A DNA stretch of 36,399 nucleotides from Armatimonadota bacterium (lineage in GTDB: Bacteria > Armatimonadota > Zipacnadia > UBA1398 > JAKPQA01), in the NCBI GenBank assembly GCA_029547025.1, contig JAKPQA010000119.1, forward strand, positions 1 through 36,399, read 5' to 3'. The translations under genes were made by a program, and so were the position numbers. Shown piece after piece: positions 1 to 36,399 of the stretch (position 1 is the first letter of the stretch; each line of letters starts with the position of its first letter). Below the pieces are notes generated by a model that saw only the letters and a program-made list of their open reading frames with translations, was not told the origin of the DNA and made no database searches.

Positions 1-148
1 GCCACTGGACCTTGGGTGCGGAGCATTCGGTGTCATCGGTCGCGATACTGGCCTCGAAGGGGACGGCCTGGCCTACGGAGACGGTGATGCCATCCGGTGG
101 AGCGATGATCCTGACCTCGGGCGCTTTACCCCACGCTGCCCTCCCCCG
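1..148 (-). pseudogene. Fragment of an Ig-like/PKD-like domain protein, no start codon, cut by left edge
   Basis: On the minus strand, from about base 118 down to base 1, the reading frame gives a convincing Ig-like strand pattern: EVRIIAPPDGITV, then VGQAVPFEAS, then a Cys and a final VQW at the window edge. Third positions are about 80% G or C, as in real genes here. The frame is closed by TAA at 151-149, and no ATG, GTG or TTG occurs between that stop and the Ig-like part. Either the 5' end has decayed or frameshifted, or a sequencing error hides the start. Repeated domains of this kind are common in large secreted or surface proteins. The rest of the gene lies to the left of the window. 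The family call rests on the pattern alone. Confidence 0.4.
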
Positions 149-477
149 TTACACACGAGACACATATCAACAAGCTGGTCCATCGTGCACGACTCACAGT
201 GCTGCCCCCCTGTTCCGCGGTCTGAGGTGCCGGTTCGTCCAGCGAACCATGTTCGCATTCGCCGGAGCAGATAGCAATACCTCCTTACTGAGGGATTGGG
301 GGTGCGGGCTGCCGCGCCCGCCGCCCCGAGGAGCGCGGGGTGGACGGCTGTGGGCGCGTGTTCTTTGGCAGCGGCCCCTATGCGGCGGTTATCCGGCGTA
401 CCGGCTAGCGGCACAAGGGGCCACATGGGCCCGCGGGGAACAGGTCCGCAGCAACCTGTTCCTCAGGAGGGCCTCTC
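149..477. other. Intergenic stretch without a convincing gene
   Basis: Reading frames cross this stretch on both strands, but none shows a recognisable domain, a good ribosome binding site or the strong third-position GC bias that begins abruptly at 478. It separates the minus-strand Ig-like fragment from the plus-strand gene at 478, so it should hold the promoter for the plus-strand genes. I could not assign promoter boxes. Remains of the 5' part of the broken minus-strand gene may also lie here. Confidence 0.4.
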
Positions 478-786
478 GTGTCGCTACTGCTCGCGCTCGG
501 ACCCGCACCCTTCGCGTTGATGGCGGCCGCGCCGCCGATGCACGTGCCCTTGCGCTTCGCCGATGTCAACTACGGCGGCGAGCTCTGGACGCGCTACGCG
601 GCGGCGACGTGCAACCTGCTGACGCGGCCCGACCGGGTGCGCGTCGACCGCGATGGGCGCGTGATGGCCGAGGACGCCGCCGGGGTCCACCAAGCGCCGC
701 TGGTGCCCATCGGGAGCGACTGGCTGTCACCCGACGTGCACGACCCGCACCGGCTCCGCATTCTGTTCCACGCGAGGCGGCCCTGA
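478..786 (+). CDS. Unrecognised 102-residue protein with possible signal sequence
   Basis: A GTG start at 478 sits 7 bases after a perfect AGGAGG (465-470), and third positions are almost all G or C, so translation is well supported. The first 20 or so residues are hydrophobic (MSLLLALGPAPFALMAAAPP) and could be a signal peptide without the usual basic start. The rest is soluble, with Trp and Tyr residues (NYGGELWTRYAAATCNLL), and ends in a basic FHARRP tail. I do not recognise a family. It could be the shortened N-terminal part of a larger secreted carbohydrate-active enzyme, because its direct neighbour 44 bases downstream is a DUF4838 protein. It is probably the first gene of a short operon with the next two genes. 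Confidence 0.55.
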   Translation: MSLLLALGPAPFALMAAAPPMHVPLRFADVNYGGELWTRYAAATCNLLTRPDRVRVDRDGRVMAEDAAGVHQAPLVPIGSDWLSPDVHDPHRLRILFHARRP

Positions 787-830
787 AACGGTCGCGCCGT
801 CTGCCCAGACAACGGAGGGAGCCATACCTA

Positions 831-3197
831 ATGGCCGTACCGCGAAGACCACCGCGCACCCGCCCTGTTCTGGTCGTTCTCGCCGCTGTCGCGCTCGGCA
901 CTCCATGCGGCGCTCTCGATCTCATCGGATCCGGCAGGCGCCCTCTGCCCATCGTGCTGGCGCAAGGCGCATCGCTCCCCGAGCAGACGGCCGCCTCCGA
1001 GTTGGCCACATACCTCGGGCGCGTCACACGGGCGCCCTTCGCCGTACAGGCCGAGGGGGCCCAGCCCAGCCCCGCCCGCGCCATCTACGTGGGTCCGACC
1101 CGGTTGGCGAGGAGCCTGGGCTTCGGCCCCGACGTCCTCGAGCCCGAGGAGTGGGCGATACGCAGCGGTTCATACGGGCTGGTGCTCGCTGGCGGCCGGC
1201 CGCGCGGCACGCTGTACGCCGTCTACCATTTCCTCGAGGATGTCGTGGGCGTGCACTGGTGGAACCCGTGGGAAGAGACGGTGCCCACTCGTGCGCGCCT
1301 GTCAGTGGGGCGGCTGAACCTGCGCGGCCAACCCGGCTTCCGCTACCGTGACATCTACATGATCTACGGGCACGACGGTGGCCGATTCGCGGCCCGCAAC
1401 CGCCTCAACCGCGACGGCGATGTGGCTATCGCACCCGAATATGGCGGGACGATGGATTACGGCCCGCCCTACCACGTCCACACGTTCTACATGTACATCC
1501 CGCCCGAGACCTGCTTCGCCGAGCACCCCGAATGGTTCTCGCTGGTCGACGGGAAGCGCACGGCTGAGGGCGCGCAGCTCTGCCTGACCAACGTCGAGCT
1601 GCGCCGTGTGTTCCTCGGCAAGTTGCGCGCATTCATCGAGACGTCCCGCGCCGAGGCCGAGAAGGCGGGCCGTCCGGCGCCCCTGGTGTTCAGCGTCTCG
1701 CAGAACGACTGGGCCGGGGCGTGCCAGTGCGACGCCTGCCAGGCCATCGCCAAGGCCGAGGGCTCCGAGGCCGGGCCACTGCTCGACTTCGTGAACGCCA
1801 TGGCGGACGGCATCCGCGACGATTACCCGGACGTGTTCATCGACACCCTCGCCTACATGTACACCGATGTGCCGCCGAAAACGATCAAGCCGCGCGACAA
1901 TGTGATCATCCGACTCTGTGACACGGGCAGCAACTTCACGCGGCCGATCACCGACCCGGAGAACTCGCGTTTCCGGGACCTGCTGACATCGTGGTCGGCC
2001 ATTGCCAGGAACCTGCGCGTGTGGGACTACGCCGTCACCTATGACAAGCCATACGGCGTCCCCATGGCGTCGGTCGAGACCTTCGGGCCGGACCTGCGCT
2101 TCTACAGGGCCCACAACGTCGAGGGCGTCTTCACCGAGCTCGAGTATGAGATCCTGGCCGACATGCGTGATCTGAAGGTCTGGACGCTCATCAAGCAGCT
2201 CGAGCAGCCCGAACAAGAGACAAGCGAGTTCGTTCGGGCTTTCACTGATGGGTTCTACGGCCCCGCTGGGCGGTTCGTGAGGGGGTACCTCGACCTGTTG
2301 CGAGAGACCTCCCACAAGCGAGGTACGTACCTCTCGATGGGCGGCAGTGTCTCCCAGTGCCTCTATGTTACCCTCGCGTTCGTCACCGAGGCCCAGGCGC
2401 TCTTTGATGCGGCCGAGGCAGCATGCGAAGGTGATGCGACGCTGCTGCGCCGCGTGCGGCACGCCCGCCTTCCGCTGGACCGGATCACACTTCAACGCCT
2501 CCCCGACCTCACGGCTGAGTGGGTGAGGCAGGGCCACGACGCCGCAACTCAGCCGCTCGACCGCGCCGCGCTGGCCGAGCGGATCCGCGGCACGTGGTAT
2601 GTCCAGGCTGAGCTACGGCTACCTGAAGCGTCCCGCGCCGCCGCGAGAGCAGCCGCCGATGCCGAGGTCGCCGCCGCCACGGCCCGCAAGACCGTCGTCC
2701 CCATCCCTGAGGAGTTCGCCGGCCTTCCGCCGGGCGACGTCTATCAGTTCACCGCCGATGCCACGCGGAACTGGGCGGACCAGGTGAAAGTGGTGCCGGC
2801 CCCAACCGAGGCCAGCGGTATCACGAACCGCCTGGAGCTCTCCGATGACGAGATGGCCAAGTACGCGCTCCCGATGCAGTGGGGCTACTACGATGGTGCC
2901 ACCAAGCAGGGCGCCAGCGGCGATCCTATCACTGCCGACGAGGTGCCCGGGCCGGGCTACCACTGGTACATGATGGGGACGTTCACACCGCGGCCGGCAT
3001 CATACGTCTACTTCTTCTGGAGCTGGATCATCCAGCTCGACCTGGGCACCCTGTGCGACCCAGACGAGCCCGACGCACAGTATGATGTGCATGCACGCAT
3101 CGCGTTCGAGGGCCCGGGCTTCCCCCACGGCAAACCGGGCGACAGGAACGCGATCTGCGTCGAGCGCATTGTGCTGGTCCGCCACCGTGGCGAGTGA
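831..3197 (+). CDS. Secreted DUF4838 domain protein (glycoside-hydrolase-like)
   Basis: The 788-residue product starts at ATG 831, 11 bases after GGAGGG (814-819). The open frame runs on upstream to base 12, but that part lacks coding character. An N-terminal signal peptide (basic MAVPRRPPRTRP, then a hydrophobic stretch ending near PCGALD) points to export. Residues about 40-150 match the alpha-glucuronidase/GH20-like N-terminal fold, with LPEQTAASELATYL and GTLYAVYHFLEDVVGVHWW. The DUF4838 core follows, with SVSQNDW and a Cys cluster C298-x-C300-x2-C303, typical of this family in Lentisphaerota, Planctomycetota and Armatimonadota. The C-terminal 250 residues look like an extra domain. The family is thought to act on polysaccharides; its catalytic residues and substrate are not known to me. 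The next gene begins 33 bases downstream. Confidence 0.85.
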   Translation: MAVPRRPPRTRPVLVVLAAVALGTPCGALDLIGSGRRPLPIVLAQGASLPEQTAASELATYLGRVTRAPFAVQAEGAQPSPARAIYVGPTRLARSLGFGPDVLEPEEWAIRSGSYGLVLAGGRPRGTLYAVYHFLEDVVGVHWWNPWEETVPTRARLSVGRLNLRGQPGFRYRDIYMIYGHDGGRFAARNRLNRDGDVAIAPEYGGTMDYGPPYHVHTFYMYIPPETCFAEHPEWFSLVDGKRTAEGAQLCLTNVELRRVFLGKLRAFIETSRAEAEKAGRPAPLVFSVSQNDWAGACQCDACQAIAKAEGSEAGPLLDFVNAMADGIRDDYPDVFIDTLAYMYTDVPPKTIKPRDNVIIRLCDTGSNFTRPITDPENSRFRDLLTSWSAIARNLRVWDYAVTYDKPYGVPMASVETFGPDLRFYRAHNVEGVFTELEYEILADMRDLKVWTLIKQLEQPEQETSEFVRAFTDGFYGPAGRFVRGYLDLLRETSHKRGTYLSMGGSVSQCLYVTLAFVTEAQALFDAAEAACEGDATLLRRVRHARLPLDRITLQRLPDLTAEWVRQGHDAATQPLDRAALAERIRGTWYVQAELRLPEASRAAARAAADAEVAAATARKTVVPIPEEFAGLPPGDVYQFTADATRNWADQVKVVPAPTEASGITNRLELSDDEMAKYALPMQWGYYDGATKQGASGDPITADEVPGPGYHWYMMGTFTPRPASYVYFFWSWIIQLDLGTLCDPDEPDAQYDVHARIAFEGPGFPHGKPGDRNAICVERIVLVRHRGE

Positions 3198-3230
3198 AGT
3201 GGGCGGGCGGCCACAGGAAGGTTGATTGCT

Positions 3231-4430
3231 TTGGCGCGTTCGCGACAGGCGGCTGCGGCTGCCGTGTGGGTTGCCGCCCTCTGGGCCATGGCGTGTTGTG
3301 CGGGAGCGCAGGACGCGCCACCGGCGCTCCAGCCACTCGATGACCCGGCGGGTGAGCCGGGGCTGCACTATGCCTACTACGAGGGCGAGTTCACAACGGT
3401 GCTCGATCTGGATGAGGCCGAGCCCGTCTCGGAGGGCACTGTCGAGTCGTTTGCCTTCCCCGAGGGCATCCGGCGCGACGAGTTCGGCCTGGTCTTCCAC
3501 GGCGCCATCACCGTCCCGGCCGACGGCGCCTACACGTTCTACACCACCTCCGACGACGGTAGTCGGCTCTACATCGGGACCAAGCTCGTTGTCGCCAACG
3601 ACTACCCTCACGGGGCCACGGAGCGGAAGGGCACCATCGAGCTGAGGGCGGGCCGGTACCCGATCCTGGTCGCCTACTTCGAGGGCGCCGTCGACGATGT
3701 GCTCCAGGTCGCGTGGGAAGGCCCCGGCATCGCGAAGGGGCCCATCCCTGCCGGCGTCCTCTCACAGAGCCCCAGGGCCGTCGAGTTCCCCAAGGACGCC
3801 GTCACGGTCACCGAACTCAAGCTCCCCGGCATCGACAAGCCCCTCAGGGTGCGGGTCGACACGCGCGACGCGCCCGGGCTCGCGGCCCTGCACGAGTCCG
3901 TCCCGAAGGTGCTCGGCGAGCATCTGCCAGACATGCTTGAGCGTCTCAGCGCACCCGGCACGCGACTGCCGGACGAGGTGCGCTTCAGCGCCCGCCCGGG
4001 CATTGACGTGCCGGCGTACGCCGCGGGGAACAGCATTGTCCTCAGCGCGGAGCATTTCGGCCGCAATACTGGCGACTGGGGCTGTGTCGTCCACGAGATG
4101 ACACACATCATCCAGGCCTATCCGGACTTCGGTGGCAAGTCCGGCTGGCTGGTCGAGGGCATCGCCGACTACATCCGGCACAAGGCGAACATCCAGGACG
4201 GCTGGCACATCCCGACGACCTACAAGGAAGGGCAGCGCTACACCGATGGCTACTGGGTGGCGGCCGCGTTCCTGGTGTTTCTCGAGAGGGAATATGACCC
4301 GCAGATCGTCACCACGATGCACCGGGCGCTGAAGGACGGCTCCTACACGGACGAGTTGTTCGAGAAGCGCACAGGCAAGCCGCTCGACGAATTGTGGGAG
4401 GACTACAAGGCCCGGTGGGGCGGCGAGTAG
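3231..4430 (+). CDS. Secreted PA14 plus basic-secretory-protein metallopeptidase
   Basis: The product (399 residues) has a signal peptide ending near CCAGAQDA. A PA14-type beta-barrel lies at about residues 44-165 (GAYTFYTTSDDGSRLYI is the hallmark) and a basic secretory protein (BSP) domain at about 200-395. The BSP part carries the zinc motif HEMTH (H288, E289, H292) followed by LVEGIADYIR, the family's usual second motif. PA14 domains bind carbohydrate in many secreted proteins, so this is probably a surface or extracellular peptidase aimed at glycosylated substrates; that is inferred. I chose TTG 3231 because AGGAAGG (3215-3221) sits 9 bases before it. The TTG at 3222 would directly touch that site. 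It follows the DUF4838 gene closely, so co-transcription is likely. Confidence 0.85.
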   Translation: MARSRQAAAAAVWVAALWAMACCAGAQDAPPALQPLDDPAGEPGLHYAYYEGEFTTVLDLDEAEPVSEGTVESFAFPEGIRRDEFGLVFHGAITVPADGAYTFYTTSDDGSRLYIGTKLVVANDYPHGATERKGTIELRAGRYPILVAYFEGAVDDVLQVAWEGPGIAKGPIPAGVLSQSPRAVEFPKDAVTVTELKLPGIDKPLRVRVDTRDAPGLAALHESVPKVLGEHLPDMLERLSAPGTRLPDEVRFSARPGIDVPAYAAGNSIVLSAEHFGRNTGDWGCVVHEMTHIIQAYPDFGGKSGWLVEGIADYIRHKANIQDGWHIPTTYKEGQRYTDGYWVAAAFLVFLEREYDPQIVTTMHRALKDGSYTDELFEKRTGKPLDELWEDYKARWGGE

Positions 4431-4625
4431 CGGAGCCAGTGCAGCGGGCGTCCGGCGTCGGGAACCAGCAACAGGTGTGCGGACGCTGAGTATTCGGAGG
4501 CTCACCCTGAGGCCACGCGGGTTGGGTTTGCCTCGGCTGGGAGCGACATCTCTCAGCCCGCAGAGAGCCGGGGGCCCCTGGTGGTTGCCTCGGCTCCGCC
4601 AAGTACTGCATGGAGGGCGTCGCCG

Positions 4626-5402
4626 ATGCTCCGTTCCTGTTCACGCCGTTTGGTGGTGTACGTAGGCCTGTTGCTTTCCGCATTCACGCTCGTGCTGGTA
4701 GCCGGGTGCAAGTCAGGCGAGGAGGGCACGACGCCGGCCGAACCGGGTGGCATGAAAAAGGCTGTCAGCCAGGCCGAGCCACCCGCCAAGACCACCGCCA
4801 AAGAGAACGCAACCGAAGAGGGAGCGCCTGAGCTGAAGGTCGGCACCACGCTCGAGAACCTCCAGGCCGCTTTCGACGGCGAGAGCAATGCCCACAAGCG
4901 CTACCTCGCTTTCGCGGCCAAAGCCGAAGAAGAGGGCTACAAGCAGGCCGCTCTGCTCTTCACCGCGGCGGCCCGGGCCGAGGAAATTCACGCCAAGAGC
5001 CACGCCAAGGTCATCGAGAAGCTTGGGGGCACGCCGACCGCTGACATCAAGGAACCCGAGGTGAAGACGACCAAGGAGAACCTCGAGGCGGCTCTCAAGG
5101 GCGAAACCTATGAGAAAAACACTATGTACCCCGAGTTCCTAAAGGTCGCCAAAGCCGACAAGAACGCCGACGCCATACGGACGCTCAACGGCGCCATGAC
5201 GGTCGAGGAGGAGCACGCGGCATTGTACCAGGCGGCCCTGGATGACCTGGAGGGCCAGAAGGCGATCACGTCCCCGTTGTGGGTCTGCCCCGTCTGCGGC
5301 CACACGGTCCAGGCGCAGAAGCTCGACTTCTCCAACTGCCCCATCTGCAACACGCCGGCTGACCAGTTCGAAAAGATCGACCAGGTAGCGGCGGCCAAGT
5401 AG
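4626..5402 (+). CDS. Rubrerythrin as an exported lipoprotein
   Basis: Rubrerythrins reduce peroxide with a di-iron site fed by a rubredoxin-like FeS4 centre. All parts are present. The ferritin-like ligands are E86 (GESNAHKRY), E119 and H122 (EEIHA), an ExxE in GETYEKNTMYPEF and an ExxH in EEEHAALY. The C-terminal rubredoxin-like knuckles are CPVCGH and CPICN. Unusually, the protein begins with a lipoprotein signal: a hydrophobic core, then VAGC with the lipid-modified Cys at residue 28, and about 45 residues of Ala/Glu/Lys-rich linker. So it should work on the outer face of the inner membrane or in the outer membrane, not in the cytoplasm as usual. ATG 4626 is preceded by GGAGGG (4612-4617) at 8 bases. 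The electron donor is not evident; the DUF2231 membrane protein downstream is a candidate partner. Confidence 0.9.
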   Translation: MLRSCSRRLVVYVGLLLSAFTLVLVAGCKSGEEGTTPAEPGGMKKAVSQAEPPAKTTAKENATEEGAPELKVGTTLENLQAAFDGESNAHKRYLAFAAKAEEEGYKQAALLFTAAARAEEIHAKSHAKVIEKLGGTPTADIKEPEVKTTKENLEAALKGETYEKNTMYPEFLKVAKADKNADAIRTLNGAMTVEEEHAALYQAALDDLEGQKAITSPLWVCPVCGHTVQAQKLDFSNCPICNTPADQFEKIDQVAAAK

Positions 5403-5433
5403 CGAAGGCCTGCCACAGACTGTCGCGGCGACT

Positions 5434-5461
5434 GGCGGCCCCGCCTGGCAGCGGGGCTGCC
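5434..5461 (+). terminator. 11-bp GC hairpin between rubrerythrin and DUF2231 genes
   Basis: GGCGGCCCCGC (5434-5444) pairs with GCGGGGCTGCC (5451-5461), with one G-U pair and a six-base loop. It lies 31 bases after the rubrerythrin stop and 23 bases before the next start, with no following T run. It may be a terminator, a partial terminator, or an RNA stabiliser separating expression of the two genes. Confidence 0.45.
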
Positions 5462-5484
5462 TTCCCTTCGCAGAGGAGACCAAC

Positions 5485-5973
5485 GTGCCAATCTCGCTGC
5501 CGCCCGTACCCAAGTGGGAGGGCCTCCACCCCCTGGTTGTGCACTTCCCCATTGCCCTGCTGATCGTCGCCCCGCTCTTCGTGGCTACCGGGATGCTGCT
5601 TTGGGAGCGGACGCGAGCCTACGCCGTGGCGGCGCTGATCCTGATGGTCCTGGGTACGGCGGGGGCATGGGTGTCCGTGGCCTCCGGCGTCGCTGCCATG
5701 GGGTTGGCCACGGTCAACGCCGAGGGGCGTGAGGTGATGGCGCGCCATCAGGAGCTGGCGATGCTCGTTCGCTTGGCCTTCAGCATCCTGACCGCGCTCT
5801 ACGCGGCCATCGTCGCGCTGCCCCTGTTCGCCAAGCGCCTGACGCCGAAGGTGGTCGTTCCCGTGCACCTCGTGTTTTTCGTGCTCTATGCGGGCGCAGT
5901 GCTGGTGCTCGCGGCCCAGAGCCACCTGGGTGGGCGGCTGGTGCACGAGTTCGGGGTGCAGGCGCTGATGTGA
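5485..5973 (+). CDS. DUF2231 family four-helix membrane protein
   Basis: The 162-residue product has about four hydrophobic helices (roughly residues 18-40, 45-68, 90-112 and 118-140). The family signature HPLVVHFPIALL is near the N terminus, with two His residues in or near the membrane. DUF2231 proteins are predicted inner-membrane proteins, often found beside cytochrome or redox genes, and the His pairs are suspected haem or metal ligands; no reaction is established to my knowledge. The GTG start at 5485 has GAGGAG (5473-5478) 6 bases upstream. Its place after an exported rubrerythrin suggests a role passing electrons to the periplasmic peroxidase, which is inference. Confidence 0.7.
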   Translation: MPISLPPVPKWEGLHPLVVHFPIALLIVAPLFVATGMLLWERTRAYAVAALILMVLGTAGAWVSVASGVAAMGLATVNAEGREVMARHQELAMLVRLAFSILTALYAAIVALPLFAKRLTPKVVVPVHLVFFVLYAGAVLVLAAQSHLGGRLVHEFGVQALM

Positions 5974-6537
5974 GGGCGCGGCCCCTCCCCTGGTGCCTCT
6001 CAACCAGTGCCGTCGCGGCGAGGTGGGTCACGGCTCCCGGTGGCACGGCCCTGCGCGTCATGGGGCAATGGTCCGCCAGATTGCGGAGGAATGGCTCACT
6101 TCGGGTCGCCTCGGTCCATGGCACGTACTCGGATGGGGCATCGTAAGGGAGCAGTGCGAAGCCCGTCTGGACGACGCGCTAATCGCGCTGAGGCTTCGCT
6201 TGCCTGCCTAGCCAGGATCCGGCCCGTGCCGAGCGGTCGGCCCTGCCTCACCCCGCAGCGTCGGCGTCGCCTGGCCGGACAGGCCGGACCTGCCCTCTGC
6301 TCCGCAGCCTGACGCAGCTGGCATATTCCGCGCACCTTCCTACAGAGCCCGCCCGTACCGCGCGTGCCATGCCAGGGAAACTCGCAGACCTCACAACGCA
6401 TCATCGTCACGACACCAGGTAGTGGGGCTCAGGCGTCGAACTCTGACGGCGGCGCCCACATCGGTGGGACCCGGAGCGCCTCGGGCGCGCCGATCCCCTG
6501 GCCGGTGAACGCGGGCCGGCGTTGCGGAGGGTTACCA
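5974..6537. other. 564-base intergenic stretch without a convincing gene
   Basis: Short open frames are present on both strands, but none has a ribosome binding site with a sensible start, a signal sequence or a recognisable domain. A short tandem GGCCGGACAGGCCGGAC lies near 6272-6289. I saw no tRNA-like cloverleaf and no riboswitch I could recognise. The last part probably holds the promoter of the lipoprotein gene at 6538. A small RNA cannot be ruled out. Confidence 0.35.
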
Positions 6538-7722
6538 ATGCGACGGTCGTGGCTGATGTTCATGGCAAGCATTCTGGTTGCGGGCTGCAACGGCCACGGT
6601 GCCGATGGCAACAATGGCAACAACAACGACAACGGCGGCGACCCGAACACCATCACGGTGAGCCCTGGGGAGTCCATCCAAGCAGCAGTGGATCAGGCGC
6701 AGCCCGGGCAGACCGTGCTTATCCGGCCGGGTACCTATCGCCCATCCGGCGCCGCAGAAGCTCTGGTGGTCATCCGCGCGGCCAAAGATGGCATCACAAT
6801 CCGCGGTGGCGGTGCCACCCCGGGCGACGTGGTGATTGACGGCAACGACCAGGTGCTCCACGTGTTCTTCTTCGATCAAGGGATCGGCCGGAGCACCACG
6901 ATCGAGAACCTTACGGTCACGGGGGGCCGGGCCTACCCTGAGGACGTGTTTCCCGCGGGGTTCACGTCGGTGCTCCGCCCCGAGCTCAACCAGGACGGCG
7001 ACTTCTACCACGATGGGGCGGGCGTCATGCTGTTCATGTGCGCCCCCACGGTCCGCAACTGCCGGATCGAGGGCAACGAGGCCTCGCGATGTGGGGGCGG
7101 CATCTCGGTGTTCAACCCGGGAGACGGCGCGTTCCCGAACCCGGGTCCGCTCATCGCCGGGAACCGAATCGCCAGCAACCTTCTTGACGACGGTTTCGGC
7201 GGGACGGGTGGGGGCGTTGACGTCTACTTCAACGCTCGCGCGACGATCACGAACAATCTGTTCGAGGCCAACCGGGGATGGGGCAGCGGCGTTGCCGTGC
7301 TCGATGGCGCCGTGGCGGACCTGGACTGCAACACCATGGCCGGGAACACGCGACCGGCCTTCGCCACAACGGCGACGGCGACGGCTGTCCTGACCAACAG
7401 CATCATCACCGGGACACTCGATGGTCCGCCCATCGACTCGTCGGGCACGCTCACCATGTCCCACTGCTGCTTCTGGGATAACGCCGAAGCGTACGTGCCG
7501 CCGGCGGGACAGGGAAATCTGGTGACCGATCCGCTGTTCACGGCCGGTACACAAGGCGCGTATTACCTGAGCCAGATTGCCGCCGGCCAGGGCGCCACCA
7601 GCCCGTGCGTCGACGCCGGATCCACCACATCCGCAGCTAGCGGCATGGCGGGCCGGACGACGCGCACCGACGGTGTGCCTGACGCCGGCACCGTCGATAT
7701 CGGATACCACTACGCGCCATAG
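6538..7722 (+). CDS. Parallel beta-helix repeat lipoprotein
   Basis: The 394-residue product starts at ATG 6538, 6 bases after GGAGGG (6526-6531). It has a lipoprotein signal with lipobox VAGC (Cys17) and then an Asn/Gly/Asp-rich linker (NNGNNNDNGGD). The rest has the right-handed beta-helix pattern seen in pectate-lyase-like and DUF1565-type proteins: SIQAAVDQAQPGQTVLI, then PGTY, then successive turns containing GG, N and I residues (VRNCRIEGNEA, ATITNNLFEANRG, AVLTNSIITG), ending in the common GYHYAP tail. Such lipoproteins are surface proteins or polysaccharide lyase-like proteins. No catalytic residues could be assigned, so enzymatic activity is open. It converges on the kinase gene with only four bases between the stops. 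Confidence 0.8.
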   Translation: MRRSWLMFMASILVAGCNGHGADGNNGNNNDNGGDPNTITVSPGESIQAAVDQAQPGQTVLIRPGTYRPSGAAEALVVIRAAKDGITIRGGGATPGDVVIDGNDQVLHVFFFDQGIGRSTTIENLTVTGGRAYPEDVFPAGFTSVLRPELNQDGDFYHDGAGVMLFMCAPTVRNCRIEGNEASRCGGGISVFNPGDGAFPNPGPLIAGNRIASNLLDDGFGGTGGGVDVYFNARATITNNLFEANRGWGSGVAVLDGAVADLDCNTMAGNTRPAFATTATATAVLTNSIITGTLDGPPIDSSGTLTMSHCCFWDNAEAYVPPAGQGNLVTDPLFTAGTQGAYYLSQIAAGQGATSPCVDAGSTTSAASGMAGRTTRTDGVPDAGTVDIGYHYAP

Positions 7723-7726
7723 TCCC

Positions 7727-9490
7727 TTAGCCGGACTGAACACCGCCACCCAGTGTGAAGCTGAATGTGGAGCCGGCTCCCGGCTCGCTGTCGACCCAGA
7801 TTCTGCCCCCGTGGGCCTCGACGGCGAGCCGGCACAGCGTGAGCCCGAGCCCTGTCGATGAGCGCCCGCCGGTCTTGCGGCTCTCGATCTGACCGAACTT
7901 GTCGAAGATGCGCTCCCGGGCGTCCTCGGGGATGCCGATCCCCGTGTCCGACACGCGGAACACCACGGCCTCGCCTTCAGCCACGCTCGCCGTTACGGTG
8001 ACCGCCCCCCCGCTCGGCGTGAACTTGACGGCGTTGCCCAAGAGGTTCACCAAGGTGCGCCGGGCCAGGTCTGGATCCGCGTACACGGAGGGCAGACCGC
8101 TCTCGGGTTCGGCCACGAGAGTCTGGCCTTTCTGCCGTGCCAGGAGTTCGACTTGCTGGCATGCCTGCCGGATCAACTCCTCGGGGGCGACTTCCTGCAG
8201 ACGCAGCTGCAGAGCTCCCGCCTCCATCTTGCTGATGTCGAGAAGATCATTGATCATCGAGAGCAGTGTGTCGCCTCCCTCGATAGCTGTGTCGAGTAGC
8301 GCCTGCTCTTGGCTGTCCAGCCGTGCAACCGTCCTGAGGGTGCGGAGCCCCGAGGCCACTGATGTCAGCGGAGTGCGCAGGTCGTGGACGATCATGTGGG
8401 TCAGATCGTCCCGCATCTGCTCCAGCGCCTGGAGCTCCTCATGAGCGGCCCGGAGTGCCAGTTCGGCCTCCTTGCGGTCGGTGATGTCGTGGAGGAGGAC
8501 GACGGTGCCGGTCGCCTCACGCTCATCGGCGCCGACCGACGAGACCTTGGCCGCGAAGTGTCTGGCCCCATCCGGTTCGCTCACGGCGAGTTCGCCTGCC
8601 CCGGCACGCGGCGATGCCAGAAGCGCCGCCAGCTCAGGAAACCGCGATGCCACATCCGCCGCGCGGAGTCCCACCGCGCGCCGCACAGGGACTCCGAGGA
8701 GCGCCTCCGCGCCGTGGTTCATGTCCGCGATACGGTCCCGGCGGTCCATCACGAGCACGGGGTCAGGCATGCGCATGAACACGAGATCGCGCGCCAGCGG
8801 CAGCGCGTCGAGCAAACCCAGACCGTGGAAGGCCAGCACCATCAGCAGGCCGCTCGCCGCGTGGCCGGCGGGGATCAGCCGAATGGCCGGCTCGTGCCCC
8901 GCGTGCGCCGCATATGCCATTGAAGCCGCCAAGGGCAACAGCGCCGCAACGGCCATCCATCTCACGCGGCTCCGGTAGTGGGCCGGCACCTGGATCGCCA
9001 TCACAGCAAACAGGCCGGATGCCACCAGCGTCGAGGCCAGGGTGGCCGTGCCGTGGGCCGGCCGCCAGCCTGCCGGCAGTGCCACCGGGTCGGCAGCCAC
9101 CGCGGCCACGTCGCCCGTCGTCAGCCGTGACCAACCGAGGAGCAGTGCAAGAGGAATCGAGATGGCGTGCACGCCGAGCAGAGCCAGGATCGAGGGACGC
9201 CGCAGGAGTGACCGGCGCCCGGCGAAGGCGATGGCAAAGACGAGGAATGCTCCCGAGGACACCTCGCAGCCGCAGAATGCCAGCTTGGCCAACAGCACCC
9301 GCATCGCCGGAGGCACCCCGACGGAGCTGAGCGCATGAGCCAGCGCCGCGAGGGCCGACCCCGCCATCATCGCCGCCAACGCCTGGCCGGCCAAGGTGTC
9401 CCGCCTGCGCCAGGCGTACACCGTGAGCGCCTGTGAGGTGACGGCCGCGATGCCCAGTCCGATCGTCTGTGGGTGAGTTACATCAGTCAT
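7727..9490 (-). CDS. 7TM-PAS sensor histidine kinase, orphan
   Basis: This 587-residue protein has about seven hydrophobic segments in residues 8-230, resembling the 7TM N-terminal region of histidine kinases. A PAS domain follows at about 235-340 (DPVLVMDRRDRIADMN to VLLHDITDRKEAE). The HisKA helix has phospho-acceptor H369 in VHDLRTPL. The HATPase domain has N486 (LLGNAVKF), DTGIGIP at 515 and the G2 box TGLGL at 546. It should autophosphorylate at H369 in response to a membrane or small-ligand signal. No response regulator is encoded in the window, so its partner lies elsewhere. The ATG start (9490) follows a G-run that can act as a ribosome binding site. The gene is divergent from the small gene at 9691. 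Confidence 0.93.
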   Translation of the reverse strand: MTDVTHPQTIGLGIAAVTSQALTVYAWRRRDTLAGQALAAMMAGSALAALAHALSSVGVPPAMRVLLAKLAFCGCEVSSGAFLVFAIAFAGRRSLLRRPSILALLGVHAISIPLALLLGWSRLTTGDVAAVAADPVALPAGWRPAHGTATLASTLVASGLFAVMAIQVPAHYRSRVRWMAVAALLPLAASMAYAAHAGHEPAIRLIPAGHAASGLLMVLAFHGLGLLDALPLARDLVFMRMPDPVLVMDRRDRIADMNHGAEALLGVPVRRAVGLRAADVASRFPELAALLASPRAGAGELAVSEPDGARHFAAKVSSVGADEREATGTVVLLHDITDRKEAELALRAAHEELQALEQMRDDLTHMIVHDLRTPLTSVASGLRTLRTVARLDSQEQALLDTAIEGGDTLLSMINDLLDISKMEAGALQLRLQEVAPEELIRQACQQVELLARQKGQTLVAEPESGLPSVYADPDLARRTLVNLLGNAVKFTPSGGAVTVTASVAEGEAVVFRVSDTGIGIPEDARERIFDKFGQIESRKTGGRSSTGLGLTLCRLAVEAHGGRIWVDSEPGAGSTFSFTLGGGVQSG

Positions 9491-9646
9491 GGCGTCCCCC
9501 CGGGCCGCAGGGTCGGCAGTACCGTCGCAGGGCGCCTCGGACGCCCCCCATCATACTCCCACGGATTCGGTGAAGAGAACCGCAACCGACCGGGGGGCTC
9601 CTGCGTCCATAGACACTGTGCAGAGGATGGGTGCGGGGCCGAGGAA

Positions 9647-9671
9647 CTCCGCGGGGCTTTGCCCCCGGGAG
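9647..9671 (+). promoter_or_regulatory. Hairpin in the leader of the small gene at 9691
   Basis: CTCC (9647-9650) and GGGGC (9653-9657) pair with GCCCC (9661-9665) and GGAG (9668-9671), leaving a small internal loop and a TTT loop. It ends 5 bases before the AGGAGGAG ribosome binding site (9677-9684). It may be a leader structure or a terminator of an upstream transcript. No known riboswitch class was recognised. Confidence 0.3.
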
Positions 9672-9690
9672 AGTTCAGGAGGAGTCTGTG

Positions 9691-9915
9691 ATGGATGTTC
9701 GAGTCGGTGATCCCCTGGTGCAGATCCGCGTGGGAGGGCTGAGCCACGATGTGCCCGCTCCGCAGCTCCGGCTGACGCGCTGGGCCTCGGACTCGGCTGT
9801 CCTGAGCGCCGTGGCCCGCTATCTGGATGTCTGGGTCGGCACCCTCCAGTCGAAAGTCACTGTCGAACGGAGCCCCTCGGGCAACATCCGTGTCCGTCCG
9901 GCCGTGGCGGCATGA
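9691..9915 (+). CDS. Small 74-residue protein of unknown function
   Basis: ATG 9691 follows a near-perfect AGGAGGAG (9677-9684) by 6 bases, so this short gene is almost certainly translated. The product has no signal peptide or membrane segment. It reads as a compact alpha/beta protein: strand-rich N terminus (VRVGDPLVQIRVGG), a helix (SDSAVLSAVARYLDV) and a C-terminal strand region ending GNIRVRPAVAA. The arrangement, a Val-rich first strand, a helix, then a GN-x-RP ending, reminds me of small bacterial proteins with a GN(I/V)-x-RP-x-AV tail, and loosely of ubiquitin-like folds. That is an impression from memory, not a family assignment. It stands alone between oppositely oriented genes. Confidence 0.65.
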   Translation: MDVRVGDPLVQIRVGGLSHDVPAPQLRLTRWASDSAVLSAVARYLDVWVGTLQSKVTVERSPSGNIRVRPAVAA

Positions 9916-9965
9916 CACTCACGGACTGGCGTCGCGCCGGATGATCTCGCTTCCGGCGGAGCAGT

Positions 9966-9994
9966 GGCCCGGCGTGGAGCCCGCACGCCAGGCC
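9966..9994. terminator. Bidirectional hairpin between convergent genes
   Basis: GGCC-c-GGCGTG (9966-9976) pairs with CACGCC-a-GGCC (9984-9994): ten pairs, one mismatch and a seven-base loop. It lies between the stop of the small plus-strand gene (9915) and the stop of the minus-strand beta-propeller gene (10006), where a shared terminator is expected. There is no T run on either side. Confidence 0.5.
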
Positions 9995-10005
9995 GGGACA
10001 GCCAT

Positions 10006-11097
10006 CTATAGAGCCACTGCGTAGAGGTTCGCGACCCGCTCACTGGGCCGGCTCGGGTCTGTGGCATCCCGAGGGCTCGAGAAGACCACATTTCGGCCGT
10101 GGGGGTCCCATGTGGGATCCCGCACCTCGTAGGCCGAACGGAACACCACCGTTGGCCCAGACCCGCCCGGCCCGCAGTACACCAGTGAGCCACCCACAGC
10201 AAGCAGGAACCCGTAATGGCCTGAACCGTCAGGCTCGGGCGACCAGGCGACGCCACCGAGCTCCCCGGCTCCGACGGGTACCTCGACGCGCTCGTGCGTG
10301 GCCACGTCCACCCAAATCAGACGACGGCCGGGCCACTCCGTGCGGCAACGAAGGATCGACGAACGCCTCGTCACGATCGACGTGGCTGTGGACTTCACAC
10401 CCACCGCGCTCTGCCCACTAGCCTCCTCGAGCACCAGGGCCGCGCGGCCATCCGGAGCGAGCCATACCCCAGCATAGGCCATCTCGGGCGATGGAGTCGC
10501 AACGATGGGGGTGCCCGCGCTGGCCGGCCCCGTCGTCACGTAGACCCCGTCCGCCGCGATGTACGCCAGCCTGCTACCATCGCGTGAGAGACTGATCGGC
10601 CCCATCTGACCGGGCTCTCCGGCAGTGATGAGCCGCCATGGAGGCCTGGCGGAATCGATGGGGAAGCTATAGATCCCCAACGGTGTGGCGATCAGGGCCC
10701 GGGCGTCGCGCCGCTGCCAGATGGCCTGCATCGGCGCGCCCATGGCTGTAAGATGCGTCTCGTGCGAGCTGCCATCGAGGTCGAGGAACCACAGTGAGCC
10801 GTCGGTGGTGGGCCAGCAGATGCGTCGGCTGTCCGGGGACCAGCTCGGGAGTCCGGCCACCTGGGACCCCGAGCAGCCCCCCATCGCGATGCGTTGGCCG
10901 TTGCGGCTGAGCATCAGGCAACGCTCGGACTCAAGTTCGCGCTCGATGCAGGCGATGTACTGGCCGTTGGGAGAGTAGACTGGCCCGATGTGGGCCTCGG
11001 CGGCGAGAGTGAGCCGCATGAGCGCGGGCTGGGCCGCGTTCTGCGGGAACGGCGGAGTGGTGCCCAGGATGGTGAGCGCCACCATCAGCCTGACCAT
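10006..11097 (-). CDS. Secreted TolB-like beta-propeller (PD40/WD40-like) protein
   Basis: The 363-residue product begins with a short signal sequence (MVRLMVALTILGTT). It then shows repeated PD40/TolB-like blades, each with a W-or-Y/SPDG type turn: YSPNGQYIAC, WSPDSRRICW, LSRDGSRLAYI, LAPDGRAALVL, WSPEPDGSG and WDPHGRNVVFSS. Such propellers usually act as periplasmic or surface binding proteins. Neither a peptidase triad nor a Tol system partner is seen nearby, so I do not assign TolB itself. The start at 11097 is chosen because it has a G-rich ribosome binding site and places the signal sequence at the N terminus; an upstream TTG-type extension to 11151 lacks both. Confidence 0.7.
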   Translation of the reverse strand: MVRLMVALTILGTTPPFPQNAAQPALMRLTLAAEAHIGPVYSPNGQYIACIERELESERCLMLSRNGQRIAMGGCSGSQVAGLPSWSPDSRRICWPTTDGSLWFLDLDGSSHETHLTAMGAPMQAIWQRRDARALIATPLGIYSFPIDSARPPWRLITAGEPGQMGPISLSRDGSRLAYIAADGVYVTTGPASAGTPIVATPSPEMAYAGVWLAPDGRAALVLEEASGQSAVGVKSTATSIVTRRSSILRCRTEWPGRRLIWVDVATHERVEVPVGAGELGGVAWSPEPDGSGHYGFLLAVGGSLVYCGPGGSGPTVVFRSAYEVRDPTWDPHGRNVVFSSPRDATDPSRPSERVANLYAVAL

Positions 11098-11199
11098 GTT
11101 GCGGTGTCCCCCTTCTACCACTGAAGGGTGGTGCGGCGGTGTGTGGTTCACGCCGCCTGGACTCGGTGGCTGGGCTGGCGGGCATAGGGCGGTGGTCGC

Positions 11200-12264
11200 A
11201 TGAGGCTACTGGGGTACCCACTCGCCGAGTTGGAAGCGCTCTTGCGGGGCTGGGGTGAACCCGCGTATCGCGCACGGCAGCTTTTTGAATGGTTGCACCG
11301 ACACAATGAACTGCGGTTCAGCTGCATGACGAGTCTGCCGGGGCCGCTGCGGGCACGGCTCGAGGCCGACTTCGGCACGGATCGCCCCACCGTGCTCGAC
11401 CACACGGGCGACGACGATGCCCGCAAGCTTCTCATCGGCCTCGCCGACGGTGAGCGCGTCGAGAGTGTCCTCATGGGGAGGCCGTGGGGCCAGGCCGCGT
11501 GCGTATCCAGTCAGGTGGGCTGCCCGGTGGGCTGCGTGTTCTGCGCTTCCGGCCGCGATGGGCTCGCCCGGAACCTCGCTGCCGGCGAGATCGTCGGCCA
11601 GCTCAGCATTCTGAGGGCAATGGCCGGCCCCATTCGCCGTGTGGTGTTCATGGGCATGGGAGAGCCGCTACTCAACCTAGAGGAGAGCCTGACGGCGGCC
11701 CGAATCATTACGGACAGGAATGGGTGGGCGCTCCCAACGCGCAACCTGACGTTCTCGACCATCGGCATTGTTCGTGGCATCCGGGCCCTTGCCGGGAGCG
11801 GCGATCGGTTCAGACTTGCTCTGTCCCTTCACGCGGCCGATGATACGCTTCGGCGGGAGTTGGTTCCGCGGTGGTCGGAGCCGCTGCGAGACGTGCTGCG
11901 GGCTGGCACCGAGTACGCCGAGGCCGTTGGACGACGCCTGACGGTGGCCTATGTGCTGTTGGGCGGCGTGAACGACTCGACGCTTGATGCACGGAGTCTC
12001 GCGGCTCTGGTGGGCCCCGCCCGTGCGCTGGTGAACGTTATTCCGTTCAATCCAGTTCCGGGCACGTCTTTTGAGCGGCCGACTCCGGCGCGTGTCGCAA
12101 AGTTCGTGGCGTGCCTCCACGAGGCAGGCATCCGCGCCAGCGCTCGCCGAAGCGTGGGGCTGGCTTCCGAGGCCGCGTGCGGCCAGCTCCGCCGGCGAGC
12201 AGCCCGGTGCGCTGAGGCCGATGACCGGTGTACCGACGCTCAGACGAAGGAGGACGATCGGTGA
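11200..12264 (+). CDS. rlmN: 23S rRNA (adenine-2503-C2)-methyltransferase RlmN
   Basis: This radical-SAM enzyme methylates A2503 of 23S rRNA and A37 of some tRNAs. The 354-residue product has the radical-SAM cluster CPVGCVFC (C108, C112, C115), the upstream Cys in CVSSQVGC (C101), the MGMGEPLLN motif (151-159), the LSLHA motif (208-212), the IPFNPVPG motif, and the methyl-carrying Cys (C327) in EAACGQL. The segment before that Cys reads RRSVGLAS instead of the usual RxxxGDDI, a moderate departure from the consensus. The C-terminal tail is short and charged. Its stop overlaps the next start as GTGA (12261-12264), so the downstream unknown gene is translationally coupled. The enzyme call is firm. 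Confidence 0.95.
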   Translation: MRLLGYPLAELEALLRGWGEPAYRARQLFEWLHRHNELRFSCMTSLPGPLRARLEADFGTDRPTVLDHTGDDDARKLLIGLADGERVESVLMGRPWGQAACVSSQVGCPVGCVFCASGRDGLARNLAAGEIVGQLSILRAMAGPIRRVVFMGMGEPLLNLEESLTAARIITDRNGWALPTRNLTFSTIGIVRGIRALAGSGDRFRLALSLHAADDTLRRELVPRWSEPLRDVLRAGTEYAEAVGRRLTVAYVLLGGVNDSTLDARSLAALVGPARALVNVIPFNPVPGTSFERPTPARVAKFVACLHEAGIRASARRSVGLASEAACGQLRRRAARCAEADDRCTDAQTKEDDR

Positions 12265-12809
12265 CGGAGATCGTCACGGCCCCGGACCCCCCGCCTCAGG
12301 GGGACTGGCAAGCCCAGGTCGATGGCTTCATCCACAAGCTGCGGACCATCGTGCTCAGCTACCAGGATCCGAAAGCGAGCTCTGAGGTCGGCGACGAGCA
12401 GAGCGTGCTGCACGGCAACATCCGGTTCGAGGTGTTCCCGACCGACTCGGGCCGGAACGTGTGCCTGATCTACGAGACGCCCAATGGCTCGACCAACCAG
12501 ATCATGATCTCCTGCTCGAATGAGCGGTGTCGGTTCGCCATCCCGAGCATCAACGCCGAGGGCGAGATCGAGGTCGCCTCCGTCGAGGAGGCGCTCCTCC
12601 GGGTGCAGGAGCACATCGACGACATCCCCCGGCAGCGACGGGATCGCCTCCGGGACTACATCGACTCATGGATCGAAGGTGGTCAGCGGCTGGGGGACAT
12701 CGTCGAGGCACTCAACAGCATGATCCAGCAGGAGATGAAGGGCGGACGGATCACTTACCGTGAGCTGTCCGAGGCCTGCCGGTACGCGGTGGATCGCCTG
12801 GGTATGTAG
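12261..12809 (+). CDS. Unknown 182-residue protein, translationally coupled to rlmN
   Basis: The GTG start at 12261 overlaps the rlmN stop (GTGA) and lies 6 bases after GAAGGAGGA (12246-12254), a very strong ribosome binding site. The product is soluble and acidic, without a signal peptide. An N-terminal alpha/beta part (about residues 15-100) contains RFEVFPTDSGRNVCLIYETP and two Cys in ISCSNERCRF, which could be a metal pair or structural. The C-terminal half (about 105-182) is helical and charged (EEALLRVQEHIDDIPRQRRD, then a region rich in Glu, Tyr and Arg). I do not recognise the family. Tight coupling to rlmN suggests a role near translation or simply shared expression. Confidence 0.75.
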   Translation: MTEIVTAPDPPPQGDWQAQVDGFIHKLRTIVLSYQDPKASSEVGDEQSVLHGNIRFEVFPTDSGRNVCLIYETPNGSTNQIMISCSNERCRFAIPSINAEGEIEVASVEEALLRVQEHIDDIPRQRRDRLRDYIDSWIEGGQRLGDIVEALNSMIQQEMKGGRITYRELSEACRYAVDRLGM

Positions 12810-12917
12810 CCGGTCTGCCCCGCCCTGGCGGATGCCGTGTCCGTCGGCCGATGGGATGTGGTGCCGTCGTGTCGCTCCGAATCCGCTCTGGCCTCACTCT
12901 GGCCGAGGGGATGTCTT

Positions 12918-13499
12918 GTGGCCGGTAAGGACGCGGAGCTGGTTCGTCGCACTCTGGGCGGGGACTTAAGCGCTTTCGATGAGCTGGTCAGGCGGAACGA
13001 ACGCCGCGTGGTGAGCTTGGCCTACCGTCTAACGGGCGATCGGGATCTCTCCCATGACCTGGCGCAGGAGGCCTTCGTCTCGGCCTACCGCAACCTACGC
13101 AAGTTCCGCGGAGCCTCGGCCTTTTCCACCTGGCTATACCGAATTACCTACAACGTGTGCATCGACGAGATGCATCGGCGCGGCCGAGCCGCCGAACGCA
13201 GTATCGATTCCTTCTACGGCGGCGATGGTACCGCTGCCCTGGAGATCCCCGACACCGGGGATACGCCGGAGGAAGCCGCCACGCGTTCCGAGCGGACCGA
13301 GGCCGTGCGACAAGCCGTGGCGCGGCTTCCGGAACACTATCGCGAGGTGCTCGTGCTGTACGACATCCAGGGCATACCATATGAGGAGATCGCGGGTCTG
13401 CTCGGGTGCCCGCTTGGGACCATCAAATCACGGATCAACAGGGCCCGCATGGCTCTCCTGGACGCCTTGGGGCCGGATGTGGAACTCTTCGCCAAGTAG
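12918..13499 (+). CDS. ECF-type RNA polymerase sigma factor 1
   Basis: The 193-residue product has the two-domain ECF layout. Region 2 covers about residues 8-85, with DLAQEAFVSAYRNLRKFRG and FSTWLYRITYNVCID. Region 4 covers about 130-185, with LPEHYREVLVLYDIQGIPYE, a helix-turn-helix and GTIKSRINRAR. It should direct RNA polymerase to a specific promoter set when released from its anti-sigma factor, encoded 47 bases downstream. GTG 12918 is preferred over longer starts because GAGGGG (12905-12910) is 7 bases upstream and the product then begins with AGKDAELVRRTLGGD, as usual for the family. Autoregulation of this operon is likely but no promoter pair could be defined. Confidence 0.93.
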   Translation: MAGKDAELVRRTLGGDLSAFDELVRRNERRVVSLAYRLTGDRDLSHDLAQEAFVSAYRNLRKFRGASAFSTWLYRITYNVCIDEMHRRGRAAERSIDSFYGGDGTAALEIPDTGDTPEEAATRSERTEAVRQAVARLPEHYREVLVLYDIQGIPYEEIAGLLGCPLGTIKSRINRARMALLDALGPDVELFAK

Positions 13500-13546
13500 G
13501 GGGGTCCAAACGGTGAGGATGGAGCGGCCGGAGGGAGGTGGCCACA

Positions 13547-14689
13547 GTGGAGTGCGGTGACTGCACTGAGCGGTTTGCCGACTGGCTCGACGGTAGCCTG
13601 GACGGCGAGCAGACGCGCCGGATGGCGGTTCATCTGGAGCGGTGCCCAGCGTGCCGCCTCCGCTGGGCGCAGTACCAGGGCCTCGTCGAGACGCTTCGTG
13701 CCCCGATCACGGTGGAAGTGCGCCCTGGCTTCGCCGACCAGGTGGTCGCGCGCGTCTCCTCCCATCGGTGGGGCGAACCACGACGTGGCCTGTCTGCTCT
13801 CGTTATCGCCCATGGCCGCCTGGCCGCCGCCGCCGCGGTGATCGTGGTTGGTCTGGCCGCCGGCTTACACCTCTCTCACCGCCCGTCCGGCCGACCACTG
13901 GACCGGCCCCTTGCGGTTGCGACCGGCACCGCCGAGCTCCCGGCCCCGCCCCCCGACGGGACCGCTGGACCCGTCGAGCCCAGCACGCCGCTCGATCGTA
14001 TCGTGCGCTCCTCCTCGTCCACCGCGGGCAATGGGCGGAGCCCGTCGCCCTCGCCCGAGACGGTCGCGCCGCAGGCGCGGACGGCGCCCTTACCACCCGC
14101 GAACAGAGATACCGGTGACCCGCTACGGCACCCGGTGGCTCCGACCGAGGTCGCCCCGTCCCCCGGCAGCGTGGCCCCACCGCCGACGCCCTCCCCCTCG
14201 CTCTCTGCACCCGACGCGCAGCCCCGGGATAGAAGTGACTCCGCAGCCGAACGCAGGCGAGCGGCCATGAACCTCATCGGCGGCTCAGAAGGCATGTATA
14301 CCAGCTTCAGTACGGAGAGTATTGAGAGTGCCCGGGCGCGTCAGATGATCCGGGAGAACCCCTACAGCAACGCAGCGCCAGAGAAGTGGAGTGACCCGAG
14401 CCGGACTCATTACAACTTCGAGTTTCGCGGCACACGCCTCTCGACAGCGCTCGACTCGGTTGCGAAGACGGGCAACATCCGGATCATCACCCGCGGACCC
14501 ATGAACGGCAACGTCACCCTGAACATTCAGAACGCTCGCCCCGAGGTTGCGCTCGAGCGCATCGCGAGCATTGCCAATCTGCGCGTCAGCCAACGCGGCT
14601 CGACATACGTGGTGGAGCAAGAGCCGGTGCGAGGCGAGAGTTCGGACTCGCACGCAACTCGTCCGGATGACACTCGTCCTCCCCAATAG
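13547..14689 (+). CDS. Zinc-finger anti-sigma factor with C-terminal STN-like domain
   Basis: The 380-residue product is a single-pass membrane protein. The N terminus has an anti-sigma zinc finger: C3, C6 and the HxxxCxxC motif at H29, C33 and C36 (HLERCPAC). A hydrophobic segment at about 91-107 is the membrane span. A Pro/Ser/Thr/Ala-rich linker follows at about 110-240. The last part, about residues 288-360, looks like the STN (secretin and TonB short N-terminal) fold: NFEFRGTRLSTALDSVAKTG, then GNVTLNIQNARPEVALERI, then STYVVEQEP. The zinc finger should hold the sigma factor encoded just upstream while the STN-like domain lies in the periplasm. In FecR-type systems the STN domain belongs to the transporter, not the anti-sigma factor, so this arrangement is unusual. 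The start at GTG 13547 is set by GGAGGGAGG (13530-13538); GTG 13538 would overlap it. Confidence 0.82.
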   Translation: MECGDCTERFADWLDGSLDGEQTRRMAVHLERCPACRLRWAQYQGLVETLRAPITVEVRPGFADQVVARVSSHRWGEPRRGLSALVIAHGRLAAAAAVIVVGLAAGLHLSHRPSGRPLDRPLAVATGTAELPAPPPDGTAGPVEPSTPLDRIVRSSSSTAGNGRSPSPSPETVAPQARTAPLPPANRDTGDPLRHPVAPTEVAPSPGSVAPPPTPSPSLSAPDAQPRDRSDSAAERRRAAMNLIGGSEGMYTSFSTESIESARARQMIRENPYSNAAPEKWSDPSRTHYNFEFRGTRLSTALDSVAKTGNIRIITRGPMNGNVTLNIQNARPEVALERIASIANLRVSQRGSTYVVEQEPVRGESSDSHATRPDDTRPPQ

Positions 14690-14750
14690 GCCGGTGGGTT
14701 GCTCTCCGCCGACGAGGCAGAGGCGCCGGCTGACGAAGGAGGGGAGCACG

Positions 14751-15179
14751 GTGTCCACACCCCATGGGTTTGGCTCGAATCCCGATCCACAACACGGACC
14801 GCCTCCGCCGCCGCCGCCGCCTCCCTGGCCACCACACGGCGACGTGCCGCCCAGGGCCGGGCAACCGTGGCCGCCCCCTCCCCAGTACCACCCTCGGCAG
14901 CCGGAGATCGAGCAACGGGCCATCATTTCCCTCGTGCTCGGCATCTGTGGTCTGGTGGTGTGTGGCCTCCTGTCCATCCCCGCATGGATCGTGGCGAACG
15001 CGGCCCTCCGCGAATGCGATGCGCTGAGCATAGTGGGCCCGGCTCGGGGTTACGCGACGGCCGGTCGTGTCCTGGGGATCGTGGGCACGGTGATGATCGC
15101 CCTGGGCGTCTGCTTCGGCCTGGGCGTCCTTGGCCTCATGATGGTGGAACTCCTCTCATCGGTGCCCTTCCACCACTAG
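14751..15179 (+). CDS. DUF4190-like membrane protein with proline-rich N terminus
   Basis: The 142-residue product begins with a cytoplasmic Pro-rich region (nine Pro in a row at about residues 17-25, partly encoded by a CCG repeat). Two hydrophobic segments follow: AIISLVLGICGLVVCGLLSI and GIVGTVMIALGVCFGLGVLG. Between them is the linker YATAGRVL, the usual DUF4190 pattern of two helices with GR-x-LGI at the second. The function of the domain is not known to me. GTG 14751 follows AAGGAGGGGAG (14736-14746) at 4-5 bases. It lies in the sigma/anti-sigma operon, so it may be a membrane scaffold for that system, though this is inference. Confidence 0.75.
   Translation: MSTPHGFGSNPDPQHGPPPPPPPPPWPPHGDVPPRAGQPWPPPPQYHPRQPEIEQRAIISLVLGICGLVVCGLLSIPAWIVANAALRECDALSIVGPARGYATAGRVLGIVGTVMIALGVCFGLGVLGLMMVELLSSVPFHH
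14805..14819 (+). repeat. (CCG)5 trinucleotide run in DUF4190 gene
   Basis: Five CCG triplets in the plus strand encode part of the poly-proline stretch of the DUF4190-like protein. Slippage by whole triplets would keep the frame and change only the length of the proline run. Confidence 0.8.
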
Positions 15180-15346
15180 ACATCGCCGCAGGGCTCAGGC
15201 AGGTCGCCCTCTCGCCGCTGTGAAGAAAGAGCGGTGGCGGGGTGGGCACCGCGTGGCCGCTGAAGGCCCTCGGGTCGCCTGCCGTCTAATCCGGTAGAGG
15301 TCGCTGCCGCAGCCTCCAGCGGGTTGGATGACCTCTCAGGTGGGCT

Positions 15347-16489
15347 ATGGAGTCGGACCGTAGGAAACTCCTGCTATCGGTCGGGGGATTCGGCGTCCTG
15401 ATGGCCATGACCGTCGGCATGGCCCTGTGGTCGTACTACGCTCGTCCCCCTGGGTCGAAGGCGCGGAAGAAGGGCGCCCGCGATGTCGAGGTGCGAGTCG
15501 AGTCCGCCTCCTTCCAGGTATGGGCTCACGACGAGAGGGACGAGCGTCTCATCGCCGAAGTGAAGGCCAAGGTCGTGCAAATGTCCAAGGACCGAAGCCT
15601 CATCCAGGCCAAAGAGATAGACCCGGTTGTCCTCTACCGCGACGGCAAGGTGTTCATGGAAGGCCGAGCTGCGGCTGCCCAGTACGATCAGGGCACAAGC
15701 AGCAAGGAACTTACCCTCTTTGGTGGAGTGGTGCTTAAGGAGAAGCAGGGCGGCTTCACGATGCGGGCCGAGGAGCTCCACCACATTGGCCGCGACAATC
15801 GTGTGTTCTCCGACCAGCCGGTGACGTTCGAGTTCCCTGACGCAACCATGCGCACGCCGATGATCGCCCTCTATGTCGAGGACAACCGGCTGGAGTGTAT
15901 CCGCCAGGTGGTGCTGACCACCCGGCGAGGTGCGACATTGTCGGCCCGATCGGCTCAGCTTGACGTGGCCTCATACGTCCTCAAGATGGCCGGCAATGTC
16001 GTCGCGAACGTCACGGTGGGCGAGGCCCAGGAGCTGGCTGGCAAACGCTCGAAGGCGCCCGCCGCATCGGCCAAGACTCCGAGCAAGACCTCGAACCCGG
16101 ATAGCGCCCTCGACAAGATGACGCGATTCCGCCTGAAGACCCACCACTTCGAGTATAGTCTCAAGGATGGCACCGGCTCCTGCCCAAGCCCGATCATCAT
16201 TCGCACGGCAGACGGCTCGGCTCGGGCCGATCAGGCGCAGATCACCCAGGATCTCGTGGTACTCCAGGGGAACGTCCGCGCCCTCATGACCATGGGCGAT
16301 GAGCCCGGGCGGACGGACATCGCCACAGATGTCATCCAATACCGGCCGGGCGTAGATGAGTTCCTGGCCCCGGGGCAGGTCACTGTCACCACAGCGGCGT
16401 CGGTCTTCCAGTGCGGCTCCGCCAAGGCGAGGCCCTCGGAGGGCCGCATCTGGATGACCGGTGGGGTCAGAGGCGCCATCGATCGGTGA
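15347..16489 (+). CDS. lptC: LptC-like lipopolysaccharide export protein, extended
   Basis: LptC is a membrane-anchored periplasmic protein that passes lipopolysaccharide from the LptBFG transporter to LptA. This 380-residue protein has an N-terminal anchor (about residues 8-31), then an LptC/OstA-like beta-jellyroll: VRVESASFQVWAHDERD, then LIQAKEIDPVVLY, FTMRAEELHHIGRDNRVF and the strand pattern TLSARSAQLDVASYVLKMAG. A second copy of similar strands follows an Ala/Lys-rich linker near residues 225-260 (ARADQAQITQDLVVLQGNV). LptC in Escherichia coli is about 190 residues, so this one is about twice as long and probably carries two jellyroll units. The start ATG 15347 has only a moderate ribosome binding site. 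It is followed 38 bases later by the LptA-like gene. Confidence 0.8.
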   Translation: MESDRRKLLLSVGGFGVLMAMTVGMALWSYYARPPGSKARKKGARDVEVRVESASFQVWAHDERDERLIAEVKAKVVQMSKDRSLIQAKEIDPVVLYRDGKVFMEGRAAAAQYDQGTSSKELTLFGGVVLKEKQGGFTMRAEELHHIGRDNRVFSDQPVTFEFPDATMRTPMIALYVEDNRLECIRQVVLTTRRGATLSARSAQLDVASYVLKMAGNVVANVTVGEAQELAGKRSKAPAASAKTPSKTSNPDSALDKMTRFRLKTHHFEYSLKDGTGSCPSPIIIRTADGSARADQAQITQDLVVLQGNVRALMTMGDEPGRTDIATDVIQYRPGVDEFLAPGQVTVTTAASVFQCGSAKARPSEGRIWMTGGVRGAIDR

Positions 16490-16527
16490 CGAACCTTGCC
16501 ACTGGACCGAATGGAGGGATGACCGCC

Positions 16528-17463
16528 ATGGGACGCACCCGCTTGAGCCTCCGGCGTTGGGGCCTGGCACTCGTCGTCGCCGCAGCCTGGGTGGGGGTGT
16601 GCCTGGCTCAGGCCCCCCCGCCGGCGCCGGTGCCCGCGACACCGGCCGCCCCACCCGCTCCTGGGAATGGTGAGGAGCCCAAGAAGGTCTACGTCGAGGC
16701 CGAACAGATCATCGCCACGTCCGAAGGCAAGGGTGTCTGGATCATTGACGGCAATGTGGTGATGACTCAGGGCGACACCAAGATGTACTGCAGCCACGCC
16801 GTCTGGGACCGGAACCAGCACACGGCGCAGCTCACGAACAACGTGCGTATTGTCCCCAAAGGCCACGAGATCACGGCCGACAAGTGTGATGTCGATCTCG
16901 ACGAGGAGATCGCCGTGCTGACGAGCACTCCGCCTCGCCGCGTTCACATCATCTCGAAGCGCCAGTACGAGGGCGACCAACCCTTCGAGGAGCTCGACGA
17001 GTCCACGCGCAAGTACGAGTACGGTCGTTGGGATACCGAGTGTGACAAGGCGCAGTACGACTATGGCGACGACAACGGGTTCGCCGAGGGTAATGTCGTC
17101 AGCCGCTCGGAGGACGGGCAATACACTTTCTACGCGTCATTGGTGCGATATGAGAAGAAAGACGGCAACGAGATCATCACGATCCCGGACAACCCCCGTG
17201 TCGAGACGGCTGACGACGAGTCCTACACTTGCAAGTCGGCGGTCATCACGACGGACAAGGACGACAAGCGCCGGGTGGTGCTGACGCAGCCGACGGCTCA
17301 CATTCTGGTCAACAAGAACAAGAAGGGCAGCGGCACACCCGAGCAGGCCGAGAGCGGCGCCGCGGCCACGCCGCCCTCGAAGTCGCCGCCGCCCGGCGGC
17401 GGCCAGCCAGCGCCCCCGCCTCCCACCGATCGCGGCGGGGCGAGCGAGGGCGGGCAGGGGTAG
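16528..17463 (+). CDS. lptA: LptA/OstA-like periplasmic lipopolysaccharide bridge protein
   Basis: The 311-residue product has a signal peptide ending near CLAQAPPP, a Pro/Ala linker, then an OstA-fold jellyroll (KVYVEAEQIIATSEGKGVWI, then GNVVMTQGDTKMYCSHAVWD, then NNVRIVPKGHEITADKCDVD). Such proteins line up head to tail to carry lipopolysaccharide across the periplasm. A second repeat-like half, about residues 165-260, has AQYDYGDDNGFAEGNVVSR and SYTCKSAVITTDKDDKRRVV. The C terminus is Pro/Gly-rich and probably disordered. The ATG at 16528 is preferred to the in-frame ATG 16519 because GGAGGG (16513-16518) touches the latter. No LptB ATPase gene is in the window. Confidence 0.82.
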   Translation: MGRTRLSLRRWGLALVVAAAWVGVCLAQAPPPAPVPATPAAPPAPGNGEEPKKVYVEAEQIIATSEGKGVWIIDGNVVMTQGDTKMYCSHAVWDRNQHTAQLTNNVRIVPKGHEITADKCDVDLDEEIAVLTSTPPRRVHIISKRQYEGDQPFEELDESTRKYEYGRWDTECDKAQYDYGDDNGFAEGNVVSRSEDGQYTFYASLVRYEKKDGNEIITIPDNPRVETADDESYTCKSAVITTDKDDKRRVVLTQPTAHILVNKNKKGSGTPEQAESGAAATPPSKSPPPGGGQPAPPPPTDRGGASEGGQG

Positions 17464-17596
17464 GCTCGAGCCGTAGCAGGCGGCCTCTTGGTGTTGAGCC
17501 TGTCGCTGTGCCCGACGGGCAGTCGTCCCTGAGTGTCGACCGGCTCGCCGGAGTCTGAACCGCTGCCATGGTGGGCGGTGGCCCGGGCGCCCCACA

Positions 17597-17610
17597 TTGG
17601 CCGCGGCCAA
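17597..17610. promoter_or_regulatory. Perfect 14-base palindrome upstream of ECF sigma factor 2
   Basis: TTGGCCGCGGCCAA is self-complementary over all 14 bases. About 20 bases later comes the only AT-richer patch of the 262-base gap (AATGAAAGCGCTAATGATAT, from 17620), then the sigma gene at 17726. It could be an operator for a dimeric regulator, or a hairpin ending the lptA transcript. Function is not shown. Confidence 0.3.
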
Positions 17611-17725
17611 CCCGCGGCGAATGAAAGCGCTAATGATATCGATGCCCCCTGCAAGCCTTCCGCGCTCCCGAGCGTTCTAGACCTGTGGATGGAACCGCCG
17701 ATTGGCGGCGGGAGGCGACGAGTTC

Positions 17726-18289
17726 ATGGGACGTGCCCAGGTGGCCATGGTGCAGACGCCACAGTCACTGGTCTCGCGTTTCGCTGAGGGCGACACCGCC
17801 GCGTTCGACGAGGTCGTGCGGCTGTATGGTCGCGACGTGTACCGTGTGGCGCGCCGGATGACTGATTGCGCCGATGATGCCGACGACGTGGTGCAGGAGA
17901 CCTTCATCCGGGCATTCCAGCGGTTGGGTGAGGTGGACGGCGACGCCAGTGTGAAACGCTGGCTCCTGACGATCACCATCAACCTGTGTATTGACCGCCG
18001 CCGCCGCCGCCGGCTTCCGGTCAGTGAGCTCTCTTTCGACCCTCCGGCAGAACGCTCTGCGGCGGACCATGAACTCCTCAACCGAGAGCTCGGCCAACAC
18101 CTGCATGCGGCCCTCTCGAAGCTCTCAGGCCAGCAGCGGGCGTGCTTCGTCCTGCACGAGATCGAGGGGTTGAAGGTTGCGGAGATCGCCCAGATCGTCG
18201 GGTGCTCCGACGGGGCGGTGAAGTGCTATCTCCATCGTGCCCGGGACCGGTTGCAGAAGCAGTTGGCCCCATACCTACTGGCGCCATGA
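17726..18289 (+). CDS. ECF-type RNA polymerase sigma factor 2
   Basis: The 187-residue product has region 2 at about residues 15-95 (VSRFAEGDTAAFDEVVRLYG, DDVVQETFIRAFQRL, VKRWLLTITINLCIDR) and region 4 at about 125-180 (LSGQQRACFVLHEIEGLKV, GCSDGAVKCYLHRARDRL). A run of six Arg codons from a CCG/CGC repeat marks the junction after region 2. It is distinct in sequence from sigma factor 1 upstream. The start ATG 17726 follows GGGAGG (17710-17715) at 10 bases; ATG 17747 is also possible. The cognate anti-sigma gene starts 55 bases after the sigma stop, with a tiny open frame between them. It probably controls its own operon and the large secreted PDZ protein. Confidence 0.92.
   Translation: MGRAQVAMVQTPQSLVSRFAEGDTAAFDEVVRLYGRDVYRVARRMTDCADDADDVVQETFIRAFQRLGEVDGDASVKRWLLTITINLCIDRRRRRRLPVSELSFDPPAERSAADHELLNRELGQHLHAALSKLSGQQRACFVLHEIEGLKVAEIAQIVGCSDGAVKCYLHRARDRLQKQLAPYLLAP
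17995..18012 (+). repeat. (CCG)6 trinucleotide run in ECF sigma factor 2
   Basis: Six CCG triplets in the plus strand, read in the CGC phase, encode the six-arginine run just after region 2. It may be prone to slippage in triplets, which would change the number of Arg residues without shifting the frame. Confidence 0.8.
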
Positions 18290-18348
18290 GGTGTCGGAAG
18301 CGCCACGCTGACGACGCGGTGGCGACGCGAGGGGTGATACGGCGATGA
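18286..18348 (+). CDS. Possible 20-codon bridging reading frame between sigma and anti-sigma genes
   Basis: ATG 18286 overlaps the sigma factor 2 stop (ATGA, 18286-18289). The frame encodes MRCRKRHADDAVATRGVIRR and stops at TGA 18346-18348, which overlaps the anti-sigma start (ATGA, 18345-18348). A ribosome could thus pass from sigma through this mini-frame to the anti-sigma gene. The mini-frame opens with ATGAGGTGTCGG, much like the anti-sigma opening ATGAGGTGCCGT, so a small local duplication of the start region is possible. Chance cannot be excluded. The product is basic and has no recognisable domain. Confidence 0.3.
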   Translation: MRCRKRHADDAVATRGVIRR

Positions 18349-19199
18349 GGTGCCGTCAAGCAAGGATGCTCATCCACGAGACGTTGGACGAGCGAACGGG
18401 AGCGTGGCCTCCCGGTCTCGAGTCCCACCTGAGGGAATGCCCCTCCTGTCAGCGGCTCGCGTCGCGCCTGGTGGCGCTGTCGGCGCTCGCGCGGCAAGCT
18501 TCGGCGGAAGACCCGAGCGACGCCCATCTGCGCGACATCGCTCGCCGGGCAGCGGCTGGGGCCCGATGGGCACCCCAGGCGCTGCAGCCGCGGCCTCTGC
18601 GGGTCTCGTTGGCCGGGGCCCTGTCATGGTCGCTTCTGCTGATCGCCTGCGGGGCCCTTGCCGGGCGGCTGCTGGTCCCTCCCTCGACCCACGGCACGGT
18701 GTTGGCTCCGGTCGGTGCGTCTGGGCCGGTCGCGTTTGCCCCGACCGCCCGGCCGGTGACCGATCCGCCAGTCGACTTCGATCTCGGGATGCCCGGCGTA
18801 CCCGCGGCCTCCGGAGTCGCGGCCATGGCAGTCGCCAAGCCCAGCCCGGTGGCGACCCCGGTGGGTACGGAACGCCCCGATAGCGGCCTCGCTTTCGTGG
18901 TCCGTTCGGGCGCGCGCTCGGCCGTGACGCCCCGGCGCGCGGGTTCGCCCGCGGTTCGGAAGCCGGCGCCGCTGCCGATGCCGCGTCCCAAGCTGACGGT
19001 TCGCATCACCCAGCCGGATGGGGTCACCGGGAGCCGCACGATCATCATCCAGAGCGATGAGGGCGAGATACTTGGTCCATATTCGCCTGGCGTAGTGCCC
19101 GTCCCTGATGTAATGCCGCGCGAGGGGCCCACTCCCACACCGAAGCCTGAGGGCCGTCCCGAGTACCTCACGGCCCTGTACACTCTCGGAGGTGCGTGA
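18345..19199 (+). CDS. Zinc-finger anti-sigma factor 2, membrane-anchored
   Basis: The 284-residue product has an N-terminal anti-sigma zinc finger with C3 and HxxxCxxC (H28, C32, C35; SHLRECPSC). The membrane span is at about 87-107 (LSWSLLLIACGALAG), followed by a long periplasmic Pro/Ala/Val-rich region. A short strand-like motif KLTVRITQPDGVTGSRTIII (about residues 220-240) is the only ordered-looking part outside the membrane. It should hold sigma factor 2 at the membrane and release it on an envelope signal. ATG 18345 follows GAGGGGTG (18329-18336). The ribosome binding site of the next gene lies within its last codons, so the two are likely co-expressed. Confidence 0.82.
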   Translation: MRCRQARMLIHETLDERTGAWPPGLESHLRECPSCQRLASRLVALSALARQASAEDPSDAHLRDIARRAAAGARWAPQALQPRPLRVSLAGALSWSLLLIACGALAGRLLVPPSTHGTVLAPVGASGPVAFAPTARPVTDPPVDFDLGMPGVPAASGVAAMAVAKPSPVATPVGTERPDSGLAFVVRSGARSAVTPRRAGSPAVRKPAPLPMPRPKLTVRITQPDGVTGSRTIIIQSDEGEILGPYSPGVVPVPDVMPREGPTPTPKPEGRPEYLTALYTLGGA

Positions 19200-19203
19200 G
19201 AGC

Positions 19204-21561
19204 ATGGACCGACTCAGGTGGGCGCGCTCGATGGGCGCGGCGGCGGTGGCCCTGCTGCTGGTGGGTACGGTGACACCCACCCACGCGCAGGGGGCGGTTG
19301 CCGAGCCGTCACAAGCGGTGAAGCCATCATATCGCGTTGCGGGACGTACCGAAGTCACGGTCCGCGTGTATGACCTGTCGGGTGTCGATGCGGCGTCGAG
19401 GGCCCAGTGGCGGCGAACGGCCACCCCGAATGCACAAGCCGTCGCCATCGAGGCCGCCGATCCCGACGGGTCCATCGAACGCGCGCTCTTGGGACTTCAG
19501 GGCGTCCGGCTCGTGGGCCAGGGCCAGGTGGTCTGCGCCGGCAACCGAAAGACCGCCATCGAGGTGCCCGACCTCCGCTATGGCCGCGGCGCGGCCTTCG
19601 TGAAGCGCGATGGCGCCGGGCAGCTTGTTGTCGCACACCAGGACATTGACCCCGGCGTCGTGCTCGAGGTGTGGCACGGTCCCGCTTCGAGCGGCGAGAG
19701 CCCGCAGGCCGATTCCCTGATCCTTCAACTCCGGGCCCGCGTGCCCGCCGGCCGGTCGCTTCCAGGGGATCCGGCCGTACCTCCTCAGCTGGGCCCACCC
19801 CAGGTGTTTGAGGCGGAGACACGGGCACAACTCTCCCTGGGCGCCATCCCACAGCGGATGGTGTACTGTGCCGAGCTGCTTCCTGACGGCAACGGCCGGT
19901 CGTTCGTGACTGTCGTGGAGGCCCGCCCCTCGGCGGGCACCCTTGGCGCACCGGGGGCAGTGGTGGTGTCGGTGCCCAGTCCCGAGCCTCCGGACCTGGC
20001 GCGAGCCATCGTGGACGAACTCGCCGCACTCTCGGCGTACGACGCTGCCAAGTACCTTCCGGAAGCCTCGGCACAGCGTTTCGTCGATCTGGCGACCCGC
20101 AGGGGCCCCCTGCCCCACACTGCGGCCGCCGAGCTGAGTCGGCTGGCCGATGCGGTTCGCGACCGACTCAGGCGGACTGAGCAGCTTCAGGTGGCCCAGC
20201 TCCTCGCGCGCACCGAGGACAACCAACGACAGATCGCGGAACTCGAGGCACAGACGGCGGCGAATCGGGCGCGTTTTGAGGACGACGTGCGTGCGGCTCG
20301 CGACCGGCTGGCCGCCCTTCAGGCCCGGCTTAGTGAACAGACGACGGGGACCGCCACGGCGGGCGCTGCTCCGGGGCTGGGCTCTCCCTCGGGGACGAAT
20401 GCCGCACTCGCGGCGGAGGGGGCCGGCGGGACGGTGGCCCAGGCGAACACCGCGCGTTTCACCCGGATCTACACCGTCCATGCGGGTGATCAGCCGGAGA
20501 AGAAGGTGCGGGTCGATGTCGAGCTGGGGCCGAACGGTCAACAGGCACCGCCCCGGGTGAGCGTCTGGGACCCCGCCGCCAACGACTGGGTCGAGGTGGA
20601 CCCCAACAACCCCGGTGAGTTTGCCGACTTCGTGGAGAAGGCTCTTCAGGATGCCCAGGGCGCGCAGGTGTTCTTGGCACCGGGAGGCGGCGCGCTCAAC
20701 ATGCAGGTGGGCGGTCCCGCCCAGGGGGGCATCGATGTCCTCCGCGCGCCACAGGTCGTCGCGGGAAATCAGGGCCCGGCATTCGAGCTCGGTCGCATTA
20801 CGGCGCTAGTCGAGCAGGCACAGAAGCTTGCCAAGAGGGTCCAGGACGGTCTGGCCGCCGCGGCGCCTGATGTGAAGACCGCCGCCGAGGGTGCTGCAGA
20901 AGTCTCTCAGATACTCGAGCAGATCAACCAGGCCGTGGCCAAGCTGACCAATCAGACCGCCGGGTGGGGCCCCGGTGGCCTCATCCTGCCTCCCGGGCTG
21001 GGTCCACGGTTCGGCCAGGCTTGGGCGGCAGGGATACCTCGGGTCATCGTCGAGGGCAAGCCCAGGCAGTTCACGGGTATCGGCGCCATTGTGACGAGCG
21101 TGGAGCCTGCGGACGGCGGCAAGCCGCAGATGGTGATCCGGCAAGTCATGCCGAACAGCCCAGCTGAGGAGGCGGGGCTCACCGAGGGCGATGTGATCGT
21201 GGCGGTTGATGGCCAGGAAGTGCCCGCGGAGTTGGCAGAGGGCGTCAAGCGTATCGTCGGGCCCGAGGGTTCGGTGGTGAAGCTCACAGTCCGTCGCGAG
21301 GGCCACGAGGGACTCCTGGAGTTCGAGGTGACGCGCCAGAAGGTGACATTCGATCCGGCCACACTCAAGCAGTTCGACGTTCCCGAGCCCGGCGAGCCAG
21401 CCGGGCCGGCGCCCGGTGCCCCAGGTGCGCCTCCCGCAGCCCCTGAGCCACCTCCGGCACCTCCCGCGCCTGCGGCTCCCGGACGGCCCGAGGCCAAAGC
21501 AGACTGGTCGGTTGGCCTCCCGAAGTCGCCGGACCGATGCCCTACCCCCATGCTGGTCTAG
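19204..21561 (+). CDS. Large secreted coiled-coil and PDZ domain protein
   Basis: The 785-residue product starts at ATG 19204, 9 bases after GGAGGTG (19188-19194); the earlier GTG 19192 overlaps that site. A signal peptide ends near PTHAQGA. Residues about 30-300 form an unrecognised, strand-rich region. A coiled coil follows at about 320-380 (EQLQVAQLLARTEDNQRQIA). A PDZ domain is at about 622-720 (GIGAIVTSV, PNSPAEEAGLTEGDVIVAVD, VVKLTVRREG). The C-terminal tail is Pro/Ala-rich. PDZ domains bind exposed C-terminal peptides; here there is no Ser-protease triad, so it is more likely a binding or scaffold protein than a DegP-type enzyme. Its place directly after the anti-sigma gene suggests it is a sensor or target of that regulon. 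Confidence 0.75.
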   Translation: MDRLRWARSMGAAAVALLLVGTVTPTHAQGAVAEPSQAVKPSYRVAGRTEVTVRVYDLSGVDAASRAQWRRTATPNAQAVAIEAADPDGSIERALLGLQGVRLVGQGQVVCAGNRKTAIEVPDLRYGRGAAFVKRDGAGQLVVAHQDIDPGVVLEVWHGPASSGESPQADSLILQLRARVPAGRSLPGDPAVPPQLGPPQVFEAETRAQLSLGAIPQRMVYCAELLPDGNGRSFVTVVEARPSAGTLGAPGAVVVSVPSPEPPDLARAIVDELAALSAYDAAKYLPEASAQRFVDLATRRGPLPHTAAAELSRLADAVRDRLRRTEQLQVAQLLARTEDNQRQIAELEAQTAANRARFEDDVRAARDRLAALQARLSEQTTGTATAGAAPGLGSPSGTNAALAAEGAGGTVAQANTARFTRIYTVHAGDQPEKKVRVDVELGPNGQQAPPRVSVWDPAANDWVEVDPNNPGEFADFVEKALQDAQGAQVFLAPGGGALNMQVGGPAQGGIDVLRAPQVVAGNQGPAFELGRITALVEQAQKLAKRVQDGLAAAAPDVKTAAEGAAEVSQILEQINQAVAKLTNQTAGWGPGGLILPPGLGPRFGQAWAAGIPRVIVEGKPRQFTGIGAIVTSVEPADGGKPQMVIRQVMPNSPAEEAGLTEGDVIVAVDGQEVPAELAEGVKRIVGPEGSVVKLTVRREGHEGLLEFEVTRQKVTFDPATLKQFDVPEPGEPAGPAPGAPGAPPAAPEPPPAPPAPAAPGRPEAKADWSVGLPKSPDRCPTPMLV

Positions 21562-21582
21562 GTCGCGTCGAGCCGGCTGACA

Positions 21583-21615
21583 CACGAGGGCAGGCCTATG
21601 CGGTCCGCCCTCGTG
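21583..21615. terminator. Bidirectional hairpin between PDZ gene and M42 peptidase gene
   Basis: CACGAGGGC (21583-21591) pairs perfectly with GCCCTCGTG (21607-21615), and two further G-C pairs can form after a bulged A. It is centred between the two convergent stop codons (21561 and 21639), so it can serve both transcripts. There is no clear T run, as often in GC-rich genomes. Confidence 0.6.
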
Positions 21616-21638
21616 CGCCTCTCGAGTCAGGCCGTGAT

Positions 21639-22712
21639 CTACTCGGGGACGAAGCTGACGCCGGGATCCAGCCGCGCAATGAACTCCGCCAACAGCCTGG
21701 CTGAGTTCTCCAGATCCTGCAGATCGAGGACCTCAGTCGGGGCGTGCATGTACCGCACCGGCACCCCAATCAGGCCCGAGGCGACGCCAGCCCGCGAGAT
21801 CTGAATGGCGTTGGCGTCGGTGCCCGTGGCGCCAGGGGAACCGGCAAGTTGGTAGGGGATCTTCTTGGCCTCGGCCGCCTCAATCAGCCGCCGCTCCACG
21901 ACCTTGTTGATATTGGCACCTCGCTCAATGACTGGGCCGTCACCGGTCCGGAGATAGCAGCGTTTGGGCTTGCTGTCGCCCGGGGAATCGGCGGCATGCG
22001 TCACATCCACCGCCACGCCCACATCGGGCTCGATGCCAAACGCGCTGGTGATCGCCCCGCGGAGTCCGATCTCTTCTTGAACCGTCGACACCGCAAACAC
22101 GGCAGCCTTGACCTTGCGCCGCAAAAGGAGGCGCAGTGTCTCCATCACCACCCAGGTGCCCATCTTGTCGTCGAAGCACCTCGATACGGCTTTGGTGCCG
22201 CGCAGCATGTCGAAGCCCCGGCCCACCGTGATGGGATCGCCCACACGGACCGCCTCAAGGGCATCATCCTTGTCCTTGGCGCCAATGTCGACCCAAAGGT
22301 CATCGAGTTTCACGCCCGCGTTGCGCTCCTCCGGCGTCATGGCGTGGATGGCCTTCCGGGCGACGACGCCCAGCACTGGGCCTGAGGCCGTGTGAACCGT
22401 CACCTGCTGCCCCACCAGGTTGGCGGCGTCCCAACCCCCGATCTGTGACACGGCGAGAAAGCCCTGGTCGTCGACATGGGTCACCATCAGGCCGATCTCG
22501 TCGCAGTGGCCGGCAAGCATGACTCGAGGGCGTCCCGTTTCGTTGAGCGCCGCGATCACATTGCCGTGAACGTCGGTGCGGACCGACTGGGCCACCGGCC
22601 GCATGTAGGAGCGCACCACGGCCTGGGCCGGTTCCTCGAAGCCAGATGGGCTGGGGGCCCAGAGGAGTTCCTTCAGGAACTCGAGAGACTCGTCACGCAT
22701 GAATGCCTCCAT
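21639..22712 (-). CDS. M42 family metallo-aminopeptidase (glutamyl aminopeptidase/TET type)
   Basis: The 357-residue product has the complete M42 metal set: H69 in AGHCDEIGL, D181/D182 in CFDDKMG, the catalytic pair E213-E214 in VQEEIGLRG, D236 in AVDVTHA and H323 in HAPTE. D71 and the TGTDANAIQ motif also match. M42 enzymes are cytosolic, often form 12-subunit tetrahedral shells and trim peptides from the N terminus; some members were first named endoglucanases. The start ATG at 22712 has GGAGGG 8 bases upstream on the minus strand; the ATG at 22700 is an alternative. It is monocistronic, converging on the PDZ gene and divergent from galU. Confidence 0.93.
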   Translation of the reverse strand: MEAFMRDESLEFLKELLWAPSPSGFEEPAQAVVRSYMRPVAQSVRTDVHGNVIAALNETGRPRVMLAGHCDEIGLMVTHVDDQGFLAVSQIGGWDAANLVGQQVTVHTASGPVLGVVARKAIHAMTPEERNAGVKLDDLWVDIGAKDKDDALEAVRVGDPITVGRGFDMLRGTKAVSRCFDDKMGTWVVMETLRLLLRRKVKAAVFAVSTVQEEIGLRGAITSAFGIEPDVGVAVDVTHAADSPGDSKPKRCYLRTGDGPVIERGANINKVVERRLIEAAEAKKIPYQLAGSPGATGTDANAIQISRAGVASGLIGVPVRYMHAPTEVLDLQDLENSARLLAEFIARLDPGVSFVPE

Positions 22713-22972
22713 ATACTCGTCCCTCCCGCGCCCGCGGAGAGGGGGGCTGGATCCGTGTGCCCACTCCGTAAGCATAACGGGCCGCCCGTTGTTCGAACAG
22801 ATCGACCCTCGGCTGCTCGGGTCAGCGTCGTCGCCACACCGCGAACCACCCGGGGGGTGTCCCGCGTTCTGATCCCGTGGAGGTGTAGGGGCGGTACAGG
22901 GTCGGTCCAGCCGAGCGGCACTCCCTGAAGCCGTGGCCCTAACGGACCGAGTGGCCTGGACCGTCCCCGTGA

Positions 22973-23887
22973 ATGAGCGGCACACAGACCGCGTTCCCCG
23001 GACGTTCTGGTGAGAGCCCCAGATGGTCGCGCGTCCGCAAATCGGTCATCCTCGCGGCGGGCCGTGGAACCCGGCTTCGCCCCGCGACCAAGGCGCAGCC
23101 CAAGGAGATGCTTCCGGTCGGCCGCCAGCCCGTTATCGGGCACGTCCGCGACGAGCTGGCGCTGTTCGGCGTCGACAGCATTCTGATCGTCACCGGGCGC
23201 GATAAGCGCGCCATCGAGGACCATTTCGATGGAACCGACGACGAAGACACGAATGGCCCGCGGATTTTCTACGTGCGGCAGAGCGTGCCCAAGGGAACAG
23301 CTGACGCCATCGCCATTGCCGAGGACTACGCCGGCGGCGAACCCTTCATCGTCGCCCTGGGCGATACCATCATGGGGGTCGACCCTCGAGAGGACCTCCT
23401 CCACCGCATGGAGCGGGCTTTCATTGACACGCGGGCCGACGTAGCCATCGCGGTCCAGGCGGTTCCGCCCGATGCCGTGTCCCGCTATGGCATCGTCGCG
23501 CCCAAGGTCCCCCTGCCCAACGATGGTGTGGGCACCGTCGAGCCCTTCGTCGTGAGCGACTTGGTCGAGAAGCCGCCCCTCGAGGAAGCACCGAGCCGCC
23601 TGGCCATCGCGGCGCGGTACATCTTTTCGCCCGTCATCTTCGACTACATCCGGAGGACGCCGCCGGCCGCGAACGGAGAGCTGCAGAGCACCGACGCCAT
23701 GAGACTACTCCTCCGGGAGGGGGGCACCGTCTGCTGTGTCCCCGCGCGCCCCGGGCAAGAGCGGCACGACGTGGGCAACTTCGAGAACTACTATGAGGCG
23801 TTCATTACCTTCGCCATGGGTGACGAGGAGCTGGGCCCCAGAGTCAGGCGTCTGGTCAGTGAGCGGCTGCGGGAGTGGCCGGACTAG
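22973..23887 (+). CDS. galU: UTP-glucose-1-phosphate uridylyltransferase
   Basis: GalU makes UDP-glucose from UTP and glucose-1-phosphate for envelope polysaccharide synthesis. The 304-residue product has the nucleotide-binding signature AAGRGTRLRPATKAQPKEML, then IVTGRDKRAIEDHFD, VALGDTIMG, VEKPPLEEAPS and the C-terminal HDVGNFENYYEAF. The last two differ a little from the enterobacterial form, but the GalU assignment is good. ATG 22973 is the only start in frame, because TGA directly precedes it. It has no visible ribosome binding site, so the message may be leaderless or the start non-standard. The first 22 residues are an extra segment before the conserved strand. Its stop shares the bases CTAG with the convergent gene. 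Confidence 0.9.
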   Translation: MSGTQTAFPGRSGESPRWSRVRKSVILAAGRGTRLRPATKAQPKEMLPVGRQPVIGHVRDELALFGVDSILIVTGRDKRAIEDHFDGTDDEDTNGPRIFYVRQSVPKGTADAIAIAEDYAGGEPFIVALGDTIMGVDPREDLLHRMERAFIDTRADVAIAVQAVPPDAVSRYGIVAPKVPLPNDGVGTVEPFVVSDLVEKPPLEEAPSRLAIAARYIFSPVIFDYIRRTPPAANGELQSTDAMRLLLREGGTVCCVPARPGQERHDVGNFENYYEAFITFAMGDEELGPRVRRLVSERLREWPD

Positions 23888-25296
23888 TGCGGTCTTGTGC
23901 TGCTCTGCTCCACGTCGCGCAGCGGGGCCCCGTCGGGCCCGGCCAGTCGACAACGCAGCGACGCCGCGTCCGGACCGAGCGCACACTCGATCATGATCAT
24001 GTTCCATCCCGGCCGTAGCCGAGCCCCCAGCTTCAGGTCGGCATCGGCCACGCCGTTGAGCTCGCGGGCGGGCTTGCCGTTCACCCAGACGCGCGCTCTG
24101 CAATCGCCCCACAGCTCGAGAGTCGCGCGGCAGTCCGTGGGCGGGCGGACCCAGGTGGCCAGGCGAAACAGCGCGTCCTCCCCCGGTGGCGCTGCGGGGA
24201 GGTTCACCCGGATCGAGGGCCATGGGATCGGCTTCCATTCAGAGCTGGATGCGGGCGATGGGACCTCTGCCTCTGCGCCCGCCTCCCCGGGCCGGGCGAC
24301 TGGGCCATACGCAAGCCACTCGTGAAGCCAGCTGTCGGCCCAGGGCGTTCTGGGCGCATGGTGCATCCCACACTCGGACCACATCAGGCGCGTGATGTGG
24401 TCGCGCATGATGTGCCGGTAGAACCCCATCCAATCGGGCTCGTCCGCACTCCGCCGATAGTCGGGGTCGCCCCCGTCGTCGCCTTCGCGGCGCCCCTCGT
24501 CGGACGAAGGAACGATGGCGTCGGGGTAGCCGAGCACATTGGCGAACATCCAGTCGATCTGATGCAGCCATTCGTGCAGTTCGATCTCGCCCGACGCATC
24601 GAGCCACTCTGGGTAGAACGGGATGTCCGTCCACCCCGCGCCATGTGGGCCATAGTCGGCTCCGAAAGTGCCACCGCCATGGAGCAGCGGGACCCCAGTG
24701 CCTTCGCCCTCTCTGCACTTGACGTAGACGAACACGCTGTCGTACTCGCGCCCTGCCATCAGCCGGTCGGTAGTAGCGGCGACATCCCATGGCGCGGGCC
24801 AGAATGGGCCCCCGGAGTCACCCGAGAGGTGGGTCAACGGCTCATCGACCACCACGTAGTCCGCATCGATGCGCACCGCACCCGCCGTGAAACGGAGCAC
24901 GTGCCGGGCGAATGCAGCGAATCCGTCGCGGATCCGGCGCTCCTCGCCAGCGCTGACCGTCGCGCGGACCCATAGCGTCTGCCCGTCCGGGGCTGACCAC
25001 GAGAAGTCGAGGTGTCGGTAGATGAGGACGAGCGTGCGCCACGGGCGACCGCGGGTCGGGTCCGGGCTCTCGGGCGGCTCTGGTCTCAACCGCCGGATGG
25101 CCGCCACCGCCTCGAGCCGCTGAGCATCGGTTGCCACCGAGCGATCGACGACGCGCTCCCACGCTTCCAATGCGGCATCGGTGCGGCCTCGGGCCTCCAG
25201 GGCCATCGCTCTGGCCCTCAGGATTGCGGGATCCTGCAGACCCGATGTACCGTCACCAAGAAGCAGCAGCGAGACAGCGACAGGCAAGACCAACAC
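23884..25296 (-). CDS. Secreted HExxH metalloprotein with C-terminal sandwich domain, family unknown
   Basis: The 470-residue product has a short signal sequence (VLVLPVAVSLLLL). A helical, TPR-like segment follows at about residues 20-75, and a central domain carries the zinc motif HEWLH (H241, E242, H245) in GEIELHEWLHQIDW. A second HEWL sits further on in SWLHEWLAYG. The final 120 residues look like a carbohydrate-binding or galactose-binding-like sandwich (ATWVRPPTDCRATLELWGDC, VWVNGKPARELNG, LRPGWNMIMIEC), as seen in secreted glycosidases. HExxH suggests a zinc peptidase, but I cannot name a peptidase family or see the third ligand. The GTG at 25296 is preferred over GTG 25305 because AAGGAG lies 8 bases before it. 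The gene converges on galU, sharing CTAG. Confidence 0.65.
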   Translation of the reverse strand: MLVLPVAVSLLLLGDGTSGLQDPAILRARAMALEARGRTDAALEAWERVVDRSVATDAQRLEAVAAIRRLRPEPPESPDPTRGRPWRTLVLIYRHLDFSWSAPDGQTLWVRATVSAGEERRIRDGFAAFARHVLRFTAGAVRIDADYVVVDEPLTHLSGDSGGPFWPAPWDVAATTDRLMAGREYDSVFVYVKCREGEGTGVPLLHGGGTFGADYGPHGAGWTDIPFYPEWLDASGEIELHEWLHQIDWMFANVLGYPDAIVPSSDEGRREGDDGGDPDYRRSADEPDWMGFYRHIMRDHITRLMWSECGMHHAPRTPWADSWLHEWLAYGPVARPGEAGAEAEVPSPASSSEWKPIPWPSIRVNLPAAPPGEDALFRLATWVRPPTDCRATLELWGDCRARVWVNGKPARELNGVADADLKLGARLRPGWNMIMIECALGPDAASLRCRLAGPDGAPLRDVEQSSTRPH

Positions 25297-25400
25297 GGGG
25301 CACACTCCTTGGGTCAGTGGGGCGCGACGATGGTCCGCAGGCCAGAGGCCCGCATTCGCAGTCGTGCTTGTGGGCCGTTGGGACCCAGCGCCATGGTGGC

Positions 25401-26231
25401 CTAGTGGTAAGTCGCCTGGCCCCAGTGTGAGGGCCGCTGCGGAATCTGGTCGAAGTCGAGACCGTGGATGACGGCCAGAGCATTGTCGCTTACCCGGAAC
25501 CCATAGTCGTAGGCCGCCTGAACCGGGTCCTGCTCAAGCCGCACGCGGAACCCGGGGTTCTCAGCGGCCAGCAGCAGGATGAGCTGGATCTGCATGCTAT
25601 CCATGGACTGGATCTCCGACTGCGCCAAGTCGGCGAGTTGCGAGTCGGGCGCAAGCTCGACGGTGCGCTCGAAACGCTCAAGCGCCCGGCCCAAGTCGCC
25701 CCTCTGACGGTAGAGCGATCCCAGCACGTAGTGGTTGTGGGCATCGCGCGGGCACAGCCGCACGAGCTGTTCGACAGACGCGATCGCCACGCCCATGTCA
25801 CCGGTCTCCTGACACGCGGCAGCCAGGATCGCGAGGGCGGGAGCGTTCCGAGGGCTCCGCGCCAGCAGCGTGCGGGCCTCCTCAATCACGCCGGTGTAGA
25901 TGCCCATTTCCAGGTAGACCTCAGCGAGCATCTGCCGAGCCGGGTCGTGTCCAGGGTCCATGGCGAGGGCGTGGCGCAGCGTGTCGGCAGCCTCTCGGCT
26001 GCTATTGAGCTCCCGTTGCACCATGGCCAGACCGCAGTAGTAGTCCAGGCGATCGGGCTCCAGCTCAATGGCCTTCTCGAAGGCGGCGCGGGCCTCTTCG
26101 AACCGACCCTCGGCCTTGAATGCCGCAGCGAGCGAAGCGAAGGGCGCATTGCACTCGCCGGTCAGGGAGCCCCAGCCGTCGTGCAGCGACTTGGGCGTCG
26201 CGCCTGCTGCATGGTCCGCGTCTGGCTTCAT
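25401..26231 (-). CDS. TPR repeat protein with a C-terminal NHLP/Os1348-like tail
   Basis: The 276-residue product has about five TPR-like helix pairs between residues 25 and 205 (for example FEEARAAFEKAIELEPDR and RALERFERTVELAPDS). It has no signal peptide, so it is probably cytosolic. The last 60 residues are different: ILLLAAENPGFRVRLEQDP then AAYDYGFRVSDNALAVIHGL. This fits the pattern FR-x-RL-x2-DP-x3-A-x3-YGF-x3-D/E seen in small NHLP-leader, Os1348 or LigA-like domains, some of which are found in ribosomally made peptide clusters. The tail call is from pattern memory only. ATG 26231 is the chosen start; a TTG at 26246 is possible. It lies 125 bases downstream of fhs. Confidence 0.75.
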   Translation of the reverse strand: MKPDADHAAGATPKSLHDGWGSLTGECNAPFASLAAAFKAEGRFEEARAAFEKAIELEPDRLDYYCGLAMVQRELNSSREAADTLRHALAMDPGHDPARQMLAEVYLEMGIYTGVIEEARTLLARSPRNAPALAILAAACQETGDMGVAIASVEQLVRLCPRDAHNHYVLGSLYRQRGDLGRALERFERTVELAPDSQLADLAQSEIQSMDSMQIQLILLLAAENPGFRVRLEQDPVQAAYDYGFRVSDNALAVIHGLDFDQIPQRPSHWGQATYH

Positions 26232-26356
26232 GGCCGCATCCCACAACCCGGGTGGGGAGTCCTGAGGGGCCCGCCACGCCGACCCCTGTCTCCCTCGGAT
26301 GTACGCCAGTCACACATTCGACGCCGGCCCCTCCGTTCCTGCCGAACCTGCGGGAA

Positions 26357-28030
26357 CTAGAACAGGCCGGTGATCGTGCCGTCCTCGGCGATGTCCATGC
26401 CGATGGCGGCCGGCGTCCGCGACATGGCCGGCATCGTCATTACTTCCCCAGTCAGACACACGACAAACCCCGCCCCAGTACTCGGGTACGCATCGCGCAC
26501 GGTGATGCGAAACCCACGTGGCCTCCCCACGATCTTCGGGTCGTCGGTGAGCGAGTACTGCGTCTTGGCCATGCATACCGGCAGGCGGCCCAGTCCCAGC
26601 TCCTCGAGCCTCGACAACGCGCGCGCCGCCGCTGGCAGGAAGTCAACACCATCCGCGCCATACACGCGGGTGGCGATCGTCTCCACCTTCTCCGTCAATC
26701 CCATCTCATCGGGGTAAAGGGTGTGAAAGTTCGCAGAGCTCGAGTCCACCAGCTCCAGCACACGCTCCGCCAGTCGCATGGCGCCACGAGATCCCTCAGC
26801 GAAGCCGTCCGTCACCTCGCAGGGCGCCCCGTGGGCTTCCACCAGCTCACACAGCAAGCTCAGCTCGTCATCCGAGTCCTGCCCGAACCGGTTCACGGCC
26901 ACGACCACGGGGACCCCATGCTGACGCAGGTTGTCGATGTGCGCGTGCACGTTGGCCACGCCAGCCCGAATGGCGTGTGTGTCCGGGGCATGGGGGTTCT
27001 TCTCGTCTCCGCCCCCGGAGCGCTTGACCGCCTTGAGCGTGCACGCCAGGACAGCGGCAGAGGGCCGCAGGCCTGCAGCCCGGCATTTGATATTGAAGAA
27101 CTTCTCGGCCCCCAGATCCGAACCGAACCCCGCCTCCGTAATGACGTAGTCCGCGAGCTTCAGCGCGGTTCGCGTGGCGAGCACCGAGTTGCACCCGTGG
27201 GCGATGTTCGCAAAGGGCCCACCATGCACGAACGCCGGGGAGCCTTCAAGCGTCTGGACCAAGTTGGGCTTGAGAGCGTCCTTGAGTAGCAGCGCCATGC
27301 CGCCGGTCGCCTTCAGATCCGCCGCAGTGACCGGCGCTCGGTCTGAGGTATACCCGACGATGATCTTTGCCAGACGCGACTTCAGGTCTTCGATCCCGCC
27401 CGCGAGACAGAGAATGGCCATGACCTCCGAAGCCGCCGTGATGCGGAAGCTGGTCTCTCGCGGGATTCCGCCATTTGCTCCACCCAGACCGACCAAGACG
27501 TCGCGCAGGCTACGGTCGCACACGTCCTGAACGCGCGTCCACGTGATCCGGCGAATGTCTACGCCAAGATCGTTCCCCCAATGGAGGTGGTTGTCCAGGA
27601 GGCATGCCAGCAGATTGTGGGCCGCCGTGACCGCATGGATGTCCCCGGTGAAGTGCAGGTTGATGTCCTCCATGGGCACCACCTGGGAGTACCCACCGCC
27701 ACAGGCCCCTCCCTTCATGCCGAAACAGGGACCCAGCGATGGCTCGCGCAGGCAGATCATGGCCCGCTTTCCCATCGCGTGGAGGGCCTGCCCGAGCCCC
27801 ACGGTCACCGTCGACTTGCCCTCGCCCGTCAACGTCGGTGTCACGGCGGTGACCAGCACGAGGCGACCGTCTGGCTTGTCAGCGAGCCGGCGGAGAACAC
27901 CGAGGTCCACCTTGGCTTTGTTCCGGCCGTAGCACTCCAGTTCGTCATCGCGGATGCCTGCCACTTCGGCGATCTCACGGATGTCTTTGAGCTGCGCCTT
28001 CTGAGCGATCTCAATGTTCGACAGGGCCAA
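26357..28030 (-). CDS. fhs: Formate-tetrahydrofolate ligase
   Basis: This ATP-dependent enzyme joins formate to tetrahydrofolate, supplying one-carbon units for purines and, in some anaerobes, for the Wood-Ljungdahl pathway. The 557-residue product is full length for the family and carries the P-loop TPTLTGEGKSTVTVGL (about residues 64-79), REPSLGPCFGMKGGACGGG, and HLHWGNDLGVD, all highly conserved. AGFGSDLGAEKFFNIKCR and the C-terminal CLTGEVMTMP are also present. The start is TTG 28030 with a distant GGAG, so initiation may be weak. No folD or other one-carbon gene adjoins it. An adjacent purine gene (purC) lies in the upstream block. A hairpin at 28101-28133 separates it from ftsH. Confidence 0.96.
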   Translation of the reverse strand: MALSNIEIAQKAQLKDIREIAEVAGIRDDELECYGRNKAKVDLGVLRRLADKPDGRLVLVTAVTPTLTGEGKSTVTVGLGQALHAMGKRAMICLREPSLGPCFGMKGGACGGGYSQVVPMEDINLHFTGDIHAVTAAHNLLACLLDNHLHWGNDLGVDIRRITWTRVQDVCDRSLRDVLVGLGGANGGIPRETSFRITAASEVMAILCLAGGIEDLKSRLAKIIVGYTSDRAPVTAADLKATGGMALLLKDALKPNLVQTLEGSPAFVHGGPFANIAHGCNSVLATRTALKLADYVITEAGFGSDLGAEKFFNIKCRAAGLRPSAAVLACTLKAVKRSGGGDEKNPHAPDTHAIRAGVANVHAHIDNLRQHGVPVVVAVNRFGQDSDDELSLLCELVEAHGAPCEVTDGFAEGSRGAMRLAERVLELVDSSSANFHTLYPDEMGLTEKVETIATRVYGADGVDFLPAAARALSRLEELGLGRLPVCMAKTQYSLTDDPKIVGRPRGFRITVRDAYPSTGAGFVVCLTGEVMTMPAMSRTPAAIGMDIAEDGTITGLF

Positions 28031-28100
28031 TCGCTACACGCTCCACAGCACCGTGCTCGGTGCGATCCAGATGGCCCGCCACACGCGGGCCGGCACAGCG

Positions 28101-28133
28101 CAGCGGAAGGCGAACGCGCTTCGCCTTCCGCTG
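28101..28133 (-). terminator. Perfect 14-bp hairpin after ftsH
   Basis: CAGCGGAAGGCGAA (28101-28114) pairs perfectly with TTCGCCTTCCGCTG (28120-28133), loop CGCGC. It lies 11 bases downstream of the ftsH stop on the minus strand and about 70 bases before the fhs start. It is the strongest hairpin in the window and the likely end of the ftsH transcript. There is no T run. Confidence 0.7.
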
Positions 28134-28144
28134 TGGCAAGCCAA

Positions 28145-30061
28145 CTACCCCTCCGGAGGGCCCCCACTCGCTCGGCCCGCCGACGGTCCCCCACCCTCCA
28201 GTCCGCTCGGGGTCACCTCGGTCCGAGGGCGCGCGACGCGGTCGGCCAGCTCCGGCCCCTCGATCTCGCGCACCAGATCGATCAGCTCCTCGGTCCGAAG
28301 CGTCTCCCGCTCCAGCAACGCCTCCACCATGGCATCCAGAAGCGCCCGGTGTTGCTCCATCAGGCTCAGCGCACGATCGTGGGAGTGTCGGATAATCGAC
28401 TGGATCTCCTCATCGACGATGCGAGCCGTGTCCTCGCTGATCTGCCGCTCTTCCACCAAGTCCCTGCCCAGAAAGATCTGGCGGTCCCGGCGGCCGATGG
28501 ACAGCGGGCCCAGCCGCTCGCTCATGCCGAACTGGCACACCATGGCCCGGGCGATGTCCGCCACCTGCTCCAAGTCGCTGGCCGCCCCGCTGAACTGATC
28601 GCCTAGGACCAGTTCCTCGGCGGCCCTGCCCCCCAGGGTCGAGCAGATCTTGTCCAGGAGATGCTGTCGGCCGTACATATGCCGGTCCTCTTCCGGGACT
28701 TGTAGGGTGAAGCCCAGGGCGTGGCCCCTCGAGGTGATCGAGACCTTCTGCACCGGGTCGGCACCGGGCAGGAGCAGGCCCATAAGCGCGTGCCCCGCCT
28801 CATGGTACGCCAAGGCGCGCCGCTCACCCTCCGACAGAATCTTGGAGCGCCGCTCCAGGCCCACCTGGACGCGGTCCGTGGCATCCTCAAAGTCGCTCCG
28901 GTCAATCTCCTTCTTGTTGCGGCGCGCCGCCAGGATCGCCGCCTCGTTGACCAGTATCTCGATGTCGGCACCCGTGAAGCCCGGTGTGCGTTGGGCCAAT
29001 GCGCGCAGATCGACGTCGGGCGAGATCGGGCGATCACGGGTGTAGATCTCGAAGATGCCCTCGCGACCGCCCAGGCTCGGGTTGTCCACATGGATGCGGC
29101 GGTCGAAACGGCCGGGACGGAGTAGCGCCGGATCGAGGACATCCGGGCGGTTGGTGGCCGCCAGGATGATGACGCCCGAGTTCTTGTCAAACCCGTCCAT
29201 CTCGACGAGCAACTGGTTCAGCGTCTGCTCACGCTCATCATGCCCGCCACCCAGACCGGTTCCCCGGTGGCGGCCCACGGCGTCGATCTCGTCGATGAAC
29301 ACAATGCAGCGCTCATTCGCCTTCGCCTGCTCGAAGAGGTCGCGCACCCGCGAGGCGCCCACGCCCACGAACATCTCGACGAAGTCAGATCCGCTGATGT
29401 AGTAGAAAGGTACGTTCGCCTCTCCCGCGATGGCCCGCGCCAATAGCGTCTTGCCGCACCCGGGCGATCCCGTGAGGATGATCCCCCGCGGAATCCTCGC
29501 CCCCATGGCCCGGAACTTCTCCGGTTCTTTGAGGAACTCCACCACCTCCTGGAGCTCCTCCTTGGCCTCCTCGACGCCGGCCACATCCTCGAACGTCACG
29601 TGATCGAAGCTGTCGGTCCACCGCTTGGCCCGGCTCCGACCAAACGATAGCGCCTGACCGCTGCCCGCCTGCATCTGGCGGAACATGATCACGATGAAGA
29701 CGAACAGCCCGACGGGGATAATCAGTGAGCTCAGAACCTGGACCCACACTTCAGCCGTGCGTGTGCCTTCCACGTACAGCGTCACGTTGGGGTTGAGCTG
29801 GCACAGCTTGTCCGCCAGCTCGGGGTCCACCGGTGCCACACAGGTCTCCGTTCCCCCATCGGTCCGTTTGGCCCGGATGCGGTGCTTGGACTGGTCGAGT
29901 CGCACCTCCGAGTACGGACTCGTCGGTGTCTGGCCGTAGTTCCGCCGAAACTCGGAGTACGACTTGGTCTCTTCGCCCGTCTTGACGAGCCGCTCCGGGT
30001 GGGTCAACACGAATGCCACCAGGGCGATGAGCACGATCGGTAGGATGTACCTCGATGGCAA
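28145..30061 (-). CDS. ftsH: ATP-dependent zinc metalloprotease FtsH
   Basis: FtsH is the membrane-bound AAA+ protease that degrades misfolded and regulatory membrane proteins; in many Gram-negatives it also controls LpxC. The 638-residue product has two membrane spans (about 5-20 and 107-127) around a periplasmic domain. Cytoplasmic parts are Walker A GSPGCGKT (198-205), pore motif FVEMFVG (227-233), Walker B IVFIDEID (253-260), the arginine-finger region RPGRFDRR (315-322) and the zinc site HEAGH (420-424), with a third ligand in [10 protein letters not shown]. All key residues are present. The start is TTG 30061, with GAGGGG 9 bases upstream. It follows tilS by 30 bases, an association seen in many bacteria, and shares its operon. 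Confidence 0.97.
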
Positions 30062-30091
30062 AGGTTGCCACCCCTCAGGTTCCCGCTGGTC

Positions 30092-31537
30092 CTAGACCCC
30101 CGGCCGTCCGGCGACCCAGACCATGTGCAGATGCACCGCACCGGGCGCCGCATCCGCACAAGCCCAGCGTTGGTCCGCCGCCAGCCCCGGTACCCACACC
30201 GGCGTGTCCGCCGCATCCACAACGACCGGATAGCGGCTTCGTTCGGCCGGTGGGATCCGTCTCTCCTGGAACAGCTTCTTCAGCTTCTTCGAGTGTCCAT
30301 CCAGCCCCACGGGCCGCACACGGTCACCCGGCTGCCACGGCCGCACGCTCCACGAGTCGCACGTACCCGCCGCCCGCAGCCACGTGGCGTGCCCGTGACG
30401 CACGCCACAGACCGGTTCGCAAGCTCGCCCAAGAGCGGCCTCGAACACCACTCCAAGCTCATGGACGCAGGTTCGACCTGGCACGTTCAGTCGGACGCGC
30501 GGCACCGATTCGCATACTTCCGACGTCGATGAGCCACCTTTCGGCAGCCGCTGGATCCGGACTTCGCCCGGAGCGATGCTCGCACGGACCCCAATCGGCA
30601 GGACCACACGGGCATGAACCCGGGCAGAACCGACCATCTTCCAGATCTCCCGCACGTGAGCCAGTGACAGCCCGTGAAGGCCGCCGGACACGCGCTCACA
30701 CGCGCGCCGCAGTACCAGCATGCCCACGGCATCGGGCAAGCCCGTCAGCCTCTGTAGCGCGATGCGACACTCCTGTCCTTCGACACACTCGCCCGCGGTC
30801 CTCGATTCGGTCAGGAACTGATCCGCCGCCCACATCAGGGCCTCGTCGTCCAGGCACATCCTCTCGGCCAGGCGCCTCAGGGCCTCGACGGGGTCCCCAA
30901 GCCCCGCTCCCAGCCAGACCGGGAGCAGTCTGTTGCGCACCAGGTTCCTTGCGGCCATCAGGCTCTCATTCGTGCGATCGCTGCGGTACGGCTGTCCGAG
31001 CGAATCCAGGTACTCGATGATCTCCCTACGCCGAACCCCCAAGAATGGTCGCACCCGACCATCGGGGCTGGCCGGAAGCATACCCCTCAGGCCGCGCACG
31101 CCCGTCCCGCGCATGACGTTGAGCAGAATCGTCTCCGCCTGATCATCGGCCGTATGGCCGAGCGCGACGCGTGAGGCGCCATGCTCGGATGCCATCTCCC
31201 TCAGCGCCGCCCAGCGCAGGTCACGGGCCGCCATCTCGACCGACTCGCCATGAGCCGCCGCCCGGCTTCGAACATCCACGCGCCGCGTGGCGAACGCTAC
31301 GCCGAGCCGGCGAGCCAGGTCCGCAACAAAGGCCTCGTCCTGATCGGACTCCTCACCCCGAAGCTGGTGGTTGACGTGGCCCACGCTGAGGCCGAGCCCC
31401 CACCGGCCGCCGAGGTCCGACAGGCACCGCAGAAGCGCAACCGAGTCAGGCCCTCCGGAGACAGCCACCAGGACGGCCTCACCCGGCGCAAACAAACCAT
31501 AGCGCGCGATGTACTCGGCAACCTGAAGTGGCAGCAT
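30092..31537 (-). CDS. tilS: tRNA(Ile)-lysidine synthase TilS
   Basis: TilS converts the wobble cytidine of tRNA-Ile(CAU) to lysidine, so that AUA codons read isoleucine. The 481-residue product has the PP-loop SGGPDS (27-32), the partner motif GHVNHQLRGEESDQDE, the DDQAETILLNVMRGTG motif and the C-terminal tRNA-binding domain WQPGDRVRPVGLDG, KKLKKLFQERRIPPAERSRY. ATG 31537 gives SGGPDS at the usual distance from the N terminus. An upstream GTG at 31570 lies right after the purC stop and would add 11 residues, so the true start is uncertain. It sits in the hom-thrC-purC-tilS-ftsH block. Confidence 0.95.
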   Translation of the reverse strand: MLPLQVAEYIARYGLFAPGEAVLVAVSGGPDSVALLRCLSDLGGRWGLGLSVGHVNHQLRGEESDQDEAFVADLARRLGVAFATRRVDVRSRAAAHGESVEMAARDLRWAALREMASEHGASRVALGHTADDQAETILLNVMRGTGVRGLRGMLPASPDGRVRPFLGVRRREIIEYLDSLGQPYRSDRTNESLMAARNLVRNRLLPVWLGAGLGDPVEALRRLAERMCLDDEALMWAADQFLTESRTAGECVEGQECRIALQRLTGLPDAVGMLVLRRACERVSGGLHGLSLAHVREIWKMVGSARVHARVVLPIGVRASIAPGEVRIQRLPKGGSSTSEVCESVPRVRLNVPGRTCVHELGVVFEAALGRACEPVCGVRHGHATWLRAAGTCDSWSVRPWQPGDRVRPVGLDGHSKKLKKLFQERRIPPAERSRYPVVVDAADTPVWVPGLAADQRWACADAAPGAVHLHMVWVAGRPGV

Positions 31538-31571
31538 GGTGCTGGAGCGGTGACTCGCCTCCCCGACCACC

Positions 31572-32474
31572 TCACGCCGCGGTGAACTCGCGACCTAACA
31601 GCCTGCGGAACGCCTCCAGGTACTTCTCGCGAGTCCGGGCGACGATGTCGTCGGGAAGCACGGGGCCTGGGGCCTGTTTGTTCCAGTCCAGCCCCTCAAG
31701 ATAATCTCTAATGAACTGCTTATCAAAGCTGGCCGGCGACTCGCCCGGCCGGTACAGCTCTGCATCCCAGAACCGAGATGAATCCGGCGTCAATGCCTCA
31801 TCGACCAGAAGCAGCTCCCCGTCACAGAGCCCGAACTCGAACTTGGTGTCGGCCAAGATGAGGCCGCAGGCCTCGGCATGCTCCCGGGCCGCCAGATAGA
31901 GGCGCTTCGCCACATCCTCGATGCGTTCGGCCAGCTCCTCACCGATCATTCGAGCTGCCTCGCTGCGGGTAATGTTCTCGTCGTGCCCGTGGTGAGCTTT
32001 GGTCGACGGTGTGAAGACCGGCTCGGGCAAACGGCTCGCGAGCTGCAGTCCTGGCGGCAGTTCGACTCCCGAAGTCATGCCGGTCGCCATATAGTCCTTC
32101 CACCCGGAGCCCGCCAGGTAGCCTCGGACAATACACTCGACCGGAAGGACCTCGGCCTTGCGCACGAGCACACTCCGACCCGCCAGGTCTCTGGAGCGAG
32201 GGTCCTCGCGAACCACGGCAGGGAAGTCACCGACATGGGTTGCCACGACGTGGTGGGGCACCACGTCGCGAAGCTTGTCAAACCAGAAGTTCGATATCTG
32301 GGTCAGTACCGCGCCCTTATCAGGGATGCCGGTAGGCATGATGACGTCAAAGGCCGAGATCCGGTCCGTGGCAACGATCAGCAGATGATCACCGAGGTCG
32401 AACACCTCGCGAACCTTGCCCGAACGCAGCTTCGGCACATTCGCAAGCTCAACACTCATGATCGGGCGGGTCAC
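31572..32474 (-). CDS. purC: Phosphoribosylaminoimidazole-succinocarboxamide synthase
   Basis: PurC condenses CAIR with aspartate in purine synthesis. The 300-residue product has the family motifs SGKVREVFDLG, ATDRISAFDVIMP, IPDKGAVLTQIS, VECIVRGYLAGSGW, ADTKFEFG and VDEALTPDSSRFW. It is the longer, roughly 300-residue form. The GTG start at 32474 overlaps the thrC stop as GTGA and has GGAGG about 10 bases upstream; the ATG at 32459 lacks a site. Both features support translational coupling to thrC. Purine and threonine genes in one transcript may reflect a shared demand for aspartate, which is inference. Confidence 0.96.
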   Translation of the reverse strand: MTRPIMSVELANVPKLRSGKVREVFDLGDHLLIVATDRISAFDVIMPTGIPDKGAVLTQISNFWFDKLRDVVPHHVVATHVGDFPAVVREDPRSRDLAGRSVLVRKAEVLPVECIVRGYLAGSGWKDYMATGMTSGVELPPGLQLASRLPEPVFTPSTKAHHGHDENITRSEAARMIGEELAERIEDVAKRLYLAAREHAEACGLILADTKFEFGLCDGELLLVDEALTPDSSRFWDAELYRPGESPASFDKQFIRDYLEGLDWNKQAPGPVLPDDIVARTREKYLEAFRRLLGREFTAA

Positions 32475-33550
32475 GTCGTTAGGGCCTCCATCTTCTCTCC
32501 CAGACCCACCGCTCGGAGTACCGCCTCCGAGGTGGCCTCGATCTCCTTGGGGCGTTCGGCACGCTTCATGGCTGTGTCCGGGTCCTTGAGCCCATGGCCC
32601 GTCAGCGTGCAGGTGACCACCGCGTCGTCGGCGCCGTCGAAGTATCCGGCACGTGAGAGCTTCAAGACTCCCGCAACCGACGCCGCCGATGCCGGCTCAC
32701 AGAACACCCCCTCGAGCCGGGCGAGCATCTCATAGGCCTCCAGTATCTCGTCATCGGTGACCGAGTCGATGCGGCCGCCGGACTCGTCGATGGCTCGGCG
32801 CGCCTTCTCCCAGTTGGCGGGGTTCCCGATGCGGATGGCCGTCGCGATGGTCTCAGGCCGGGCCACGGGGTGGCCCAGGACCATCGGCGCCGCCCCAGCG
32901 GCCTGAAACCCCAGCATCCGCGGGGTGGTACGCGTCACCCCGGCCTCCCTGTACTCGGTGAAACCCATCCAGTAGGCGCTGATGTTCCCCGCGTTGCCCA
33001 CGGGGATGGCATGGTAAGTGGGCGCACACCCCAGCGCGTCGCAGATCTCGAACGCCGCCGTCTTCTGCCCCTGGAGCCGGTAGGGATTGATCGAGTTCAC
33101 CAGTGCGAAGTCGCCCTTCTCGGTCAGCTCGACCACAATGGGAAGACAGTCATCGAAGTTGCCCTTTACCGCCAAGACTCGGGCTCCATGAGTGCATGCC
33201 TGCGACAGCTTGCCGAGGGCAATGGCCCCGCCCGGGATGAGCACCACACAGGGCAGATCCGCCTTGGCCGCGTAGGCTGCAGCCGACGCCGCCGTGTTGC
33301 CCGTTGACGCGCACATCACCCCTCGAGCGCCGAGCTCCACTGCCTTGGAGATGGCCATGGTCATGCCACGGTCCTTGAACGAGCCCGTGGGCAGCGTCCC
33401 CTCGCACTTGAGCAGGACGCGCGGCGGGATGCCCGCTACGGCCCGGAGCCGGTCGGCGGCGACGAGCGGCGTGGCCCCCTCACCCAGGCTGATGATCGGC
33501 GTCGAGGGGCCCACGGGCAGATAGCCCCGGTACCTCTGGATTAGTGACAT
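32471..33550 (-). CDS. thrC: Threonine synthase
   Basis: ThrC converts O-phosphohomoserine to threonine with pyridoxal phosphate. The 359-residue product is of the short, archaeal/Bacillus-like type. It has the GEGATPL motif (23-29), the PLP lysine K59 in TGSFKDRGM, the phosphate-binding loop STGNTAASAAAYA, and PVGNAGNISAYW. ATG 33550 has AGAGGAG 7 bases upstream. It begins 22 bases after the hom stop and its own stop overlaps purC. No homoserine kinase gene (thrB) is in the window, so that step must be encoded elsewhere. Confidence 0.96.
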   Translation of the reverse strand: MSLIQRYRGYLPVGPSTPIISLGEGATPLVAADRLRAVAGIPPRVLLKCEGTLPTGSFKDRGMTMAISKAVELGARGVMCASTGNTAASAAAYAAKADLPCVVLIPGGAIALGKLSQACTHGARVLAVKGNFDDCLPIVVELTEKGDFALVNSINPYRLQGQKTAAFEICDALGCAPTYHAIPVGNAGNISAYWMGFTEYREAGVTRTTPRMLGFQAAGAAPMVLGHPVARPETIATAIRIGNPANWEKARRAIDESGGRIDSVTDDEILEAYEMLARLEGVFCEPASAASVAGVLKLSRAGYFDGADDAVVTCTLTGHGLKDPDTAMKRAERPKEIEATSEAVLRAVGLGEKMEALTT

Positions 33551-33572
33551 AACGAGGCTCCTCTAGCCGCGC

Positions 33573-34865
33573 CTAGACGTCTTCCACGCGGATCGTGCTG
33601 CTGACCCGCTCCACCACCGGAAGCTGGTCAATCCGCTGCAGCGCCTGACGGAAACTGCTCTCACGGCTCTTGTGAGTGATCCACACAATGTCCGCCGATC
33701 GCCCCTCGACGCGCTTCTGATACACGGACGCAATGCTCACGCCGTACTCGCCAAAGACCGTGCAGATGGCTCCGAGGACCCCCGGCTGGTCGAGGACGGT
33801 CATGCGCAGATAATAGCCACTGCAGATCTGGTCGGCGGGCAGCAGCTCGGCCTTGGCCGCACAGACGCAAGGCACCCGCCCGCTCGAACCATGCCGGATG
33901 TTCCGTGCGGCGTCGACCACGTCTCCCACCACAGCACTTCCCGTGGGCAACGAACCGGCACCCGGTCCATAGAACATGACATCACCGACGTACCGCCCCC
34001 GGACGAACACAGCGTTCGAGACGCCGCCGACCGAAGCCAGGGGATGTGTCTTCGGGATCATGGTGGGGTGTACTCGCACCTCGAGCTTGTCGTCCGTCAG
34101 CCTCTTGGCGATGGCCAACAGCTTCACGATGTACCCCAACTCGGCGGCGGCCACCAGATCGCGAGGGTGCATCTTGTCGATGCCTTCCGTGTCGACCTCC
34201 GAGACGTCGACGTAGTTGCCGAAGGCGATGGAGGCCAAGATGCTGATCTTGTTGGCCGCGTCGGCCCCCGTGATGTCGGCGGACGGATCCTGCTCGGCAT
34301 AGCCGCGCTTCTGCGCCTCGGCGAGGGCATCCTCAAACGATGCGCCCTCCTCCGACATGCGGGTCAGAATGTAGTTGGTCGTCCCGTTGACAATCCCGGC
34401 GATAGACAGAAGATCGTCGCCCGCGAGGCTCTCCTTCATCGGGCGGATGATGGGAATCCCGCCACCGACGCTGCCCTCGAACTGGAGGTCCACCCCTCGG
34501 GCGGCGGCCAGTTGGAGCAGTCCATGACCGGCCTTCGCTATCAATTCCTTATTGGGTGTGACTACACTCTTTCCGGCTGCCAGAGCAGCCTCGACCAGCT
34601 CCCGGGCCTTGCCAACGCCGCCGATGCACTCCACCACGATGTCGATGTCCTCGGCCGTGGCCACGGCCATGCTGTCGGTCGTGACACAGGAGCGCGGAAG
34701 GTCCACCGCGTCGGCTTTGCTCGGGTCCACCTCGGCGACACGCGCCAACACCACCGGTCCGCCGGCGCGTACGGCGATGGCCTCCTGGTTCTGAGTGAGG
34801 ATCCGCGCCACTCCAGACCCGACGGTGCCGCAGCCCAGCAACCCGACCCGGATCGGCTCACTCAT
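33573..34865 (-). CDS. hom: Homoserine dehydrogenase with ACT domain
   Basis: This enzyme reduces aspartate semialdehyde to homoserine with NAD(P)H. The 430-residue product has the Rossmann motif GLLGCGTVGSGV (8-19), the central motifs VVTPNKELIAK and EGSVGGGIPIIRPM, and IVNGTTNYIL. A C-terminal ACT domain is at about 350-425 (TVLDQPGVLGAICTVFGEYG), the usual site of feedback control, probably by threonine. ATG 34865 is preferred over the TTG-type extension at 34892 because it has GGAGGGA upstream and begins directly before the Rossmann fold. It is the first gene of the tightly packed block that continues to ftsH. Confidence 0.96.
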   Translation of the reverse strand: MSEPIRVGLLGCGTVGSGVARILTQNQEAIAVRAGGPVVLARVAEVDPSKADAVDLPRSCVTTDSMAVATAEDIDIVVECIGGVGKARELVEAALAAGKSVVTPNKELIAKAGHGLLQLAAARGVDLQFEGSVGGGIPIIRPMKESLAGDDLLSIAGIVNGTTNYILTRMSEEGASFEDALAEAQKRGYAEQDPSADITGADAANKISILASIAFGNYVDVSEVDTEGIDKMHPRDLVAAAELGYIVKLLAIAKRLTDDKLEVRVHPTMIPKTHPLASVGGVSNAVFVRGRYVGDVMFYGPGAGSLPTGSAVVGDVVDAARNIRHGSSGRVPCVCAAKAELLPADQICSGYYLRMTVLDQPGVLGAICTVFGEYGVSIASVYQKRVEGRSADIVWITHKSRESSFRQALQRIDQLPVVERVSSTIRVEDV

Positions 34866-34926
34866 GCGGCGTCTCTCCCTCCCCGGAAGCAAGCGAACAC
34901 GTTACTCCCTCGTGTGCCAAGCGCGG

Positions 34927-34955
34927 GGCGGCCCCTGCCGAAACGGGCGGCCCCT
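34927..34955. repeat. Direct repeat GGCGGCCCCT, 19-base spacing
   Basis: GGCGGCCCCT occurs at 34927-34936 and again at 34946-34955, between hom and accB. A 19-base period is close to two helix turns, so it could be a paired protein site upstream of hom. It may equally be chance in a GC-rich region. Confidence 0.3.
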
Positions 34956-34970
34956 CGATGGGTACCCTAT

Positions 34971-34986
34971 CGCCCCGTCCGGGGCG
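34971..34986 (-). terminator. Hairpin just after accB
   Basis: CGCCCC (34971-34976) pairs with GGGGCG (34981-34986) around a four-base loop. It lies four bases downstream of the accB stop on the minus strand. No T run follows. It probably ends the accB transcript before hom. Confidence 0.5.
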
Positions 34987-34990
34987 CAGA

Positions 34991-35515
34991 TCAAGGTCCC
35001 GTCTTGAGCTTCACCAGTGGCTGGCCCAGACTCACGAACTCCTCGTCTTTGGCGAGGAACTCGACGACTCGGCCCGGCGCATCGGCTTGGACCTCGTTGA
35101 AGATCTTCATGGCCTCGATGAGCCCCATCACGTCGCCGGGAGCGACGTGGTCGCCTTCTTTGGTGAAGGGAGGCGCATCGGGCATCGGGGCGCGGTAGAA
35201 CACGCCGACCATGGGGGCCCTCACCAGGTGGATCCCCGGTTCGGCATCGAGCTGAGGAGCAGGGGCTTCCGGCTCAGCCGCCCGAACCACGGCCCGAGTG
35301 CCTGTCGCAGGGCCAGCCGCCGCCACGGGGGAGGCCGCGCAGCCTTCCAGCTCCACACGGATCTCGACGCCACCCTCGCACACGGCGAGCTCAGCCAGCC
35401 CCTGTTCGCGGGCTAACCGGGCGACATCGCGGATGGTGGCGAGCACCTTCTCGTCTACCAAGGCCGAAAGGCTTTGCGTCCCCCCGGCCTCACTGCCATG
35501 CCTGGACTCAGCCAA
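34991..35515 (-). CDS. accB: Acetyl-CoA carboxylase biotin carboxyl carrier protein
   Basis: AccB carries the carboxyl group on biotin in the first step of fatty acid synthesis. The 174-residue product has an N-terminal region with helix VLATIRDVARLAREQGL, an Ala/Pro-rich linker and a C-terminal biotinyl domain with the biotin lysine K137 in EAMKI. The sequence APMVGVFYRAP is the usual start of that domain. TTG 35515 has GGAGG 8 bases upstream. accC, usually the next gene, is not downstream: instead a hairpin and hom follow. The biotin carboxylase must therefore be encoded elsewhere. Confidence 0.94.
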   Translation of the reverse strand: MAESRHGSEAGGTQSLSALVDEKVLATIRDVARLAREQGLAELAVCEGGVEIRVELEGCAASPVAAAGPATGTRAVVRAAEPEAPAPQLDAEPGIHLVRAPMVGVFYRAPMPDAPPFTKEGDHVAPGDVMGLIEAMKIFNEVQADAPGRVVEFLAKDEEFVSLGQPLVKLKTGP

Positions 35516-35543
35516 ATGCCCTGCCTCCGGAGACCTGACACAG

Positions 35544-35564
35544 AAAAAAGGCCCGCTTCAGGGC
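35544..35564 (-). terminator. Weak intrinsic terminator upstream of accB
   Basis: On the minus strand, GCCC-TGAAGC-GGGC forms a short stem followed directly by CTTTTTT (six T, 35544-35549). It is the only hairpin in the window with a T run. It would stop transcription of the transporter gene (ending at 35780) before accB. The stem is short (four to five pairs), so read-through or attenuation is also possible. Confidence 0.5.
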
Positions 35565-35779
35565 AGCAGTCAGGACCAACCACCCGGCCCCGAACCCCGG
35601 CGAGCCGACACCCGTGAGATCGCCGCCATGGGCTCCCACGTCACGGAGACACTATTGTACCAGGCCTGGGTGGCGGAGGGCAAGTGAACTGGACACGGTG
35701 ACACGGTGCGCAGCACGGACGGGCCCCGACTGGCTTGCGCCTCATTGCCTGAGGGGGACGGCGTCCGTACTCCCTCGAG

Positions 35780-36399
35780 TCACCGCAGGGCCCGAGATAC
35801 CCCCAACAGCGCCGTGCCGACCACTGCCATCGCCACCCCGAGGGATAACAAGCGGCCATGCCGCCTCAAGTCGACCTCGTGGAACACCCAGACTCCCAGA
35901 GCGACCGCGAACACCGTGTTCAGGTTCGCGATGGGCCAGGTCACCGCCAGGCCAACAACCTCGATGGCTTCGGTCATGGTCAGCACCGCGAATGACCACA
36001 ACATACCGGAGACGCCCGCCCAGGCATGGTCCCGCGGTCGCTGACGCCACCATACGCCGAACTGGCCGTCGCAAGCGGCGAAGATGAAGAGCCCCGTGAC
36101 GGCCGCACCGATGCCCATGTAGAAGACCGTCTCGACGAAAGAGACTCCATGGTTCCGCACGATCTTGAGGGGGATCGTGTAGCCCGCATAGGCCAGGCTG
36201 GCTAGCAGTGAGTAGACCACGCCCGGGATCGAGACCGACGCGGCCCGCCCGTTCGCGTCTCCCGTCACCCCGAGGCATCCGGCAGACCCAGCGATGAGGA
36301 TGCTGCCGGCCACGCAGGTCGACGCATCCGTATGGACCCCTTCGTTGAACAGCACAATGCCGATCAGCGCCCCCCACACCGCCGTCGTGTTCTTGATGG
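35780..36399 (-). CDS. DMT-superfamily membrane transporter (EamA/GRP-like), 5' truncated by window edge
   Basis: The 206 visible codons encode at least five membrane spans with the drug/metabolite transporter pattern. The frame stays open to the right edge, beginning IKNTTAVWGALIGIVLFNEG, so the true start lies outside. Typical parts are VYSLLASLAYAGYTIPLKIV, VGLAVTWPIANLNTVFAVAL and the closing FHEVDLRRHGRLLSLGVAMA helix. The last resembles the end of EamA or of GRP sugar-uptake proteins. Substrate cannot be told. It is the most upstream gene of the minus-strand block seen here; a hairpin with a T run follows it at 35544-35564. Confidence 0.8.
   Translation of the reverse strand, partial: IKNTTAVWGALIGIVLFNEGVHTDASTCVAGSILIAGSAGCLGVTGDANGRAASVSIPGVVYSLLASLAYAGYTIPLKIVRNHGVSFVETVFYMGIGAAVTGLFIFAACDGQFGVWWRQRPRDHAWAGVSGMLWSFAVLTMTEAIEVVGLAVTWPIANLNTVFAVALGVWVFHEVDLRRHGRLLSLGVAMAVVGTALLGVSRALR

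Follow-up and report, generated by a model that had tools for sequence, protein, structure and literature searches.

Closest described systems

Anti-sigma factors of the PupR/FoxR/FecR type (PDB 6OVM/6OVK), for which Pfam holds the families FecR and FecR_C, consist of a cytoplasmic anti-sigma domain, one membrane span and a periplasmic terminal STN domain, and have an ECF sigma factor as partner. Contact between PupR and PupB, and between FoxR and FoxA, depends on the STN-type subdomain on the anti-sigma side, which meets an STN-type signalling domain in the receptor (PMC7186176, PMC11637429). In the FoxR-FoxA case STN binds STN, and this contact shields the anti-sigma factor from proteolysis; secretins for their part use N0 domains to bind partners in the inner membrane (PMC11637429). 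The same fold is found in the N0/STN domain of the type IV pilus secretin PilQ (PDB 4AR0), and an STN-like subdomain is present in BDI_1681 of Parabacteroides (PDB 4M0H/4M0N). Zinc-finger anti-sigma factors of the zf-HC2 type (RsiW/RsrA-like) have a zinc-finger domain, an adjacent ECF gene and a single span.

The locus described here lies in a window of 36,399 nucleotides, the whole stretch of DNA that was analysed, from a genome (G000) of Candidatus Zipacnadia (candidate division WS1, Armatimonadota). Compared with PupR, FoxR and FecR, its anti-sigma factor has a zf-HC2 head, an Ig-like domain (in relatives) or a plain linker instead of the FecR/CJM subdomain, and the N0 domain of PilQ as its nearest profile, and the system has no TonB-dependent transducer but a class-level link to a pilus secretin cluster. 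It is in these features that the locus is new, and the literature searched yielded no zf-HC2 anti-sigma factor described as bearing an STN/N0 domain. The original prediction had set the locus apart from FecI-FecR-FecA signalling by the STN domain standing on the anti-sigma side; that contrast fails because PupR and FoxR had already been published with a C-terminal STN (PMC7186176, PMC11637429). Relative to the RsiW/RsrA-like factors the window protein adds a C-terminal sensor domain of the secretin N0 type, and unlike in PilQ this domain ends a membrane-anchored regulator with no secretin pore domain. Identity to BDI_1681 is approximately 16%, and a two-domain model made for L065, a relative, can be aligned to BDI_1681 only at a large rmsd; the beta domain in that model is Ig/macroglobulin-like.

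Organization of the sigma/anti-sigma locus

All features of the locus are on the forward strand. The anti-sigma ORF (13538-14689) is one uninterrupted frame, with no frameshift to separate the C-terminal part, and encodes 383 aa if GTG 13538 is the start or 380 aa if it is GTG 13547. The latter is preferred, as GGAGGGAGG (13530-13538) precedes it by 8 nt, which places the whole gene for an anti-sigma factor with a C-terminal STN/N0 domain at 13547-14689. A cytoplasmic zf-HC2 zinc-finger anti-sigma domain (13553-13657; C-x2-C ... H-x3-C-x2-C) scores over the cut-off of Pfam PF13490 (E=8e-8) and carries the HxxxCxxC zinc motif; zinc binding and sigma binding are predicted from it. It is followed by a single transmembrane segment at residues 95-113 (13820-13876; Kyte-Doolittle maximum 2.11), no second span being found in the protein by Kyte-Doolittle, and by a Pro/Ala/Ser-rich periplasmic linker (13877-14356) of 159 residues, or about 160, with 18% Pro. 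The STN or secretin N0-like domain occupies 14411-14620, corresponding to residues 22-91 of 95 in the AlphaFold model, and is located by profile matches and Foldseek as well. No FecR (CJM) subdomain was detected, Pfam giving no PF04773 match in the protein. The arrangement originally read from the sequence, of zinc finger, one span, Pro-rich linker and C-terminal STN, thus stands, and it is confirmed that the anti-sigma factor itself bears the STN-type domain.

Directly upstream is an ECF sigma factor gene (12837-13499; Sigma70_r2 2.4e-19, r4_2 6.9e-18), with 38 nt to the anti-sigma ORF start as called; its true start is likely GTG 12918, and from adjacency the two genes are considered cognate. 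It is preceded by the uncharacterised gene X22 (12228-12809), for which neither Pfam nor NCBIfam gave a convincing family, and by a gene at 11200-12264 which we take to be rlmN from recognition of its sequence rather than from a family search. The similarity and order of the rlmN-like gene are shared with L078, the locus of the pair in the closest relative (G001), where both neighbours are conserved.

LptC-like and LptA-like genes (15347-17463; Pfam LptC 9e-15, LptD_N 2e-5) are found downstream. These neighbours are real, as had been noted, but their use as a guide to function did not hold up: L078 has other downstream genes, with no LptC/LptA match, so they tell little on function. A functional link between the pair and LptC/LptA was rejected on this ground, the adjacency being real in G000 and not kept in G001. 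Further downstream in the window (17702-21561) is a second ECF sigma/anti-sigma pair with a weak zf-HC2 domain, followed by a 789-aa PDZ-domain protein.

The C-terminal domain resembles the N0 domain of PilQ

By itself the Pfam STN match at the C-terminus of the window protein is weak (E=0.0077, 16.5 bits, below the gathering cut-off of 28.4), and phmmer against the PDB matched the PilQ N0 domain (4ar0) at 0.0027. A jackknifed profile of 29 relatives, lacking the window sequence, had the anti-sigma ORF as its only match in the six-frame window (3e-10), and the ORF was still found at 2.1e-9 when the nearest relative was also removed. The ORF was again the sole match for profiles of secretin STN domains and of small secretin-operon STN domains containing zero anti-sigma rows (6.5e-8 and 3.9e-9), with the mild circularity that the secretin STN segments were picked by an anti-sigma-seeded profile. 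For homology of the window domain to the secretin N0 profile, hhalign gave a probability of 98.8-99.2. When a 30-sequence profile of the anti-sigma STN domains was compared with the PDB, the best match was PilQ N0 (4ar0, 1.9e-8), followed by further PilQ proteins; GspD and HasR were matched weakly, and PupR and FecR were absent from this match list.

The AlphaFold comparison that had been suggested for the C-terminal domain gave an STN/N0 fold, with a core of pLDDT 92-96 arranged as beta-alpha-beta-beta-alpha-beta-beta. The best Foldseek matches were the Parabacteroides putative anti-sigma factor BDI_1681, PilQ N0, EscC, GspD N0, PilQ from a pilus-machine model and PupR, with prob 1.00 for 4m0h, 4ar0, 3gr5, 4jtm and 6ovk. 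A chance similarity, or a tail without function, would agree with the Pfam score under the gathering cut-off, but is hardly credible given that the domain is kept in 29 divergent relatives, that the fold is confident and that the jackknifed profile reaches E=3e-10. Conservation, jackknifed profile and fold together refute chance, and the C-terminal STN match of the window ORF is not accidental.

Distribution and orthology of the pair

A first scan of the genome collection with the window protein returned no relatives. A profile search of 291 genomes of the phylum found STN-type domains in 283; none of the 20 leading candidates (18 outside the class) had a zinc finger, these being secretins or other periplasmic STN proteins. 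Within the class sample of 46 genomes, C-terminal STN anti-sigma factors were found in most, and the combination of zinc-finger motif and C-terminal STN in at least 29, so that the order of zinc finger, span and STN sought among homologues occurs across the class. In 29/29 of these proteins the main span is found around residue 100 and the STN is C-terminal. Relatives outside the taxonomic order of the window genome carry an additional domain before the STN, an Ig/macroglobulin-like beta-sandwich in the model of L065, and the linker of the window protein and of G001, which belongs to the same taxonomic order, occupies its place.

Phylogenetic analysis of 58 ECF sigma factors places the window factor, that of G001 and 26 other class members in one clade (support 99/98), uniting the window factor with the pil-linked ones. 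The clade leaves out the other sampled factors of G000 and G001, among them the second ECF factor of the window. These sequence comparisons indicate that the sigma/anti-sigma pair is orthologous class-wide.

Candidate partners: TonB-dependent receptors and secretins

No TonB plug domain was found in the window genome at E<=0.001 (the assembly lacks approximately 4%), and it is present in 7/46 and absent from 39/46 class genomes. A TonB transducer for the pair is therefore very unlikely, and as a partner it is largely refuted for the window genome. This bears on whether the protein is a cell-surface-signalling regulator of the FecR/PupR type answering such a transducer. The STN subdomain does end PupR and FoxR, Foldseek does return BDI_1681 and PupR, and Pfam FecR_C is matched weakly by some members (4/20 at E<=0.5). 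However, with a zf-HC2 head, no detected FecR domain, a middle domain that in the relatives is Ig-like and not CJM, and the plug missing here and in most of the class, we consider this reading very improbable. FecR domains occur in 45/46 class genomes, and FecR-type regulators may accordingly operate elsewhere in them. The window genome, in which no TonB plug was found, itself encodes a FecR-domain protein (a 325-aa frame) just after an ECF sigma gene, at G000:C354:12770-14067.

With TonB receptors set aside, the envelope proteins found to bear an STN were the secretins and their small STN neighbours. The window genome has seven secretin domains. Two of its secretins are adjacent on contig C42 and three are on C361.

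Linkage to a pilus-type secretin cluster in most families

In 20 genomes of seven families (f3-f9), most of the families, the pair lies downstream of the secretin in a cluster with the order pilM-pilN-pilO-(pilP position)-small STN protein-secretin-aroC/aroKB-PASTA protein-ECF-anti-sigma, on the same strand and with short gaps. In some genomes the cluster is incomplete, with genes missing, interrupted or cut by the contig end. Pfam confirms PilM, the secretin with its N-terminal STN and the PASTA domains, and the best NCBIfam match of the secretin is the type IV pilus PilQ, below cut-off; the protein at the pilP position has no recognisable family. The small protein whose gene separates the pilP position from that of the secretin, a secreted-looking STN protein of about 270 aa without a secretin pore (L065:5585-6403 and equivalents), is conserved class-wide at this place.

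In the taxonomic order of the window genome, represented by G000 and G001, the pair instead follows rlmN and the uncharacterised gene, outside the pil cluster, and the pil-secretin-aro cluster persists without it (G000:C262 and G001:C58), so the linkage can be lost. The residence of the pair in the secretin cluster of most relatives suggests that these bacteria may monitor their pilus pore itself and not an iron receptor. The original prediction had named a secretin among the possible partners and held iron uptake to be less likely; the seven secretins, the missing plug and the orthologous pairs in the pilMNO-secretin cluster all speak for a secretin-related, non-TonB role over iron uptake.

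Possible mechanism

The reading to which we give even chances is that of an ECF/anti-sigma switch whose sensor is the secretin-type STN (N0) domain, most likely docking with a type IV pilus-type secretin complex. The zf-HC2 domain would tether the sigma factor to the inner membrane and the long linker would extend the N0 sensor into the periplasm, where it most likely docks with the N0 of a secretin, with the adjoining small STN protein, or with a PilO/PilP-like partner of N0 domains. Assembly or disturbance of the secretin complex would then free the anti-sigma factor or expose it to two-step proteolysis, and its degradation would release the sigma factor for its putative target genes. The model follows the example of PupR and FoxR, in that a lost or altered contact of the N0-like domain would set the sigma factor free. 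That such signalling is class-wide in Candidatus Zipacnadia, the state of the pilus-type secretin gating the ECF factor through the N0-bearing anti-sigma factor and no TonB receptor taking part, is plausible but slightly short of probable.

As the strongest alternative we see a general envelope-stress switch, in which the STN domain merely shields from the site-1 protease or oligomerises and the input is cell-wall or outer-membrane damage, the PASTA protein possibly being a co-sensor. In 22 genomes (among L062-L100) the sigma gene is immediately preceded by a gene for a PASTA-domain protein, so cell-wall stress could be the input; stress regulation is a common role of zf-HC2 anti-sigma factors, and the LptC/LptA genes downstream in the window genome would fit as well. 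Against this, the domain is specifically PilQ-N0-like and C-terminal in 29/29 members, and G001, the nearest relative, has neither PASTA nor LptC/LptA genes beside the pair. We regard the envelope-stress switch as unlikely, though worth serious consideration.

The N0 domain could also imitate that of the secretin and vie with it for a PilP/PilO-like partner in the inner membrane, the sigma activity then reporting unfilled pilus machines and not contact with the secretin. Such competition would agree with the known binding of secretin N0 domains to inner-membrane partners and with the gene at the pilP position in the cluster, but the product of that gene belongs to no recognisable family, and we think this rather improbable.

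Should docking with the secretin complex be real, cell-surface signalling would extend beyond TonB receptors, pilus secretins would feed back on gene expression through a sigma factor of their own, and the STN domain would serve anti-sigma factors as a reusable plug for listening to outer-membrane machines. The analysis offers a concrete candidate partner for a sigma factor without assigned role in an uncultured lineage.

As a point against the secretin reading, the ECF promoter motif was not enriched upstream of the pil and cluster genes except upstream of the anti-sigma gene, and the enrichment there is judged a coding artefact since the scanned region is mostly 3′ coding sequence of the sigma gene. 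Another ECF sigma factor with a zf-HC2 anti-sigma factor, the latter without STN, is located at L082:16829-18258 (G000:C115) upstream of an operon running from pilM to a secretin of 1196 aa.
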